Assembly (NCBI GenBank): GCA_029862745.1 | Contig: JAOTWS010000006.1 | Coordinates: 1-64,000, forward strand | Direction: 5' to 3' | Length of the DNA stretch: 64,000 bases | Source: Nitrosopumilus sp. | GTDB lineage: Archaea; Thermoproteota; Nitrososphaeria; Nitrososphaerales; Nitrosopumilaceae | Shown: in pieces, positions 1 through 64,000 of the stretch | How positions within the stretch are numbered: position 1 is the stretch's first letter | Layout: every line of letters begins with the position of its first letter | Program-made: the position numbers and the translations under genes | The notes under the pieces: model-generated | The model's database searches: none | Told to the model about the DNA's origin: nothing | The model's input: the letters and a program-made list of their open reading frames with translations, nothing else

Positions 1-150
1 TTCTTTTGGCTGCAGTCTTTTTAGCTGGTTTTCTTTTGGCTGCAGTCTTTTTAGCTGGTTTTCTTTTGGCTGCAGTCTTTTTAGCTGGTTTTCTTTTGGC
101 TGCAGTCTTTTTAGCTGGTTTTCTTTTGGCTGCAGTCTTTTTAGCTGGTT
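1..150. repeat. Perfect 30-bp tandem repeat, five copies
   Basis: Five identical 30-bp units (1-30, 31-60, 61-90, 91-120, 121-150) with no mismatch, possibly continuing beyond the left edge. Each unit encodes ten residues of the basic tail of the minus-strand coiled-coil protein. The absence even of synonymous differences points to recent expansion or ongoing homogenisation, so copy number may vary between strains or be collapsed in an assembly. Confidence 0.97.
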
Positions 151-805
151 TTCTTTTAGATTTACGTTTCCTTGCTAAAAATTCTCGGAATTTTAAAGAT
201 GCTTTATTTAAAGCATTTTTAGCAGATTCTTCTGCTTTGATTCTTCTTTCCAATTCTTTCACAAGTTTTTCTGCAGATTTGCGACTAGTTACCATTGTTT
301 CACGGAGAGTAGGTTTTGATCTAGATTGTTTTTGAATGGTTGAATTGATTTTTGATTTTATATTTGAAAAGTTTGCAATTTCATTTGCAATTTTTTTAGT
401 AGTTTTTTTTCTATTTTTAATTTCAGAGACAAGTTCTTCAATATGATCATTTAATGAACGTAACCTAGCCTCAGCATTTTGTTTTTCTTCAGGATTTTCA
501 GCAAATTCAATCTCTTGTTGAATATTTTCAACAGATTCTTTTTCTCTAGCAAGACGTTCTTCTGCTGACGCCACCAGTCTTTCAATACTTTCCAATTGAG
601 ATACTTTTTGGTTAAGCACTGTAGAAACATCAGATGCATTCTCTTTTTCAGAGTCTATTTTTTTCTCAATTGACATAATACCAGAAGCTGAACGTTTTTC
701 AGCAGATCGGTATTTTTTTAGTTCTGCTTCTGCTTGTGATCTTAGCTTTGTTGCTTCTTGTTTCTTTTTACGTAATTGAATTAGTAACTTTTCTACGGAT
801 GCCAA
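1..805 (-). CDS. Coiled-coil protein with H1-like Lys/Ala repeat tail (3' end outside window)
   Basis: Open minus-strand frame from a TTG at 805 to the window edge. About 218 residues are strongly charged, heptad-like and rich in Glu, Lys, Ala and Gln, which predicts a long coiled coil. A basic tail follows, made of a perfect 10-residue unit, PAKKTAAKRK, five times before the edge. Such tails resemble eukaryotic and bacterial histone H1-like DNA-compaction tails, so nucleic-acid binding is an inference. No signal peptide or membrane segment is seen. The start is uncertain: no ATG lies nearby upstream and the first internal ATG is at 677. The plus-strand frame over the repeat gives a hydrophobic low-complexity peptide and is a shadow. 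No named family is recognised. Confidence 0.75.
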   Translation of the reverse strand, partial: MASVEKLLIQLRKKKQEATKLRSQAEAELKKYRSAEKRSASGIMSIEKKIDSEKENASDVSTVLNQKVSQLESIERLVASAEERLAREKESVENIQQEIEFAENPEEKQNAEARLRSLNDHIEELVSEIKNRKKTTKKIANEIANFSNIKSKINSTIQKQSRSKPTLRETMVTSRKSAEKLVKELERRIKAEESAKNALNKASLKFREFLARKRKSKRKPAKKTAAKRKPAKKTAAKRKPAKKTAAKRKPAKKTAAKRKPAKKTAAKR

Positions 806-942
806 TGTTACAATTATGATAAATGACAGGATTAAGTTGTTAATATGTTCAGGATTTGACTTAGCGGTAAAGAAAATTAACTAACTTTGATCGCAAAACC
901 AGTTTTTTAAAAAATATTAGATAAGAAGTTTTATCATATTCA

Positions 943-1254
943 ATGGATTTTCATCCTAAAGATTTACCAATATCAAAGACATATGATCTAAAAGATGAAA
1001 AAGAAGCGATTGATGTAGTAGCAGAAATGGTAAAAATAGGTTTTAAAGATAAAAAAGATGGATTCAAAGTATTATTTCCAAAAGAATCAAAAATTGCAAA
1101 AAGAATTGGATATACAATAACAACAGGAGTGACACACGGGCTCAAACAAAAAAAAGAAATTCCAGACATAAGATATTGGACATATCATCATGACAATGAT
1201 CACTATGCGATAGTTTTGATAAGTAGTAATGCATTAAGTGATTTAGGTTTTTGA
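943..1254 (+). CDS. Conserved hypothetical protein, 103 aa
   Basis: ATG start at 943. The protein is soluble and mixed alpha/beta, rich in Lys and Asp, with an HHDNDHY stretch near the C-terminus. No family is recognised and there is no signal peptide or membrane segment. The upstream sequence contains AT-rich TATA-like DNA about 25 nt before the ATG. The gene runs convergently into the PAP2 phosphatase gene, overlapping its 3' end by 12 bp. A function cannot be assigned. Confidence 0.7.
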   Translation: MDFHPKDLPISKTYDLKDEKEAIDVVAEMVKIGFKDKKDGFKVLFPKESKIAKRIGYTITTGVTHGLKQKKEIPDIRYWTYHHDNDHYAIVLISSNALSDLGF

Positions 1255-1911
1255 TTTGTTAAAAATTTTGTAAAGTTTTGTTCTTTTTGCCATAACTCCT
1301 GCAAGCATTATACCAATCACAGTTCCTCCAATGACGTCCATTGGATAGTGTTGTAAGACATAGATTCTACTAATTGAAATCATTACAGGATAAATGAACA
1401 AGAGATAAGCACCTCGCGGGAATAGTTCGGAGAGAGAGTAGCCGATAATAATTGCAAATATTACAGATCTTGCTGCATGGCCAGACGGATATGATGCGTC
1501 AAAACCACCTTCACAAAACAAGGCAAAGGTGTCTTTACTTATCGGTACTGGGAATGGGGCACCCTCATAATCAAAATCAGGTCTATCCCTATCAACACCA
1601 CATTTGATGTATCCTGTAAGTAATGTAGAGATCACAATTAATATCATCATAGTAATTCCAACCCTTCTAGTTTTTGGGATTATTAGCATCAAAATACCAA
1701 ATCCCAACATCCACAAAACTTCACCACTTTCTGTGATGTATTGCATAATGAGGTCAATTGTTGGATCTCCAACAATTTGAGAGAAATACAAAATAACACT
1801 TTGATCGAAACTTTCAGTTATTCTAAAATAAACAAGCGCAGTTAGAATTAGAAACAGAATTGTCATCAGAACAAAAGAGCGTGACCTAATATCAAAAATC
1901 CAGTTTTGCAA
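1243..1911 (-). CDS. PAP2-superfamily membrane phosphatase
   Basis: A 222-residue membrane protein of about six hydrophobic segments with all three PAP2 signatures: K103...R110-P111 (KxxxxxxRP), PSGH at 142-145 (catalytic His), and SRxxxxxHxxxD at 181-192. The family dephosphorylates lipid or isoprenoid phosphates. In archaea the likely substrates are undecaprenyl- or dolichyl-type pyrophosphate or phospholipids; the substrate is inferred, not visible. Translation starts at TTG 1911; an AT-rich element 25-30 nt upstream is compatible with leaderless initiation. The gene is divergent from pgk and convergent with the upstream hypothetical gene. Confidence 0.88.
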   Translation of the reverse strand: MQNWIFDIRSRSFVLMTILFLILTALVYFRITESFDQSVILYFSQIVGDPTIDLIMQYITESGEVLWMLGFGILMLIIPKTRRVGITMMILIVISTLLTGYIKCGVDRDRPDFDYEGAPFPVPISKDTFALFCEGGFDASYPSGHAARSVIFAIIIGYSLSELFPRGAYLLFIYPVMISISRIYVLQHYPMDVIGGTVIGIMLAGVMAKRTKLYKIFNKSKT

Positions 1912-2046
1912 TAAATTAAGCCTCAGGCACGTGTCTTTTAATTTTTGTCAGTACATAAGTTTTGTAGAGGGGAGATCAAGACAAAGATCAATGAAAATAA
2001 TTCAGATCTCCTCAAAGAATTTAACCAAGTAAATAATAGAAAAATT

Positions 2047-3255
2047 GTGAAGGTACTCACATTAGATGATTTTGACCTTAAAGGCAAGACAGTTTTCTTG
2101 AGAGTGGACATGAATTGTCCAATAGATCCAGTTACAATGGAGATTATGGGTACCAAGAGAATCGAAGAAGCAATTGAGACACTCACAGCATTAAAAGATG
2201 CCAAAGTTGTCCTCGCATCACATCAAGGAAGAGTTGGAAATAATGACTATACTGGAATGGACAAACATGCCAAAGTTCTTGAGAAATTAATGAATAGGGA
2301 AATAAAATATGTCGAAGATGTAATTGGGGAAGCTGCACAAAATGCAATTAAAAATCTGGAAAATGGCGATATTTTACTTTTAGATAATCTAAGATTATGT
2401 GCTGAAGAAAATTATGAATTCACACCAGAGAATGCAGCAAAAACAATAATGGTTTCTAGATTATCCAAATTATTTGATCTTTGTGTACTAGATTCATTTC
2501 CAAGTGCTCACAGATCGCACCCATCAATAGTTGGATTTCCACAGGTTATACCTGCATGTGCAGGAAAAATTGCCGAAAGAGAAGTTAGGAATTTAGATAA
2601 GATAATGACAATAGCTAAGGCCCCACATGTGATCGTTCTAGGTGGTTCCAAGGTTCCAGATAGACTAGAGGCAATAAAATTATTGATTCAAAATGGTCGT
2701 GCAGATCATATACTACTAACGGGTCTTATTGGCAATGTGTTTATGCGTGCACAAGCTAGAATAAAATCACCTCTTGGAATCAAACGAGAAGATGAAGTAG
2801 TAGCAAAAGCACATGCACTCATAGGAGAATACCCAGATGTATTCGCAACACCAGTAGATGTTGCAATTGACAAAGATGGACAACGGGTAGAATTAGATGT
2901 CAGAGAGATTGGCAAGGGAGACAAAATTTTTGATCTAGGTCCAAAGACTGTAGATTATTATTCAAAATTAATTGCAAGTGCAGGAACTGTATTTATCAGC
3001 GGACCCGCTGGATTTTTTGAAAAAAAACAATTCAGTTACGGGACAAATGCATTGCTTAAAGCAGTTGCAGATTCTTTAGCGACGACAATTGTCAGCGGAG
3101 GACATTTAACAACAGCATTAAAGCAACTAGGATTGGCAGATAAAATTGAACATATCAGTACTGCAGGTGGTGCTTTGGTGCTTTATCTCACAGGGGAGAA
3201 ACTACCAATGATAAAAGCCCTTGAAGATGCAGCAATGAAATACAGAACTAAATAG
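2047..3255 (+). CDS. pgk: Phosphoglycerate kinase
   Basis: Interconverts 1,3-bisphosphoglycerate plus ADP and 3-phosphoglycerate plus ATP; in these autotrophs it works mainly in gluconeogenesis. Recognisable family blocks are VFLRVDMNCP near the N-terminus (substrate Arg/Asp), SAHRSHPSIVG, VLGGSKVPDR, and a C-terminal glycine-rich nucleotide loop (SGGHLTTAL). The frame is open back to a TTG at 1945, but archaeal PGKs begin with a short KxLTLDDF-type segment. The GTG at 2047 is therefore chosen, giving 402 residues, normal for the family. The 3' end overlaps the convergent 115-aa gene by 8 bp. Confidence 0.95.
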   Translation: MKVLTLDDFDLKGKTVFLRVDMNCPIDPVTMEIMGTKRIEEAIETLTALKDAKVVLASHQGRVGNNDYTGMDKHAKVLEKLMNREIKYVEDVIGEAAQNAIKNLENGDILLLDNLRLCAEENYEFTPENAAKTIMVSRLSKLFDLCVLDSFPSAHRSHPSIVGFPQVIPACAGKIAEREVRNLDKIMTIAKAPHVIVLGGSKVPDRLEAIKLLIQNGRADHILLTGLIGNVFMRAQARIKSPLGIKREDEVVAKAHALIGEYPDVFATPVDVAIDKDGQRVELDVREIGKGDKIFDLGPKTVDYYSKLIASAGTVFISGPAGFFEKKQFSYGTNALLKAVADSLATTIVSGGHLTTALKQLGLADKIEHISTAGGALVLYLTGEKLPMIKALEDAAMKYRTK

Positions 3256-3595
3256 AAGAATTACAAGAAGAATTAATACAAATTCTATCCTCAGATGAAC
3301 CAAGATAGATATCTTGATCACATGCATTACAATGGATTTTTTCAAGTGGATCAAATAGTTTCAAATACATCGTAGTGAAATTCTGTCCTATGTTTCTGAC
3401 AAGGCCTGAATTACAAATTTCGGTAAAAAATAATTCAACATCATCAATAACCCAAGATGGATTAATATCACCATTTTTTTTAAGGATTTCAAAAACATCA
3501 TCATTTGTAAAGTTAATATCAACATCATTGAATTTTTCAAAGATTATTTTGCGTATCTGAAGTGCAATTGGAGTCGTAGGAGTAAAATCACTCAT
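3248..3595 (-). CDS. Small protein with C-terminal zinc-ribbon-like cysteines, 115 aa
   Basis: The N-terminal 80 residues look like a winged-helix-type fold (helical with a basic segment). The C-terminus has CNAC then a Cys pair about 15 and 20 residues later, a plausible four-Cys zinc or Fe-S site. The gene is the last of the suf-direction run: it begins 1 bp after the sufU stop and is probably co-transcribed. It could be a regulator or accessory factor of Fe-S assembly, but this rests only on position. No named family is recognised. Confidence 0.7.
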   Translation of the reverse strand: MSDFTPTTPIALQIRKIIFEKFNDVDINFTNDDVFEILKKNGDINPSWVIDDVELFFTEICNSGLVRNIGQNFTTMYLKLFDPLEKIHCNACDQDIYLGSSEDRICINSSCNSSI

Positions 3596-3596
3596 A

Positions 3597-4040
3597 CTAG
3601 TACAGATTTGCTGCCTCTTCTTTTAGTGTGTTCAAATCTTGAGTATTTTCAAGATGCTCTCCAATGTAGGTGTAAAGAGCAGATTTGAGTACTTTGAGAG
3701 AAAGCAAAGCACATTTTATTCGAACTGCCTGAAGATGCTCAAGACCTAGCTCACCTAACACATCATTCTTTTCAATGGCTCTTACCTCATCAAGAGTCTT
3801 ACCTTTCGTAATTTCTGTTAAAACAGAAGAACATGCCATGCAAATTGCACATCCTCTTCCATGAAATTTAATATCTGTGACTTTGTTATCATCAATTTTC
3901 ATATCAATATCAATACTATCACCACATAATGGATTTGAGTCGTGGAAAGTTACATCGTGATCCTCTATCTTTCCATAATTCACAGGATTTCTAGAATAAT
4001 CAACAATCATTTCATGATAAATGTCCGCATTACTGCTCAT
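3597..4040 (-). CDS. sufU: SufU/IscU-type Fe-S scaffold
   Basis: 147-residue NifU-N/IscU-like protein. The three conserved Cys positions are visible in NPLCGDS, GCAICMACS and RIKCALL, with the Asp after the first Cys. SufU proteins accept sulfur from SufS and serve as a Zn-dependent sulfur-transfer partner or scaffold. The start ATG overlaps the sufS stop in an ATGA arrangement, so translation is likely coupled. The length fits the family. Confidence 0.92.
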   Translation of the reverse strand: MSSNADIYHEMIVDYSRNPVNYGKIEDHDVTFHDSNPLCGDSIDIDMKIDDNKVTDIKFHGRGCAICMACSSVLTEITKGKTLDEVRAIEKNDVLGELGLEHLQAVRIKCALLSLKVLKSALYTYIGEHLENTQDLNTLKEEAANLY

Positions 4041-5281
4041 AATTTAAACACCTTTGCCACAATATTTAATGAATTTACTAGAATATCAATGTCTTCTTTA
4101 GTATTATAAATGTAAAAACTAGCTCTGGATGTTGCAGCAACATTTAGTCTTTCCATCAGTACCTGAGCACAATGATGACCAGATCTAACAGCAATTCCTT
4201 CTTCATCAATAATCTGAGCTACATCATGTGGGTGAACATCTGCAAAATTAAACGAGATTACACCACCACGTTTTGAGATATCTTTTGTTCCATAGATATG
4301 CAGGCCCTTAACTTGAGACAACTTTTCAATAGCATATTTTGTTAATTCAACTTCATGTTCTCGTACATTATCCATCCCAATCTTTGTAAGATAGTCAATT
4401 GCAGCACCAAATCCTATCACATCTGCAATGTTTGGAGTGCCTGCTTCAAATTTGTATGGTAAATCATTCCATGTCGTCTCATATTTGTGAACTTCTCGAA
4501 TCATGTCACCGCCACCATGGAAAGGCACCATAGTTTCTAATACAGATTTTTTAGCCCACAAAACACCAATTCCAGTTGGTCCTAGCATTTTATGTCCAGA
4601 AAATGCAAAAAAATCACATCCTAATTTTTCAATATCAACTTTCATGTGAGGTACTGCCTGAGCCCCATCAATGAGAGTGAGAACACCTGCTGTCTTGCAA
4701 CGCTCAATAATCTTTTGTGCGTCAGTTATAGTACCAAGAACATTGGACATTAAACTAAATGTTACGAGTTTAACCTTTCCAGTTGCCAGAAATTTATCAA
4801 GATCATCTAAAATTAACTCACCATTATCATCCATTCTAATGTATTCTATTTTAGCATGTTTCTCTTGAGTAAGAAGCTGCCAAGGCACAATGTTACTATG
4901 ATGTTCATATTCAGTAGTAACAATAATGTCATCTGTATGGACATTAGGTCTGCCCCATGCATACGCAACCAAGTTAATTGCTTCAGTAGTGCCCCTAACA
5001 AAAATAATTTCTTGACGATCTTTTACATTAATGAAATTTGCAATTTTATCCCGAGTTAACTCATATGCTTCAGTTGATTCTTCAGCAAGGGCATAAACTG
5101 CACGGTGAATGTTTGCATTATGATTTTGATAGTAATCAGTAATTGCTTCAATTACTTGATTTGGTTTTTGAGTAGTAGAAGCATTATCAAGATAAACAAG
5201 AGGTTTATTGTCTCTAACAACTCTTTTCAGAATTGGAAAATCTTTTCTCAAATTCTCAAATAATGATTCTGTGCTTTGCAA
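4037..5281 (-). CDS. sufS: Cysteine desulfurase SufS
   Basis: PLP-dependent group II cysteine desulfurase that delivers sulfane sulfur from L-cysteine for Fe-S assembly. Seen: the N-terminal YLDNAST motif, the PLP-Lys motif SGHKMLGPTG, and the catalytic-Cys loop RSGHHCAQ near residue 370. Length is 414 residues, as expected. Translation starts at TTG 5281; a Shine-Dalgarno-like GGAGG lies in the last codons of the upstream Rieske gene, which supports this start. Operon order is sufB, sufD, Rieske, sufS, sufU. Confidence 0.95.
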   Translation of the reverse strand: MQSTESLFENLRKDFPILKRVVRDNKPLVYLDNASTTQKPNQVIEAITDYYQNHNANIHRAVYALAEESTEAYELTRDKIANFINVKDRQEIIFVRGTTEAINLVAYAWGRPNVHTDDIIVTTEYEHHSNIVPWQLLTQEKHAKIEYIRMDDNGELILDDLDKFLATGKVKLVTFSLMSNVLGTITDAQKIIERCKTAGVLTLIDGAQAVPHMKVDIEKLGCDFFAFSGHKMLGPTGIGVLWAKKSVLETMVPFHGGGDMIREVHKYETTWNDLPYKFEAGTPNIADVIGFGAAIDYLTKIGMDNVREHEVELTKYAIEKLSQVKGLHIYGTKDISKRGGVISFNFADVHPHDVAQIIDEEGIAVRSGHHCAQVLMERLNVAATSRASFYIYNTKEDIDILVNSLNIVAKVFKL

Positions 5282-5284
5282 TTT

Positions 5285-5602
5285 TTAAACCTCCACGTAA
5301 ATTTCGTTGTCGTCTATTTTAGTATTGTATACAATAAGAGGAATTTCTGCAGGAAGATTTTGTGGTTTACCATCCTCCAAATTAAAAACAGATAGATGTA
5401 ATGGGCATCGTACACCCTCTTCACTTAGGAATCCAGTAGAAAGATCAGCATCAGCATGAGTGCAAATTAAATCAGTAGCATGAATCTTTCCTTTAAGATT
5501 TGCTAGAAGAATTTTCTTTGTACCATGGACAAATCCAAAAAGTTGGCCCTCTTTTACTTGGTCCATCGTACAAGCTTTAATCCATTCAGACAAAATTATC
5601 AC
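5285..5602 (-). CDS. Rieske-type [2Fe-2S] ferredoxin in suf operon
   Basis: 105 residues with both Rieske ligand boxes, CTHADA (CxH) and CPLH (CxxH), about 17 residues apart. There is no transmembrane helix, so it is a soluble NirD/biphenyl-ferredoxin-like electron carrier. The GTG start overlaps the sufD stop (GTGA). Position between sufD and sufS suggests it supplies electrons for cluster assembly, or is itself an assembly client; this is an inference. Confidence 0.92.
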   Translation of the reverse strand: MIILSEWIKACTMDQVKEGQLFGFVHGTKKILLANLKGKIHATDLICTHADADLSTGFLSEEGVRCPLHLSVFNLEDGKPQNLPAEIPLIVYNTKIDDNEIYVEV

Positions 5603-6999
5603 CGATACTTGTAGTGTTGCTCAATTTCAGAATCTTCGTTGTAACGTGTTTCTTCAATTTCAACAAACTTTGCTAATTCTGCATCAGTATTAATTGTGAG
5701 TTCTCTGTTTTCCCATTTTGATTCAATAAGATATGCAATCCAGGCTCTTACTTGAAATGACATTTTTCTTGAGAGAGGTTCCAAAAATCCTTCAATAATT
5801 GTTCGTTCAGCTTCTTCATGACTGAGACATCTAGTTTTAAGATAAAAAATTTGTTCTTCATCAATTTGTGCAACAGATGCAGAGTGAGTTGCCTTTACAT
5901 CATTAGTAAAAATTTCTAAACCAGGAATAGCATCAGATTTTGCATCTTTATCAAGTAGGATTGAACGACCAGACAAAAAGGAATTTGATTTTGAGGCATT
6001 TTCTTTAATTCGGATCATTCCTTTGAAGAGAGATTTGGATTTATTTCTAAGAATTGATTTTTCAACAACTCTTGCTTCAGTAGAAGGACTCTCATGATTT
6101 ACATTAGTTTGAATGTCAAAAGATTGTTCATTATTTCCAAAGATTACCTCAGAATCATTAGACGATGCACCAGTACCATTAAGGTAGTATTCAATTTTAT
6201 ATCTAGATAGCATGGAACCAAAAAGTCCAGAATACCAATTGACTTTGGCATCTTGTGCCAAGTCTGTTCGTCTTGTAGAGAAAGTTATAGCATGTTGATC
6301 CATCATTTGCAGAGTAGTGATATCCAATTGAGCATTTGCTGCAAGATTAGTATTTAATAATTCAAGATATGCTTGTTGTGCTTCAATATGTGGTGAGTAT
6401 AGTTCTTGGACAATTGCAGCTTTGCTACTTTCGTCTGCAAATATTATGTTTCTTGAAATTACAGAATGGCCGTCATCAGATAGACAAGTCAAAAAGTAGA
6501 TGGGTTTATCTAATATCAAATTACGTGGAATATGGATAAAAATACCTGAATTAAAGGCAGCATTGTTTAACGCTGTGAATTTATCATCTTTTGAATTTGA
6601 TGCATCTAGTGATTTTTTTACAAGTTCAGAATTATTTTTAATTGCATCAGATATTGAAGAAATTACAAGCCCCTTGGATTTTAAATCCTCAGGCACATGT
6701 ATTCTGTGAATGTTTGTTCCAATTTGAATAATACATATTTCATTTCGTAATTCACCTAGTCTTTTTTTAAGAAAATCTGGAATTGTTTCTGTTGTTGATA
6801 ATGAAAGTGATACTTTTTCTGGATCCATTTTTTTTGCATCAGTGTATTTGTTGTAAAGTGGAGACATTTCAATTGGTAAACTACCATAAACAGATAAAGA
6901 GTTCTTTCTGTGAACTTTGAGCCAGTCAGGTTCATTTCTTGACGAAGAAATCTTATCAATGTGAGTTGTACTAAGTTTTGAGAGAATTTCTTGAGACAT
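5599..6999 (-). CDS. sufD: Fe-S assembly protein SufD
   Basis: 466-residue SufB/SufD-family beta-helix protein, shorter in conserved core than SufB. Features include the C-terminal family block with ATHSAS...DEEQIFYLKTR and a helical end. SufD pairs with SufB on the SufC ATPase to form the scaffold complex. ATG start at 6999, 26 bp downstream of the sufB stop. It lacks the SufB-type Cys in the core, consistent with assignment as SufD rather than a second SufB. Confidence 0.92.
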   Translation of the reverse strand: MSQEILSKLSTTHIDKISSSRNEPDWLKVHRKNSLSVYGSLPIEMSPLYNKYTDAKKMDPEKVSLSLSTTETIPDFLKKRLGELRNEICIIQIGTNIHRIHVPEDLKSKGLVISSISDAIKNNSELVKKSLDASNSKDDKFTALNNAAFNSGIFIHIPRNLILDKPIYFLTCLSDDGHSVISRNIIFADESSKAAIVQELYSPHIEAQQAYLELLNTNLAANAQLDITTLQMMDQHAITFSTRRTDLAQDAKVNWYSGLFGSMLSRYKIEYYLNGTGASSNDSEVIFGNNEQSFDIQTNVNHESPSTEARVVEKSILRNKSKSLFKGMIRIKENASKSNSFLSGRSILLDKDAKSDAIPGLEIFTNDVKATHSASVAQIDEEQIFYLKTRCLSHEEAERTIIEGFLEPLSRKMSFQVRAWIAYLIESKWENRELTINTDAELAKFVEIEETRYNEDSEIEQHYKYR

Positions 7000-7025
7000 G
7001 ATTAATCAAAATAAAGTTGTGGAGT

Positions 7026-8426
7026 TTATCCCACAGAGTCATCCATCTCTAATTTGATGAGTCGATTAAGCTCAACAGCATACTCCATTGGTAATTCTTT
7101 TGTAAATGGCTCCATGAACCCATTAACAATTAGGGATAGTGCTTCTTCTTCATTGAATCCCCTAGTCATCAGATAGAAAATTTGTTCATCGCCAATTTTT
7201 CCAACTGTTGCCTCGTGAGTAATTGTTGCATCTTCCTGATTAATTTCCATGTATGGGTAAGTATCAGTTTTTGATGTATCATCTAAGAGTAAAGCATCAC
7301 ATCTCACAGTAGATTTTACGTTTGTAGCACCTTTTGCCACGTGTAGCATTCCTCTATAAGTGGAACGCCCATCCAATCTACTTACCGACTTTGATGTGAC
7401 TTTAGAAGTTGTGTTTGGTGCAAGATGAACCATCTTTGCTCCTGTATCCTGATGTTGTCCTTTACCAGCAAAAGCAATAGAAAGCGTTTCACCATAGGCT
7501 CGCTCACCCATAAGATAAACCCCAGGATATTTCATAGTTAGTTTACTTCCAATGTTTCCATCAATCCATTCTACTGTTGCACCTTCATATGCATAAGCAC
7601 GTTTTGTTACAAGATTGTAGACATCATTACTCCAGTTCTGAATTGTAGTGTATCTTAATTTTGCATCTTTAAGTGCAACAAGTTCTACAACTGCAGAGTG
7701 GAGAGATTCTGAAGAATAGACAGGAGCAGTACATCCTTCAATGTAATGAACTTCTGCACCTTCATCTACGATGATCAAGGTTCTTTCAAATTGACCTATA
7801 TTTTCAGCATTAATTCTAAAGTATGCTTGAAGGGGCATGTCAACTTTGACGCCAGGTGGAACATAGATGAATGAGCCACCACTCCAAACTGCACTGTTAA
7901 GTGCTGCAAATTTGTTATCCTCTGGAGGAATGATTTTACCAAAGTATTTTTTGAATAGTTCTGGATGTTCGTTTAGTGCTGCATCAGTGTCTAAAAAGAG
8001 AACACCTTGTTTTGCCAAGTCTTCTCTAAGACTATGATATACAACTTCAGACTCGTATTGTGCACCAACTCCTGCCAAAAATTTTTTTTCGGCCTCAGGA
8101 ATTCCTAATTTATCAAAAGTGTTTTTGACATTTTCTGGAACATCATCCCAATTTTTTTCTACTTTATCAGATGCTTTTGCATAGTAGTAGATGTTTTGAA
8201 AATCAATAACACTAAGATCACCGCCCCATGTAGGCATTGGTTTTTGCATAAAAATTTCATAAGAACGTAATCTAAAGTCAAGCATCCATTGTGGCTCATT
8301 TTTCATCTTGCTGATGCTAATTACAGTTTCCTTAGACAGGCCTTTCTTGCTAAGATGAACATATAGTTCAGTTGAGTCTTTAAAATCATATTTTGAATAA
8401 TCCATATCCAAATTTTCAGTTGTCAT
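7026..8426 (-). CDS. sufB: Fe-S scaffold protein SufB
   Basis: Central scaffold subunit of the SUF machine; well conserved throughout, including GCTAPVY, the Cys-containing TVRCDALLL block, and [24 protein letters not shown] at the C-terminus (shown in parts). The open frame begins at an ATG at 8435, but the ATG at 8426 is preferred. It lies 24.5 nt from the centre of a TATA box (8447-8454), the spacing expected for leaderless archaeal mRNA. First gene of the suf operon here; sufC, normally adjacent, is absent from the window. Confidence 0.95.
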
Positions 8427-8446
8427 GCATATCATAACCCCGTTAT

Positions 8447-8454
8447 ATTATAAA
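8447..8454 (-). promoter_or_regulatory. TATA box of the suf operon
   Basis: TTTATAAT on the minus strand, centred 24.5 nt upstream of the sufB ATG at 8426. This spacing puts the transcription start at or next to the start codon. No Shine-Dalgarno sequence is present between box and ATG. Confidence 0.65.
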
Positions 8455-9365
8455 TACATGAGGAAAAATAGGCATAGCTAAATAGGTTTAGCTAAGATTT
8501 AAAATTAAGATAAAGAGATCGCCATGAGAATATAATCTCCAAATATATCAAACATGTATTAAAGGAGATTACAACAATACGAATTTCAAAAGATACTCAT
8601 AAACAGGGTATCAAGATTATAGGCCAGATTCAAGCAGGAACTAGAGTTTATAATATTTGATAATTTATTTCAACAAAGGGAGGTAATTACAAGAAGAAAT
8701 AAAGAATTACACATTAAACAATTTTTAAAAGATGTCACCATGGTATAAAAGAGATATCCATATTGAAGTATAGTTCTTTTTAATATTATACAGAATTATT
8801 CCAGAAGGTTTAGTTATTTTATTTGAATATTGTAATTGTGGAATGTCTAATCTTTATGTTCGGATCAGGTTAAAATTGAATAGTTTTATTCTTAAAAAAC
8901 CAATTTCCCCAAATGAGAGGAGTTAGCAAATAGAAATTCTTAACTTTAAGAAATAAAAAATAAAATTGGGTTAAACTCATCATCTTCACTATTTTGGAAA
9001 ATAAGAAAAAAAATTAAAATCATGTTATTATGTTACTCTGATAATTCAAAAAAATAATTTTAAAAAGTAGATTATTATCAATGGTACATCACAAGCGATA
9101 ATATATGATTAAACAATTCTCATATACACACACTGTAAACTCTTGTCTAGTACAAATCCGTGTAAAAAGTATTCAACAACTATGAAGTGATTTCAAATAT
9201 TATCATCAAACTAGAAGAAGTGTATAGTAATGAAAAGTGATTGGTTAAATATAGAAATGGTCAAAGGCAACATTTAGAGCATCAGTGAAGTGTTAAACAT
9301 GCAAATATACTCATCCCATAGTTCTTTTCAAACAATTATATCTCAACATCAATCGAGATGCATGT
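8455..9365. other. Long AT-rich intergenic region without a supported gene
   Basis: About 0.9 kb between sufB and htpX. No frame has both a canonical start and family-like sequence. The only coding-like trace is 8571-8660 (+), which reads TTIRISKDTHKQ and onwards to a TGA. It resembles the N-terminus of ribbon-helix-helix or antitoxin-type proteins. A strong AAAGGAGAT element (8561-8569) precedes it, but an ATA (8577) sits where a start codon would be expected. It may be a dead fragment. The rest is low-complexity AT-rich sequence, and the region could also hold long leader or regulatory RNAs. Confidence 0.5.
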
Positions 9366-10313
9366 ATGATTAAGGGACTTGTAGCATCAATGAGTCTTAC
9401 ATTGATCTTAGTTTTTGGGTTACTCTTTGCATTACTTGCTGGTTTGAGTTATTATTTTAATCTTGGAATAATTGCTACTGTAGGAATGGCAGTAGGTTTG
9501 GGTCTGATCCAATGGGCCATAGGACCATCAATAGTAAGATGGAGTACAAACATGAGTCCATTAAATAAGGAAGAATTTCCATGGATTGAAGAAACAACTC
9601 ATGGAATATGCAATAAGAATAATGTTAAGATTCCAAAAATTACAATAGCAAACACTAGCATGCCCAATGCATTTGTGTTTGGCAGGACAAGTAAATCTGC
9701 AACGCTAACTCTAACTCGTGGATTACTTGACACATTAACAAAAGACGAAGTAAAAGGAGTAATCGCACATGAAATTGGTCACATAAAACACAATGACATG
9801 GTTGTAATGACGATAATTTCAGTGATTCCAACTATTGCATATTTTATTGCATTATCCACTATGTTTGGAGGGAGAGGTAGAAACCAAGGAGGGTCCACAG
9901 TCATAATAGGGATTGGTGCATTTGTAGTATATTTTATTACAAATCTTTTGATACTCTACTTTTCACGCCTCAGAGAATTTTATGCAGATAATTTTGCAGG
10001 ACAACAAGTAAAACCAACCATACTTGCCAATGCACTAGCAAAGATTACCTATGGTCTAAGCTTGCAAAAACAAGAAGCAAGAAATTCTACACTTCGTTCA
10101 TTTTATGCAGTTGACCCTATTTCATCAAGTTATGAGGTTACAAAATTTGCCTCGTATTACAAGGATCAGCATGTTTCAGAAGATGAGGTAAAAAAGGCCA
10201 TGGATTGGGAACGAAATAGTAGTTTCAGTAAGTTTGGGGAGATTTTTAGAACACATCCATTAACTTACAAGCGAATTAACAAATTATATCAAATGGAAAA
10301 AGAATTATCTTAA
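9366..10313 (+). CDS. htpX: HtpX-like membrane zinc metalloprotease (M48)
   Basis: 315 residues with two N-terminal membrane segments (about 5-30 and 33-55), the zinc motif HEIGH at 135-139, two further hydrophobic segments, and the third-ligand region REFYAD. HtpX proteases degrade misfolded membrane proteins with the active site facing the cytosol. ATG start at 9366; an upstream ATG at 9362 is followed at once by a stop. The gene stands alone between two intergenic regions. Confidence 0.92.
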   Translation: MIKGLVASMSLTLILVFGLLFALLAGLSYYFNLGIIATVGMAVGLGLIQWAIGPSIVRWSTNMSPLNKEEFPWIEETTHGICNKNNVKIPKITIANTSMPNAFVFGRTSKSATLTLTRGLLDTLTKDEVKGVIAHEIGHIKHNDMVVMTIISVIPTIAYFIALSTMFGGRGRNQGGSTVIIGIGAFVVYFITNLLILYFSRLREFYADNFAGQQVKPTILANALAKITYGLSLQKQEARNSTLRSFYAVDPISSSYEVTKFASYYKDQHVSEDEVKKAMDWERNSSFSKFGEIFRTHPLTYKRINKLYQMEKELS

Positions 10314-10496
10314 AATCAAAAAGTGGATCTTGTAGTAATATCAAAGAGAATAAAACTAAAAGGAGTGAAAAAATTACTAACTATAGATAGTGTTTCAAGG
10401 AAAATAGTTGAAAATACATAATATTCTATATTTCAGATGTATGTTGAAAAATTATGATTTTAAATTAGATAGGCATAATCAATATCCAGAGTTGTA

Positions 10497-10634
10497 TTAA
10501 TGACATTCGGATAATTCTTTCAGTAGATCATTCTGGTCAGAGATTAATAATTGATATTCTGTATAATTTACAGTAATACTTCCAAATACCAAACCATTAG
10601 TAGCTAGTATTTCATAGTGTTTATCATGCAACAT
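10497..10634 (-). CDS. Small conserved-looking protein, 45 aa
   Basis: ATG at 10634, 45 codons, TAA at 10497. It encodes a compact beta-rich sequence (MLHDKHYEILATNGLVFG, then SITVNYTEYQ) followed by an acidic helix ending in SECH. The codon pattern and hydrophobic alternation look like real coding sequence rather than noise. A TTTTAA element lies about 22 nt upstream. It is antiparallel to both neighbours. Function unknown. Confidence 0.5.
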   Translation of the reverse strand: MLHDKHYEILATNGLVFGSITVNYTEYQLLISDQNDLLKELSECH

Positions 10635-10725
10635 CATTAAATAAAAATAGACTTAAAATCCTAAGTATAACATAAATCACAGAATTATATAATCCAAATA
10701 TAGGATATAATACATATTAAAAATC

Positions 10726-11166
10726 ATGTCCAAAATATTCAAAAATATAGCAGTTGCAATTATTACTCCAACACATACCAAAAAATCATTTAATATTGGA
10801 CTAGAATTAGCTAAAAAGTTTGATTCTAATTTTACCGTCATTGAATGCATGTACAAGATTCAACCAAAACTTTATTTTTTTGAGACAAAATCAGATAAAA
10901 AAAGAGCTCAACAACAGATTTCTAAACTAAAAGTAGAATTAGAAAATTGGAAAAAAATTGCTTTAGCAGAAGGGATTCATGCCAAAACAAAATTTGCTTT
11001 AACTGACTCTATTGCACATTGGGTAATTGGTTATGTAAAGGATAACAAAATTGATCTGTTAATTGTAGATTATCCTAAACTATCTATGGTAGAAATGACA
11101 CTTTATGACGACATAATAAACACAATTCACCATGAATCTCATTGTCATCTTTTTACCACAAAGTAA
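10726..11166 (+). CDS. UspA-family stress protein (divergent)
   Basis: 146-residue alpha/beta protein with the Usp opening (IAVAIITPTHTKKSFNIG) and a central amphipathic helix. The C-terminal ATP-binding motif G-2x-G-9x-G(S/T) typical of ATP-binding Usp proteins is not present; LLIVDYPKLSM occupies that place. It may therefore belong to the non-ATP-binding class. ATG start at 10726; monocistronic. Confidence 0.75.
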   Translation: MSKIFKNIAVAIITPTHTKKSFNIGLELAKKFDSNFTVIECMYKIQPKLYFFETKSDKKRAQQQISKLKVELENWKKIALAEGIHAKTKFALTDSIAHWVIGYVKDNKIDLLIVDYPKLSMVEMTLYDDIINTIHHESHCHLFTTK

Positions 11167-11405
11167 TAACAAATCATCTCCAATTCAATTAAAAAAACAC
11201 CTCAAAGAATATGAGATATTATAGGTTTTAATTATTTTTGGAAATAATTAGATTATCAGTATCAGACGGGTATAAGACAACATAGATTATTCCTGTACTG
11301 TTTTAGAGGAGTAGATGAAAAAGAGTTTTTGGAAAAGAGGTTTATGAAACATGTCTAAACCCAATTTAACATATTTAGATCCTTGAAAAATTTTTCACAA
11401 TATAA

Positions 11406-12218
11406 TTAAACTCTAGAATCACCAGATAAAGTACTCTTCATTGCATCAAAAGCACCTGCAACAGTATGAACTTCAGCAACAGTGTTTTTAACTTTGAATT
11501 TTTTTAATTCATCTGAGGTAAAAGGTCCAATAGACACTACAGATAATTTTCCAAGATCATCTAGCAGTGTCTGTTCATTATAATCTTTTGACATTATATC
11601 AAAAAATCCTCTAACAGATGATGCACTGGTAAAAACAATACCATCCACTTTATTTTGAGAAAATAATTGACGGAATTCATTCCATTGAGTGGTATCTCTA
11701 AATGCACATACATCATACAAATGAATCTCCAATACATCAATTCCAATCTTGTTAAGTAGTTCTTTTAGAAAAGGAGTTGATGCACCACTACGCGGAACAA
11801 TTACCTTTTTTCCAACAGCATGAATTTGCGTAAATTCTTCACCAACTCCAACTGATGAATATATAGTAGGTTGATAGTTTACTTTAATTCCTTCATTTTC
11901 AAGTGCAATTGTAGTTTTTGGTCCAACAGACATCACCATTGTATTTGCAACAGCAAGTTGCAATTCCCCCAGTTTCCCAACCTGTTTTGCAGTGTCAAAC
12001 AATAATTTTACTGCCTTTGAACTCATAAAAACAGAATAATCAGGAGAGTATTTGGAAACAGATTCTAAAAACTCATCAACAATTTTCTCACCCTTGCTAA
12101 CAAGCTCAATTGTCGGTAAAGGTATAGGAATTGCATTATTTTGCTCTACAAGAGAGATAAATTCAGTAGCATCATCTTTTGAGCGAGTAATTGCTATAGT
12201 TTTTCCTTCAAGCATCAT
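11406..12218 (-). CDS. hemD: Uroporphyrinogen-III synthase
   Basis: Closes hydroxymethylbilane to uroporphyrinogen III. About 270 residues, two Rossmann-like lobes, with family features ITRSKDDA at the N-terminus and a VFTSASSVRGF block. The family is weakly conserved, so operon position strengthens the call. The ATG at 12218 overlaps the cobA stop as ATGA; a GTG at 12224 is possible. Last gene of hemL-hemC-cobA-hemD. Confidence 0.9.
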   Translation of the reverse strand: MMLEGKTIAITRSKDDATEFISLVEQNNAIPIPLPTIELVSKGEKIVDEFLESVSKYSPDYSVFMSSKAVKLLFDTAKQVGKLGELQLAVANTMVMSVGPKTTIALENEGIKVNYQPTIYSSVGVGEEFTQIHAVGKKVIVPRSGASTPFLKELLNKIGIDVLEIHLYDVCAFRDTTQWNEFRQLFSQNKVDGIVFTSASSVRGFFDIMSKDYNEQTLLDDLGKLSVVSIGPFTSDELKKFKVKNTVAEVHTVAGAFDAMKSTLSGDSRV

Positions 12219-12955
12219 TTCCACCCAATAGTTTCTGATAAATCAACGACCTTGCCAATAATTATGTTAGTTGGAGGAGTGATTTTATTTTCCTTAATTT
12301 TTTTTGCAATGTTGGTAACAGTTCCTTTAATCATTTTTTGTTTAGGAGTAGTACCATTTTGAATAACAGCCACTGGTGTTGTTTTGTCCATACCTCCAGC
12401 AATCAGTTGTTTACAAATAATATCAATTCTAGATAATCCCATCATGACTACAATGGTGTCAACTGACTTCGCAAGATTTTTCCATTTAACAATCTCTTTT
12501 TTCTTTTCTGGATCTTCATGTCCTGTAACAAAAACTACAGAAGATGCATATTTTCTATGAGTTAGAGGGATTCCAGCGTATGTGGCAGATCCAATACCCG
12601 AAGTAATTCCAGGAACAATTTCATATTTGATTTTATTTGCCTTTAGAAATTCTGCCTCTTCTCCACCGCGTCCAAATATCATTGGATCGCCTCCCTTTAG
12701 TCGAACCACCTTTTTTTTGGATTTAGCATACTCTACCATTAAATCATTAGTTGTGTTTTGATGAGTTGTGTCATCTCCTACTGCCCTTCCCACATAGATT
12801 TTTTCTGCAGATTTAGGAATCATTGATATTATTTTTTTACTAACCAATCGATCAAATAACACAACATCTGCTTTTTCGAGTAATTCAACTGCACGTAATG
12901 TAATTAATTTACCATCTCCAGGTCCAGCCCCTACAAGATACACTTTTCCAGTCAA
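12215..12955 (-). CDS. cobA: Uroporphyrinogen-III C-methyltransferase (SUMT)
   Basis: SAM-dependent methyltransferase making precorrin-2, the branch toward cobalamin and sirohaem. Seen: the N-terminal glycine loop LVGAGPGDG, LFDRLV, and the diagnostic VRLKGGDPMIFGRGGEE block. 246 residues, a single-domain SUMT with no fused CysG or HemD part. Starts at TTG 12955, overlapping the hemC stop as TTGA. It fits a cobalamin-producing organism. Confidence 0.94.
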   Translation of the reverse strand: MTGKVYLVGAGPGDGKLITLRAVELLEKADVVLFDRLVSKKIISMIPKSAEKIYVGRAVGDDTTHQNTTNDLMVEYAKSKKKVVRLKGGDPMIFGRGGEEAEFLKANKIKYEIVPGITSGIGSATYAGIPLTHRKYASSVVFVTGHEDPEKKKEIVKWKNLAKSVDTIVVMMGLSRIDIICKQLIAGGMDKTTPVAVIQNGTTPKQKMIKGTVTNIAKKIKENKITPPTNIIIGKVVDLSETIGWK

Positions 12956-13887
12956 GTCTTATTCCATTCCTCCACTTTTTCCCTCCAATTTAATGCAAGA
13001 TCATTTACACCCTTCTCACGGAGCTCTGTACCAACACGCTTACCAAGAGATGCAGGATCCTCTTTTGCTCCGATTTTGGTTACTTGTATTGATTGCTTAC
13101 CATCAACAGAAAAAGCAGTCACAGTCAACATCATTTCAGAACCATTTGATTTTGCATATGCACCTAGTGGGAATCGGCATCCAGAATCAACATAGTCTGA
13201 TAGTGCTCGTTCTGCTTCAATTTCAAATCTAGAGTCAGCATCTTCGATTTTTCTAAGCATTGAAATTGTTTCAGTATCATCAGATCTTGCAACAATCGCA
13301 ATTGCTCCCTGACCAGGAGAAGGCGAAAAATCATCAACAGGTAAAGCAGTAAATTTAACATCAACACCTAATCTAGATATCCCGGCTTGAGCAAGTACTA
13401 TCGCATCATATTTTTCACCAAAAGCTTTTTTGATTCTTGTCTCAATGTTTCCTCGAATCGGTTTAACTACAACATCAGGTCTTTTCCTTGAAACTTGAAC
13501 TGCACGACGTAACGAACTTGTTCCAATTACTGCACCAGATTTGATGTTTTCCAGAGTTGAGCCATCAAAAGATATGAAAACATCATTTACTACTTCACGC
13601 TTTGGGATTGATGCGATGATCAAATTATCATCTAATTCAGAAGGTACATCTTTGAGACTATGCACTGCAAAATCTATTTCCTTGAGTGCAACTGCTCTAT
13701 CAATTTCTTTCTCAAAGATTCCTTTTTGATCAATTGTAAACAGAGGTCTAGAATCAGTATCACCTTTTGTAATTATCGGCTTAATTTCATATTCAGAATT
13801 AGGATTTACTTTTTTTAGTTCTGTTATTACCCAGTTTGTTTGGGCCAATGATAAACCACTGTTTCTAGCTCCTACAACATACTTCAA
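12952..13887 (-). CDS. hemC: Porphobilinogen deaminase
   Basis: Polymerises four porphobilinogens into hydroxymethylbilane on a dipyrromethane cofactor. Typical blocks are GARNSGLSLAQ, VHSLKDVPSE, GTSSLRRAVQ, IRGNIETR and the cofactor-Cys loop DSGCRFPLGAY near residue 240. 311 residues. Starts at TTG 13887, overlapping the hemL stop as TTGA, which implies coupled translation. Confidence 0.95.
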   Translation of the reverse strand: MKYVVGARNSGLSLAQTNWVITELKKVNPNSEYEIKPIITKGDTDSRPLFTIDQKGIFEKEIDRAVALKEIDFAVHSLKDVPSELDDNLIIASIPKREVVNDVFISFDGSTLENIKSGAVIGTSSLRRAVQVSRKRPDVVVKPIRGNIETRIKKAFGEKYDAIVLAQAGISRLGVDVKFTALPVDDFSPSPGQGAIAIVARSDDTETISMLRKIEDADSRFEIEAERALSDYVDSGCRFPLGAYAKSNGSEMMLTVTAFSVDGKQSIQVTKIGAKEDPASLGKRVGTELREKGVNDLALNWREKVEEWNKT

Positions 13888-15164
13888 TGCTTCACCGATT
13901 TTAATGCAACATAATATGCGTCAAGTGTTTTGTTTAGATCATTTTTAGTGTGAGCATCAGATAAAAAGACTACTTCAAACTGAGATGGGGCTATGAATAT
14001 TCCATTTTTTAATAGAGTGTAAAACATTTTTTTGAATTTCTTTGAATCAGCATTTTTGGATGTAGTATAGTCAACTACAGGTTTGGCGGTAAAAAAAATC
14101 TGAAGCATTGATGATGTAAAGTTGATTTGGTGAGGAATATTCATATCAGTTGCCATATCATCTAATGCATTAGAAAATAAAAAATTAAATTTTTCAAGTT
14201 TGGAATATAGTTTGTTTTTGAGTTTGTTTATTGTTTTGATGGAACTAATTGCAGCACTAACTGATATTGGATTACCTGCAAATGTACTTGCCTGATAGAC
14301 CTTTCCATTAGGAGAAAGCAAGTCCATGATCTCTTTTCGTCCACCCACAGCAGATATAGTAAATCCATTACTCAGAGCTTTGGCTATTGTGGTAATGTCA
14401 GGTTTAATTCCAAAATGTTCTTGTGCCCCACCAGGAGCCACTCTAAATCCTGTAACTACCTCATCGAAGATCAATGGGATATTGTTTTGTTCAGTAATTT
14501 TTCTCAGATCATATAGAAAATTCTTTTCAGGTAAGATCAACCCCATATTAGCTAAAATTGGCTCTACTATTACTCCTGCAATATCTTTATTTTTTTGAAT
14601 AGTCTTCTCAAGATCCTCAATGTTGTTATATTGAACAACCAAAGTATTTTTTGAAACTTCATCTAATCCTCCATCAGATATTGAAATTCCATTATGAACA
14701 GAACCAGATCCTGCTTTTACTAAAACAGAATCATGTGCACCATGATAACATCCTTCAAATTTAATTATTTTTTTCTTTTTAGTAAAACCACGAGCTAATC
14801 TAATTGCAGTCATTGTAGCCTCGCCTCCAGTATTCATCAACCTCACTTTATCAATTGACGGAAAATTTTTTATGATTAGTTCCGATAATTCAATTTCAGC
14901 TTCTGTGGGGGTACAATAAAGAGTTCCCTTTGAGAGCTGATTAGATACGGCATTTATGATCTCCTTTCGTCTATGTCCTAAAAGCAACGCACCATACCCA
15001 TTACAGAAATCAATGTAACGATTGTTGTCTACATCCCAAATGTGTGCACCGTTTGCTTTTTTTGTAAAAAACGGATATGGTTCAAAATATCTTACAGGAC
15101 TATTAACTCCTGAAGGGATTATTTTTTTAGCAATATTGAATAATTTTTTGGAGTTAGACAACAT
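13884..15164 (-). CDS. hemL: Glutamate-1-semialdehyde 2,1-aminomutase
   Basis: PLP enzyme forming 5-aminolevulinate from glutamate-1-semialdehyde (C5 route). Motifs: SPVRYF near the N-terminus, MNTGGEATMTAIRLARG, FDEVVTGFR and the PLP lysine in IAKALSNGF. 426 residues. First gene of the tetrapyrrole operon in this window; hemA and hemB are not present here. ATG start at 15164. Confidence 0.95.
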   Translation of the reverse strand: MLSNSKKLFNIAKKIIPSGVNSPVRYFEPYPFFTKKANGAHIWDVDNNRYIDFCNGYGALLLGHRRKEIINAVSNQLSKGTLYCTPTEAEIELSELIIKNFPSIDKVRLMNTGGEATMTAIRLARGFTKKKKIIKFEGCYHGAHDSVLVKAGSGSVHNGISISDGGLDEVSKNTLVVQYNNIEDLEKTIQKNKDIAGVIVEPILANMGLILPEKNFLYDLRKITEQNNIPLIFDEVVTGFRVAPGGAQEHFGIKPDITTIAKALSNGFTISAVGGRKEIMDLLSPNGKVYQASTFAGNPISVSAAISSIKTINKLKNKLYSKLEKFNFLFSNALDDMATDMNIPHQINFTSSMLQIFFTAKPVVDYTTSKNADSKKFKKMFYTLLKNGIFIAPSQFEVVFLSDAHTKNDLNKTLDAYYVALKSVKH

Positions 15165-15186
15165 TTAAGGATGATTTAGGTCATTA

Positions 15187-15870
15187 TTATTCGTAATTTA
15201 AGGCCCTTTGTGCTTGAAACTTCTTACGAAATAGAAATGCTACAATTATAGTTCCAATATAGGGTGCACTCCAATAGATCCAAAGATTCTCAAAAGTCCC
15301 AGACAATAAGGCAGGTGCAAGTGCCCTAGCAGGATTCATTGAGGCCCCAGAGATAAAAGCCAGAAATAATATATCTAATCCAACTATTCCACCAATTGCA
15401 ATTCCACTAAATCCTTTCAAGCCTTTTGTATACACAACATAAAAAATCACCCCCATCAACATTGCAGATGCAAATACCTCAATTGGGAAGATCAAGAATA
15501 TTGAGAAATCATAGTTTGGTGCATTTACTCCAAGATTTGCTTTTCGTCCTATAACTGTCATTACAAAAAGAGAACCCAATATCGCACCGATGATTTCAGC
15601 TGTAAAATAATATAAGATTTGAATTTTTGTTATATGTCCAGTAATAAAATATCCAACTGTAACTGCAGGATTGAAATGTGCTAAAGATATCTTTCCAAAA
15701 GAATACACACCAATCAATAATGCAATAAATGGAGCTAATGCTGCAAATGGAATTCCCAGACTACCATCAAACGATTCAGCATCATATACAATTGAACCGG
15801 TAGCAAAAACTACAAGAATGAATGTTCCAATTAATTCAACAATAAAAATTTGTAAATTAGAATAGGTCAA
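15187..15870 (-). CDS. Aquaporin/aquaglyceroporin (MIP family)
   Basis: 227 residues, six membrane helices, two half-helix NPA motifs (HFNPAVTVG and SMNPARALAP). The second NPA is followed by Arg, as in the selectivity filter. It carries water, glycerol or small neutral solutes. It starts at TTG 15870, 5 bp after the stop of the arsC remnant, so it is in the ars transcription unit. In some bacteria such a channel (AqpS) passes arsenite made by ArsC; that role here is inferred. Confidence 0.92.
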   Translation of the reverse strand: MTYSNLQIFIVELIGTFILVVFATGSIVYDAESFDGSLGIPFAALAPFIALLIGVYSFGKISLAHFNPAVTVGYFITGHITKIQILYYFTAEIIGAILGSLFVMTVIGRKANLGVNAPNYDFSIFLIFPIEVFASAMLMGVIFYVVYTKGLKGFSGIAIGGIVGLDILFLAFISGASMNPARALAPALLSGTFENLWIYWSAPYIGTIIVAFLFRKKFQAQRALNYE

Positions 15871-15874
15871 TATA

Positions 15875-16281
15875 TCATCCCTTAAGTGATTGGATTAGAT
15901 TGATTACTTCACATTTTATTTGATCACTGATTTTTCGCACATAATTCAAGGGTTTTTCTTTTGGATCTAAAATATTCCAATCAAAAACATCTTTGACAAA
16001 TAACGCTGGCCAGAAATTTTTATTCATCAATCTATATTGATCCTCTTGGAGGAACTCTTAATCATATTGTTAGACAGTGGTTTTGGTTTGTGATCATTCA
16101 TATCAATCCCAATTTCATTCATCACTTGACTGACCATATGATTTAGTTGGGTTGAAGTAATTGTTCTAGCACTTACAGCATAAGATTTATCAGGAGCATA
16201 TTTTTTAGAAAATGCCTCAGCCATCTGGCTTTTACCAACAGTTTCTACGCACACAAGCAGTACATTCTTAATATTATTCAC
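15875..16281 (-). pseudogene. arsC: Frameshifted arsenate reductase (LMW-PTP type)
   Basis: The first 84 codons from GTG 16281 match the ArsC/low-molecular-weight phosphatase N-terminus (LLVCVETVGKSQMAEAFSKKY). The frame then stops at TGATGA (16027). The next frame continues from an ATG at 16024 with the family C-terminus (PALFVKDVFDWN, DPKEKPLNYVRKI) to TGA at 15875. A single missing base at a TG[C] cysteine codon explains the break. In addition the P-loop Arg is Lys and the FCP cysteine is Trp (FWP). Three catalytic positions are therefore altered, which favours real decay over sequencing error alone. Confidence 0.75.
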
Positions 16282-16287
16282 ATAATC

Positions 16288-16310
16288 ATATAAATATTAG
16301 TTTATATAAA
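16288..16310. promoter_or_regulatory. Divergent arsC/arsR promoter and candidate ArsR operator
   Basis: The 40-bp gap between the arsC GTG (16281) and arsR ATG (16322) contains ATATAAA-N6-TTTATAT, a perfect 7-bp inverted repeat (16288-16307). The element at 16301-16310 (TTTATATAAA) is centred 24.5 nt from the arsC start, so it serves as its TATA box. An ArsR dimer on the palindrome would block both promoters. Binding is inferred. Confidence 0.5.
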
Positions 16311-16321
16311 TTTTAATTGAT

Positions 16322-16621
16322 ATGAATGGAGTCAATCTTTTAAAATGTATTTGTGATGAAACAAGATTTGAGATTTTAGAGTTACTCCAAGAAAATAAAG
16401 AATTGTGTGTCAATGATTTTGTTAAAAAACTAGAGAAAGGTCAACCACTAATATCACATCATCTAAAGACATTAAAAAAATGTGGAATTGTAAAATCAAG
16501 AGATGTGGGAAAAAAGGCGATATATATGATTTCAAGTAAGCAATTGTCAGAACTAATCTCAAACATTACAAAAACAAGTAAAAAAATTCCTGTTTTATGC
16601 GCAGATGGTAAGTATTGTTAA
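16322..16621 (+). CDS. arsR: ArsR/SmtB-family transcriptional regulator
   Basis: 99-residue winged helix. Recognition region PLISHHLKTLKKCGIV at about 43-58, basic wing VGKKAIYMI. The classical metal motif ELCVCD appears as ELCVND: one Cys is replaced by Asn. Other Cys residues lie in the first helix (KCICDE) and at the very end (VLCADGKYC), so an alternative thiol sensor site is possible. Divergent from the arsC remnant and aquaporin, which are probably its regulon. It ends within the PII-like gene 3' end (4-bp overlap). Confidence 0.88.
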   Translation: MNGVNLLKCICDETRFEILELLQENKELCVNDFVKKLEKGQPLISHHLKTLKKCGIVKSRDVGKKAIYMISSKQLSELISNITKTSKKIPVLCADGKYC

Positions 16622-16920
16622 AATTTTTCAGTTCTAACAACACTGACATCACTTGCATAAAGCACTATAGCAAAATTTGCAAATAAAGTTCTTGATACTT
16701 CTTCAACTACATCAGATAGTTTTTCTTCTCTCATAATCACTTCAACTTTGACATTCTTTTCATTTTTGAATCCTTGACCACGAATTCCACGTGCGCCATT
16801 TCCATCAACTTCATAAGTTGTATATCCAGTTATCTCGTGTTTTTTTAAAATCTCAATAACATTTTTTTGTGCAAGAATTTCACAAGTTATGGTAAGTAAT
16901 TTTACATTGTATAGTTTCAT
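16618..16920 (-). CDS. PII-like protein, partner of SbtA (SbtB-like)
   Basis: About 100 residues with ferredoxin-like PII topology (KLLTITCEILAQKNVIEILKK, a glycine-rich T-loop-like GNGARGIRGQGF). The ATG at 16920 overlaps the SbtA stop as ATGA; a TTG at 16926 is also open. In cyanobacteria SbtB binds adenine nucleotides and gates the bicarbonate transporter SbtA. The gene pair here strongly suggests the same relationship. Confidence 0.82.
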   Translation of the reverse strand: MKLYNVKLLTITCEILAQKNVIEILKKHEITGYTTYEVDGNGARGIRGQGFKNEKNVKVEVIMREEKLSDVVEEVSRTLFANFAIVLYASDVSVVRTEKF

Positions 16921-18002
16921 ATCCAATCCTTTATAATAAAATGGAATAAGTCTATCGATCCTTCTGTATTGTGTACAAAAGTAGAGACAGTAAACATAAT
17001 GGGCAATAAGACAATGATGTTGTATGGGAATGTAATTCCTAATGCTGATGTAATGTAAAGACTAGGGTTTGCCTGAGGTATTGCATGGCGTAGTACTGCA
17101 GGTGCTGCAATAAATGATGCACTAGCCAATAGTAATCCAAACATGACTGCACCACCTAGACTCAACCCCATTGCAGCAGCAACCAATACTCCAATAATTC
17201 CATTAAATGTAGGCATGATCACAGCAAATGCAGTAAGAAAGATTCCAACTTTTTTGATGTCATCTAGTCTTTGTCCTGCAATAATTCCCATTTCGATCAT
17301 AAAGATAACAATAGCGCCGGTAAACATTTCATCAAAAACTATTTTGATTGAAGCAAATCCAGATTCTCCAATAACATAGCCAATTACAATACTGCCAAGA
17401 AGAATCACTATTGCTTTACCAGTAATTGATTCATGCAATACCTGAGAAAGTTTTGTCTTAGTTTCAGAAACTCCTACATCAATATCAGATCCATTTTCTT
17501 TTGTAAAAGACTGTTTTTTTGTTCGAATTTGCTTTGAGACTGCCATATTTGTCAAAAATATCGCCATGATGAATGCAACAGGTTCCAGCACTGCAAGAAT
17601 TGCTGCAAGATATCCTTCTGATGTAACTCCCTGATTTTTAAGAAATGACAATCCAACTGAAAAGGTTACAGCCCCTACAGCACCATATGTAGATGCCAAG
17701 GCATAAGAATCAAAAATATTGAACTTTCCTAAGCGTCTCAAAATTTGATAGTGATTTAAAGTAAACAACAAAGAGAGAGCAATTGCAACAAGCATTGGGA
17801 TCAACATATTTTCAAATCCAGTATTTCTCATCTCGATTCCACCATGAAGTCCAATTGCTGCAAGAAGATAAATTGGTAAAAATTCTGAGATTGCTTCAGG
17901 TATTTTCAAGTCAGATTTTATCCGGGCAGTAATTATTCCAAATAGAAAAAATAGAATTACAGGAGTTAGTAAATTTGATTGTATTAGTTGTAGAATATCC
18001 AT
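16917..18002 (-). CDS. SbtA-like sodium-dependent bicarbonate transporter
   Basis: 361-residue polytopic membrane protein of the SbtA family (formerly DUF897), about ten helices in two inverted halves joined by a hydrophilic loop near residues 165-190. N-terminal block PEAISEFLPIYLLAAIGLHGG is split by a helix boundary; GLLLASASFIAAPAVLRHAI is near the C-terminus. Imports bicarbonate with Na+ and would feed the hydroxypropionate/hydroxybutyrate CO2-fixation route in a thaumarchaeon. Translationally coupled to the PII-like gene. Confidence 0.85.
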   Translation of the reverse strand: MDILQLIQSNLLTPVILFFLFGIITARIKSDLKIPEAISEFLPIYLLAAIGLHGGIEMRNTGFENMLIPMLVAIALSLLFTLNHYQILRRLGKFNIFDSYALASTYGAVGAVTFSVGLSFLKNQGVTSEGYLAAILAVLEPVAFIMAIFLTNMAVSKQIRTKKQSFTKENGSDIDVGVSETKTKLSQVLHESITGKAIVILLGSIVIGYVIGESGFASIKIVFDEMFTGAIVIFMIEMGIIAGQRLDDIKKVGIFLTAFAVIMPTFNGIIGVLVAAAMGLSLGGAVMFGLLLASASFIAAPAVLRHAIPQANPSLYITSALGITFPYNIIVLLPIMFTVSTFVHNTEGSIDLFHFIIKDWI

Positions 18003-18055
18003 GAGAACACGTTAGAAAAATTTTGCTGAAATAAAAATCAAGGTATTACTTGAAA

Positions 18056-19042
18056 TCAAATAAACAAATAAATCAAATAAGTAAATGCTATGGCCATTCC
18101 AGCACTCCCAGGTATCGTGATTATCCATGCAAATACAATTTGTTTTCCAACTTTCCAGCGTACAGCACGTTTTCTCCGTGCAGCTCCTGCACCCATAATG
18201 GTACCGGTAATAGCATGAGTAGTACTAGCAGGAACACCCAAGGTTGAAAAGATTGCCAACATAATACCACCGCCAGTCTCTGCGGCAAATCCTTGATATG
18301 GTTTAAGTTTTGCAATTTTCATACCTAATGTTTTGATAACTTTGTATCCTCCAAAGAATGTACCTAGTGCCATAGCAGAAGCAGCAGCAAAAATTACCCA
18401 TAGTGGCATATCAAGTTCTGGGATCAAACCTGTCGAAAATAAAATTAGAACAATAATACCCATTGTTTTTTGCCCATCATTTGCACCATGTGTTAAAGCA
18501 AACCAAGCTGAAGATATAATTTGTAATCGTCCAAAAGTTCTGTTTACAATTGCAGGTTTACGATTAGCAAAGACGGTTATGATTAATCCAGTTAACAAGA
18601 ATCCAAAAATTATGCCACCTGTGGGAGCAACTATAATTCCTGTGATTACTTTTTGAAGACCATCAAATAGTAATTGATCAAAACCTAATACAGCAATGCC
18701 TGCTCCCATAATTCCACCAACTAAAGAATGACTGTTAGAAATTGGTAAACCAAAATATGTACATAAACTACTCCAAGCAATTGCACCAGATAAAGCACCA
18801 ACAACCATGTAAACGGTTACATCGTCAGGATTCAAAATTCCTTTAGAAATTGTGGTTGCAACGGCCACACCAAAAATAAATGGACCTATAAAATTTGCAG
18901 CTGCAGACAGGGCAACTGCGTGTATTGGTTTTAAAACACGTGTTCCAATTACAGTAGCAACAGAATTTGCTGAATCATTGAAGCCATTAACAAAATCAAA
19001 GATTAATGCAACAATAATTGCACCTATTGCTATCTCTATCAT
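18056..19042 (-). CDS. pit: Low-affinity phosphate transporter (PiT family)
   Basis: 328 residues, about ten membrane helices. The two PiT signature repeats are visible: DFVNGFNDSANSVATVIGTR at the N-terminus and GVPASTTHAITGTIMGAG at the C-terminus, with ALTHGANDGQKTMG in the middle. Couples phosphate uptake to H+ or Na+. It lies 9 bp downstream of a DUF47/PhoU-like gene, the usual partner. Confidence 0.93.
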   Translation of the reverse strand: MIEIAIGAIIVALIFDFVNGFNDSANSVATVIGTRVLKPIHAVALSAAANFIGPFIFGVAVATTISKGILNPDDVTVYMVVGALSGAIAWSSLCTYFGLPISNSHSLVGGIMGAGIAVLGFDQLLFDGLQKVITGIIVAPTGGIIFGFLLTGLIITVFANRKPAIVNRTFGRLQIISSAWFALTHGANDGQKTMGIIVLILFSTGLIPELDMPLWVIFAAASAMALGTFFGGYKVIKTLGMKIAKLKPYQGFAAETGGGIMLAIFSTLGVPASTTHAITGTIMGAGAARRKRAVRWKVGKQIVFAWIITIPGSAGMAIAFTYLIYLFI

Positions 19043-19051
19043 TTAATCATC

Positions 19052-19681
19052 TCAAGTGTATTTTAGAACGATATCTTCAATGACATCTGCAACATCAACA
19101 CATCTATCAGATGCAGTTTCCATTGTTTCATAGATATCTTTTAGTTTTATGATTTTGATTGCATCATTGCTTTCAAACAACTCTTTGATAGCTTCTATAT
19201 ACATATCATCTACAACATGTTCGATTTTACTTGTATTTCTACAATGTTCAATCATATCTTTAGAATTCTTCATATGCTGAAGTTTTGAAATCATGTATTC
19301 TACTTCTTTTGTGGCTTTAACAAGTTCTTTTGCCATATCCTGAGAGTATGGAGGAGGTGTAGAGATTTTGTAGCTATACACCCTTGCAGAAATTCCATCC
19401 ATGAAATCTATTACATCATCAATTTTAGATGCAATCCTTTGCATATCTTCACGATCCAACGGAGTGATGAATGTCTTGTTTAGTTCAAAAAAGATATCAC
19501 GTGTTAATTCATCAGCCTCAGTTTCAAGCTTATGAATTTGTTTAGATTGTTCTACATTACTTAGATCTGAAAATAAAACCACCAAGGCTTCAGAGGTTTC
19601 AACTGCTTTCTTTGCTAAATTATCAAGAAGGATTAAGAGTTCTTTCTCATTAGATTTTACCCACGATAACCATTGTCCCAT
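19052..19681 (-). CDS. DUF47/PhoU-like phosphate transport accessory protein
   Basis: 209-residue all-helical protein of the DUF47 (PhoU-related) family, with metal-binding E/D motifs in KLETEADELTRDIF and KIEHVVDDMYIEA. DUF47 genes regularly precede pit genes and are thought to modulate PiT activity. ATG start at 19681; it forms a two-gene operon with pit. Confidence 0.9.
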   Translation of the reverse strand: MGQWLSWVKSNEKELLILLDNLAKKAVETSEALVVLFSDLSNVEQSKQIHKLETEADELTRDIFFELNKTFITPLDREDMQRIASKIDDVIDFMDGISARVYSYKISTPPPYSQDMAKELVKATKEVEYMISKLQHMKNSKDMIEHCRNTSKIEHVVDDMYIEAIKELFESNDAIKIIKLKDIYETMETASDRCVDVADVIEDIVLKYT

Positions 19682-19807
19682 AAACTATCAATGATAGGTC
19701 TAGACATAAAGCTACGGAACATAAAGTCTATTGTACTATATAGAAAGAAGTCAAATTGAAAATTATCATATGATCGCAATATGAAATTGTATTTTTAAGG
19801 AAAAAAA

Positions 19808-21412
19808 TTATTTTCGAACTGTGAAATCAGCAGCCCATTGATCAGTGCTTTTTAGATCGGTTGTACTTTCAGTATTTGCCTTTATTACATCAAACATCGC
19901 ATCATATGCAGGGTTGTTTGGATGATATCCTTGGCATTCAAACTCAAAGATATTTTCTAGTGCAAACATGTTTTTGACATAGCTTTCTTCACTGTTTGTG
20001 TTTGTAGAAACGTTATAGGCAATTGCTCTACAATCCTCAAAGTTGAAACCACGAACTACACCTTCAACAGATACTAAATCAACATCTATGTCAACTAGAT
20101 CTTTATTTTGAATTCCACCTACACCTTGAACTTTACGATTCTCATCAAGATTGTTGTAAAGCATTGGATAATCTCCTACTACTCCTCGTAATTCTAATGT
20201 TGGATAGATTGCTTTTCCTATGAAGGTAGAATCAGGGGTACTTTCTCCAAGAACTTTGCTTTGCTTAAACATAGAGAACTCAATTATTTCAATACCATCT
20301 GTAAAAGTAAATGTTGTAATTACACTCAGATCTTGGTCAGTATTTTGAATTAGTTCCACATATTCATTTGTGAGATGTGTGGTTTTCCAAGTAGTAGCAT
20401 CTCCTCTAAGATCATCATAATTGGTATTAACTCCTTTAATTCCTGCACAGGCAAATGTTAATTTATTAACAATTGCAAATCCACTCTTTCCAGTGAATCC
20501 TTCTTCTTTATCTGTTCTAGTGGTGATTTCAGCATTAGATACCCTACAATCTTTAAAATCAAGACCTCTCAATACAGATTCGCCATTAGTAAATTCTACT
20601 AATGCGTCAAAGTCAATGTTTGATGCAGTAGTAAGTCCAGATACTTGTCTGGATTTATCAATTGCATTGTACAACAATGGATAATAATCCAAAATTCCTT
20701 CTACTTCAAATTCTGCAGTTACATTTTCAGCAGATTCTTCGTAACCTGAAACTAGATTAAAAACAGGAAATTCAATTTTCTCTACTCCGTTTTCAAACGT
20801 AAAAGTTACTGAGGTTGTTACATTATTTGCAAATTTGAATCCAGATTTACCAAAATCAGTAAATGATGGAATTACTGATGAAGATATGGTATTTTTTTTA
20901 TTTATTCCGCTACATTCAAAGTCAATTTTATCTACAATTGCAAAACCAGTTTTTGCAAAATAGCTTTCATAATCATTTGAATCTAGGGTCTCAACTTGAT
21001 AATTATCTATTGTACAATCACGGTAATGTAAAGTAATTACAGACTTATTCTCTTTTATAAAATCTACATCAACGTCAAAGTATTTTAGATGATAATCATA
21101 TACCGCACTAGAAAGTCTATATTGATATGCTTGATCCATTGCTTGGTGCAATAATGGAGAATTAGTAACAGTTCCTTCTACAGAAAATGATACCCCAGAG
21201 TTATCTATAAAATTTTCACCCATTTTAAATACAGGAAATTCATATGTTTCAATCCCATCTCTGAATGTAAATGTTAGAACTGGAGTAACATGACCAACCA
21301 TATTGTACATTTCACTTTCTTCAGCGTATACATTTGATAATCCGAAAGAAGTTGCTACCAACGATACAATAATACTAAAAATTACAATGTTGTGCATATT
21401 ATTCAAAGTCAT
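19808..21412 (-). CDS. Secreted protein with three repeats of a beta-rich domain
   Basis: 534 residues. An N-terminal signal peptide (hydrophobic about 9-28, cleavage near VYAEE) is followed by three homologous modules starting near residues 47, 207 and 370. Each opens with a TFTFxxGxExxEFPxF-like strand, has a YPLLYNAIDxxRxV segment, and contains paired Cys in xxCRxxxY/xFxCxG positions that could form one disulfide per module. No C-terminal anchor is evident. No named family is recognised; a cell-surface role is inferred. Confidence 0.8.
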   Translation of the reverse strand: MTLNNMHNIVIFSIIVSLVATSFGLSNVYAEESEMYNMVGHVTPVLTFTFRDGIETYEFPVFKMGENFIDNSGVSFSVEGTVTNSPLLHQAMDQAYQYRLSSAVYDYHLKYFDVDVDFIKENKSVITLHYRDCTIDNYQVETLDSNDYESYFAKTGFAIVDKIDFECSGINKKNTISSSVIPSFTDFGKSGFKFANNVTTSVTFTFENGVEKIEFPVFNLVSGYEESAENVTAEFEVEGILDYYPLLYNAIDKSRQVSGLTTASNIDFDALVEFTNGESVLRGLDFKDCRVSNAEITTRTDKEEGFTGKSGFAIVNKLTFACAGIKGVNTNYDDLRGDATTWKTTHLTNEYVELIQNTDQDLSVITTFTFTDGIEIIEFSMFKQSKVLGESTPDSTFIGKAIYPTLELRGVVGDYPMLYNNLDENRKVQGVGGIQNKDLVDIDVDLVSVEGVVRGFNFEDCRAIAYNVSTNTNSEESYVKNMFALENIFEFECQGYHPNNPAYDAMFDVIKANTESTTDLKSTDQWAADFTVRK

Positions 21413-21628
21413 TAACTTAGGATAGAAAAAATTTACCTATAAGCTGTGTCATGGTTTTCTAATGATAGAATATAGTTAGGAATTGATAGCTAAATCTATA
21501 TAGAAAAAGAGCTTAAAAAAACTAGATTATTTCCAACTAAAAATCATGATTATAGTTATTTACAATCAATCAAGGAACAATATTTTCTTAATCATCCACT
21601 GCAATAAATTCATGGTATGAAAAAGGAC

Positions 21629-21796
21629 CTAATTTGCAATTCCAAATCGATCCCATTCGGAGAGTGAATAATAGTTGTCCAGAGCAAAAGAATATGGAAT
21701 TAATGCGCCAGATAGCAAAATTATTGAAAATATCAATACAATATAGTTAATACATGTCAACAAAGATAATTGTAAAAATTTTACAAATATCTTCAA
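21629..21796 (-). CDS. Tiny secreted or membrane-anchored peptide, 55 aa
   Basis: TTG at 21796 to TAG at 21629. A long signal-like hydrophobic stretch (about residues 8-36, ending PYSFALDN) is followed by an 18-residue acidic/aromatic tail, DNYYSLSEWDRFGIAN. The N-terminal Lys, hydrophobic core and small residue before LDN are typical of a secretory signal, so the exported part would be only about 18 residues. An AT-rich TATA-like stretch lies upstream. Too short for routine gene callers. Function unknown. Confidence 0.55.
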   Translation of the reverse strand: MKIFVKFLQLSLLTCINYIVLIFSIILLSGALIPYSFALDNYYSLSEWDRFGIAN

Positions 21797-21830
21797 AGTT
21801 AGTAATTATATAATTTTTTTATCATTTTTC

Positions 21831-22616
21831 TTAAAAAGGCTTGTTTACTTCACGTGTGAAGACATAGCTTGCAAGTGTAATCATTACAAGTACAAATGCA
21901 ACTAGTATGCCAAGACTAAGAAGTATAGGTATTCCACCCTCAGAAATGCCTGTCATCATTTCTCGAACTAGTAAAACAGTGTATGTTACAGGGTTTAGTT
22001 TTGCAATAATTGCAAGCCAATCAGGAAGTAACTCCAATGGGAATAATGCAGGACTCAACATAAACAGAGGCATTCCAAGAAAATTGATCACACCCCAAAA
22101 TGTTTCCTGAGATTTGGCAGTTGCCGCAACCATTACAGAGATTCCAGAAAATCCCAGTGAGAATAAAATAACAATCATCATAATAGGAATAATCATTATA
22201 GGATTTGGGAAAGATACACCAATTGCCAGTGCAATTCCCAGAATCAAACTAGCTTGCATAGCTGCAATTAAAGATATTGCAGACATTTTTCCAAGTGCGA
22301 TAGAAGAACGGGAAATTGGAGACGTTAATGCCTTGTTCATGAAACCATATCTTCTATCCCACAATGTGTTGACGCCACCAAAAATACTAGTAAAAATCGC
22401 AGTAAGTATTATAACACCGGGTGCCATAAACTCAATGTATTCACCCTCAAATCCAACTGACTGAATTAAAGGTTGAGTGCCTGAAAAAGTATTTCCAATT
22501 ACAATTATCCATATTGCAGGTTGGATCAATCTAATCAAAACACCACTGCGTGATTTTTTGTATCTCTTTAACTCTCTCCAAAAAATTGTGTATGTGTCAT
22601 ACATCAAAGTATTCAT
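21831..22616 (-). CDS. ABC-2 type transporter permease (DrrB-like)
   Basis: 261 residues with six membrane helices and the ABC-2 permease pattern, including the WRELKRYKKSR cytosolic start, a DRRYGFMNKAL coupling segment and LNPVTYTV before the last helices. The ATG overlaps the ATPase stop (ATGA). It forms with the ATPase a DrrAB-type exporter; drug, lipid or polysaccharide export cannot be distinguished. Confidence 0.9.
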   Translation of the reverse strand: MNTLMYDTYTIFWRELKRYKKSRSGVLIRLIQPAIWIIVIGNTFSGTQPLIQSVGFEGEYIEFMAPGVIILTAIFTSIFGGVNTLWDRRYGFMNKALTSPISRSSIALGKMSAISLIAAMQASLILGIALAIGVSFPNPIMIIPIMMIVILFSLGFSGISVMVAATAKSQETFWGVINFLGMPLFMLSPALFPLELLPDWLAIIAKLNPVTYTVLLVREMMTGISEGGIPILLSLGILVAFVLVMITLASYVFTREVNKPF

Positions 22617-23608
22617 GCACGTAACCTCTTCATCTTTGCGTGTTCACGTTTCCTATTAAATCCAGATTCATCATCTCGAATTTCATGTCCGGTATAAGAA
22701 ATGAATACATCATCAAGTGTGGGTTGAGTTAGTGAGATAGAGATTATTTTGATATTAAATTTTGATGAAATTTGAAAAATTTTTGGGATTATTTCTGTTC
22801 CATGAGATGCAAAAAGAGTCAGTTTAGATCCATCTTTTTTTATTTTTTTAACAAATTCAATTTTTTCAATCTCAGATAAGAAAAAAGTATGCTCACCCTC
22901 ATTTACAACAATTGAGATTACCTCATTCCCCATAGCATTTTTCATATTTGTCGGAGAATCAATAATCTGTATCTTTCCACCATCTATTATTCCAACTCTA
23001 TCACACAGGTTATCTGCTTCTTCCATATAGTGAGTGCTAAGAAAAATAGTCATGTCAAATTCAGTATGGATTTTTTTAATATATTCCCAAATCTTTCTAC
23101 GAGTTTGTATGTCAAGTCCAACTGTAGGCTCGTCTAGAAATAATACTTTAGGCCGATGTAAAAGACCACCTGCAATATCCAACCTCTTTCTCATCCCACC
23201 AGAATAAGTAACAACTGCCTGATCTTGTTTGTCAGTCAATTCAATTAATTCCAATACATCGTCAATTCTTTTGTTAATTTCTTTTTTTGGGATATGGTTT
23301 AGTTTTGCTTGCAGTAAAAGGTTTTCTCTCCCAGTCAAATATTCATCTACTGTTGATTCTTGTTGAACATATCCAATATTTTCTCTAACTTGTTTTGCAT
23401 TTGTTATGACATCAAATCCAGAAATTAGAGCTTGTCCTGATGTTGGTTTTAGTAAAGTAGTTAGAATCATCATTGTGGTACTTTTGCCTGCACCATTAGG
23501 TCCCAAAAACCCAAAAATCTCACCTTCTTCAACTGAGAAAGAAACATCATTTACTGCAATTACATTGCCAAATGATTTTGTTAGAGATTCTGTTTTAATG
23601 GAATACAA
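22613..23608 (-). CDS. ABC transporter ATP-binding protein (DrrA-like)
   Basis: Walker A GPNGAGKST, Q-loop YVQQES, signature SGGMRKR, Walker B VLFLDEPTVGLD and the switch His in LSTHYMEEAD are all present. After the ATPase core there is a C-terminal DrrA-type extension. The frame is open to TTG 23629, but TTG 23608 is chosen because a TATA box at 23629-23636 is centred 24.5 nt upstream. About 331 residues; operon with the permease. Confidence 0.92.
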   Translation of the reverse strand: MYSIKTESLTKSFGNVIAVNDVSFSVEEGEIFGFLGPNGAGKSTTMMILTTLLKPTSGQALISGFDVITNAKQVRENIGYVQQESTVDEYLTGRENLLLQAKLNHIPKKEINKRIDDVLELIELTDKQDQAVVTYSGGMRKRLDIAGGLLHRPKVLFLDEPTVGLDIQTRRKIWEYIKKIHTEFDMTIFLSTHYMEEADNLCDRVGIIDGGKIQIIDSPTNMKNAMGNEVISIVVNEGEHTFFLSEIEKIEFVKKIKKDGSKLTLFASHGTEIIPKIFQISSKFNIKIISISLTQPTLDDVFISYTGHEIRDDESGFNRKREHAKMKRLRA

Positions 23609-23628
23609 TATCTTGATCGCAATTGTCA

Positions 23629-23636
23629 ATTATAAA
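23629..23636 (-). promoter_or_regulatory. TATA box of the ABC exporter operon
   Basis: TTTATAAT on the minus strand, 24.5 nt from the TTG at 23608. Identical box sequence and spacing to the sufB promoter, supporting a leaderless transcript beginning at a TTG codon. Confidence 0.55.
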
Positions 23637-23693
23637 TTGCTTAGTTCAATTAGTTCTCAGAAAAAATTTAAAGACCAACTAAAGAAGAGTAAT

Positions 23694-23795
23694 ATGAAAG
23701 GATTGTGTCAGAAATGTCACACATCTAATGTAGATGTGATTATCCAGGATGGAATTCCTGTTTGTGCAGTTTGTACTAAAAAGCAGATTAATTAA
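23694..23795 (+). CDS. 33-aa double-CxxC zinc-ribbon peptide
   Basis: ATG at 23694, encoding MKGLCQKCHTSNVDVI, a short turn, then VCAVCTKK. Two CxxC knuckles 17 residues apart form a minimal zinc ribbon. A TTTAAA box (23667-23672) is centred 24.5 nt upstream of this ATG, which supports it as a genuine leaderless gene rather than the tail of a longer frame. Divergent from the ABC operon. Function unknown. Confidence 0.65.
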   Translation: MKGLCQKCHTSNVDVIIQDGIPVCAVCTKKQIN

Positions 23796-23811
23796 AAAAA
23801 ATCAAAAAATA

Positions 23812-24264
23812 CTAGTCAAGATTTTTGAATGCATCTCGTGTCATTCCTAAAATGACTTTTTCTCCAATCCCCCAAATTTCTGATTTGGATAAAATCTTTG
23901 AATGTAATAGACCGTCACTTACTTCAATGGATTCTAATTCATGGGTATCAGGATTTCGATGTAATCGTTTTATTTTACCAATTTTATGACGATCAAGATC
24001 TACTACAGGAATCCCAGTTCTGATAGGGGGCCTACTAAGAAGCAGTGTTTCTTCAGAAAATTTATCAATATAATCCTCTGAAAGAAAATAGTCTTTGTTG
24101 AAACCCTGATGGATTGTAACGCCAGAAACTGTAAGTGTATCAGAGTTAATGTGAATGTGTTTAACTTTACCATACTCAATTCCTTCCCTATCAATCACTT
24201 TCTTTCCAGTGAATGTATCGGCAGTGGTAGTATTTGCAGGCATTCCCTCAAGTTTTATAGACAT
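23812..24264 (-). CDS. PRC-barrel domain protein (two repeats)
   Basis: 150 residues with two PRC-barrel-like halves: TFTGKKVIDREGIEYGKVKHI and, after residue 80, VVDLDRHKIGKIKRLHRNP, each a short beta-barrel repeat ending in an LxxSEDYID/LSKSEIWG-type segment. PRC barrels occur in RNA-processing and photosystem-assembly factors and as free-standing archaeal proteins. No partner domain is present. ATG start at 24264. Confidence 0.75.
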   Translation of the reverse strand: MSIKLEGMPANTTTADTFTGKKVIDREGIEYGKVKHIHINSDTLTVSGVTIHQGFNKDYFLSEDYIDKFSEETLLLSRPPIRTGIPVVDLDRHKIGKIKRLHRNPDTHELESIEVSDGLLHSKILSKSEIWGIGEKVILGMTRDAFKNLD

Positions 24265-24352
24265 AATACACCATCAAAAGATTTGCTTATCATACCAAAT
24301 ATCAGAAATTTCTATCAATGAGGTTAAATTACTTGACAGAAGAAAGTCACAT

Positions 24353-24676
24353 ATGGAGATAAAGGAGGAATTATTCAGGCCAACTCTCATTACAAAAGGA
24401 AGAATAACAGGCAAGAGCCACACAGTAATGTTACGCGCAGTAAAGTATGACGGAAAGATTTACTTTTCAAGACATAAACCAGATGGAGATTGGTTCAAAA
24501 ATGCAATGGCAAATCCAGAAGTACAAATCAAATACAAGGATACAACATTTGTAGGAATTGCAAAATTAGTCACAGATGAAAAATTAAGTGAAAAGATTTC
24601 AGAGTTGAAATACCCTGGAGAAGAAAGAGCCAAAGAAAAAAGAGTGACGATTCAAGTCACGCTAAATCATAGTTAA
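24353..24676 (+). CDS. Deazaflavin (F420)/FMN-dependent nitroreductase-like protein
   Basis: About 107 residues from ATG 24353. The sequence TKGRITGKSHTVMLRAVKY, then GDWFKNAMANPEVQI, matches the split beta-barrel family of F420-dependent nitroreductases and PNPOx-like proteins (DUF385 type). Cofactor choice is inferred; thaumarchaea make F420. The frame stays open upstream to 24155, but that part overlaps the divergent PRC gene and has no similarity. A TTAAAT element lies about 26 nt upstream of the ATG. Confidence 0.7.
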   Translation: MEIKEELFRPTLITKGRITGKSHTVMLRAVKYDGKIYFSRHKPDGDWFKNAMANPEVQIKYKDTTFVGIAKLVTDEKLSEKISELKYPGEERAKEKRVTIQVTLNHS

Positions 24677-24859
24677 ACTATTTTGATTTTAAGTCACCTA
24701 TCAGAAGAGTCATCAGAAGACATCAAACAGGTTGCATAAATGATACGTATGTAAAGTGTTTGGTAAAATTACAATTTAACTAAACCTTTTATCCAGAATT
24801 ATCAAAGAATAACAATCACTAAATTCTAGTGTTAAAAAACAGAGTAATATGAAGAGAAG

Positions 24860-27082
24860 ATGAATTCAAAAATAACGATTCCAATAATAATAGCCATTTC
24901 GGTAATAGTCACAGCAGCAATAACATACTCCATTAGTGTTGAGCAGGAACCTCAAATTTTACAAAAAACTGCACCTGAAATTATCTATGTAGAAAAAGAA
25001 AATTCAAAATATTTTGAAGGAACTCACGATATCAAAAAAATAGATTCGCAAGAAGAATTAAAAAATATTCTTAAAGCATCAACATTTTTTGAAGGGCAAT
25101 TTTTTGATGATAGGGTATTTTCAACTAGAATGATGATAGATAATGCAGTTATGGAATCAGATGGATTTGTAGGTGCACCAATACCTGCTACAGTTCCTCA
25201 AGGAGCAGTAGCAGGTAAAACAGAGTCTAGAGGTTCAGAGTATTCAACTACAAATGTTCAAGTTGAAAATGTGGATGAGCCAGACTATCTCAAAAACGAT
25301 TCAAAATATGTATACATTGTTTCACAAAACACACTTTCAATTATTGATGCATATCCTGCAGAATCAGCAAAACTTGTTCTCAAAATTGCATTAGACATAG
25401 AATCTCAATATATTCAGAACATGTTTTTAAATAAAGACAGATTGGTAATATTTTACAATGGTCAAAGTGATGATGAAATTATTCCACAATATGACTTTGT
25501 TCCAAGAAGATCATATAGTTCAGTCACACATGCATTAATAGTAGATGTCTCAGATAAAGAGAGTCCAAAAATTCTCAAAGATTATTCAATTGATGGTCAT
25601 TTCAGCGATGCCAGAATGATTGGAAATTATGTATATTTTGTAACAAACAGCAACATCGATTATCAATATCCAAAACTTCCAGTGATAATGGAGGATTCAG
25701 TCAGAATCATGACACCAGAAGCATTCTACTTTGACAATGTAGAACAATTTTCAAACTTTAACACGCTAACTGCAATAGATATATTCGGAGACACAATTAA
25801 TTCAGAGACATTCCTAATGGGATATACTGGATCTATCTATGTATCAGAGGATAACTTTTATCTGACGTATCAGCAAAATATGCCCTTGGGGTTTTATGAG
25901 AGTTCAGCTAGAGATAGATTCTTTGATGTCATAGTTCCACTGCTGTCAAGCGATATCCAAGAAAAGATCAAAGCAATACAAAATGATGCATCAATTAGTT
26001 CATCCACACAATGGATAAAAATTTCCGAATTAATGCAAAAATCTTACAACGAAATGGATAAAAAAGAAAAAGAAGATCTTTTTGAGAGAATCAAAGAGGC
26101 CTTAAATAAATATGATACAAGAATCCAAGAAGATACAAACAAAACGATTATTCACAAAATATCAATTAATGAGGATAAAATAGACTATATTGCAAAAGGT
26201 TCAGTTCCTGGAAGATTACTGAACCAATTCTCCATGGATCAAAGCGGAGATAGATTTAGAGTCGTTACAACTACTGAACATTATACTCAATACCAAGGAA
26301 TCATTCGTGCAAATGCAGTTTATGTCTTAGATGAGCAGCTTAACATTGTAGGTAAATTAGACCAGATTGCTCCTGATGAGAGCGTGTATTCAGCCAGATT
26401 CATGGGAGACAGACTATATTTAGTAACATTCCAACAAATCGACCCATTTTTTGTAATCGATTTATCTAGAGATACTCCAAAGATATTAGGCGAGTTAAAA
26501 ATTCCAGGATTTTCGAACTATCTGCATCCATACGACAATGAACATATTATTGGTATAGGTAGAGACACAAAAGAGATTGAAGGTGGCAGAGTTCAGCAAC
26601 TAGGAATCAAAATTGCGTTGTTTAATGTTTCAGATGTGAGCAATCCAAGAGTAATAGAAGATGTAATAATTGGAGACAGTTCTACATACTCAGAATCATT
26701 GCAAGATCACAAAGCATTCTTTTTTGATAAAACAAAAAGTCTTCTCTCAATTCCAATTACAGGAGATATTAAAAATCTTAACGATGATTCAAATTCCAAA
26801 AGAATCGCTCCAGATTATAATCGTTGGAGTGGATTCTATGTATATTATTTAGATAGTCTAGAGGGATTTGATCTTAAAGGTAAAGTTGTTCATTCAGATA
26901 ATGATTCACGTTATTATGGTATGCACAACGCAAGAACATTCTATATTGACAATGTATTATACACTGCATCAGAAGGATATCTAAAGATGAATTCCATAAA
27001 GGATTTGAAAGAAATTAATTCATTAAAGTTTGAAAATACTGGAAAGTTTATCGGATATATTGATGAAGCAATTTTACGGTAG
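24860..27082 (+). CDS. Exported beta-propeller protein (PF09826-like)
   Basis: 740 residues. N-terminal membrane anchor or signal (about 5-26), a linker, then the family-typical block NVQVENVDEPDYLKNDSKY near residue 135, followed by propeller blades with KYVYIVS, RLVIFYNG, DRLYLVTF and FYIDNVLYT strands to the C-terminus. This family, annotated as secreted proteins with a C-terminal propeller, is frequent in archaea; its ligand is unknown. ATG start at 24860. Confidence 0.85.
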   Translation: MNSKITIPIIIAISVIVTAAITYSISVEQEPQILQKTAPEIIYVEKENSKYFEGTHDIKKIDSQEELKNILKASTFFEGQFFDDRVFSTRMMIDNAVMESDGFVGAPIPATVPQGAVAGKTESRGSEYSTTNVQVENVDEPDYLKNDSKYVYIVSQNTLSIIDAYPAESAKLVLKIALDIESQYIQNMFLNKDRLVIFYNGQSDDEIIPQYDFVPRRSYSSVTHALIVDVSDKESPKILKDYSIDGHFSDARMIGNYVYFVTNSNIDYQYPKLPVIMEDSVRIMTPEAFYFDNVEQFSNFNTLTAIDIFGDTINSETFLMGYTGSIYVSEDNFYLTYQQNMPLGFYESSARDRFFDVIVPLLSSDIQEKIKAIQNDASISSSTQWIKISELMQKSYNEMDKKEKEDLFERIKEALNKYDTRIQEDTNKTIIHKISINEDKIDYIAKGSVPGRLLNQFSMDQSGDRFRVVTTTEHYTQYQGIIRANAVYVLDEQLNIVGKLDQIAPDESVYSARFMGDRLYLVTFQQIDPFFVIDLSRDTPKILGELKIPGFSNYLHPYDNEHIIGIGRDTKEIEGGRVQQLGIKIALFNVSDVSNPRVIEDVIIGDSSTYSESLQDHKAFFFDKTKSLLSIPITGDIKNLNDDSNSKRIAPDYNRWSGFYVYYLDSLEGFDLKGKVVHSDNDSRYYGMHNARTFYIDNVLYTASEGYLKMNSIKDLKEINSLKFENTGKFIGYIDEAILR

Positions 27083-27083
27083 A

Positions 27084-27728
27084 TCATACCAGATGCACTA
27101 TAGTTGATATTCCTCGTCTATCAAACTCAACATCATTTTCAACCTCACTAATAGTTACAGTAAATGAAATGACATCACGAGGTTTACCATTTTCTGCATG
27201 AAGTTTAAGATGAATATCCATCATATCAAATTCCTGGGTAGGTAGATCAGTCTCATCCAAATATGCACCACAAGTTGATTCTATTCTAAATCGATCATCT
27301 TTAAAATGAAATCCAAGTTTCATTTTTCTTCCATTTCTTCCAACCCCTTTAACATTTACATCAATAATTCCAGGATGGGTTTCAGTGTAGCCAGATCTAT
27401 GATTTACAAAAACTCCAATCTCAAGAGGTTTACCAGCAGTCGATTCTGCCATTTTTTGAATTCCATCATTCATAACAACATCTACTGCTTTAATGGATTG
27501 TGCAACTTTTGCTATCCATTCATTTGTTCTTTTAATGGTAGATCTAATACCTGCACGTCTTCTTTTATCTTCATCTTCAGGTAATTTGTAATAGTCAACC
27601 CAAGCCTCATAATCATGTGAGATGTCTTCAATAAAATCTATACATGTTCGTCTATATTCATCGACATTATCAGTTCTCTCTGATTCATCGCCTGTTCTCA
27701 TTCCGTCATAATCCATCGGCATTGCCAT
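27084..27728 (-). CDS. Conserved hypothetical protein, about 214 aa
   Basis: Start chosen at ATG 27728 (MAMPMDYDGM), with a T-rich TATA-like element about 27 nt upstream; the frame is open to 27761. The N-terminal half is helical and acidic (SHDYEAWVDYYKLPEDEDKRRR). The C-terminal half is beta-rich with GVFVNHRSGYTETHPGIIDV. No signal peptide. No named family recognised; likely lineage-specific. Confidence 0.75.
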   Translation of the reverse strand: MAMPMDYDGMRTGDESERTDNVDEYRRTCIDFIEDISHDYEAWVDYYKLPEDEDKRRRAGIRSTIKRTNEWIAKVAQSIKAVDVVMNDGIQKMAESTAGKPLEIGVFVNHRSGYTETHPGIIDVNVKGVGRNGRKMKLGFHFKDDRFRIESTCGAYLDETDLPTQEFDMMDIHLKLHAENGKPRDVISFTVTISEVENDVEFDRRGISTIVHLV

Positions 27729-27810
27729 ATTCTGAGTTAATCCAAGTTCTAAAAAAACCAATCTTGAGTCAAATTTAATGATTATAATAGGAATTATTCA
27801 AAGGAATACT

Positions 27811-28290
27811 ATGATATTTTCAGAAATTGTGACCGATTTACAAAATCAACTAAAAAAAGATTTGGCACAAATTATATTTCTTCTAAAGAAAAATCCAGCT
27901 ACTGGATATGCAAGAATTGTAGAGATTGGAAAGGAGGTTGGAAAAAAATACAACATCAAATTAATTGTAAACTTTCCAAAAGAAGGAAGAATTGAAGAAT
28001 TTGATATGTATGGAAAAAGAGATTTGAGTTTAATTGTAGATTATGATCGAAAGAGATTTCCAATCGACAGGGAAATAATTAAACAAAAAGCAAAAGAAAT
28101 TCTAGGAGATATCCAGACAGAAGATGCATACATGTATGAAAATAAAGAAGGAGTAAGGGTTTACACTAAGAATTGGAAAATAGATATTCTACCTCACTCA
28201 GTACACATTTGGACAGAATTCAATGATAAAGTTACAGCGTTTTGTGATTGGTTGATGGAAAACGCCTATGAGATGAAGAAAAAAGAATAG
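27811..28290 (+). CDS. Conserved hypothetical protein, about 159 aa
   Basis: ATG at 27811 preferred: AAGGA lies 5 nt upstream and an ATTATAAT box (27781-27788) is centred 26.5 nt upstream; 27778 is an alternative. Mixed alpha/beta soluble protein with FDMYGKRDLSLIVDYDRKRF and a C-terminal VHIWTEFNDKVTAFCDWLM helix. Divergent from the neighbouring 214-aa gene with a shared promoter region. No family recognised. Confidence 0.72.
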   Translation: MIFSEIVTDLQNQLKKDLAQIIFLLKKNPATGYARIVEIGKEVGKKYNIKLIVNFPKEGRIEEFDMYGKRDLSLIVDYDRKRFPIDREIIKQKAKEILGDIQTEDAYMYENKEGVRVYTKNWKIDILPHSVHIWTEFNDKVTAFCDWLMENAYEMKKKE

Positions 28291-28299
28291 TCTAATGAA

Positions 28300-28659
28300 T
28301 TAGATATGTTCAAGATCATCTAAAAGTTTTTGAGCCTCAGAATTTTTGGGCTGAAGTTTTAAGATATGTCTACAGCATTCAATGGCTTCATCTTTTTGCT
28401 CTAAAGCCAAATGAACATTAGTTTTCAGAGTAAGTATCTCAACATCATTATTATCTAATTGAAAAGCTTTTTCAAAATAAGGTAATGCTTTTTTGGCATC
28501 ATCCACTATAAAGAAAACACTACCCATGATAAACATGAAATCAGGATCATCAGAATATTTAGATTCCAAACTCTTTCCAAACGCAACTGCCTTGTCATAT
28601 TCGCCATCTTTTAGTAATTTTTTGAGATGACGTTTTGGTTGTTTGAAAAAACCCACCAT
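28300..28659 (-). CDS. TPR-repeat protein, 119 aa
   Basis: About three tetratricopeptide-like helical pairs: EYDKAVAFGKSL, the second with ALPYFEKAFQLDNND, the third with AIECCRHILKLQPKN. Basic N-terminus, no membrane segment. TPR proteins act as protein-interaction scaffolds; partners cannot be inferred here. ATG start at 28659. Confidence 0.82.
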   Translation of the reverse strand: MVGFFKQPKRHLKKLLKDGEYDKAVAFGKSLESKYSDDPDFMFIMGSVFFIVDDAKKALPYFEKAFQLDNNDVEILTLKTNVHLALEQKDEAIECCRHILKLQPKNSEAQKLLDDLEHI

Positions 28660-28759
28660 ATCGATTCGTTATTTTAACAGAGATTAGTAATTTGAATGTA
28701 AGACATTATAGTTTTCAATCAAACAAAGATTGTGGTCGATAGCCACTTGGAGTTTTAGT

Positions 28760-30220
28760 TTAAGTGTTTCGAGGAACTTTCATTATTCCTTCTTTAATCA
28801 AGAACTGAATTCCTAAGATGAAATCTGAATCTCCAATAGAACCATTAGCCCACCAGCCTGCGTTGTTCTTAACCCAAGATGGTATGTCATTTGTAGTTCC
28901 ACCAGAGCCTTGAGTTGTTGGTGGGATCTTCATTATTTTTTCTTTAATCAAGAACTGAATTCCTTGGACAAATGAATTATCATCAATTGCACCATTAGCC
29001 CACCAGCCTGCGTTGTTTTTGATCCAGGAGGGAATTTCTTGAGCCGGAGACACACCATTAGAATCATAAATTGGAACTTGTACTTTCAAATAATCAGAAG
29101 ATCCAGAAGGTGCAATTCCTTCAGGTGCCAATCCATAAATCCAAATCACATAGTTGGCAGTTCCTGGTTTTTCTTTTACAAGTATATCAACAATTTGTTG
29201 CCCAGATGGAGAGTATAGGAATTTTTTACCTTGTTCTTGTGCAATTGATCTTAAAGGAGTTAGATTTTCATCAACAGTTAGAAAATCAAACTGAACTTGA
29301 TTCAAAAATTCAGTATCATCATACTTACTAATGAAACTAATAAGCCACTCCATTTCACAGCCTGTAACTGGATCTTCAGGACCATAAAAGATGTGGACTT
29401 GGTAATCAAAGTTATGTGTGGGTTTTTTTATGCTGACTGTTTTTTCAAAATTAGTTTCACATCCTGCCGCTCTAAATTCATCTGTAGTTGAAACTATTCC
29501 CTTAAATGGGCTCTCTTGTACATTTTCTTTATACTCTAATAATCGAAATTCATATTCAGTGGGAGGTATTCCTTCTGATACATGTGTGTAAGTTTTAGCT
29601 TTTATTGGAAATGGGAAACCATCAACTATCCAAACTTTGCTTCCAATTCCACCAGTTTTCCAATACATTTGAACAGCCTCCCAAGTACCTGCAGGAACAG
29701 TAATAGTTTCAATTGCTCTTGGAATAACTTGCTCACCTCCAATGTTTCCAATCTTACCCCATGATGCAGATTTGAATTCTTTTGGACCTTTTCCACCAGA
29801 ACTATCGTCAGATGTTGCAAATGCTGAGAGCCAGACTACAGAAGATTTGAATGCGCCACGGTAAACGCCTAATTCTGAACTACCACCTGTTGGTTCAGGT
29901 GCAATTTTTCCTAACTCCATTTCACCAACAATTACTTTAGAGCCATCATAAACCACAACTTCAGATAACCATTTAGTTTCACTTCCAACCTGTTTGTCAC
30001 CTTTAATCCATATATCCATTTCAAAATTTGCGCATTCTTTGTAATCTACATGACACATGCTATAAGAAAAGAAATCGCCTTGTTTGAGCCCTTCACCTGC
30101 ATACCATGATCCTGCTTTATCAACACCGCCAGCAGATGAGAATTGCGCAAATGCTGAAGAAGACACTAAAGATCCAAAAAGAAATACGGTGATTATGGAA
30201 AATAGTAAAAGTACTTTCAA
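28760..30220 (-). CDS. Secreted surface protein with two C-terminal WW modules
   Basis: 486 residues, TTG start at 30220, signal peptide with cleavage near SAFAQF. A large beta-rich ectodomain with scattered Cys is followed by two copies (about 396-434 and 446-483) of a 38-residue module: IPSWxKNNAGWWANG, then IxDxxFxxGIQFLIKExIMKxP. The same module ends two other secreted proteins in this window. Its recurrence at C-termini suggests cell-surface anchoring or glycan/protein binding; experimental function is not known to me. Confidence 0.82.
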   Translation of the reverse strand: MKVLLLFSIITVFLFGSLVSSSAFAQFSSAGGVDKAGSWYAGEGLKQGDFFSYSMCHVDYKECANFEMDIWIKGDKQVGSETKWLSEVVVYDGSKVIVGEMELGKIAPEPTGGSSELGVYRGAFKSSVVWLSAFATSDDSSGGKGPKEFKSASWGKIGNIGGEQVIPRAIETITVPAGTWEAVQMYWKTGGIGSKVWIVDGFPFPIKAKTYTHVSEGIPPTEYEFRLLEYKENVQESPFKGIVSTTDEFRAAGCETNFEKTVSIKKPTHNFDYQVHIFYGPEDPVTGCEMEWLISFISKYDDTEFLNQVQFDFLTVDENLTPLRSIAQEQGKKFLYSPSGQQIVDILVKEKPGTANYVIWIYGLAPEGIAPSGSSDYLKVQVPIYDSNGVSPAQEIPSWIKNNAGWWANGAIDDNSFVQGIQFLIKEKIMKIPPTTQGSGGTTNDIPSWVKNNAGWWANGSIGDSDFILGIQFLIKEGIMKVPRNT

Positions 30221-30342
30221 TCTATAAAAAAAATGGTAAAACAGATAGTTAAACGTTGTTCAACTATGAAAAGTGGTAAAAAGAGGTAATCATTACTACG
30301 CAAATAAGCAAATATAGAGGAAAATGTACAGAAATTCCAGAA

Positions 30343-30510
30343 ATGTGTGAATGTTCAAAAGTCCATTTATTTGAAGTGGAATTCAAACTAGATGGGATGA
30401 CAGTAGTTCCTACACACAAAAACTGTGGATTTGCACTAGATGAAAAACAGGCAGACAAGTTCCAAAAAGAGTTAGTAAAATCATGGGGTTTTGAACAAGA
30501 TGAAGAATGA
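30343..30510 (+). CDS. Small Cys-containing protein, 55+ aa (start uncertain)
   Basis: In-frame ATG at 30343 to TGA 30510. Coding-like sequence (MCECSKVHLFEVEFKLDG, THKNCGFALDEKQADKF) clearly continues upstream of this ATG as ITTQISKYRGKCTEIPE without a canonical start before a TAA. An ATG at 30266 with seven codons (MKSGKKR) lies in a frame that would join by gain of one base near 30285. Either the gene starts at the internal ATG, uses a rare start, or carries a frameshift. Four Cys suggest metal binding. It lies on the strand opposite its neighbours. Confidence 0.6.
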   Translation: MCECSKVHLFEVEFKLDGMTVVPTHKNCGFALDEKQADKFQKELVKSWGFEQDEE

Positions 30511-30552
30511 ATAAATAAAAAATAAAAAATAAGTTTTAAAGCTGCTATCGAA

Positions 30553-30696
30553 TTATAGTTGTCCGACAGCTTCTTTACAAACACTTGTTGAACATTTGCA
30601 ATCAGCACTGCATATACAATGACCTTGCATTGCGCAATCGCATGAATAATCTGGATCTCCGCTGGCTGCTTCGCATCCACATGCTTGATCTACCAT
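30553..30696 (-). CDS. Metallothionein-like cysteine-rich peptide, 47 aa
   Basis: ATG at 30696, TAA at 30553. Nine Cys in 47 residues, mostly CxC pairs: ACGCE, SCDCAM, HCICS, DCKCS, plus one VCKE. This is the pattern of small metallothioneins (Zn, Cu or Cd thiolate clusters). There are no hydrophobic segments and it is acidic. A TTTTAAAA element is centred about 26 nt upstream. It lies 53 bp from the end of the next gene and may be independently transcribed. The ligand metal is unknown. Confidence 0.72.
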   Translation of the reverse strand: MVDQACGCEAASGDPDYSCDCAMQGHCICSADCKCSTSVCKEAVGQL

Positions 30697-30749
30697 GCTA
30701 AATCAGTAATCTTACTTCTTTTAAAAGGTTAGTACATGGACATAGAATG

Positions 30750-31634
30750 TCAGGCACTTGAAATGATCTCAAGAATGGAATTTGCTGATTTTTGTACAGT
30801 TTCTGATTGCTGTTCTAAGAGATTTTCATCAACCTCGATGTCAAAAGCAACCTTCAGAAGATAGATAAGATCTTGTCTTTGACTTAAATTATCCTTGATT
30901 TTTAGAAAGTTTTCTTTATTGATATAACCTAGATAAAAATAGCAATCAGAAAGCATCGAATTTCTTACAAAAAAATCGTGTTTTTGCTGAATAATTTGAG
31001 AATGGTTATTTTTTTCAATTAAATCTGAAAAACCAATTGTTGATTTTAGCATACGTTCAAGTAATGTAGGAATCGATCTCTCAATTCCAACTGTTTGGGT
31101 TACTATAGAGATATTTTTATTGATAAGAGTTTTCTTTAACTTTCTAAGTAAATCAAGCATATGAGAAGGACTTGATCTTTGATGGTTAATTGCAGATATG
31201 GCATCAGCTAAATAATAAGTAGCACATTTTTGCCAACAAGGCGCAAATACATCTGATGTTTGAATAGATTCTTTAGTTTTTTGACAACAGAATAGAGATT
31301 CAATTAAACAATTTTTTGCAAAATCCATGAATAATAAAGAACGTTTTTCTTTAATTTTAGAAAGTAGCATTCGTAAATCCCACGACTCATCATTAATGAT
31401 TTGAAGGTTGTCGTATTGAAGTAGTTTTTTTGATTGGATTTCAGATAAAGATGCATGATGAATCATGACAAAATTATTTTCAAATTTAATGATTTTTTCA
31501 GATTCTGACTTTTCATCAAATACAACAATATCATAATCACAAGAATCAAAATTAAAATCAGAAACTTGGCAACCTGCTAATCCAATTGGGAATTCAGATA
31601 AACCTTGTTCTTTGACAAATTTTTGAAGATCCAT
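30750..31634 (-). CDS. Conserved hypothetical protein, 294 aa
   Basis: Soluble, ATG start at 31634. The N-terminal 60 residues (GLAGCQVSDFNFDSCDYDIVVFD) resemble a nucleotidyltransferase-like strand-loop with DxD-type acids. The remainder is helical, with a Cys/Trp-rich FAPCWQKCATYYLADAIS segment like HEPN or nucleotidyltransferase C-terminal domains. The assignment is tentative and only the fold flavour is visible. Located just downstream of tRNA-Glu on the opposite strand. Confidence 0.7.
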   Translation of the reverse strand: MDLQKFVKEQGLSEFPIGLAGCQVSDFNFDSCDYDIVVFDEKSESEKIIKFENNFVMIHHASLSEIQSKKLLQYDNLQIINDESWDLRMLLSKIKEKRSLLFMDFAKNCLIESLFCCQKTKESIQTSDVFAPCWQKCATYYLADAISAINHQRSSPSHMLDLLRKLKKTLINKNISIVTQTVGIERSIPTLLERMLKSTIGFSDLIEKNNHSQIIQQKHDFFVRNSMLSDCYFYLGYINKENFLKIKDNLSQRQDLIYLLKVAFDIEVDENLLEQQSETVQKSANSILEIISSA

Positions 31635-31744
31635 GTAATTGAATATGATTAATTTTCTATAAAGGAAGAAACTTACAAAATTTCACAAATTCATGCAAAG
31701 TCAAAACATTTCCTTTAAATTAAGATTGGATTCATTTTTAGCAA

Positions 31745-31819
31745 GCTCCTATAGTGTAGTCCGGTTAAGCATTTTGGCTTCTCAAGCCAAAGACTCGGGT
31801 TCAAATCCCGATGGGAGCA
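31745..31819 (+). tRNA. tRNA-Glu (CTC)
   Basis: Full cloverleaf: acceptor GCTCCTA (31745-31751) pairs with TGGGAGC (31812-31818), discriminator A. D arm contains GTAGTCCGGTTAA; anticodon stem TTGGC/GCCAA encloses the loop TTCTCAA with anticodon CTC; T arm CTCGGGTTCAAATCCCGAT. No intron and no encoded CCA. The anticodon CTC reads GAG. Confidence 0.96.
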
Positions 31820-31923
31820 TATCATTTGTGACTAAAATATACACAGATCAATGATAGACATGAATTAAATCTAGTTAAAATACAGGATTATATTTTTCCA
31901 GATTTAACTAATTTCTATTTTGC

Positions 31924-32136
31924 ATGATATTATTAATCAACTCCATTGACTTTTTGAAATCTTCAAATTTTGTGCTTTACAAGAACATCAACTATCTGAA
32001 TGACTGCATTATAATCTACAAGGATGGTACCAGCAAAGATGTTCCAGAAAATACATGTAGGAATTGTGCTACTAAGATAAATGCAAAAAATCCTGAGAAT
32101 ATATTCATTATAATCCTAGAGCAAGTACTTGGGTAG
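31924..32136 (+). CDS. Hypothetical protein, 70 aa
   Basis: ATG at 31924. Hydrophobic N-terminal strand, a YKDGTSKDVPE turn, a CRNC pair, then a hydrophobic C-terminus (IFIIILEQVLG). Codon composition is plausible but nothing matches a known family. No clear promoter at 25 nt. It may be a genuine small protein or chance. Confidence 0.4.
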   Translation: MILLINSIDFLKSSNFVLYKNINYLNDCIIIYKDGTSKDVPENTCRNCATKINAKNPENIFIIILEQVLG

Positions 32137-32329
32137 AATTATCAGAAAATAAATGATATGTGTTAATTGACATTCACGTTTTGAGAATACATAATTAATT
32201 ATTTTTGATTAAAGAAATTTACTTTAATATTTTAGTTTTCTTGCTCTCACTTTGAATGTCATTTCATTAAAAAAAGGCATACCACAAACCCTTAGTCATA
32301 CTGTAATAATCAGTCATCGATGATTCATC

Positions 32330-32500
32330 ATGCAAAGTTTAACTTTAAAACCAAGGCAATCTGAGCCTATGAACACTCTGGTAGAAACACCAGTAAAAGA
32401 AAGAGAAAAAATTCACATTAACACAGTATCAAGACAAAACACGTCTGCAATGGATATGATGGGCTTGTCATGGATATTTGTTGAGGATGACTACTCTTGA
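32330..32500 (+). CDS. Small hypothetical protein, 56 aa
   Basis: ATG at 32330, TGA at 32500. A basic/polar N-terminal half (SLTLKPRQSEPMNTLVETP) and a C-terminal SAMDMMGLSWIFVEDDYS. A TGTAATAAT element is centred about 24 nt upstream of the ATG, the spacing seen at other leaderless starts here. No family recognised. Confidence 0.55.
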   Translation: MQSLTLKPRQSEPMNTLVETPVKEREKIHINTVSRQNTSAMDMMGLSWIFVEDDYS

Positions 32501-32643
32501 TTCAAAGAATGTTGTCTTCAATATCCAAAAGTCTGCGAAAAAATAGCCATCTAGAATTTAATCCTGAGGTATTAGAGGCTTTCAAATGATTATGGGTCAA
32601 ATCATCATATCATACTTAATACATATACCTAACTGTGAGTAAC

Positions 32644-34347
32644 ATGCTAAATAAAATTAATTTTCTATTAACTCTAGTTTTCTTGTCTTCTATTTCATTA
32701 ATAATTTCACAGGATAATGAAATTTTTGCTCAAACTTCTTCAGTACCTGAACCGATAACTGATCTGATTGCAATTCCTGGAAATGGCGAAGTTAGTCTAT
32801 CCTGGACTGCCCCTTACAATAACGGATCTCCAATCATATCTTATAAAATAATACAATGGGAGACTGGCTCTGATGTGTTTACCACTTTTCCTAACCTAAG
32901 TACGACAACCCAGGCAACTGCAACTGGACTCAAAAATAACATTTCTTATAGTTTCAAGGTGATTGCAGTGAACTCTGTAGGTCAAAGTGTAGATTCCAAT
33001 ATTGCATCTGCCAAACCCCTGCCCACTGCACCCTCAACTGATGTTCCAAACCAAATCACTAACCTTATTGCAACAAGAGGAGACAGTAAGGTGAACCTAT
33101 CATGGAGTAAACCAAATGACAATGGCTCACCAATTACAAGCTACAAAATAACATATTGGCAAATTGGAACTGACAACTTCCAGAAAAAGACAGTTGACGG
33201 AAAAGCAATCACTGCACAAATTACTGGATTGACAAACAATGTATCATATGCCTTTAAAATAAATGCAGTAAATACAATAGGCCAAAGTCCTGACTCTAAT
33301 GTTGATTCTGCAACCCCTTCAAAGTCAGTTATTGCAACAGTTCCAAACCAGGTAAGAGGGGTGGTTGGTATTCCAAGTAACGGTCAGGTGTTTCTCTCAT
33401 GGATTGAACCATCAGATAATGGGGCACCAATTACAAGCTATAGAATTATTGTAAATGAGAAAGGATCTGCCATAACTACAACATACACTAACATCGGAGA
33501 TTCAGAAAAAGCCACAATCAGTGGTCTAAAAAACAATGTAACTTATGATTTTAAAATATCTGCAGTGAACTCTGTAGGTATTGGAAAGGAATCGAATTTA
33601 ATATCAGTCACCCCAAACAACAAGGTTCCAATTATAATAACGGGTCTCAAGGCGGTATCTGGAGATAGCAAGGTAACTTTATCATGGTCAGTATCATCTA
33701 ATGCACTAGATGACATTACAGGGTATATAGTAAGGGAATTTAGGACTGGTGCGGATTCATTTGTGTCTCATTCCATTATTGGCAAGTCCACAACTGCAAC
33801 AATTAATGGCCTTACAAATGGCATACCTTATGGATTCAGAGTATTAGGAGTTAATCCAGGTGGTATAGGTACTGAATCCAACATTGTATACGTTACACCA
33901 ATGCCTCAATCCAAAACAACATCAATGGTACCTACACAGATAGGTGATCTTAGAGCAACTGTTGGTGAGAATCAAGTGAAATTATCGTGGAGTAAACCAT
34001 TTGATAATGGCTTTCCAATTACAGGATACAAAATCATTCAATCAATTACTGGTTCTAGCTCATTTACTACCATACCAAAATCAGATACTATTCCTGAGGT
34101 AATAATTACTGGATTGACAAATGATGCATCCTACAACTTTAAGGTCTCAGCTATAAATTCAGAAGGTACAGGCAAAGAATCAATAGCAGTTTCTGCCATT
34201 CCAAAATCGCCAACTGCACCAAAGTATGTAATCCCACAATGGATAAAGATAAATGCCGAATGGTGGTCTCAAGGTTTGATTTCTGACTCTGAGTATGTTC
34301 AAGCAATAGAATACATGATAAATCAAGGAATAATCAAAATAAGATGA
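32644..34347 (+). CDS. Secreted protein: five fibronectin type III domains plus WW module
   Basis: About 567 residues from ATG 32644 (a GTG at 32635 is also open). Signal peptide with cleavage near IFAQTS. Five tandem FN3 domains are recognisable by repeated VxLSWxxPxDNGxPITSYKI and NNxSYxFKVxAVNSxGxxxxSN motifs. The C-terminus is one WW module (PQWIKINAEWW, then GIIKIR) shared with two other surface proteins here. Probably an adhesin-like surface protein. The stop overlaps the next gene's ATG (ATGA). Confidence 0.88.
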   Translation: MLNKINFLLTLVFLSSISLIISQDNEIFAQTSSVPEPITDLIAIPGNGEVSLSWTAPYNNGSPIISYKIIQWETGSDVFTTFPNLSTTTQATATGLKNNISYSFKVIAVNSVGQSVDSNIASAKPLPTAPSTDVPNQITNLIATRGDSKVNLSWSKPNDNGSPITSYKITYWQIGTDNFQKKTVDGKAITAQITGLTNNVSYAFKINAVNTIGQSPDSNVDSATPSKSVIATVPNQVRGVVGIPSNGQVFLSWIEPSDNGAPITSYRIIVNEKGSAITTTYTNIGDSEKATISGLKNNVTYDFKISAVNSVGIGKESNLISVTPNNKVPIIITGLKAVSGDSKVTLSWSVSSNALDDITGYIVREFRTGADSFVSHSIIGKSTTATINGLTNGIPYGFRVLGVNPGGIGTESNIVYVTPMPQSKTTSMVPTQIGDLRATVGENQVKLSWSKPFDNGFPITGYKIIQSITGSSSFTTIPKSDTIPEVIITGLTNDASYNFKVSAINSEGTGKESIAVSAIPKSPTAPKYVIPQWIKINAEWWSQGLISDSEYVQAIEYMINQGIIKIR

Positions 34348-35675
34348 TAGTTGGGAAATCTTTTTATCCAATTAAAAAGGAGTTTGATACCTTGAGAAAA
34401 CAAGTCCCAATTATTTTTGTATTATTTGTAGTATCTTTTATGATAGCAGGGATCAGTATGCAAGATTCTTTTGCAGATATCATACCTCCAAAAAAACAAA
34501 CCAGTTTAGGAATATCTCCAGAGGACATAGTATGTGAAAGTGGAATGTTCAAGGTGTTCAGAGAAGTAACCAACTCTGTTGCATGTGTCAAACCAAATAG
34601 TGTATCAAAGCTTGTCTCTTATGGATGGTCAAAAGCAGTAGATCAAAACGCTCTAGGCCTTCAGCTAAACAAAGAAAGTATTTCTCTGGGAACAATAAAC
34701 AAACTATATGCAGAGCCAGTAAAGACACAGTTTGGTAAGTTAACTCCAAAGTCACCTACAGCAGGATATAATTTTGCATTTGAGGTATGTGCCACTCAAA
34801 AGATCTACGTTCCAGATGTTCTAATAAAATCAGACAGTGAGACACAACACTATGAGATACCAGAAAACATTGAACCAAACAAATGTGTTCTTAGTGTCAC
34901 CTTTATCAAGGCCGCAGATCCAAATTCAATTAAGGTCACACTGTTAAACAAGGGCGATATCTCAAAGAATCTCTCAGAGATAGAGACCAAAATAGCCTCA
35001 CTTGAAAAAGAACTTGCCATGGCAAAAAAATTACTTGGAACCAAGGACTCACCTGATGTGGTCCAAGGCTCAAAGATTTCTGAACTAAGAAAACAGCTAA
35101 ACGATGCTAAAGAAGACCTATACAGATTGTACTTTACCGTCCATGCAGTACCAAAAGAAAAGTACAATATTCAAAAGCTATCCTTCACTGGTACTCCAAT
35201 TGAGGGTGAGTTAGCCAACATAATAGCAGTAAAAAAAGCAATTGTGGGAGACAACACATATGATACAATCTTTGAGGTTTGTGCTGGAAAGGTTCAGGTC
35301 AGATTACCAGTAATAACTATTTCTTCAGATATTGAAACTACCAACATTAATCTAGGTGACAGAATTGCACCAAATTCTTGTCAAATGACATTCGTTAAGA
35401 TAACAGCAACTGATCCTGCAAGTATTAAAGTAAACCCAGCTGCCAACTCTGAATCCAGCAAAAAAGTATCTGATCTGGAAACCCAAATATCAAAACTACA
35501 AAAGGAACTAAACAACGCAAAGGAATTACTACGTTCATTACTACATGACTCTAAAAGACCTTCGAACTTTAATGAACAAGTAGAAATGCATAGCTCAAAC
35601 ATCATTCAATTAAGAAACCAGATTAATTTGATAAAGGCAGAGTATAATGGTGTTTTATACCAAGCATATAGATAG
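34344..35675 (+). CDS. Secreted protein with two beta/coiled-coil modules
   Basis: 443 residues; signal or anchor at about 20-44 ending DSFADI. Two homologous modules each contain an FEVCA segment, a second Cys in xxNxCxxxF(V/I)K and ADPxSIKV, followed by a coiled coil (SEIETKIASLEKELAMAKKL and SDLETQISKLQKELNNAKEL). The 4-nt ATGA overlap with the FN3 gene indicates one operon and probably a joint cell-surface structure. No named family recognised. Confidence 0.78.
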   Translation: MIVGKSFYPIKKEFDTLRKQVPIIFVLFVVSFMIAGISMQDSFADIIPPKKQTSLGISPEDIVCESGMFKVFREVTNSVACVKPNSVSKLVSYGWSKAVDQNALGLQLNKESISLGTINKLYAEPVKTQFGKLTPKSPTAGYNFAFEVCATQKIYVPDVLIKSDSETQHYEIPENIEPNKCVLSVTFIKAADPNSIKVTLLNKGDISKNLSEIETKIASLEKELAMAKKLLGTKDSPDVVQGSKISELRKQLNDAKEDLYRLYFTVHAVPKEKYNIQKLSFTGTPIEGELANIIAVKKAIVGDNTYDTIFEVCAGKVQVRLPVITISSDIETTNINLGDRIAPNSCQMTFVKITATDPASIKVNPAANSESSKKVSDLETQISKLQKELNNAKELLRSLLHDSKRPSNFNEQVEMHSSNIIQLRNQINLIKAEYNGVLYQAYR

Positions 35676-35860
35676 TTAAGTCCATTTGGATGATTTTTAA
35701 AAAATTCACAATTATACTGTTTAATCATGTTATTGGATAATCTTTTCTACTATGATATCTTGTCACTCTAATTCTAACTAATTGGATTCTTACAATATCG
35801 ATTTGGTGAATAAATAATCCTAAAATTGAATCTAATTGAATATAAAATATAGAAAAGACC

Positions 35861-36007
35861 CTAGTTGAGTCGTGTCTCTTTGGTTCCCAACAGAATTGTA
35901 TCTCTACTAAAACCGTCTACATGTTCTTTTTTTATTATTTTTGTCATCACTTGTTGTGTATCGTTATTACTATTAAAGGACATCAATATAGTTTCGTAAC
36001 AAACCAT
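35861..36007 (-). CDS. Small hypothetical protein, 48 aa
   Basis: ATG at 36007 with AAAGGA 3 nt upstream, TAG at 35861. It encodes MVCYETILMSFNSNNDTQ, then a polar helix KIIKKEHVDGFSRDTILLG. The sequence looks coding (balanced composition, amphipathic helix) but no family is recognised. Confidence 0.45.
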   Translation of the reverse strand: MVCYETILMSFNSNNDTQQVMTKIIKKEHVDGFSRDTILLGTKETRLN

Positions 36008-36103
36008 ATTCCTTTGTAATACAGTACAGATGTTGAGAATCTAAAATAAAGTGGATTCACTCCATCTACGAATCAAACTCTATTGATAACTTGCACTAGA
36101 TAA

Positions 36104-36280
36104 TTACTCTATCTTCAAAGCCTTTGAGGGACACTGACTTACTGTCTTTCTTATTTGCTCTTCGGTGGCTCCATCTTGTGTTATGACGAAATTTCCATCT
36201 TTTACCTGAAATACCGATGGCAATGTCTTTACACAATTGGCAGAATGAGTGCAAATGGTTTTGTCATATGTTACTTTCAT
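36104..36280 (-). CDS. Divergent mono-cluster ferredoxin (Fer4_19/YjdI-like), 58 aa
   Basis: ATG at 36280. The pattern YDKTICTHSANCVKTLPSVF, then SQCPSKALKIE, is the signature of the divergent 4Fe-4S mono-cluster family (Fer4_19, often with CDGSH proteins). Three Cys plus a His near the first Cys are visible. It is shorter than 60 codons and easily missed. Probably a small electron carrier or Fe-S-binding regulator. Confidence 0.78.
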   Translation of the reverse strand: MKVTYDKTICTHSANCVKTLPSVFQVKDGNFVITQDGATEEQIRKTVSQCPSKALKIE

Positions 36281-36430
36281 GATTTGAAATGATCATGATT
36301 GGTAATAAGAGATTCTAATCTCTAAACGAGAGGTTATGCTAGAGAGAAACACTCAGAGTAGACAGGTAATGTCTTAGTTTTTTGTATCTCTAATTTCATA
36401 ATACTTTAATCATACATATTTTTCTAAGTA

Positions 36431-37780
36431 TTGTTGAATAGTGGTAAATCCAATACTAAAAAATTGGTTATTATTGGCATTGTAATTGCAACAATCATTA
36501 TCGGGATTTCAGCTTATCTGGTTACTAGTGAACCTATACAACCCAAAGTAATGATTACTCCAATAACTGCAGGTCCATACTATGTTGACATTCCAATAAT
36601 CTTTACCTCTAGTTTCAACAATACTAATGGATATAATTTTGATAAATATGAATATCAATGGGATTTTGGTGATGGAAATAAACAAAATATTGTTGGTAAT
36701 CAAGAGATCTATCACACATATACAAATGGAGTTCACAAACAAGTGCAACTAGTAGTCAAAGAAAATGATAAAGTGATTGATATCGATAAAATTGATTTGG
36801 AGATTAATCCAATTCACTATATTTCACAGTTTGGACATTATGGATCGGGTGACAAAGAATTTCACATCTCAAATGGAATTGCAATAAACAGCAAAGGTAA
36901 TCTCTATGTTGTTGATCAAGTAAACAATAGAGTTCAGATATTTGATTCAGATGGGAATTTTCTTGATCAAATCGGTGGCCAAAAAAATCCACAAATAAAA
37001 TTTGAAAGTCCACACGGAATAGCAATAGATGATAATGATAATATTTACATTGCAGATCTAGGACACCAAAAGATAATTGTTTTAGATTATAATGGAAATC
37101 TAAAATTTGAATTTGGTTCATTGTGTAATGCTTTATCAGGGGAATATTGCTATGATCCTGATGAAGAGGGGCCACTGGAAAAAGGTGATGGTCAGTTCCA
37201 TGCACCTTATGATATTGCACTAGATAGTCAAAACAACATCTATGTTACGGACGTGACTAGTTCTTTTGTTCAAAAATTTGATTCAAATGGAACATTTCTA
37301 AAAAAATGGGGCGGGCTAGGAATATCTAATGACCAATTCATAAGCTCACACGGAATTGCAATAGATGATAATGATATTGTCTATGTGTCTGATCATGGAA
37401 ATAATCGGATTCAGGTTTTTGATTCAGATGGCAATTGGCTTAACTCATTTATCAATAATGATTTAGAGGGTAAAATTATTTTTGATGAACCACGGGGTTT
37501 GAACATACATGAAAATATCATGTATGTCACTAATGGTGGCACACATGACAACATAATTGCTTTTGATATAAAAAATGGCGTTAGGCTTTTTGAATTTGGT
37601 TCTTTTTGTAAGATGGATGAGAATTCTGAATGCAGAGATTTAGATGGAGAAAATGGAGGATTACGTATAGGAGATATGCAGTTTAATGAACCACATGACA
37701 TGGCTATCAATAAGGATGGAAAAATCTTTGTTACCGATGGATTTAATCACAGGGTTCAGGTTTTTTCAATCAAGCAATAA
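36431..37780 (+). CDS. Membrane-anchored PKD plus NHL-repeat beta-propeller
   Basis: 449 residues from TTG 36431 (no nearby ATG). N-terminal membrane helix (about 9-30). A PKD domain at about 35-125 carries the hallmark YQWDFGDGN, followed by HTYTNG. Six NHL-type blades follow, each with FxxPHGIAIDxxxNIYVxDxxNxRIQVFD, consistent with a six-bladed propeller. Two inter-blade loops contain Cys pairs. Exported ligand-binding or adhesion role inferred. Confidence 0.87.
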   Translation: MLNSGKSNTKKLVIIGIVIATIIIGISAYLVTSEPIQPKVMITPITAGPYYVDIPIIFTSSFNNTNGYNFDKYEYQWDFGDGNKQNIVGNQEIYHTYTNGVHKQVQLVVKENDKVIDIDKIDLEINPIHYISQFGHYGSGDKEFHISNGIAINSKGNLYVVDQVNNRVQIFDSDGNFLDQIGGQKNPQIKFESPHGIAIDDNDNIYIADLGHQKIIVLDYNGNLKFEFGSLCNALSGEYCYDPDEEGPLEKGDGQFHAPYDIALDSQNNIYVTDVTSSFVQKFDSNGTFLKKWGGLGISNDQFISSHGIAIDDNDIVYVSDHGNNRIQVFDSDGNWLNSFINNDLEGKIIFDEPRGLNIHENIMYVTNGGTHDNIIAFDIKNGVRLFEFGSFCKMDENSECRDLDGENGGLRIGDMQFNEPHDMAINKDGKIFVTDGFNHRVQVFSIKQ

Positions 37781-38051
37781 ATGTTTCAAGCATCTTAAAT
37801 TACTAATTTTGATATCAAACCATAATCTCATATGTAATCAATGAGATTCTTTTTGGAAGATCAGATGGATTCTTTATAAGAGAATCAAAATAACAGCCAC
37901 AAGAGAAATTTCCGTCAGAAAATTTGATCTATGATACAAATTGACTTGGTAGAGCCACCAAACTTCTTAAGCCACAAAACACTGCCTAATAAAACACAAG
38001 ATAAATGATTTATGAGAAATGTCTATAACCATGTAAACTTCCAGCTGATTC

Positions 38052-38267
38052 ATGGACTATTCCAAATATCTGCATTGTCCGGATTGTCGAGAATCAGGAC
38101 TATACTGTAACAAACACAGAAGAGAGGTTGAAACAACCTTGCGCAAGAGGGAGTTAAGCAAGATATTGAAAATGAAGAACTACAAGTCTCCACAATATGT
38201 GCACGCAATCAAAGGACTGTTTGAATCCTATGAAATATGGAAGACAATTGAGCCTACAACAAAATAG
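38052..38267 (+). CDS. Small zinc-binding-like protein, 71 aa
   Basis: ATG at 38052. N-terminal CPDCRESGLYCNKHRR forms a CxxC...CxxH site; the rest is basic and helical. No DNA-binding fold is certain. The gene is isolated between two intergenic stretches. Confidence 0.6.
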   Translation: MDYSKYLHCPDCRESGLYCNKHRREVETTLRKRELSKILKMKNYKSPQYVHAIKGLFESYEIWKTIEPTTK

Positions 38268-38981
38268 ACCAAATCAGTTATTCGCACTATAGTTAGTTAA
38301 TACAGTTGTTACACAATTTCTCATACGCATATGTATCATCAAATGACCACAAGATAACCTCAAACGTATAGATATCTGTTACAAAATCCAATTAAATTAT
38401 TGTTAATCATAATAATGACACGAATAAGAGTAGCTGACTCCAAATGCATAGTCTACATACAGTGGGTACATGATACAATTGATTCGGTCAATAATTAACA
38501 AACCATGCTAACAATACATAATGGGTTTTATTGAAAAGTAGCTATTGTTTTGTCAAAAATTATCAAATATTAGTAATGGGAATAGTTTGAATGTTACAAA
38601 CAAATCAAAAATTTGGATCTTAAAACCAACAATGATTAGTTGTTTGGTGAGAGTTCCAAACATACATAATCATCCAGAAATAGTATTTAGATCATTCTGA
38701 GGAATCATATGTTTTGTTTTTATTCAAAATCTTGTATATACTAATCATGAGCAATCAAAATAAATCAAAATGAAGTTCAATTCGCAATTGTAGAAAAAAT
38801 TTTACAAAGGTTTAGTCTTAGAATTGTAAATATTTCATTTACAGAGTATTATGGTATCATTATTGAAATTGAAAAACTTTAACAATTAGAATTCAGGATT
38901 TAATTTAAAGACAAAATATAAGTTTAAGTTTTTGAATTTAGACTAGGCATAATTTTATACTCAGTATTAACATAGCAAGTA
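38268..38981. other. Intergenic region holding one copy of a dispersed repeat
   Basis: 0.7 kb without a convincing gene. A 27-codon frame at 38414 (+) has no support. The main feature is the repeat at 38615-38774, shared with 49108-49462. Otherwise AT-rich. Confidence 0.6.
38615..38774 (+). repeat. Dispersed non-coding repeat, copy A (contiguous)
   Basis: The first about 105 bp (from GGATCTTAAAACCAAC) align base for base with 49108-49215 with roughly one mismatch in ten. The following about 70 bp (to ATCAAAATGAAG) align with 49376-49462. Inside, ACCAACAA...TTGTTTGGT (38633-38646 region) forms a hairpin with one bulged base. The same hairpin, with compatible changes, is present in copy B. No ORF is conserved between copies, so an RNA or small mobile element is more likely than a gene. 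Confidence 0.75.
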
Positions 38982-39923
38982 ATGATAGAACCAGGGAATC
39001 CAGTAAAAGATATCCAGATTGACTCAAACACCTCAATAGAGGAAATTTTTAAGGAGATGTCCAAATCAGGAGGATTTGAATCAGTGAATTTAACAGACGG
39101 GTTAGATATACTGACTGATATGATTTCAGATAAACAATGTTTGAAATTTGTCTCATTTGTTGCAGCCATAGTTTCTACAGGTACCAGAGGAATCATCAAG
39201 GATATGATCAAAAACAAATGGTTTGATGTAGCTATGGTCACATGTGGATCATTGGATCATGACATTGCAAAACATTTTTCACATTACAAAGAAGGGTCAT
39301 TTACAATGGATGATGCAGAATTATCAAACCAAGGTATACACAGATTAGGCAATGTGCTTGTTCCAATGGAGAGTTATGGACCTCTCATTGAAGAAAAGAT
39401 CCAATCATTTTTGGAAGAAGAATATCAAAAGGGAACAAAGGAAATGACCACAGCTGACATAACCAAGATGATTGGAAAACATCTAGGAGAGGACTCTTAT
39501 CTCTATTGGGCATACAAAAATGATGTCAAAGTAATAGTTCCAGGCATAATGGATGGTGCAGTAGGAAGCCAAATTTGGATGTTCACGCAAAAACATAATG
39601 ATTTCAAACTAAATATGATCGGAGATGCGAATCTTATTTCAGGACTGATTTTCAAAGCTGAGAAATCAGGGGCATTTATGATTGGCGGAGGAATATCTAA
39701 ACATCATACATTATGGTGGAATCAATACAGAGACGGACTAGATTATGCATTTTACATTACAACTGCACAAGAATTTGACGGAAGCCTAAGTGGTGCATTA
39801 GTTAAAGAGGCAATATCATGGGGTAAAGTGACACAAAATGCAAAACATGCAACTCTACATGCAGAAGTAACAACAATTTTACCATTCATTTATGCAGCAT
39901 TAATTTCAAGATTACAAAAATAG
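38982..39923 (+). CDS. dys: Deoxyhypusine synthase
   Basis: 313 residues. The active-site block GGGISKHHTLWWNQYRDG contains the catalytic Lys, followed by DYAFYITTAQEFDG and SWGKV, matching the NAD-binding and active-site segments of the family. It modifies a lysine of translation factor aIF5A with an aminobutyl (or, in some archaea, agmatinyl) group. ATG start at 38982. Monocistronic. Confidence 0.9.
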   Translation: MIEPGNPVKDIQIDSNTSIEEIFKEMSKSGGFESVNLTDGLDILTDMISDKQCLKFVSFVAAIVSTGTRGIIKDMIKNKWFDVAMVTCGSLDHDIAKHFSHYKEGSFTMDDAELSNQGIHRLGNVLVPMESYGPLIEEKIQSFLEEEYQKGTKEMTTADITKMIGKHLGEDSYLYWAYKNDVKVIVPGIMDGAVGSQIWMFTQKHNDFKLNMIGDANLISGLIFKAEKSGAFMIGGGISKHHTLWWNQYRDGLDYAFYITTAQEFDGSLSGALVKEAISWGKVTQNAKHATLHAEVTTILPFIYAALISRLQK

Positions 39924-40125
39924 TGTGAATCAAACAAATTTTTAGTGTTTTCATCTATCAAATTCTTTATATCAAAATGTTGTTTCCAATTATTGTCTCA
40001 ATAACATTCTGGAAAAATACACATATTACATTCTTCTGGATTTTTTGCAACGGTTATAATTTATCTAAAACATGAATCTAGGATCTAAGTTTATTATTAT
40101 ACCATTGCAGGATTGAAAATATTGG

Positions 40126-40491
40126 TTGACAGAAAAACTTGATCAGATTTTATATTCCATCATGTTGTTTGTTCTAGCTGGTCTTTGTGAGATTGGTGGA
40201 GGATACCTAGTATGGCTTTGGTTACGCGAAGACTTTAGTTGGATTTTAGGTGCAGTTGGAGGATTTGTGTTATTCTTGTATGGTATAGTTCCAACATTTC
40301 AGAAAGCTCGCTTTCACAGAGTCTATGCAGCATATGGCGGTGTTTTTATTGCAATGTCTGTGTTCTGGGGATGGTTAGTTGATGGAGTGATACCTGATAA
40401 TTATGACATTATTGGAGCAATAATTGCAATGATTGGAGTTTTGATAATTTTCTACTATCCAAGAAAAGGAGAAAAAATTTGGTCGAAATAA
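40126..40491 (+). CDS. YnfA/UPF0060-family membrane protein (first of tandem pair)
   Basis: About 121 residues, four membrane helices; family blocks [33 protein letters not shown] and a C-terminal [12 protein letters not shown]0060 proteins resemble small multidrug resistance transporters. A TTG at 40126 is used here; an internal ATG at 40162 would remove part of helix 1. Overlaps the paralogous next gene by 13 bp. Confidence 0.82.
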
Positions 40492-40805
40492 CAACTCTTG
40501 GCATATTCTTTTTTGCAGCATTATTAGAAATCGGTGGAGGGTACTTAGTATGGAAATGGCTAAAAGATCATAAAACAAAAATTTTTGGATTGGTTGGAGC
40601 ATTAATTCTATTTTCTTATGGAGTTGTCATGACTTTACAGCCTGAAAACTTTGGTAAAGTGTATGCAACATATGGTGGAATTTTTGTTGTATCATCAATA
40701 ATCTGGGGATACTGGATTGACAAGAAAAAACCGGACAGATTTGAAATTATTGGTTCAGTAATTGTCTTGATTGGAGTTTCTGTGATATTTTATTTTCCAA
40801 GATAA
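40479..40805 (+). CDS. YnfA/UPF0060-family membrane protein (second of tandem pair)
   Basis: 108 residues, four membrane helices, the same blocks as the preceding gene ([35 protein letters not shown]). TTG start at 40479 supported by AAAGGAG about 8 nt upstream, inside the end of the first gene. The two paralogues may form a heterodimer like paired SMR transporters; this is inferred from the overlap. Confidence 0.82.
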
Positions 40806-41033
40806 TTGTTTTGATATTAATCACAAGCATGAATTTCTTTTGACACGTCATATTATGTATAATATTTTAGTTTATTGAGGAATCATATTTTTTATGCAAA
40901 TGTTGGTTTTGATATAGAATAAAACAGAACATCATAAATGATATGCTTAGTTACTTATGTAACTTCAGAATTACTGTAAAGGGATGTGTTACATGGTGTC
41001 AAGCTAATATCATACTTTAGTAAGAATACAACT

Positions 41034-41906
41034 ATGGTAAATGCACTAAGGATGATGGAGAAACTTCTTTTCAAGTTTGCAAAGCAGTGGATTGCAGGAG
41101 ATGATATTGATGATGCACTGACATCTGCAAAAGAAGCATACAAGAATGGCAGACATGCAATAATCAATAAACTTGGAGAATATCATAAAACTAATGATCC
41201 TATAGAAAAAACAACCATAGAGTACGAGAAGATAATTTCATCATTTAGAAAGTGGAATGTAAGGGGAGCTATATCAATAAAGCCTACACAGGTTGGAATG
41301 TCAATAAATTGCAAAACATGTCTTAAAAATTTTGAGAGGTTAATTGATTCAGCCTCAAGTTCACATGTATTTGTATGGATTGATATGGAATCATCAGAAC
41401 ATACAGATGATACAATTCAGCTTTACTATGATCTGTTTTCCAGATACGAGAGATTAGGGATAGCAATTCAGGCCAATCTGAAGCGTAGTGTTGATGATGT
41501 AAAAGATCTCATTAGGCACGGAGCAAAGATTAGAATTGTAAAGGGGGCATATAAAGAAAAAAATAGAATTGCATACAAAACAAGAAAAAAAGTAGACCAA
41601 AATTTTCTAAAAATCATGAAATTGTTGTTCAGAGATGCAAATGAGTTTGCAGTTGCAACTCATGATTTAAAATTAATTGATGATGCTATTTCATTATCAA
41701 AAAAATATCTGAAAAAATTCGAGTTTCAGTTACTAAAAGGAGTCAGAGATGAACTAAAACCAAAACTAGTAAAACAAGGATTCATGGTATCAGATTACAT
41801 TCCGTACGGAACAAACTGGCTTCCATATTCAATTAGGAGACTACGTGAAAGAAAGAGAAACATACTATTGTTAGGAAATTCGTTTATTCAATCACACAAG
41901 GTTTGA
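41034..41906 (+). CDS. Proline dehydrogenase
   Basis: FAD-dependent oxidation of proline to P5C. TIM-barrel features: SIKPTQVGM, FVWIDMESSEHTDDT, IAIQANLKRS, RIVKGAYKE and ATHD, ending in the substrate-binding YGTNWLPYSIRRLRER. The ATG at 41034 is preferred; a GTG at 40986 is also open. About 290 residues, the short monofunctional type. Convergent with and overlapping the P5C dehydrogenase gene by 19 bp, which completes the pathway to glutamate. Confidence 0.92.
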   Translation: MVNALRMMEKLLFKFAKQWIAGDDIDDALTSAKEAYKNGRHAIINKLGEYHKTNDPIEKTTIEYEKIISSFRKWNVRGAISIKPTQVGMSINCKTCLKNFERLIDSASSSHVFVWIDMESSEHTDDTIQLYYDLFSRYERLGIAIQANLKRSVDDVKDLIRHGAKIRIVKGAYKEKNRIAYKTRKKVDQNFLKIMKLLFRDANEFAVATHDLKLIDDAISLSKKYLKKFEFQLLKGVRDELKPKLVKQGFMVSDYIPYGTNWLPYSIRRLRERKRNILLLGNSFIQSHKV

Positions 41907-43453
41907 GTTTGTGAGCGCATAAATTGTTGCAAGTAATGTTCCCCACCAGCTCCTTTTCCAGTAATTCCAGAGCTTTTCCAACCAACAAATGGTTGACTTT
42001 GTACAAGAGCAGCAGTAGTTGCACTTGATTCTCTGTTTGCATATACAGTTCCTGCTTGAATTTTTTCGAAGAATTTGTTTATTTGATTTTTATCCTCTGA
42101 AAAAATTCCTGCAGTTAGGCCATATTCAGATTTATTTGCTAAGGTAATTGCTTCATCAAAATCATCATAAGTATCAATGCACAAAAAAGGCAAAAACAAT
42201 TCTTCAGTCACAAGTTTATGATCTTTTGGAAGATCAGTGACAATAGTTGGCTGAACAAAATAACCATTTTCACACTCCGAATTGGTAATTTTGTTTCCAC
42301 CAAAAATTATTTTGCCATCTTTTTTTGCAAGATTTACGGCATTTTCAAATTTTGATATAGAATCATTGTTAATTACTGGACCCAAAAATGTTTCACGATT
42401 CCAGGGCATGCCAATCTTTAATGAAGCACTCTTTTCAATAATTTTTTTGAGAAACTGTTGAGAAACATTCTTTTGCACATAAACGCGAGAACATGCACTG
42501 CATTTTTGTCCCCCAAATCCAAATGCGGCACGCATCACACCTTCAGATGCTTTGTCCAAATCTGCATTGTTTGTAACAATTACAGGGTTTTTTCCGCCCA
42601 TTTCAGCAATGAATGGTTTTGACGTTTTTTTTGTGAATTTTTTGAAACCCATCATCCCTACAGCTTGAGAACCAGTAAATGCAATACCATCAATATCGTT
42701 ACTTTCAATGAGCATTTTTCCAACAACAGTTCCATCACCAGTAACAAAATTAATCACACCTTGCGGCAGTTTTTCAACAATAGATTCAATAAAAAAGTAT
42801 GAAGATAACGGAGTTGCACTTGCTGGTTTTAGTACAGCGGTATTACCAGTAAGCAACGCGCCAGTTGTCATTCCTATTGCAATTGCAGATGGAAAATTAA
42901 AAGGAGAGATTATTCCCCACACTCCATAAGGCTTGAGAACAGTCCTAGTTTTTTCATGAGGGTTTGGGTGAGGAGTTTGTTTACAAAACCCCTCATTTTT
43001 CTCAAGTTGGAATGAGTAAAATCTCATAAAGTCAATTGCCTCATCCACATCATTTATTGCCTCAATTCTGGTTTTTCCATTTTCAAAAGACATCCAGGCT
43101 GCCAATTCAAACTTTAATTTAGAAAATTCATTAGCAGTTTGTTTAAAAATATTAGATCTCTTTTGATACGATACATTACTCCATTTCTCAAAAGCATTTT
43201 TTGCAGAAGTTATGGCTTCTTTTGTTTGTGATTCATCAATTTTTGGAAAAGTGCCAAGAACAAGTCTAGTATCAGACGGAGACCTTACATCAAAAGTGTT
43301 TTCTGAGAAGACTTTTTTGCCATTAATTATGCACGGATATTGTTTCCCAAATTTTTTTTTAATACACGTTACAGCATCATCAAATTTTTTATCAAATTCA
43401 TCTTGTTTTCCTTGGGATACTGCATTGCCCCAAGTATATTCATTTTCAAACAT
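41888..43453 (-). CDS. 1-Pyrroline-5-carboxylate dehydrogenase (ALDH family)
   Basis: 521 residues. NAD-binding ALDH features: SPFNFPSAIA, GNTAVLKPAS, FTGSQAVG, the general-base Glu in AEMGGKNPVIV, and the catalytic Cys in FGGQKCSACSRVY. The second Cys and the Arg nearby are typical of the P5CDH subgroup. Oxidises P5C (glutamate semialdehyde) to glutamate. Together with the facing proline dehydrogenase it allows proline catabolism. ATG start at 43453. Confidence 0.93.
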   Translation of the reverse strand: MFENEYTWGNAVSQGKQDEFDKKFDDAVTCIKKKFGKQYPCIINGKKVFSENTFDVRSPSDTRLVLGTFPKIDESQTKEAITSAKNAFEKWSNVSYQKRSNIFKQTANEFSKLKFELAAWMSFENGKTRIEAINDVDEAIDFMRFYSFQLEKNEGFCKQTPHPNPHEKTRTVLKPYGVWGIISPFNFPSAIAIGMTTGALLTGNTAVLKPASATPLSSYFFIESIVEKLPQGVINFVTGDGTVVGKMLIESNDIDGIAFTGSQAVGMMGFKKFTKKTSKPFIAEMGGKNPVIVTNNADLDKASEGVMRAAFGFGGQKCSACSRVYVQKNVSQQFLKKIIEKSASLKIGMPWNRETFLGPVINNDSISKFENAVNLAKKDGKIIFGGNKITNSECENGYFVQPTIVTDLPKDHKLVTEELFLPFLCIDTYDDFDEAITLANKSEYGLTAGIFSEDKNQINKFFEKIQAGTVYANRESSATTAALVQSQPFVGWKSSGITGKGAGGEHYLQQFMRSQTQTLCD

Positions 43454-43491
43454 ATCTATGATTAGAATTTGTTGAATTTAAAGTCACAATA

Positions 43492-44331
43492 TTATTTGAC
43501 TGAGGATATTACCTCACCAATCATCCTAGATGCAAGATGAGATGTTCGATTGTTGATATCATATGTAGGGCACACCTCTACTAGATCCATTCCCAGAATG
43601 CCTTTGCCTACAATTTTTTTGAGAAGATAGATTGCATCTACACTAGATATACCCATAGGTACAGGAACAGAGACGCCAGGTGCATGAGAAGGGTCTATAC
43701 AATCCATGTCAAATGAGACATATACCGAATCTCCAATAATGTCAAGTATCTTTTGAGATATTTTAGAAATGGATTTTTCTGCAATATCAAAAGGTGTTAT
43801 GAGATGTATTTGATGTTTTTTTAGGTTATCCAATTCCTCTTGTTCAGGAGTTCTAATTCCAATTTGAACACTAGTTTCTTGTTCAATACAATCTAAAACA
43901 TCCCCAAAAACAGAGCCATGGTAATTCTTAGTTGATGTAATAAAATCAGGATGAGCATCAAAATATACCAAAGATATTTTATTTGATTTTTGTGCAAGTT
44001 GTTTGATAATCTGTGAGCTCATGGAATGGTCACCGCCTATAGATACGGGAATTTTAGAATCAAAAAATATTTTTTCAAATGTTTGTGGAATTTTATCTCT
44101 AGCAATATTACCATAATCAAAGACATTTTTGGAAATCCCATTCGTTGGAAGTCCAATGGATTTTTTTTCATCTCTCATGTAGGAATCTACAAGATTGGAG
44201 GTTTTTCTTATTTGATCAGGAGCCCTTGAAGTTCCTTCTCGTAGTGAATGAGATTTGGATTCATCAGGAATTCCAATTATTACAATATCACTATCAAGAT
44301 ATTGTGAATTGTTCCAACATATTTTTTCCAT
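43492..44331 (-). CDS. Agmatinase/arginase-family ureohydrolase
   Basis: Binuclear Mn enzyme motifs are all visible: IGGDHSMSS, YFDAHPDF and SFDMDCIDPSHAPG. Start chosen at ATG 44331 (MEKICWNNS); the frame is open to 44376 but the extra residues are atypical. About 280 residues, the agmatinase size. Substrate is inferred: agmatine to putrescine, or a guanidino group on modified aIF5A as reported for haloarchaea. Tail-adjacent to P5CDH on the same strand. Confidence 0.88.
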   Translation of the reverse strand: MEKICWNNSQYLDSDIVIIGIPDESKSHSLREGTSRAPDQIRKTSNLVDSYMRDEKKSIGLPTNGISKNVFDYGNIARDKIPQTFEKIFFDSKIPVSIGGDHSMSSQIIKQLAQKSNKISLVYFDAHPDFITSTKNYHGSVFGDVLDCIEQETSVQIGIRTPEQEELDNLKKHQIHLITPFDIAEKSISKISQKILDIIGDSVYVSFDMDCIDPSHAPGVSVPVPMGISSVDAIYLLKKIVGKGILGMDLVEVCPTYDINNRTSHLASRMIGEVISSVK

Positions 44332-44455
44332 CAGTTTAATGTAGCACACATAGATAATAATTTGATTTGTTTGCAATCACGTTGGCAATACAGTTTTCTT
44401 TCAAAAGAAGTTTTAGAAAAATGAATGAACAAATGTTTAGAAATTTCATATTACA

Positions 44456-44463
44456 TTTTAAAT
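44456..44463 (+). promoter_or_regulatory. TATA box of candidate structured RNA
   Basis: TTTTAAAT centred 24.5 nt upstream of about 44484, just before a perfect 6-bp hairpin. No ORF of merit starts there, so the promoter would drive the RNA described at 44484-44610. Confidence 0.45.
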
Positions 44464-44483
44464 ACATCGAAAACATTAAGGTA

Positions 44484-44610
44484 ATTGATGTCGTCAGACA
44501 TCCAAGACAAAGAATAGACTGCGTAGCCCTGCAGAACAAAAATGGCGTTCAGGACACTGACAAAGAGAGGAAATCTCTCAAAGTTCTGCGAATATAGGGT
44601 TACGCCATAA
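44484..44610 (+). ncRNA. Candidate structured non-coding RNA, about 125 nt
   Basis: A TATA box lies 24.5 nt before the proposed start. The 5' hairpin is GATGTC-GTCA-GACATC (44487-44502). The main stem is GCGTAGCCCT (44521-44530) with AGGGTTACGC (44596-44605), nine Watson-Crick pairs and one G-T. It continues as GCAGAAC (44531-44537) with GTTCTGC (44583-44589), with a six-base 3' bulge between. The 45-nt interior contains a small GAGAG/CTCTC hairpin with a purine loop and a CACTGAC box. No known class (tRNA, 5S, RNase P, SRP) fits. Structure is by eye only. Confidence 0.55.
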
Positions 44611-44681
44611 TATATCAATCAAGCGCACAATACAAAAAATTGAAGTGTTTAACTAATCTGATAAAAATCTAATCATGATAT

Positions 44682-45389
44682 TTGAAATTACAGAATTATT
44701 TCTTTAAATATCTAAATCAATGGGATGTTTTGTTGGGGCTAAGAGAACTAGATCTTAAAGAGGAATATAGATCAGATAGAGATGATATTGTTGCAGAGTT
44801 TTTCCTTCCTTGTCTAAGCAATTGCGTAGAATATGATAGATGTGTTGATGTTTTATCAATTCATACACTAGTTAGAATATCTATGGCATTTGATAATTTC
44901 GCCCAAGGTAAAGCAAAATTAAGGATGATAACAGGTCATAGATTCAGAGCATCAGAATTAACTTTGCTCACAAAACTCTTTTCTGAAAAAGAAATAAAAA
45001 CATTCAACAATAAATTAATTAAAGATTCTAAAATAAAAAAAGTAAAAAACATCATAGATAATGAACAAGTAGAAATAAAAATTGCAATTCCAAATTCAGA
45101 ACAGATATCAGATTCATTCTCAGAAAGAATAGGAATTTTTAAAGACGCGCATGGTGATGTAGTTGCATTTACTGGAACTTCAAGAGGAACAGTACCTACT
45201 CAAACTAGAGATTTTGAATCAGTAGATGTTTTCACATCATGGAATGACCAATCACGTGTTGAAAGAAAGATGAAAGATTTTGAAGATCTTTGGCAGAACA
45301 AAACAAAATATGTTGAAGTGTATGATTTTAAGTATGCAGAAAAAAATAATCTTCTAAAATATTCATCCGAATGGATTATGCATGATTAA
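44682..45389 (+). CDS. Free-standing phospholipase D-like domain protein
   Basis: 235 residues from TTG 44682. The C-terminal block GIFKDAHGDVVAFTGTSRGT, then FESVDVFTSWND and DFEDLWQNKT, matches the PLD-like N-terminal domain usually fused to DEAD/DEAH or Snf2 helicases. The HKD catalytic motif is not apparent and no helicase follows. It may be a nucleic-acid-binding or nuclease-like module acting in trans, or a helicase remnant. The end overlaps the endonuclease gene by 4 bp (convergent). Confidence 0.72.
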   Translation: MKLQNYFFKYLNQWDVLLGLRELDLKEEYRSDRDDIVAEFFLPCLSNCVEYDRCVDVLSIHTLVRISMAFDNFAQGKAKLRMITGHRFRASELTLLTKLFSEKEIKTFNNKLIKDSKIKKVKNIIDNEQVEIKIAIPNSEQISDSFSERIGIFKDAHGDVVAFTGTSRGTVPTQTRDFESVDVFTSWNDQSRVERKMKDFEDLWQNKTKYVEVYDFKYAEKNNLLKYSSEWIMHD

Positions 45390-45985
45390 ATATTGAGTGG
45401 TTCATCTAAGCCAGACTTGTTTTCATTAAAATTAATTCTATTAATTTTATAATAGATTACTTCACCACGTCTCTCAATTACTGCAATAATTGGTTCTTTT
45501 CCCATTTGAGTTATCTCTTCAATCTTTTTCTGAAGGATTCCCATTTTTTCTTGCTGTCCTTCATTAAGACCAAAGACTAGAAACTTTGCACCTTTTTCTC
45601 CAAACTGTCCTCGTTCATAAACTCTAAAATCAAAACCAAAGCCAAAACCGTCTTTTACAACATATCCTCGGTTACGGAGATCACGATAAATCAGGAATTT
45701 AGTAAGGATTTCAGAGTCAATTTTATGACAAAGACCCATAAAAGAATCAAAATCAATCTGCTTTTTTCCTTTCTTTAAAATCAGTCTTTTAGTGTATAAC
45801 AGATAAAGAGTTTCAAATGATTGTAAAAATAATTTTTCATTTTCAATTTCTCCAAACCCCTTAAGATCTAGCTCGTGTATCATGGTCTTATCTGAGATAC
45901 ATGCTTGATCGGAAATTAAATTGCCAGTTACTAGTAGAGGTTCTTCCACGGTAAAGAGAAAATCAAGTGATTTCCATATAAGCAT
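45386..45985 (-). CDS. endA: tRNA-splicing endonuclease subunit (EndA family)
   Basis: About 199 residues from ATG 45985 (GTG 46006 possible). The C-terminal catalytic-fold block YRDLRNRGYVVKDGFGFG, then DFRVYERG, is clear and retains the Tyr. The usual HAK/HSK catalytic His is Gly here (EKGAKFLV) and the usual Lys near the end is not obvious. It therefore looks like the structural subunit of a heteromeric enzyme; a catalytic partner should be encoded elsewhere. Divergent from the L10e gene. Confidence 0.8.
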   Translation of the reverse strand: MLIWKSLDFLFTVEEPLLVTGNLISDQACISDKTMIHELDLKGFGEIENEKLFLQSFETLYLLYTKRLILKKGKKQIDFDSFMGLCHKIDSEILTKFLIYRDLRNRGYVVKDGFGFGFDFRVYERGQFGEKGAKFLVFGLNEGQQEKMGILQKKIEEITQMGKEPIIAVIERRGEVIYYKINRINFNENKSGLDEPLNI

Positions 45986-46048
45986 TGGAATGCATGAATG
46001 AATCACTGACTAACCGTTAAAATATGGGTTTTCTGGTTTGAGGTTATA

Positions 46049-46558
46049 ATGCATGGTGCTAATTATAGAGAAGGACGTGGACAAGTGTTTACTAGAAAGG
46101 AGTACATCAAAGGTAAACCACAAATTAAAATTGCAAAATTTCAAGGCGGAAAAAGAGCAATATACGAGCATTGTGTTCAATTATTACTAAAAGAGAAATT
46201 ACAGATTCGACATATGGCAATTGAATCAGCCAGATTAGCAGCCAACAAAACATTAGAAAAAACAACTGGTGAATTAGGCTATTATTCGCGACTTAGAATT
46301 TATCCACATAATCTTCTTAGAGAAAATAAACAAATTGCAACAGCAGGTGCAGACAGAGTTTCAGAAGGAATGAGAAGATCATGGGGCAAAGCTACTAGTT
46401 TGGGAGCCAGAGTAAAACAAGGACAATGTATTATGGAGATGTTTGTTAATGGAGATGCTCACGTACAAGCTGCAAGAAAAGCACTTCAAGGTGCTTGTGT
46501 AAAATTACCAGGAACCCCATTGATCAAAGTGATCGAGTGGAAGAAAATATCACCATAA
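46049..46558 (+). CDS. rpl10e: 50S ribosomal protein L10e (uL16)
   Basis: 169 residues with archaeal L10e features: MHGANYRE start, FTRKEYIKGKPQ, QIRHMAIESARLAANK, and the glycine-rich GMRRSWGKATSLGARVKQGQ loop. It sits near the peptidyl-transferase centre and the 5S/tRNA region of the large subunit. ATG start at 46049. The 3' end overlaps the convergent 87-aa gene by 9 bp. Confidence 0.96.
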   Translation: MHGANYREGRGQVFTRKEYIKGKPQIKIAKFQGGKRAIYEHCVQLLLKEKLQIRHMAIESARLAANKTLEKTTGELGYYSRLRIYPHNLLRENKQIATAGADRVSEGMRRSWGKATSLGARVKQGQCIMEMFVNGDAHVQAARKALQGACVKLPGTPLIKVIEWKKISP

Positions 46559-46813
46559 ATTATCTAATTTAGATTTCTTATTTTTGATAAACTCTAAAAA
46601 TTCATCAAATTCTTGTTTTGTGGGTTCTCGATTAAGAATTCTTTTTGATTGGTAAAAAAAGGCGTTGTAAATCCTTCCTACAGCAATTCCCAAAGCAAAT
46701 GATTTTGAGCTATCTATAGGTGAAAGCGATTGAATTAATTGTTTGATTTCATCCTTGTTAGAAATGGTGTCTTGAATTTTTTGCTCTATTTTCCTCAAAA
46801 GATTTTCATCCAT
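46550..46813 (-). CDS. Hypothetical helical protein, about 87 aa
   Basis: ATG 46813 (MDENLLRKIEQ) preferred over an upstream TTG at 46834. Helical, with LSPIDSSKSFALGIAVGRIYN in the middle and a basic C-terminus. No family recognised. Convergent with L10e. Confidence 0.65.
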   Translation of the reverse strand: MDENLLRKIEQKIQDTISNKDEIKQLIQSLSPIDSSKSFALGIAVGRIYNAFFYQSKRILNREPTKQEFDEFLEFIKNKKSKLDNLW

Positions 46814-47010
46814 AAGTAATGTTAGAGGAATCAATTAAAATCTGTTATAGCTCAAGATTTGTTAGGAATTAACACAATCTGGATAAATAACACATTAACA
46901 TGTAAGTAAATAGTAAAAATCAGAAAATCATTGTTTGAGACATGTTTGAAGAGAGAAATCAGAAATACTCTTGATGGTCTTATTTTCAATATGTTGATCA
47001 AACTAATTCA

Positions 47011-47958
47011 TCAGATAGTGGTTTTTTGTTTTAATGCAAAACGAGTGAAAATTACTCCGATGCTTGTAGAAAACCATATTGTTGCAAGTCTTGTAAATAT
47101 AACTAGTGATGATGCAACCGAAATAGTCAATCCTTGCTGAACTAACAAATAATCTGCAATCCCTTCAGTAACACCAATTCCTCCAGGTATTAAAGACAAA
47201 ACTCCATATCCTAATGAAGTGAGATAGATTTGAGATGTCAGAACATATCCTAGATCAATACCTAATGCCAAGAATCCAACATATACTGCCAATGAATCCA
47301 AAATCCATCCGGCTACACTTATCAACCATCCCTTAGTCATGGTTTTAGGTCTGGTCAAAATAAAAAATGATTCATTAAGATTTATTTCAGGCAGTCTAGT
47401 TTTTAGAAATTTTATTATTGATAGTTTTTTATGAACAAAAGAAAAAATATTCAGATTGACAATAACAAGATAAATTACAACTAGTAAAAAGCAGGAAATT
47501 ATGACCATTAGAAAAGATATCCAACTAAATGATATTACAAAACTAAAAAGGACAATACTGGTAGCAGCAAGTAGGTCATGATAACGTTCTAGAAAAATTA
47601 CTGCAAATGATTTGTTGTTGGTTATTTTTAATTGGTTTTTTAAAAAATGAGATTTTATAAACACTCCTACTCCACCAGGAGTAAAAATTAATGACATTCC
47701 AGCTAGATAAATAATCAAATTTTGTTTAAAGGATATTTTTTCATCAAGCATTTGAAGAAATTCTTTTTGACGTATACTCTTTATTGTGTGTGAGATTATC
47801 CCAAAAAGAAATACCAAAAAAACTAATTCAATTTTAATATGCAAAAATTGTTCTGAAATTTTATTGATATCAGAATACAAGATAAAAATAATATAAAAAA
47901 TGGCACTTCCTAGCACAACCCAGATAATATTTCCCTTTAACAGATCCAAACCTTTCAT
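47011..47958 (-). CDS. Flippase-like integral membrane protein (LPG synthase TM/UPF0104)
   Basis: About 315 residues and eight membrane helices. Family marks: FTPGGVGVFIKSHFLK, LERYHDLLA and SLIPGGIGVTEG. This family (AglD/YbhN-like) is linked to translocation or transfer of lipid-linked sugars and to aminoacyl-phosphatidylglycerol synthesis. ATG 47958 preferred; TTG 47970 is open. Likely envelope or glycosylation role. Confidence 0.85.
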   Translation of the reverse strand: MKGLDLLKGNIIWVVLGSAIFYIIFILYSDINKISEQFLHIKIELVFLVFLFGIISHTIKSIRQKEFLQMLDEKISFKQNLIIYLAGMSLIFTPGGVGVFIKSHFLKNQLKITNNKSFAVIFLERYHDLLAATSIVLFSFVISFSWISFLMVIISCFLLVVIYLVIVNLNIFSFVHKKLSIIKFLKTRLPEINLNESFFILTRPKTMTKGWLISVAGWILDSLAVYVGFLALGIDLGYVLTSQIYLTSLGYGVLSLIPGGIGVTEGIADYLLVQQGLTISVASSLVIFTRLATIWFSTSIGVIFTRFALKQKTTI

Positions 47959-48030
47959 GTCTAACACCAAAAGTAAATAGTTTAGAGAATAAAAGACACA
48001 CCTACAAAAAGACTAAATTTGAAATCACAG

Positions 48031-48459
48031 TTATTTCACTACAGTTACTGGAGCCTTTGCCTTATGTAGGATAAAGTTTGACGTGCTTCCAAAAAACAAT
48101 TCCTTTGGAAACCCCATTCCTCTTGATCCTATGACAATTTGATCAATCTTGTTTTTAGGATTATTAGCAAATGTGGTCAAGTCAATACCTGAAGTATGCC
48201 CTCCTATTACAATTCCTTCAAATTTAATTTTATTTTTTTCTACTTTTTTCTTTGCAAAATGCATTATTTTTTGTACTCCATTTGTCCATTTTTCCTCTGG
48301 AAGTATAGGTGCACGAACAGCAGAAAATGCACTAAAACTTGTGTCACTATGAACTCCAACGATTGTGGCATCAGACTGTTTTGCAAACAAGATTGCAGTA
48401 TCTAATCCACGTAAAGAATGCTTTGACCCATCCAAGCAAACCATAATTTTCTTACTCAT
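48031..48459 (-). CDS. UspA-family universal stress protein (ATP-binding type)
   Basis: About 142 residues from ATG 48459. Start KIMVCLDGSKHS with the phosphate-loop Asp; end VIGSRGMGFPKELFFGSTS, the classical G-2x-G-9x-GS ATP-binding motif, then ILHKAKAPVTVVK. Differs from the other Usp in this window, which lacks the ATP motif. Monocistronic. Confidence 0.92.
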   Translation of the reverse strand: MSKKIMVCLDGSKHSLRGLDTAILFAKQSDATIVGVHSDTSFSAFSAVRAPILPEEKWTNGVQKIMHFAKKKVEKNKIKFEGIVIGGHTSGIDLTTFANNPKNKIDQIVIGSRGMGFPKELFFGSTSNFILHKAKAPVTVVK

Positions 48460-48605
48460 ACAAACCAAAAGAAATAGTCCCTATTTATTGCAAAAGATGA
48501 TTGTTAGTTTTGATTTTTACCAGATATAGGATAAATTTTAGAACTATCCCAGTCCTAGTGAGAAAAACAATGCTAAAGAAAATTCAGAAAAAATAAATCT
48601 CTTTT

Positions 48606-48812
48606 TTATTTTTTTGTAATTTCTAGTACTCGTCTTTGTTGTTCATCTAACATCTTTTGAAATTCCACTCTTAGTACCTCGAGTTTTTCTTTCTTTGTTT
48701 TATCATCTAATGTAGAAAAGTTGACATTTTTCATCTCTTGTGCAATTGCAGAAAGTTTATCGTTGGTTTCATATACAATACTATCTATCTGTTTTTCTCT
48801 AGATTCATCCAA
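48606..48812 (-). CDS. Small coiled-coil protein, 68 aa
   Basis: TTG start at 48812 (no ATG available near the start). Entirely helical, heptad-like and highly charged: KQIDSIVYETNDKLSAIAQE and a QKMLDEQQRRVLEITKK end. Function unknown. Confidence 0.6.
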   Translation of the reverse strand: MDESREKQIDSIVYETNDKLSAIAQEMKNVNFSTLDDKTKKEKLEVLRVEFQKMLDEQQRRVLEITKK

Positions 48813-49107
48813 TAAGTATGGTATAGCAATTCTTGCAAATAACTTTTGATGTTAGGGTGCAATATATCCTAATTATGTTCATATCAAATATCAAATTTTT
48901 AAAAATATGTTTTATTTAGTATTCATGGTCCTCTAGTTTTATTCACATTTTCAGTAATGTATCAGATATTATCAACAAGTACAAAAAATGATTCTGGTTG
49001 ATCTAGTAACAATTGATAGTCTAAATATGTTTGATAGATTTTTCTTATAAGGTGCAAATTCTTGTATACATTAGTTGATTAAAAAGAAAACAAAACTTTT
49101 GATGATC

Positions 49108-49462
49108 GGATCTTAAGACCAACAACGATTAGTTGCTTGGTGAGAGTTCCAATCATACAGAATCAACCAAGAATAGTATTTAGATCATGCTGAGAAATCA
49201 TACGTTTCGCTTTTAAGTAAATGTTGTACTAACTAGTTTAAGATTTGCGGGAAGAAACCATCTAACCGTTAACCGACCATACCGTCCAAGGGGTGGGCCA
49301 ACTTTTGCCCATCCTTTTCAAGTTATCTTTTATCAATTATAAGATAATACAAATTCGCTGATGAGTGATATGAATAAATCATTTGTTTTGCTTTTATCCA
49401 AAATCTAGCAGATACTAATCATTATGAGCAATCAAGATAATCAAAACAAATCAAAGTGATAA
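49108..49462 (+). repeat. Dispersed non-coding repeat, copy B (split by insert)
   Basis: Left module 49108-49215 matches 38615-38722. Right module 49376-49462 matches the rest of copy A. Between them is about 160 bp flanked by near-identical 21-bp sequences, 49195-49215 and 49376-49396 (18 of 21 identical). The hairpin ACCAACAAC...GTTGCTTGGT keeps the pairing of copy A: a T-G pair in A is C-G here and the bulge base changes. Confidence 0.75.
49291..49314 (+). terminator. GC-rich hairpin with T-rich tail in repeat insert
   Basis: GGGTGGGC (49291-49298) pairs with GCCCATCC (49307-49314), eight pairs including one G-T, loop of eight, followed by TTTTCA. The shape is that of an intrinsic terminator or small RNA end. 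A second stem, TTATCTT/AAGATAA, lies at 49323-49347. No gene ends directly upstream, so an RNA transcript would be needed to explain it. Confidence 0.4.
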
Positions 49463-49647
49463 GAATTCCAAGGGTTTTCCCGGATTTTTTACGAGGGTTA
49501 AGTTTTTCCTTAAAAATATTAGACCATAGATTTGGGTTTTGATTATACATTGCTAATGCCAGATCAAACTATTTCTCTATAAAAAAAATTCAATTCCTTT
49601 TCCAATATGGGCAAAATCTTTTAAATCGATACATGTGTTGACTATCA

Positions 49648-50916
49648 ATGAATAAAACGCTAAAGTATATGGCAATACTTGCTTTAGTTCCCCTGTTTAC
49701 AGCAGGCATGACTTCAAATTATCTTACTGATGCAAATGCAGCAACAAGTAACAAGGTAGTTTGTGGTGATGTCTTGTGTAAGAATTATCCAGGAGGCAGA
49801 AACGGTTGGGAAGAAGATAAAAAATCCGGATCTTCAACTGTAACACCACAACCTGCTCCACAGGTTTCTAAAGAAGTATCTACACAAAAAGAAGTTCAAA
49901 AGAATGTAGAGCCCAAGACGACATCTCAAAAAAATACCGAATCTAGCATGGACTCACAGCTCAAGTTATCAAGAGCAAATGTTCCAGCAACAATCCCTTT
50001 GCATCAAGGATACTACAATGGTGAGGATGTTTATTTTATCATCACCGACTCTAGTGATCCAACACATGCAGATATAATTACAGCAAATCAGGATTGGAAA
50101 GTAGAACTTGCTCCACTGCTAGCAAATGCTCCAGCAGAGGCACTATCAAAGACATACATGTTTACAAATGGTATTAAAGGTGATGGAGTTCATGGATTTC
50201 AAGGTGAAGTATTTACCAGTACTCCTGCACAACCAGAAGTGTATAGTGCACTGACTTCTCATGTACATGTTACATGGAATGAAGGGATACAACCACGAGT
50301 TCTTGATTCGCAAGAGATGATCATGGCTGCTGCAGATAAACGTGAGGTTACACTTACTGAACTAAAAGTAGTGTTAAACATGCCACAAATTGTTTGGCCT
50401 GGTGGTCAGATGATGGTAAAAGAGAACAAGACATTAACTGACGAGACTCCATATGGAGGAGGACAAGTTCTAGATATCAATACTGAAGAAAAGACAGTAA
50501 CTTTCATCGCACATAGAGGCTGGGGTCCTGATGGTAGAACCATCTATTACATTGTAACTGATGCAACACCAAGTGGTCCTGCAAGTATGATGGGAGTTAC
50601 AAGTGCACCAACATCGGCTAGTTTGATTGCAAATTCAGCAGCAGTAGATCTATTCCAGTTTAAGGATGGTCTTACAGGTACTGGACCTATGGGATTCCAA
50701 CCAGGAATAGCTGCAGGTGCACCAGGTGATGCAAACTATTCACCAATGTGGAGAATCTTCATGATAGGATGGACTGATCCTTCTAGTGCACAACTGCTAG
50801 AAACCATTGATGATATCAATGCATACAAAGAAGCAGATCTAATCGACATTAGCATTGCCAAACCAATGGATAGCGATCACATTGTGAATTGTCCATTCAT
50901 CGATCCGTTCCAATAA
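49648..50916 (+). CDS. Secreted protein of thaumarchaeal type, 422 aa
   Basis: Signal peptide (hydrophobic about 7-22, cleavage near ANAATS), then a low-complexity linker rich in Pro, Lys, Gln and Thr (about 50-105), then a duplicated domain: YYNGEDVYFIITDSSDP with a later GRTIYYIVTDATPSGP, each followed by FTNGIKGDG or FKDGLTGTGPMGFQ. Two Cys near the mature N-terminus and one near the C-terminus. Probably exported and abundant; ligand unknown. ATG start at 49648. Confidence 0.82.
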   Translation: MNKTLKYMAILALVPLFTAGMTSNYLTDANAATSNKVVCGDVLCKNYPGGRNGWEEDKKSGSSTVTPQPAPQVSKEVSTQKEVQKNVEPKTTSQKNTESSMDSQLKLSRANVPATIPLHQGYYNGEDVYFIITDSSDPTHADIITANQDWKVELAPLLANAPAEALSKTYMFTNGIKGDGVHGFQGEVFTSTPAQPEVYSALTSHVHVTWNEGIQPRVLDSQEMIMAAADKREVTLTELKVVLNMPQIVWPGGQMMVKENKTLTDETPYGGGQVLDINTEEKTVTFIAHRGWGPDGRTIYYIVTDATPSGPASMMGVTSAPTSASLIANSAAVDLFQFKDGLTGTGPMGFQPGIAAGAPGDANYSPMWRIFMIGWTDPSSAQLLETIDDINAYKEADLIDISIAKPMDSDHIVNCPFIDPFQ

Positions 50917-51066
50917 GGAACTCTACTCTTTTTTTCTATTTTTTTTATATTGTCTGATGTAAATCCTGTTGATCTGTAGACCAAAAAATATGTTAATCAT
51001 AATTTTACAGTAAAATACAAAACAGCACCTCAAAAATTAAATCAGACTATTGCCAAACACAACATA

Positions 51067-51210
51067 ATGATGTCCTCAACTGATACTAAAACAGGCGATG
51101 ATACATGTCCAATATGCAAAAGATCAAAAAGTAAACATACATCTGAAGAGATTAGAGCATGTACCAAAAAGATGAATGATCTCAATAGTATAGATACAGA
51201 TGGCTTGTAA
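51067..51210 (+). CDS. Small CxxC protein, 47 aa
   Basis: ATG 51067 (a second ATG follows directly), TAA 51210. Contains DTCPICKRSKSKHTSEE, then RACTKKMND: three Cys and one His spaced like a minimal zinc site. Located between two secreted/membrane genes. Function unknown. Confidence 0.5.
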   Translation: MMSSTDTKTGDDTCPICKRSKSKHTSEEIRACTKKMNDLNSIDTDGL

Positions 51211-51504
51211 TATATGTAAAAAATAAGAGAATCACTTGTGTGGTTTTCTTCTTATGTTCAAATCAAAACATATCGATCTTTTTCTATTTTGTATTCTTGT
51301 AATAATGTAAAATAAAAATATAGAAAAAAGAAAGTAAACCTACTTTCTTAATTTCATGGTCATTTTGGCAGCAATTCCACATAAGAGTAGCCTAATTCTA
51401 AATAAATTTTGTAATTATAATACATAGATATAGTTAGATGTAGAATCTGTTGAATTCAACAATCGAACATTTTATGAAGTTCTTTTGTTTGGTTTACTCA
51501 AATT
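51211..51504. other. AT-rich intergenic region
   Basis: Nothing recognisable beyond TATA-like stretches before the membrane-protein gene at 51505. Confidence 0.5.
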
Positions 51505-51843
51505 ATGAATTTTTTAAGAATTGGCAGTATTGTTTTAACTATAATTATCATTACAACCTTTTTTGCTTCTGCAGAAATATTTGAGGCACACCTAGAAGAA
51601 GATACAGAAAAGCCTAATTTTGATCATCCATTTTTGCCTTATGCAGGATTGTTTTTGTTTGGTTTACCTCCATCGATAGCAGGAATTGTTGTATCATTCT
51701 TCAAAACTAGCAAATCAAAAATCTTAGGCTTTAGTATAATAACTGTTATATCTTATGTTGTAATTTTCATCATCGCAATTTTGATGTTAAATTATCCTAT
51801 ACTATTTGACATTCCAGAAACATACTGGGAACTTACCAAATAA
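51505..51843 (+). CDS. Small membrane protein, 112 aa
   Basis: ATG at 51505. Three hydrophobic helices (about 6-24, 45-66, 75-98). The short extracytosolic loop after helix 1 is acidic (EAHLEEDTEKPNFDH). No family recognised. Confidence 0.65.
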   Translation: MNFLRIGSIVLTIIIITTFFASAEIFEAHLEEDTEKPNFDHPFLPYAGLFLFGLPPSIAGIVVSFFKTSKSKILGFSIITVISYVVIFIIAILMLNYPILFDIPETYWELTK

Positions 51844-52029
51844 AGAAACTGAAGAGTAGATTTTTTAATAATCATGAAATTGTCGTTGTATTTGCATCAC
51901 TTGTATTTTTTAAATCCCAACTAATTTGGTTTTACTTACCATTGTTCTATATCTTCTTGATCACAGGCATGTATTTTAGAATAATCTTTTATTGTTTTAA
52001 GCACATTCAAAAGTGCATTGCATAACAAA

Positions 52030-53547
52030 ATGATAGGCAATGATTTGGTAGTAGCATATACAATACCAAATGATTCAGGAAAAAAAGAATTCATCACAAT
52101 ATTGCCATGGGGGGAAGAGATTACAATAATGGGTGAAAACAAAAAATACTACTTTATTAAATTTAATTTCTCCAAAGAACTAGATGATGGCAGTTTTATT
52201 CTTGAAGAAAAATCGGGAGTCATTAACAAAAAAACAGAATTAATTGATATCAATAATAATGGGATTCTGAGAGTTGATTTTGTAGATGTACAACAAGGAG
52301 ATGCGGCGTATATTGAAACTCCTAATGACAAGCGAATACTAGTAGATGGTGGAGATAATCAATTATTTGCCAGATATTTAGCTCAAAAATTTCCTGGTTC
52401 AACCATTAATGAACCATATGTAATTGATGCAATAGTAGCTACCCATGGTGACGCTGATCATTTTCAAGGATTAATTGAAATATACAATTCAGAAAAAAAT
52501 GATGTTAAAAATAAACAATTATTCATTTATCCAAAAAGAATTTTTCATAATGGAATTGTGAAATCTTCTAATAAGATCAATGGCAAAAATGTTTCTACAA
52601 AGAAAAGATTAGGTAGAACAAAAGAATTTGATGGGAGATTGTACCTTGTGGATCTTTTTGATGACATAACTAGCGTACCAAAAAAGAAACTGAATTCAAC
52701 ATTTCAAAAATGGGTTAAAGCAATTAAAGCATATAAAAAACGTGGTCCTATTGAATTACGACGTTTAGAGTATGATCCCACAGATAAGCCGTTTGATTTT
52801 GTAAAAAAAGAGGGTATAGATATCCAAGTTTTAGGCCCAAGAACACAAATAAAAGAAGGTCTAAGCACATTACCTTTCTTAAAACAAAGAGATAAACCAA
52901 TTCCAAGATCAGTAATCAAAGATAATGAGGATAAAGAAAAAGGATCGTATTCTCATTCGCACACCATTAATGGTCACTCTATAATCCTAAAAATAAAATT
53001 CAAAAATGTAAATATCCTGTTTACAGGGGACCTCAACGATGAATCAGGTAAAGATTTGGCAGAACAAAACAGAATCGATTTGAGTGCAGAGATTTTTAAA
53101 ACACCGCACCATGGATCACATGAATTTTCAAGTGAATTTTTGGAAAAAGTAAAACCAGTAGTTTCTATTATTTCGTCTGGAGACGAAAATGCAGCAAAAG
53201 AATACATTCATCCACGTGCATCTTTGGTTGGTTCATTAGGAAAAAACTCTAGAGTTGCCGAACCACTTATTTTTGTAACCGAATTAGCAGCTTTTTTTAA
53301 GAATATGGGTTTTGTTGATGATAAAATCTATAAAACAAGTAAATTGAAAAAACAAAATAGTACTAAACAAAAAGGACCATTTTATGCATTTAAGAGAACT
53401 GCGTTTGGAACAGTACATATCAGAACAGATGGAAATAGAGTTCTAGTTTATACCCATAGTGGTAAAGAAGACATGAAAGAAGCTTATGTTTTTACTGTTG
53501 ATAGTAATGGTGGGATAGATTTTAAATCAGAGAAGATGGTTACTTGA
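52030..53547 (+). CDS. ComEC/Rec2-type metallo-beta-lactamase hydrolase
   Basis: About 505 residues from ATG 52030 (TTG 52018 possible). Metallo-beta-lactamase core: FVDVQQGDAAYIE, ILVDGGDN, then ATHGDADHFQGL (HxDxDH metal site), VNILFTGDLN and KTPHHGSHEF. This subfamily includes the catalytic domain of ComEC DNA-uptake proteins and stand-alone nucleases. There is no transmembrane channel domain and no signal peptide, so it is likely cytosolic. The C-terminal 120 residues are a separate beta-rich segment. Isolated gene in an accessory region. Confidence 0.85.
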   Translation: MIGNDLVVAYTIPNDSGKKEFITILPWGEEITIMGENKKYYFIKFNFSKELDDGSFILEEKSGVINKKTELIDINNNGILRVDFVDVQQGDAAYIETPNDKRILVDGGDNQLFARYLAQKFPGSTINEPYVIDAIVATHGDADHFQGLIEIYNSEKNDVKNKQLFIYPKRIFHNGIVKSSNKINGKNVSTKKRLGRTKEFDGRLYLVDLFDDITSVPKKKLNSTFQKWVKAIKAYKKRGPIELRRLEYDPTDKPFDFVKKEGIDIQVLGPRTQIKEGLSTLPFLKQRDKPIPRSVIKDNEDKEKGSYSHSHTINGHSIILKIKFKNVNILFTGDLNDESGKDLAEQNRIDLSAEIFKTPHHGSHEFSSEFLEKVKPVVSIISSGDENAAKEYIHPRASLVGSLGKNSRVAEPLIFVTELAAFFKNMGFVDDKIYKTSKLKKQNSTKQKGPFYAFKRTAFGTVHIRTDGNRVLVYTHSGKEDMKEAYVFTVDSNGGIDFKSEKMVT

Positions 53548-53934
53548 CATATCAGTTAAAACATATTTTTTTATGATCTAATTCTTTAATTGGTTTTTTA
53601 TTTTGATATCTACATTAACATGCAATGCATAAATAATTTTTACTATCAAAGATTAATTCCAAAAAAATATTTATTTATCATCAACTTGGATTAAGAATTA
53701 CATCTCAAAGTTTTGTTAGATATTAACATAATTTCATGATAAAGTCAAGATTTACGATTAATTCATGTCACATTTTATCCATACGACTCTTTTACAATTA
53801 TCCTGTTTAACATTCTCTTTAGTCCAAGTTTGAAGATATGGTGCAGATTTGAAAATTTTGTGAGTATTTTAAACTCAGTTTAGATAATCCAATTAAACGT
53901 CTACCAAAAAGTTTAGGTTGGATTTATCACGAAA
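53548..53934. other. Intergenic region with a weak coding remnant
   Basis: On the minus strand, 53758-53870 reads FKSAPYLQTWTKENVKQDNC and on to a stop, but has no canonical start after an upstream TAA. It may be a gene fragment. The remainder is AT-rich and empty. Confidence 0.35.
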
Positions 53935-54129
53935 TCAAACTCTTTCCGTGCAAATTTTTTTATGTTTTCTTAGATTTTCAGAAGAATGAAACTCAGTACC
54001 ACATGCTCTACATTTTTCCTTTTTCTTATTGTGTGCAATTTCTTTATGTTTTTCTAGTCTTTCAGGATACTTGAACCTCGATCCACATTCTTTACATTTT
54101 AGTTTTCTTATACTATCTACTGACACCAT
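53935..54129 (-). CDS. Two-finger C2H2 zinc-finger protein
   Basis: ATG 54129 (MVSVDSIRKL) preferred; the frame is open to 54171. Two fingers in tandem: LKCKECGSRFKYPERLEKHK (ending EIAH) and a second CRACGTEFHSSENLRKHKKIC, the last with C in place of the second His. The linker is Lys-rich. About 64 residues. C2H2 fingers of this type in archaea probably bind DNA or RNA. First of three tiny zinc-finger genes in 3 kb. Confidence 0.8.
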   Translation of the reverse strand: MVSVDSIRKLKCKECGSRFKYPERLEKHKEIAHNKKKEKCRACGTEFHSSENLRKHKKICTERV

Positions 54130-54441
54130 GCTTAGTTTAGTAGTATCTAGTACTAAAACTAAGTTCCTCATTACATGCTGTTTCTTTATTTGGTACCGTT
54201 TTTATCTAGGTATGGGTTGCTGTTTTTTTTTTGTTTATTTTCTCAAGGATGAATCATAGACTAGAAACAACTAATGCTTAACCAATAAATCAGACTCAAA
54301 AGTACATATTCTCAATCATAACCAATATGTGTAGATGTTTACAATGATAAACCATAATACATCTAGAAACATCATAAATGGAAAATTCTCCATTTTCTTA
54401 TTTGTATCAAAGATTTGAGATAAATTTAGAAAATCACACAC

Positions 54442-54774
54442 ATGCACAATTCAAGAAATGTTTTCACGAAAAATGCAGAAATAATTAAGGAGTTTTATGA
54501 TGCGTTTAAGAAACAAAACAAATTATTATGTTTGCAATACTATGATGAAAAAATAGAGTGGATCATTATAGATCAGATGTCAACAAATGGTAGCACATAT
54601 GTTGGGTCAAAATCAATTTTTGAGGAATATTTTCCAAAAATGTTGTCTGATTTCCAACCTGGTACTTGCCAAAATAAGTCAATTCTGATGTATGGCAGCC
54701 AAACCCAAACCCATACACACTCAACAAGTTTGATTGTGGTTTCATGGGTAACACATACGGTTCTGCTATTATGA
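54442..54774 (+). pseudogene. Truncated SnoaL/NTF2-like gene
   Basis: The first 72 codons from ATG 54442 read as the N-terminal half of a SnoaL-like domain (KNAEIIKEFYDAFKKQN, YYDEKIEWI, STYVGSKSIFEEYF). After SDFQ the sequence loses similarity and becomes Thr/Ser-rich until TGA 54774. The family normally continues with three more strands. The second half therefore appears to be replaced or lost by rearrangement, and the product is unlikely to fold fully. Confidence 0.55.
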
Positions 54775-54941
54775 AAAATGCTCTTTTTGATACAATATAG
54801 ACTTGCCTTCTTTGCAGACTTGACTATTGCCTTCTTGACGGGTATTTGATGCAGCTTGTGAATATTCATTTGCTAACCAAAGATCTTTTTTCAAATAAGC
54901 TTTTTACAATTATTTCTTAAAGTCATCTAGATTAGTTTTCA

Positions 54942-55067
54942 TTAAAGTTCTATACCATGTTTTTCTTTGACATGTAAAATAAAATTTGAATTCTTTTTAG
55001 ATATAAAATTACAGTATGTACATTTAAATACGGATTGTTGTTTTGGAGATCCTATTTTTCTGCTCAT
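54942..55067 (-). CDS. Single C2H2 zinc-finger peptide, 41 aa
   Basis: ATG 55067, TAA 54942. MSRKIGSPKQQ leader, then FKCTYCNFISKKNSNFILHV, ending KEKHGIEL: C-x2-C-x12-H-x4-H, a classical finger. Basic N-terminus. Too short for usual gene-length cut-offs. Confidence 0.65.
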   Translation of the reverse strand: MSRKIGSPKQQSVFKCTYCNFISKKNSNFILHVKEKHGIEL

Positions 55068-55184
55068 TTCAAATTTTTAATCAATTGGTTAATGATAAAA
55101 CTTTCCTCAATACATGTTGTTCCTTTTTATTTTATTATTTTGACTCAACGTAATTATTACTTAAATAATCAATATATGGGTATT

Positions 55185-55292
55185 TTAAATCTTTAAATGC
55201 CATAATCTGTCAACGGTTGTATCGTATTCTTCTTCATACATATCATTCAGGTAAATTCTGACTTGGATAAACTGATGGTCAAACTGGAACAT
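55185..55292 (-). CDS. Small acidic peptide, 35 aa
   Basis: ATG 55292 preceded by AAAGGATC 8 nt upstream (Shine-Dalgarno-like); stop TAA 55185. It encodes MFQFDHQFIQVRIYLNDM, then YEEEYDTTVDRLWHLKI. The ribosome-binding site and amphipathic sequence favour a real gene. Function unknown. Confidence 0.45.
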   Translation of the reverse strand: MFQFDHQFIQVRIYLNDMYEEEYDTTVDRLWHLKI

Positions 55293-55406
55293 CAACTGAT
55301 CCTTTCTAAATAGGATCTGCCATATCAAATAAGAAATGAAGACATTAAGGAATTAAAAATATTTGAAAAAAAATCATATGGCGGACAAGACCAGCATATA
55401 TCTGTA

Positions 55407-55829
55407 TTATATTTTTGAATTAAATGGTAATACCAAAGAATCCATTATGTCTTTGTTGATATTGGCAAAAGATTTTGAATTTTCATTCCATGTATGAATA
55501 TTTTGTTTTGTTGCATCAATTGATGCAATTGACATCATAGTATGAATATTAAATGATCCTCTAATCTTTTCTGCAGAATCATGCATCATATTCATTGAAG
55601 ATTCTTGCATATTCGCGTTTATTCCTACTTTGGTTGCAAATTCCCTTTGAATATCAATGATTGATGATGAAGCATCATTCCATGCTTGGACATATTCTTG
55701 GAGCAGATTAGTTGCTGCTTGATGGAACTGTGGAATTGACTTTTCCATATTTGAATAGAAAGTCTTGACACCATCATTCCAAACAGAATAGATATCTTTG
55801 TGATTGTTTATATTTTCTATTTTACTCAT
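55407..55829 (-). CDS. Phasin-like all-helical protein, 140 aa
   Basis: ATG 55829 with an unusually strong Shine-Dalgarno, GGAGGAGGTG, about 6 nt upstream. All-helical, Gln/Asn/Met-rich, with WNDGVKTFYSNMEKSIPQFH and a second WNDASSSIIDIQREFATKVG. This resembles phasins, which coat polyhydroxyalkanoate granules, but no PHA synthase gene is in the window. Could also be another helical bundle protein. Confidence 0.65.
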   Translation of the reverse strand: MSKIENINNHKDIYSVWNDGVKTFYSNMEKSIPQFHQAATNLLQEYVQAWNDASSSIIDIQREFATKVGINANMQESSMNMMHDSAEKIRGSFNIHTMMSIASIDATKQNIHTWNENSKSFANINKDIMDSLVLPFNSKI

Positions 55830-55844
55830 TTGTCACACCTCCTC

Positions 55845-55852
55845 CTATTGGA
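55845..55852 (-). promoter_or_regulatory. Strong Shine-Dalgarno before phasin-like gene
   Basis: Around 55838-55848 the minus strand reads AGGAGGAGGTG before ACAAATG. Most genes here lack such a site or are leaderless, so this gene is probably translated from a leadered mRNA at high level. Confidence 0.5.
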
Positions 55853-56302
55853 TTAAGTATTATTACTTGAATTCCTCAAGCAGATCTTCATTTTTCTTGA
55901 AGATCCATGTTAAGCCAATCATGTCTATGGCAGTAATAGTAGAGAGTAAGTTTTTGGTCTCACATTCAACCAGGGTTTCTTGACTTGGTTTTTGGTCATA
56001 TCTGTGTTGGATTACAATTGACATGAGATAAAATAGTTCCAGAATGATATAATCATAGCAGTTGATTTGTGGTATGCCTTATTTTGACATAAATCTTAAA
56101 TTTTTACATTGGCCAAACAACATCAAATCCTACTGACATACATATTCAAGGTGATGATTCTTCAGAAGATAGGATCTAGATGGGAGGCTTTTCAAGCTTT
56201 TTCTAGTGACATTTTGGTTGTTACGCATATTGAATGGGATGAATACACATTCTGTTTTACAGATATTTTGGATTCTGGCTCTACAGCACCGTGGAATTAG
56301 GA

Positions 56303-56697
56303 ATGAAGAGAAATACATTTCTTTAATTGTTCTTGCAGCCATAACCCAAGTTCTAATTTTAGGCATCATAGGATCTCAATCATCTCTTCAACATCTCGGC
56401 CATTTAGATTCTTTCCAATGAAGTCAAATTAGCATTCAAACCATCACTATCAATCGTAGTGGTTTTATTGCCATCTTATTGGAAGAGGTACAATCGTTGA
56501 GGTTAATTCTGAAATAGACGCAACAGGACTAGATATAGGTATTGTTAAAGTCTAGACAATCTATGAATTGGAACCAATAACATTCATCAAAAGGTGCAAC
56601 AAAAGGAAACTTGTTTGTTAAAGCAACAGGTGGAAAAACAGAAGATTATAAAACGATCTCAGAAAATATTGTCTTGAAACATAACGACTTGAAGTAA
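56303..56697 (+). pseudogene. Decayed secreted beta-rich protein gene
   Basis: Coding-like segments occur in successive frames: MKRNTFL from ATG 56303, then a hydrophobic signal-like IVLAAITQVLILGIIG in another frame. SQISIQTITINRSG follows near 56420. Next is GTIVEVNSEIDATGLDIGIV near 56485-56550, ending at a stop, and finally GATKGNLFVKATGGKTEDYK near 56595 to TAA 56697. At least three frameshifts or stops separate them. Best explained as a dead gene for a signal-peptide protein of about 130 residues. Confidence 0.5.
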
Positions 56698-56962
56698 TAT
56701 GGTAAAAATAATCACTATACAAACCCCCTAAGTTCTCTCATATGGACATAATATGTAAATTACATATCCACAATACATCAACATAAAACATATACAAATG
56801 ATTTAATGAATTCTGATACAATATCATTTCATGGAGTTACAATGGGTATGTACAATAGATGAGACGGGTTGAAATTTTTTTAGTAAAGTGAAAACCACAT
56901 AGAGAAGGAAAGTGCAGAGATTAAACTAGACACAAGAATTACAAGCTGATTCTCTTTGTATC

Positions 56963-57103
56963 TTATCCTTTGTTAACCATTTTTGCCACATCTGGATGAT
57001 TGTGATTGATGTGTAATTCCAGATGTTGTTTTGTAACATAGTTCATTGGCTCATCTGTAGGACATACAGGACATTTGAATGACACTGATTTTCTAGTCCA
57101 CAA
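56963..57103 (-). CDS. C2H2-like zinc-finger peptide, 40-46 aa
   Basis: TTG 57103 (46 aa) or GTG 57085 (40 aa), stop TAA 56963. KSVSFKCPVCPTDEPMNYVT, then KQHLELHINHNHPDV: C-x2-C with downstream His residues in a finger arrangement and an insertion between the Cys pair and the helix. Third tiny zinc-finger gene in this stretch. Confidence 0.55.
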   Translation of the reverse strand: MWTRKSVSFKCPVCPTDEPMNYVTKQHLELHINHNHPDVAKMVNKG

Positions 57104-57370
57104 AATACAGTTAAGAAATCTAGTCAAAATTTACATCCCAAATGATGTTCAAAATACAACCAGATAATTACAGAGTAGGGCAAATTGCCTTGTTAGATGA
57201 TGATTGTTTTATAGTTTTTACTTGTAACGTATTTTATTCTTGAATCCAATTCTCTCTGTTTATTTTTGCAGTTTCATCTAAAGTTATTTTGATTATAATC
57301 CAAAAATCAGATGAACCCTAGTTTTCAAATAACGTTATTATATTCATAAAAAAGGACCTTATATAACAAA

Positions 57371-57619
57371 ATGGCTGACGACGCAAAACCAACTATGAAG
57401 ACTGAAATCCTAGACAAGATTGCAGCACTTGTTACTGCAGCCTTTGGTCTGGTAGCAGCTTTGGCATGGAATGATGCAATAAAGACAATCTTCAAAGAAG
57501 TTTTTGGAGAACAATCAACTATTGGTCCAATGTTATTATATGCAATTGTGGTTACGATTATAGCTGTAATTCTTACAATAATTGTCGCTCGTGCAGTATC
57601 TAATGCAAAGGGATCTTAA
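57371..57619 (+). CDS. DUF5654-family membrane protein, 82 aa
   Basis: ATG 57371. Two membrane helices (about 18-33 and 53-75), the first containing TAAFGLVAALAWNDAI, typical of DUF5654 proteins, widespread and uncharacterised in archaea. Polar MADDAKPTMKTE start. Confidence 0.8.
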   Translation: MADDAKPTMKTEILDKIAALVTAAFGLVAALAWNDAIKTIFKEVFGEQSTIGPMLLYAIVVTIIAVILTIIVARAVSNAKGS

Positions 57620-57745
57620 CTCTTTTTTTTTCTAAAAAAAGATACTTTGAAATATTAATAATTCTGTATGTTGTAATGACTTTCAAGTGTGTATTGTGTA
57701 ATTATAAAAATAAGTTAGAGTCAAAATACTGATAAAACAAACTTT

Positions 57746-57934
57746 TTAGATAATAGATGGTTTATCATACAAAAATAGCAAGAGAATTCCAGTTAACATA
57801 ACAAAGGATGCCATAAAATAGATTATTACATGTAAAATTCCAATTTTTTTGCTGTAATAGTGTCCAACAAATATGATTATCATCCCCATACCAACTAAAA
57901 ATATTCCAACTATGAGATTGATAAAATCCATCAT
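57746..57934 (-). CDS. Small two-helix membrane protein, 62 aa
   Basis: ATG 57934 directly followed by a second ATG. Two hydrophobic helices (about 5-25 and 33-56) separated by YYSKKIG. No family recognised. Confidence 0.55.
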   Translation of the reverse strand: MMDFINLIVGIFLVGMGMIIIFVGHYYSKKIGILHVIIYFMASFVMLTGILLLFLYDKPSII

Positions 57935-58237
57935 TATTTTCTAATATATCACACTAATGATTCATTACTTTATTTTCATAATATCCATAGTATTATGAAA
58001 TATTATGATAGTATTCTTACTGATAATTTCTTATTGTTAGTTATATGCATAAATTTGATTTAATTTTCTAATAATAAAACATGCTAAACTAACACAACTT
58101 CTTTATTTTTGTAGAAATTAGGACAAATAATCATGTTTTATGATGGCATATACGGGTATCCCTTAACATTAGAGAAGATTATGCAATAATCAATTACTTA
58201 ACCACAAATTTTAAACAATTTTCTATATTTATAAAAA
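57935..58237. other. AT-rich intergenic region
   Basis: About 300 bp; no ORF, hairpin or repeat of note seen. Confidence 0.5.
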
Positions 58238-58549
58238 CTAGAATGGAATAAAATCATCTACAGATGAAACAATGATTACACCCTTACTTTCACCACCTAG
58301 AGCGTTCTTTATAGCAGCAGATACATCTTGAATTCTGTCAGATTCTACAACGGTAGCAATTATTTTTCGTGGAACATATACAGAATTCATGGTACTTGTT
58401 CCTCTACCAGATCGTGTTTTTTCCTTTTCTTTTCCGGCACTCTTTACATCATATATTATTGCATCTAGGTCTAGTTCTCGTAGAGATACTATAACGGTAT
58501 CAGCTTTTTCATTTTTTACTAGCACTGCTAATCTTTTCATGGTAGACAT
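58238..58549 (-). CDS. PII-like nitrogen regulatory protein (divergent GlnB family)
   Basis: About 103 residues from ATG 58549 (MSTMKRLAVLVKNEKADTVI). PII topology with a shortened T-loop region (SGRGTSTMNSVYVPRK) followed by KIIATVVESDRIQDVSAAI and a C-terminal GVIIVSSVDDFIPF. The uridylylated Tyr context of bacterial GlnB is not clear. Possibly senses ATP/ADP or 2-oxoglutarate. No amtB gene is adjacent. Distinct from the SbtB-like gene at 16.6 kb. Confidence 0.75.
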   Translation of the reverse strand: MSTMKRLAVLVKNEKADTVIVSLRELDLDAIIYDVKSAGKEKEKTRSGRGTSTMNSVYVPRKIIATVVESDRIQDVSAAIKNALGGESKGVIIVSSVDDFIPF

Positions 58550-59090
58550 TAAGTCATAACACCAATCCACCAAATACTAAAAATGATTCTTCTTCGAACA
58601 TTATTTTATTTGGTAAGAACTTGTAATTAAACATTATATGTTATAAAAAATATTAAAGTATCAGACTTGGCAAGTTTCAGATTCAACTTCTTTTTCATAA
58701 TCCTATAGGGCTGCCAACTAAATTTGAACCACATAGAATAGATTGACAACAAAAAAATAAAGAAAAAGAAGTGCTTTCTTATTCTTCAGATTCATCATCG
58801 TAGAAATTCTCATACTTATTGTATATTCAAATAGACTCTAACTACCAATAGAAGATCTCTTGCTTGAGGATTAATCTCAATTCAGATATTGTTGTTATAT
58901 ATGATAAAATGTTGTTATATATGATAAAATGTTGTTATCCTGATTTCTTGTCGTACACGTTTGTAGTGAAACAATTATGTAAAATTGAGAGACAGGTTCA
59001 CATAGTATATGGCAAAGCCATATAAAAGATCATCCCACCTCCTGAATCTAATATTAACATTTTCAGACTAAAAAGGAATGTGTATAATTC
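58550..59090. other. Intergenic region with short tandem repeat
   Basis: 0.54 kb without a supported gene. Contains a 20-bp tandem repeat (58891-58938). On the minus strand a short acidic tail (NKYENFYDDESEE) ends near 58782, without a start, possibly a gene remnant. Confidence 0.45.
58891..58938. repeat. 20-bp tandem repeat, 2.4 copies
   Basis: GTTGTTATATATGATAAAAT occurs twice in direct succession (58891-58910, 58911-58930), followed by the first eight bases. Exact copies, AT-rich, intergenic. Confidence 0.9.
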
Positions 59091-59375
59091 CTACGTGCAA
59101 AACAACGTGAGAGTAGAAGTTATACCATCAATGGGTTTTATTTTGGTGTTAATTGTTTCCTTTGTGGAATCATTTGAACCATTTAGATGAACTAAAACAT
59201 CATAAAATCCTTTGATATGGCTTATATCAATTACAGCAGGAATTGACTGTATTTTTTCAATTATATCATATATGTGTCCCTTATCACATGTGACCAATAC
59301 AAATGAATGTTCATTTTGATGCAGTGAGAACCATATACATCCAAAATAATTAAAAGATTCTATGTAATTGTGCAA
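59091..59375 (-). CDS. Lrp/AsnC-type ligand-binding domain protein, 94 aa
   Basis: TTG 59375. Residues about 23-92 match the dimeric alpha-beta barrel (RAM) domain: FVLVTCDKGHIYDIIEKIQS, ISHIKGFYDVLVHLNG and IDGITSTLTL. There is no helix-turn-helix, so this is a stand-alone sensor domain that may bind an amino acid or pair with a full Lrp protein. The first 20 residues are atypical and the start is uncertain. Confidence 0.78.
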   Translation of the reverse strand: MHNYIESFNYFGCIWFSLHQNEHSFVLVTCDKGHIYDIIEKIQSIPAVIDISHIKGFYDVLVHLNGSNDSTKETINTKIKPIDGITSTLTLFCT

Positions 59376-59517
59376 TGCCTTAAAATGGATAAATGATGAA
59401 ATTTATATCAAATAATAATATTTATGGCTAAACAAATGGATATTTTTTTACATATTATTTAATAATTCCTACACTTTTAATCCACAATTACTTTAAATCT
59501 CAAAATAATACACATGT

Positions 59518-59683
59518 ATGACTCAATACAGTAAGAGAGGAGATACTTTACTGTAAGTACTGCAAAGGTAATCCAAAAATAGAAATACCAAATAACATTG
59601 ACTTGACATCACCATCAAGTGAAGAATTTGTGGAAAATGTTAGATGTACAATTTGCAAAAACATCGGTTATGTAAAACGATAA
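59518..59683 (+). pseudogene. Small zinc-ribbon gene with apparent +1 frameshift
   Basis: A TTTAAAT box (59492-59498) sits 23 nt before ATG 59518, as for leaderless genes, but that frame stops after 12 codons. One base out of frame, from 59531, the sequence reads VREEILYCKYCKGNPKIEI, then EFVENVRCTICKNIGYVKR to TAA 59683: two CxxC knuckles of a zinc ribbon. A single extra base between 59521 and 59533 explains the break. Either a real mutation or a sequence error. A hairpin follows 12 nt after the stop. Confidence 0.55.
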
Positions 59684-60027
59684 GTGATTAGAATTAACGA
59701 GAATGAATTTTTCACATATTCTCGTTATTAGTCGGGATGCGAAATGATCCTATATTGTAGCATATAAATTGATTTTGTTTGTAGATTCAGTCATGATTGT
59801 TTTGTAATTGTGGTATTTCAGTTATAGAGTAATAGTCATTTAATTTATAATAATTTTTGAAATTCTCCAAAAAATATTTGTATATTTTTCTTGTCGCTTT
59901 CAATTTTTTATGAATGTTCAAATAGTAAACTTTGTTGTATGGTTAACTTACATCTGAAATTTATTTAAATCCAACAGAGACTCATTTAAGAACAGTTTAA
60001 TATCCAAATTCAATCTTGAGGATTGTT
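59684..60027. other. Intergenic region before tRNA-Gly
   Basis: Apart from the hairpin at 59695-59727 no gene or repeat is seen; TATA-like TTTATTTAAAT near 59960 may belong to the tRNA promoter. Confidence 0.5.
59695..59727 (+). terminator. Perfect 10-bp hairpin after zinc-ribbon gene
   Basis: TAACGAGAAT (59695-59704) and ATTCTCGTTA (59718-59727), loop of 13, no mismatch, starting 11 nt after the stop codon. No T-run follows directly. Possible transcript-end stabiliser, or alternatively a protein-binding palindrome. Confidence 0.45.
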
Positions 60028-60101
60028 GCAGTTATAGTACAGTCTGGTTAGTACTCGTGCTTGCCAAGTACGTGACCCGGGTTCAAATCCCGGTAACTGC
60101 A
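60028..60101 (+). tRNA. tRNA-Gly (GCC)
   Basis: Acceptor GCAGTTA (60028-60034) with TAACTGC (60094-60100), discriminator A. D arm AGTACAGTCTGGTTAGTACT; anticodon stem CGTGC/GTACG, loop TTGCCAA, anticodon GCC; T arm CCCGGGTTCAAATCCCGG. No intron, CCA not encoded. Confidence 0.96.
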
Positions 60102-60763
60102 CTTAGCTTTCAATTCAAATACCTGACAGGGCAATATTGTCTACCAATTACACGAGGATAGATTATAAAAACAAGGAATTAACCTTCATTACTAGATCAT
60201 CAGAATCAAAAGATTTTTCCATGCTGTCTCCCAACTATTTCAAAAATGTTAACGTTTGGTTTGCACCTGATTTCGAGCCAATTTTTGCCAGATGAAATTC
60301 TTTAGGACAAACATGTTCTGATCCTTTTGGGTATCAGAAATTTGAAAAAACAATACAAAATGCGCTGAAAATAATAAATAGATAATAAATCATTGTTGCT
60401 TATTTTTTAGCTTTCTTAAATCTCACTTTGTTTGATAATCTGGGTGTCATCATGGTTACAAAATTAATTATCATTCTCAACGTTCCAAACAGAGCAATCT
60501 ATCTTACCTCAATAAGAAAGGAATTAAAAAAATAGAAAACCTAAACATGGAGCCAAATATCCTTAGGATCACTGTTTTCTTTTATCTTTTATGTATGCCA
60601 ATGTAAGTAAGGAAACTAGCAAAGAAGCAAATTCAATTTTTTTCACAAGACAATAAACTGCTGATGAAATTAATTTCAAATGATTGAAATTAATAGACTA
60701 AAACTAGAATATCTTTCATGTGTATGATAACCCAATACTAACTAGAAAATAATCTGAATAAAC
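60102..60763. other. Intergenic region without a supported gene
   Basis: 0.66 kb. Short frames exist (17 codons ending NKVRFKKAKK on the minus strand near 60400-60455; 27 codons on plus from about 60453) but neither has independent support. No repeat seen. Confidence 0.45.
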
Positions 60764-62437
60764 TCAGGTACGCAACAAACCGTTTTCAATTAAGAATTCT
60801 ATGCCATTTAAAAATTCAAAATCAGATATTTTATCCTGGGCCCACCATCCTGCATTTGTTTTTATCCAGTCAGGTATCTCTTGTGGAGCATTCTCATTGA
60901 ATTCTACTTGACTTACAATAATCAATCCCTTTGTAATCAAATACTGAATAGAATCTATAAATTCAGCATCTGAAATTGCATCTTTTGACCACCATTCAGA
61001 AGTATTTTTTACCCATGAAGGTATTGCAAGTGCTTCTGTTGTCTTTACTCTATCATGTGTGTATGGTGAATCACCATCAGCATAAAAAACTGAGACAGAG
61101 CCAGTCTTTGTTATCCCAGAAGTATCAAAAGGAGTTCCAACTACAATGTTATTTCCAAATGATGTTAATGTCATACCAAAATGTTCATCATTATTTGGAG
61201 TTGGATTCTCTAGTGTTACTAGAAGATTTCCGGATTTTATTTCAAATACAAAGACAATTCCAGAATTTGGGTTTACATTAACATTTACGTCTGGTTGTGA
61301 AATTATCTCCGGATTCTCTTTTGGAATCACATCAAAACTTCCAAGATTTTTTGGAGCGCCAACAAAGATGTAATCATCAACTAGTTTTACAGATGAACCA
61401 AATTCACCAAATGGAACAGGATCAGGATTGGTTATTTTGTGTACTAGTTCTCCAGAATCACCATCAAAAAGAAATACTGAACCTGCCTGAGAATCTGATG
61501 AGTTATCTTTTGGAGCACCGATTAGAACATAGTTTTGATTTACAGAAATAGAGTTACCAAATCTTGCAAATGACTTTGAACTATCATTATTATTATTATT
61601 ATTATTATCTTCAAATGTCCTAATTAACTCACCAGTTTTTCCATCAAAAAGATAGACGTGCCCTGTTTGTTGTTTGCCAGTAAATGCTACAGGATTTGCA
61701 ACCAGAATATCATCTCCAAAAGCTGCAACTACAGAACCAAACTCACTGCCTTGTTCACCATAGGGATCAGAAATTGTAAGTAATAGTTCTCCAGAAGACG
61801 TAAACAAATAAACAATTCCTCCACTTTGTCCTGATTCAGAGGCTTTTGGTGCACCCACAATGATATCTAGATTGTCAGTTACATCTACTGATGCACCAAA
61901 CTTCATTTTAGAGACTTTATCAGGAGGATAGATTTCTAATAGTTGTTCTCCAGAATCTACATCAAAAATGTAAACGGCACCGCTATTATCCAATCCTGAA
62001 GTAGACCCTACTTGAGACTGTTGCTCTGAATTCTGTACACCAGGAGCTCCAATGACTACTCTTGTTTTATCTAGTTCCGCTAAAGAGATTCCAAAATCAG
62101 CAGCAGGGTTTGGTTTTGGGTTTTTAATTGTTGTAAGAAGATTGCCAAGTTGTTCATCGTATACAAATACAGAACCAGATGTTGATCCGGCCAGATTTGA
62201 ATCAGGATTACCAATTATTATTTTATCTCCTACTGTTTCTAGTACCTGACCAAAATGAAAGTCAGACTGATCATGAGGATTTGAAATGATCATTGGAGGA
62301 GAATATTCTATTGCAAAAGCCATGTCGATAATATGAGTTCCTTGTTTAGATACAATTGAAGTGTCATCATCTGGAATATACGATAAAAGTGAAATCAGTG
62401 ATATCAGTACAGTAAAAGATAGTAAAATTCTTCTCAT
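60764..62437 (-). CDS. Secreted FG-GAP-type beta-propeller with two C-terminal WW modules
   Basis: 557 residues, ATG 62437. Signal peptide or anchor at about 5-20. Seven integrin-alpha-like blades, each with FGxxLxxxGDxIIIGxP and GSVFVYDxxxGxLL patterns. A poly-Asn run (seven Asn) lies in one inter-blade loop. Two WW modules at about 472-510 and 521-557 (PSWVKNTSEWW; PDWIKTNAGWW with EFLNGIEFLI). Adhesion or extracellular binding role inferred from the domain types. Confidence 0.85.
   Translation of the reverse strand: MRRILLSFTVLISLISLLSYIPDDDTSIVSKQGTHIIDMAFAIEYSPPMIISNPHDQSDFHFGQVLETVGDKIIIGNPDSNLAGSTSGSVFVYDEQLGNLLTTIKNPKPNPAADFGISLAELDKTRVVIGAPGVQNSEQQSQVGSTSGLDNSGAVYIFDVDSGEQLLEIYPPDKVSKMKFGASVDVTDNLDIIVGAPKASESGQSGGIVYLFTSSGELLLTISDPYGEQGSEFGSVVAAFGDDILVANPVAFTGKQQTGHVYLFDGKTGELIRTFEDNNNNNNNDSSKSFARFGNSISVNQNYVLIGAPKDNSSDSQAGSVFLFDGDSGELVHKITNPDPVPFGEFGSSVKLVDDYIFVGAPKNLGSFDVIPKENPEIISQPDVNVNVNPNSGIVFVFEIKSGNLLVTLENPTPNNDEHFGMTLTSFGNNIVVGTPFDTSGITKTGSVSVFYADGDSPYTHDRVKTTEALAIPSWVKNTSEWWSKDAISDAEFIDSIQYLITKGLIIVSQVEFNENAPQEIPDWIKTNAGWWAQDKISDFEFLNGIEFLIENGLLRT
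61586..61610. repeat. AAT/ATT trinucleotide run inside surface-protein gene
   Basis: About eight consecutive ATT triplets on the plus strand encode the poly-Asn run in the FG-GAP protein. In-frame length change by slippage would alter loop length without breaking the frame. Confidence 0.8.
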
Positions 62438-62913
62438 GTAAAATAGATCTTTTTCATATACTTAACTCTACTTATTAGGACATTATGTGTAACCATACAT
62501 TAGTATGACTCGTAGTTTATGAGTGATGTGCATACCTATCAATTGAAATATCCCGAGTACCAGTGTTTCAGAATCTTTCCTCGATTTATTACTATTTTTT
62601 ATTGTAATATACAAATCACAGAATTTATTTTTAGAATGTCTGTATTTAACTAATAGGCCATACATTAGTAAAAGTATTTACTCTCGTTGTTAAGGAATAG
62701 ATAGAAGTTCTTTTTATTTTAATATGTCTACAAGAAAATGAATTTGTCATGTATTCAATAGTAAATAAATTAACAAAATCATACTTATGTAAAAAACAAA
62801 AGATTTTCAAGTAGAACATAAATAATTAACTCTTACATTTAATGTTGAGTTTAATTCTGTAAAAACAACATAAGCATAATCTTAAACACATGAGATCATA
62901 AAGAATATTTGAA
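62438..62913. other. AT-rich intergenic region
   Basis: Divergent promoter region between the surface protein and the CBS-TrkH gene. A 60-codon minus frame (62483-62665) shows no family or start support. A CTTAAAC element lies about 30 nt before ATG 62914. Confidence 0.45.
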
Positions 62914-64000
62914 ATGTCATCAAACCCAAAACTTTCAATTTCATATATTCTTAGAAAACCCGTGTCTGAATATATGGAAGATGATGTCATTACACTAAAT
63001 GAAAATGCAGATACTTCGGTAGCTACGTCAATGTTACAAAGATACAATAAAACAGATATTGTAATTATCAACAAAGATAGAATACCTGTAGGGATTGTTA
63101 CTGATCAGGATATCCTAAAAGTAGTTAGTGACCCAACAATCTATGCAGAAGACACAAAACTAAATCAAATTATGACATTTCCAGTTTTTACAGTTAATCT
63201 TTCAGATTCTCTGAAGGATTCTTTGCAGATAATGCGTGACAAAAACATAAAGAAACTTCCTGTAGTTGACAATAATAACAAGATTCAAGGGATTATATTC
63301 CAATCAGCCATTTCACGTGCAATAAGAGCATCAGCGGTAAAACCCCCTAGACTTCTCAGTCCCCCACTAAAGGCTATCTTGGGGAATTTGGGATTTGTTT
63401 TGCAGTTTTCGGGGTTTTTGATTATGATTCCAGCAGTACTTGCATTTTTCCTAAATGACAACCTGACAGCAGCAAGCATATTTTTTACATCTGTATTACT
63501 ACTCATAATAGGATTTTTTTTGAATTCCTATGGTGAAAAAGCACATATTAATTTACAACAAGCATCGATTTTAGTTTTTTTAAGTTATGCAATTTTGATA
63601 TTGTTTGGCACAATACCGTACATTTACGTTGCACCAATTGGCGACAGTTATCTAGATATATTTTCTAACAGTTTCTTTTCCAGTGCAGCAGGTTTTACCA
63701 CAGGTGGCATCTCGTTTTATGAGCACCCAGAAGAGTTATCACAAAGCTTTACTTTTTTTCGAAGTTTCAGTCAGATGGTAGGTGGCATGAGTTTCATCTA
63801 CCTTGTAATGACAGCATTTTATCCTGAACGAAAACTAAAAGCTATGCGTGGATTTATCTCCGGCAAAACACTGAAACTAAGAGAATTATTTGGAACCATT
63901 TCAATAATCTTTTTTTCTTATATTGTTGTAATGGTGGTTTTGTTATATCTAATTGGACAACAGAATATAATCGATAACTTTTCACTTGCAATGTCTACTG
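62914..64000 (+). CDS. CBS-domain fused TrkH-type potassium transporter (3' end outside window)
   Basis: ATG 62914; 362 codons visible. Residues about 8-130 contain two CBS motifs (VSEYMEDDVITLNENADTSV and IMTFPVFTVNLSDSLKDSL, each with PVGIVTDQD- or LPVVDNNNK-like ends). Membrane helices start at about 155. The first pore loop has SAAGFTTGGISFYEH, the TrkH selectivity-filter type, followed by SQMVGGMSFIYLV. CBS pairs bind adenine nucleotides, so K+ flux may respond to energy state. An N-terminal CBS pair on TrkH, rather than a separate TrkA, is unusual. Confidence 0.88.
   Translation, partial: MSSNPKLSISYILRKPVSEYMEDDVITLNENADTSVATSMLQRYNKTDIVIINKDRIPVGIVTDQDILKVVSDPTIYAEDTKLNQIMTFPVFTVNLSDSLKDSLQIMRDKNIKKLPVVDNNNKIQGIIFQSAISRAIRASAVKPPRLLSPPLKAILGNLGFVLQFSGFLIMIPAVLAFFLNDNLTAASIFFTSVLLLIIGFFLNSYGEKAHINLQQASILVFLSYAILILFGTIPYIYVAPIGDSYLDIFSNSFFSSAAGFTTGGISFYEHPEELSQSFTFFRSFSQMVGGMSFIYLVMTAFYPERKLKAMRGFISGKTLKLRELFGTISIIFFSYIVVMVVLLYLIGQQNIIDNFSLAMST

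Follow-up and report, generated by a model that had tools for sequence, protein, structure and literature searches.

A multi-copy structured RNA of the Nitrosopumilus family with a conserved mini-ORF just ahead of its main stem

The Nitrosopumilus family includes some of the most abundant archaea of the ocean. The 64,000-nt stretch of Nitrosopumilus sp. DNA analysed here (referred to as the window) harbors, between positions 44456 and 44610, an element that an initial annotation, made from the letters of the sequence, had put forward as a promoter-equipped and possibly lineage-specific structured RNA of no recognised class, perhaps serving as a regulatory or guide RNA. The locus raises the question of whether such an RNA is indeed encoded here and, if so, what it might have been kept for.

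Fold, class and distribution of the RNA

Folding of the plus strand from 44480 to 44625 yielded a minimum free energy of –43.3 kcal/mol (z-score of –5.08), with 0 of 200 shuffled sequences being equally stable, while the minus strand of the element folded less well (z-score of –2.79). On this plus strand, the 5′ hairpin recognised earlier is real (P0; GAUGUC-GUCA-GACAUC, 44487–44502), and the main stem proposed from the letters proved exact, i.e., 10 pairs (one of them G-U) between GCGTAGCCCT (44521–44530) and AGGGTTACGC (44596–44605) in helix P1, followed by 7 pairs between GCAGAAC (44531–44537) and GTTCTGC (44583–44589) in helix P2, with a one-sided 6-nt bulge (GAATAT, 44590–44595) separating both helices on the 3′ side. 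The GAGAG/CTCTC hairpin (P4; GAGAG-GAAAU-CUCUC, 44565–44579) was likewise located correctly, and its loop G and U are invariant across 51 sequences. The presumed CACTGAC box, on the other hand, is the 3′ arm of a variable hairpin (P3; 44549–44560) that is short in the window copy, and no conserved box corresponds to it. The element ends in a 3′ tail (44606–44620), presumably the termination region, that is weakly T-rich in the window copy and T-rich in most others (at least 4 T per 12 nt in 133 of 142).

In an alignment of 51 diverse sequences (A3), 95.1% of the cells of P1, P2 and P4 were paired and 18 of the 21 pairs had changed on both sides. Cells with such two-sided changes numbered 95 compared to 17 in shuffles (0 of 500 shuffles were as good), and pairing fell to 35–58% when partners were slid. 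Across the same sequences, P3 is variable, yet forms a hairpin in most of them (mean z-score of –1.8), and a P0-type hairpin occurs in the 5′ part throughout the family (mean z-score of –2.3, with 90% below –1), albeit in varying register. A pseudoknot between the A-rich joiner past P2 and the T-rich tail was rejected, since its own pairs were not clearly above swapped ones (38 of 300 swaps were as good over the 51 sequences, 119 of 300 outside the main genus group and 18 of 300 inside it). Shine-Dalgarno mimicry by P4 (GAGGNAAUC, compared with the 16S 3′ tail) was also discarded, because alignment inspection indicated no selection for U and G at the two loop positions where such mimicry would require them.

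The RNA is covered by no Rfam family, and its earlier description as promoter-equipped, structured and lineage-specific is supported. Rfam 15 returned nothing on the element, whether in the window stretch (E-values up to 5) or in ten diverse loci (E-values up to 1), and the matches found within 43000–46000 (SNORD79, SNORD38, DUF3800-V and KCNQ1OT1_1) lay outside the element and below their gathering scores. The suggestion of a guide RNA was not supported. For a box C/D RNA (C box RUGAUGA, D box CUGA), no conserved terminal D box was present in the alignments of 30 and 51 sequences, the 5′ UGAUG of the element being the ATG region and often reading UAAUG. An H/ACA RNA would have a hairpin with an internal pocket, but the stacked P1 and P2 leave bases unpaired solely on the 3′ side, and no conserved ACA follows P1. 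An earlier description of this RNA was not found in the open-licence literature.

A lack of homologues, or of compensatory changes in the stem, would have refuted the initial annotation, but both were found for the segment at 44482–44608, whose symmetry is far beyond chance. A DNA search revealed matches in 85 of the 95 genomes of the genus, often with 2–4 per genome, while a covariance model (R1) built from an alignment of 30 copies (A1) matched 89 of the 95 (and 56 of 56 of good quality). Within the window's family, R1 matched 221 of 250 genomes (127 of 131 of good quality) and 18 of 22 genera, usually with 1–4 copies per genome. A pattern scan of named genomes found the RNA in Nitrosopumilus, Nitrosarchaeum, Nitrosotenuis, Nitrosomarinus and related bins. 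Since it is near-universal in the family, the RNA was probably present in the family's common ancestor. Three 0.8-Mb genomes of one genus (G247, G248 and G249 of g22) held no significant copy and appear to have lost it.

A wider model (R2) gave no significant match in genomes sampled from the rest of the order and class, and its weak matches outside the family (L114–L116) were without the fold. Likewise, the core pattern occurred in four bacterial contigs (L153, L170, L181 and L191) that gave no covariance-model match.

A conserved mini-ORF at fixed distances from promoter and stem

The earlier statement that no ORF of quality covers the element had to be withdrawn. Positions 44488–44517 of the plus strand hold a 9-codon ORF (ATG TCG TCA GAC ATC CAA GAC AAA GAA TAG, i.e., MSSDIQDKE*) whose start, frame and stop are conserved family-wide. 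P0 lies in its 5′ part and encloses the start codon in the window copy, and P1 begins 3 nt past its stop codon. Upstream, the TATA box (TTTAAATA) seen earlier is present, albeit at 44457–44464 rather than 44456–44463, with TAAATA beginning 29 nt ahead of the ATG. Among related copies the TATA box is usually found 27–29 nt ahead of the start codon, and TAAATA sits at exactly 28 nt in 122 of the 143 distinct copies of the main type (type I). Given archaeal promoter geometry, from which the transcript start can be placed by its distance to the TATA box, this spacing suggests that transcription would begin at or just before the AUG and that the message would be leaderless. Leaderless mRNAs occur in many archaea (PMC7531240).

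The mini-ORF was found in all 144 distinct significant type I copies, i.e., 143 by script and one by eye (L128; TTG TTG GTA ATA CAA TCT GAC AAA TAG, with a shifted start). Its plan comprises an ATG, GTG or TTG start, 8–10 codons and a TAA, TAG or TGA stop, followed by P1. The gap from stop codon to P1 measured 3–5 nt in 50 of the 51 diverse sequences, the exception being L099, in which the stop directly abuts P1. When changes in the ORF were mapped by parsimony on a tree built solely from the ca. 100 nt located 3′ of it, the stop codon was estimated to have been exchanged 27 times and the start codon 6 times, next to 9 length changes, each by a multiple of three. At the stop position TAA, TAG and TGA replaced each other and no other triplet occurred, and internal stops were absent.

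A single-copy relative (type II), defined by a model (R3) made from three divergent copies, was found in 108 of the 250 family genomes, spread over 6 genera. Independent covariation was seen in its core (two-sided changes in 25 of 35 pairs, 0 of 500 shuffles as good, in an alignment fitted to R3), and 68 of 70 copies possess the mini-ORF (64 by script and L272, L273, L278 and L280 by eye), nearly always with 9 codons. The two remaining copies (L289 and L290) have no intact ORF and a damaged P1, mini-ORF and P1 thus having been damaged together, as if they were one decaying unit.

The appearance of an ORF might alternatively be incidental and result from a conserved 5′ hairpin with AUG- and UAA-like motifs on either side, in which case the RNA would be purely non-coding and act in trans. 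P0 is indeed real by its energy, and one syntenic homologue (L113 of genome G113, on the reverse strand of 1501–1635; scoring weakly, with an E-value of 0.07) has CGG and TGT in place of the start and stop codons while its fold is intact, so that this lineage keeps the structure in the absence of the ORF and offers a natural test of what the ORF does. This lineage has therefore either lost a translated function or retained a decaying copy. A hairpin as such, however, explains neither why stops are exchanged only for stops and starts kept to ATG, GTG and TTG, nor why lengths shift by threes and internal stops are avoided, and the same pattern is repeated independently in type II. We therefore regard the purely non-coding reading as distinctly improbable. 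The RNA family and its mini-ORF are both real with near certainty. This conserved, presumably leaderless mini-ORF and the multi-copy spread over a whole family had both been overlooked by the initial annotation, and they make the RNA more unusual than had been supposed.

While the frame is conserved, the peptide appears weakly constrained, since 27% of the single-base codon differences were synonymous in frame, compared to a random expectation of 21% and to 15% and 14% out of frame. Start and stop are nearly fixed, but codons 2–9 are highly variable (each codon position having an entropy close to 1 bit), and copies encode peptides as dissimilar as MSLVTKSNE, MTIFVRAMD and MFTKPQKMA. As in dual-function sRNAs, a conserved ORF resides on what appears to be an independent small RNA, and it does so in type I and type II; the peptide side of this comparison consists of a weak in-frame synonymous excess in a highly variable peptide.

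In a classical dual-function RNA, the peptide of 8–9 amino acids would itself be what is made or signalled, while the structured part would either regulate on its own or serve as a 3′ UTR with a stabilising effect. The synonymous excess is compatible with a functional peptide, and patterns like M[RQ]KD[VA]N[PS] recur in type I and type II alike. A precedent is found in sRNA154 of Methanosarcina mazei, proposed to be a dual-function sRNA with the leaderless 20-aa sORF_154 (PMC11456600). In the literature covered, sRNA154 is the nearest described case, since it too is a structured small RNA of an archaeon, stands alone and has a leaderless small ORF close to the 5′ end. In contrast to the 20-aa protein of sRNA154, which is described as highly conserved in Methanosarcina (PMC11456600), the Nitrosopumilus ORF has 8–9 codons, encodes a barely conserved peptide and stops 3–5 nt before the main stem, and its RNA is multi-copy and confined to the Nitrosopumilus family. 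Moreover, only start and stop are nearly fixed among the dissimilar peptides, and pairing in P0 likewise constrains the bases of codons 2–9. A peptide as the product is thus, in our view, rather unlikely.

Genomic setting and possible effects in cis

On sequence grounds, the element is a stand-alone small RNA gene of about 125–145 nt. It is usually laid out between a divergent upstream gene and a convergent downstream gene, some of the latter overlapping the 3′ end of the RNA by a few bases. The neighbors vary by locus and include an SDR gene, a DUF1246/DUF1297 protein and an arginase (the latter two assigned by Pfam), next to TFB, a CorA-like transporter and aroA/aroC (assigned by reading the sequence). 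Since the neighbors differ and the downstream gene is mostly convergent, a cis role is unlikely and no common cis target emerges.

In the window, an Arginase-family gene (43492–44376, minus strand) diverges from the RNA, and a 235-aa ORF without a Pfam match follows shortly downstream on the same strand (44682–45389); this ORF resembles the PLD-like portion at the N-terminus of certain helicases, the rest of which seems to be missing. Further on lie a tRNA intron endonuclease gene (45386–46006, minus strand; both domains recognised) and then an L16p/L10e ribosomal protein gene (46049–46558). At another locus (L007), a conserved minus-strand gene of ca. 145 aa (ending in ...GSVSVDILEN*), one orthologue of which had no Pfam match, is located directly 3′ of the RNA in convergent orientation; it is syntenic with the RNA across genera, and its stop codon overlaps the 3′ tail.

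At several loci, the SDR locus among them, the end of the convergent gene lies less than ca. 10 nt from the RNA 3′ end or overlaps it, as might be expected of a 3′-end antisense or termination element for that neighbor. Nevertheless, the RNA is constant while its neighbors differ (SDR, DUF1246/DUF1297 protein, TFB, aroA, arginase), neither the ORF nor the core calls for such a role, and the downstream gene of the window lies on the same strand, making this explanation highly unlikely.

Leader-peptide attenuators and stalling leader ORFs also combine a short ORF with a stable stem 3′ of it, so that the position of the ribosome meets structure, and act in cis on a downstream gene. The short ORF, the stem and the U-rich tail of the Nitrosopumilus RNA resemble such attenuators, and in the window a same-strand ORF does follow; a cis-acting attenuator or riboswitch is contradicted at most loci, however, by a downstream gene on the opposite strand, and no run of a single amino acid was seen in the mini-ORF among the type I copies read. 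We attach very little probability to this explanation.

The multiplicity of copies also bears on their origin. The window genome holds four, i.e., one by the SDR gene (C2), one by a purP-like gene encoding the DUF1246/DUF1297 protein (C3), the window copy (C6:44483), and a divergent copy adjoining aroC and aroA (C6:112213). The window copy represents a minority subtype that few genomes possess and whose locus varies, the SDR and purP-like copies being the conserved ones. A tandem pair was observed in genome G246 (L091; 1501–1633 and 1810–1941, ca. 300 nt apart). Several copies per genome, and a subtype that changes its locus, could be the mark of a selfish or mobile repeat spreading with its own promoter. 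Against this, the main copies (at the SDR, purP-like and aroC/aroA loci) are syntenic over species or genera, covariation and ORF are under selection, and viral contigs contained no match to the core pattern, so that a mobile repeat seems scarcely probable.

Engagement of a ribosome as a candidate function

If the act of translation is conserved while the peptide drifts, the function may well be the engagement of a ribosome, as is also suggested by a mini-ORF that ends 3–5 nt ahead of the main stem. We therefore hypothesise that the RNA unites a leaderless mini-mRNA with a structured RNA of regulatory function, in which the engaged ribosome, and not the peptide, would be the functional event, a reading to which we give somewhat less than an even chance. 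Transcription would proceed from the TATA box and begin at or just before the AUG, after which a ribosome would load on the 5′-terminal AUG, open P0 and translate 8–9 codons, only to meet the stop codon merely 3–5 nt ahead of the helix in which P1 and P2 are stacked. This helix would lie 6–8 nt downstream, i.e., at the mouth of the mRNA channel, when the A site is occupied by the last sense codon. By the general geometry of the ribosome, P1 would be at the mRNA channel entrance on termination, and 27 nt of ORF would admit one ribosome. The ORF would thus be too short for two ribosomes at once, and a single one would be slowed or parked against the helix at termination. As a result, the fold and activity of the RNA could be coupled to its translation status, or the RNA could be held on the ribosome. 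Such parking is deduced from the spacing and from general ribosome geometry, and the ribosome might simply melt P1; the lineage of L113, which keeps the fold without the ORF, also speaks against this engagement model.

Other RNAs share single elements of this plan. tmRNA is a compact RNA uniting a short ORF and extensive structure. In the Nitrosopumilus RNA, the ORF is 5′-terminal with its own start codon, and ARAGORN called neither tRNA nor tmRNA genes in ten loci. Stimulators of frameshifting or readthrough place a structure few nucleotides 3′ of the decoding site, but no conserved downstream reading frame was seen in the Nitrosopumilus RNA and its pseudoknot was unsupported. In Haloferax volcanii, ribosome-occupied sRNAs have been reported, many of them without an evident protein product (PMC12482152). 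These are likewise small archaeal RNAs on ribosomes, although the sections of that report covered here do not describe a plan of fixed mini-ORF and stem.

Taken further, the RNA may represent a new class of ribosome-engaging RNA, in which a leaderless mini-ORF of fixed length and irrelevant peptide would load one ribosome and a built-in stem would hold it, a proposal we make tentatively and as clearly less probable than not. If true, the RNA could serve as a sensor of translation status, or as a ribosome-docking or hibernation RNA. Its combination of an intact frame with a drifting peptide, a fixed spacing from promoter to AUG and a stem at a fixed distance past the stop codon is unusual, and it makes directly testable the idea that an RNA is kept for the act of translation and not for its product. 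Leaderless initiation in archaea is poorly understood, and this RNA would offer a compact natural probe of it.
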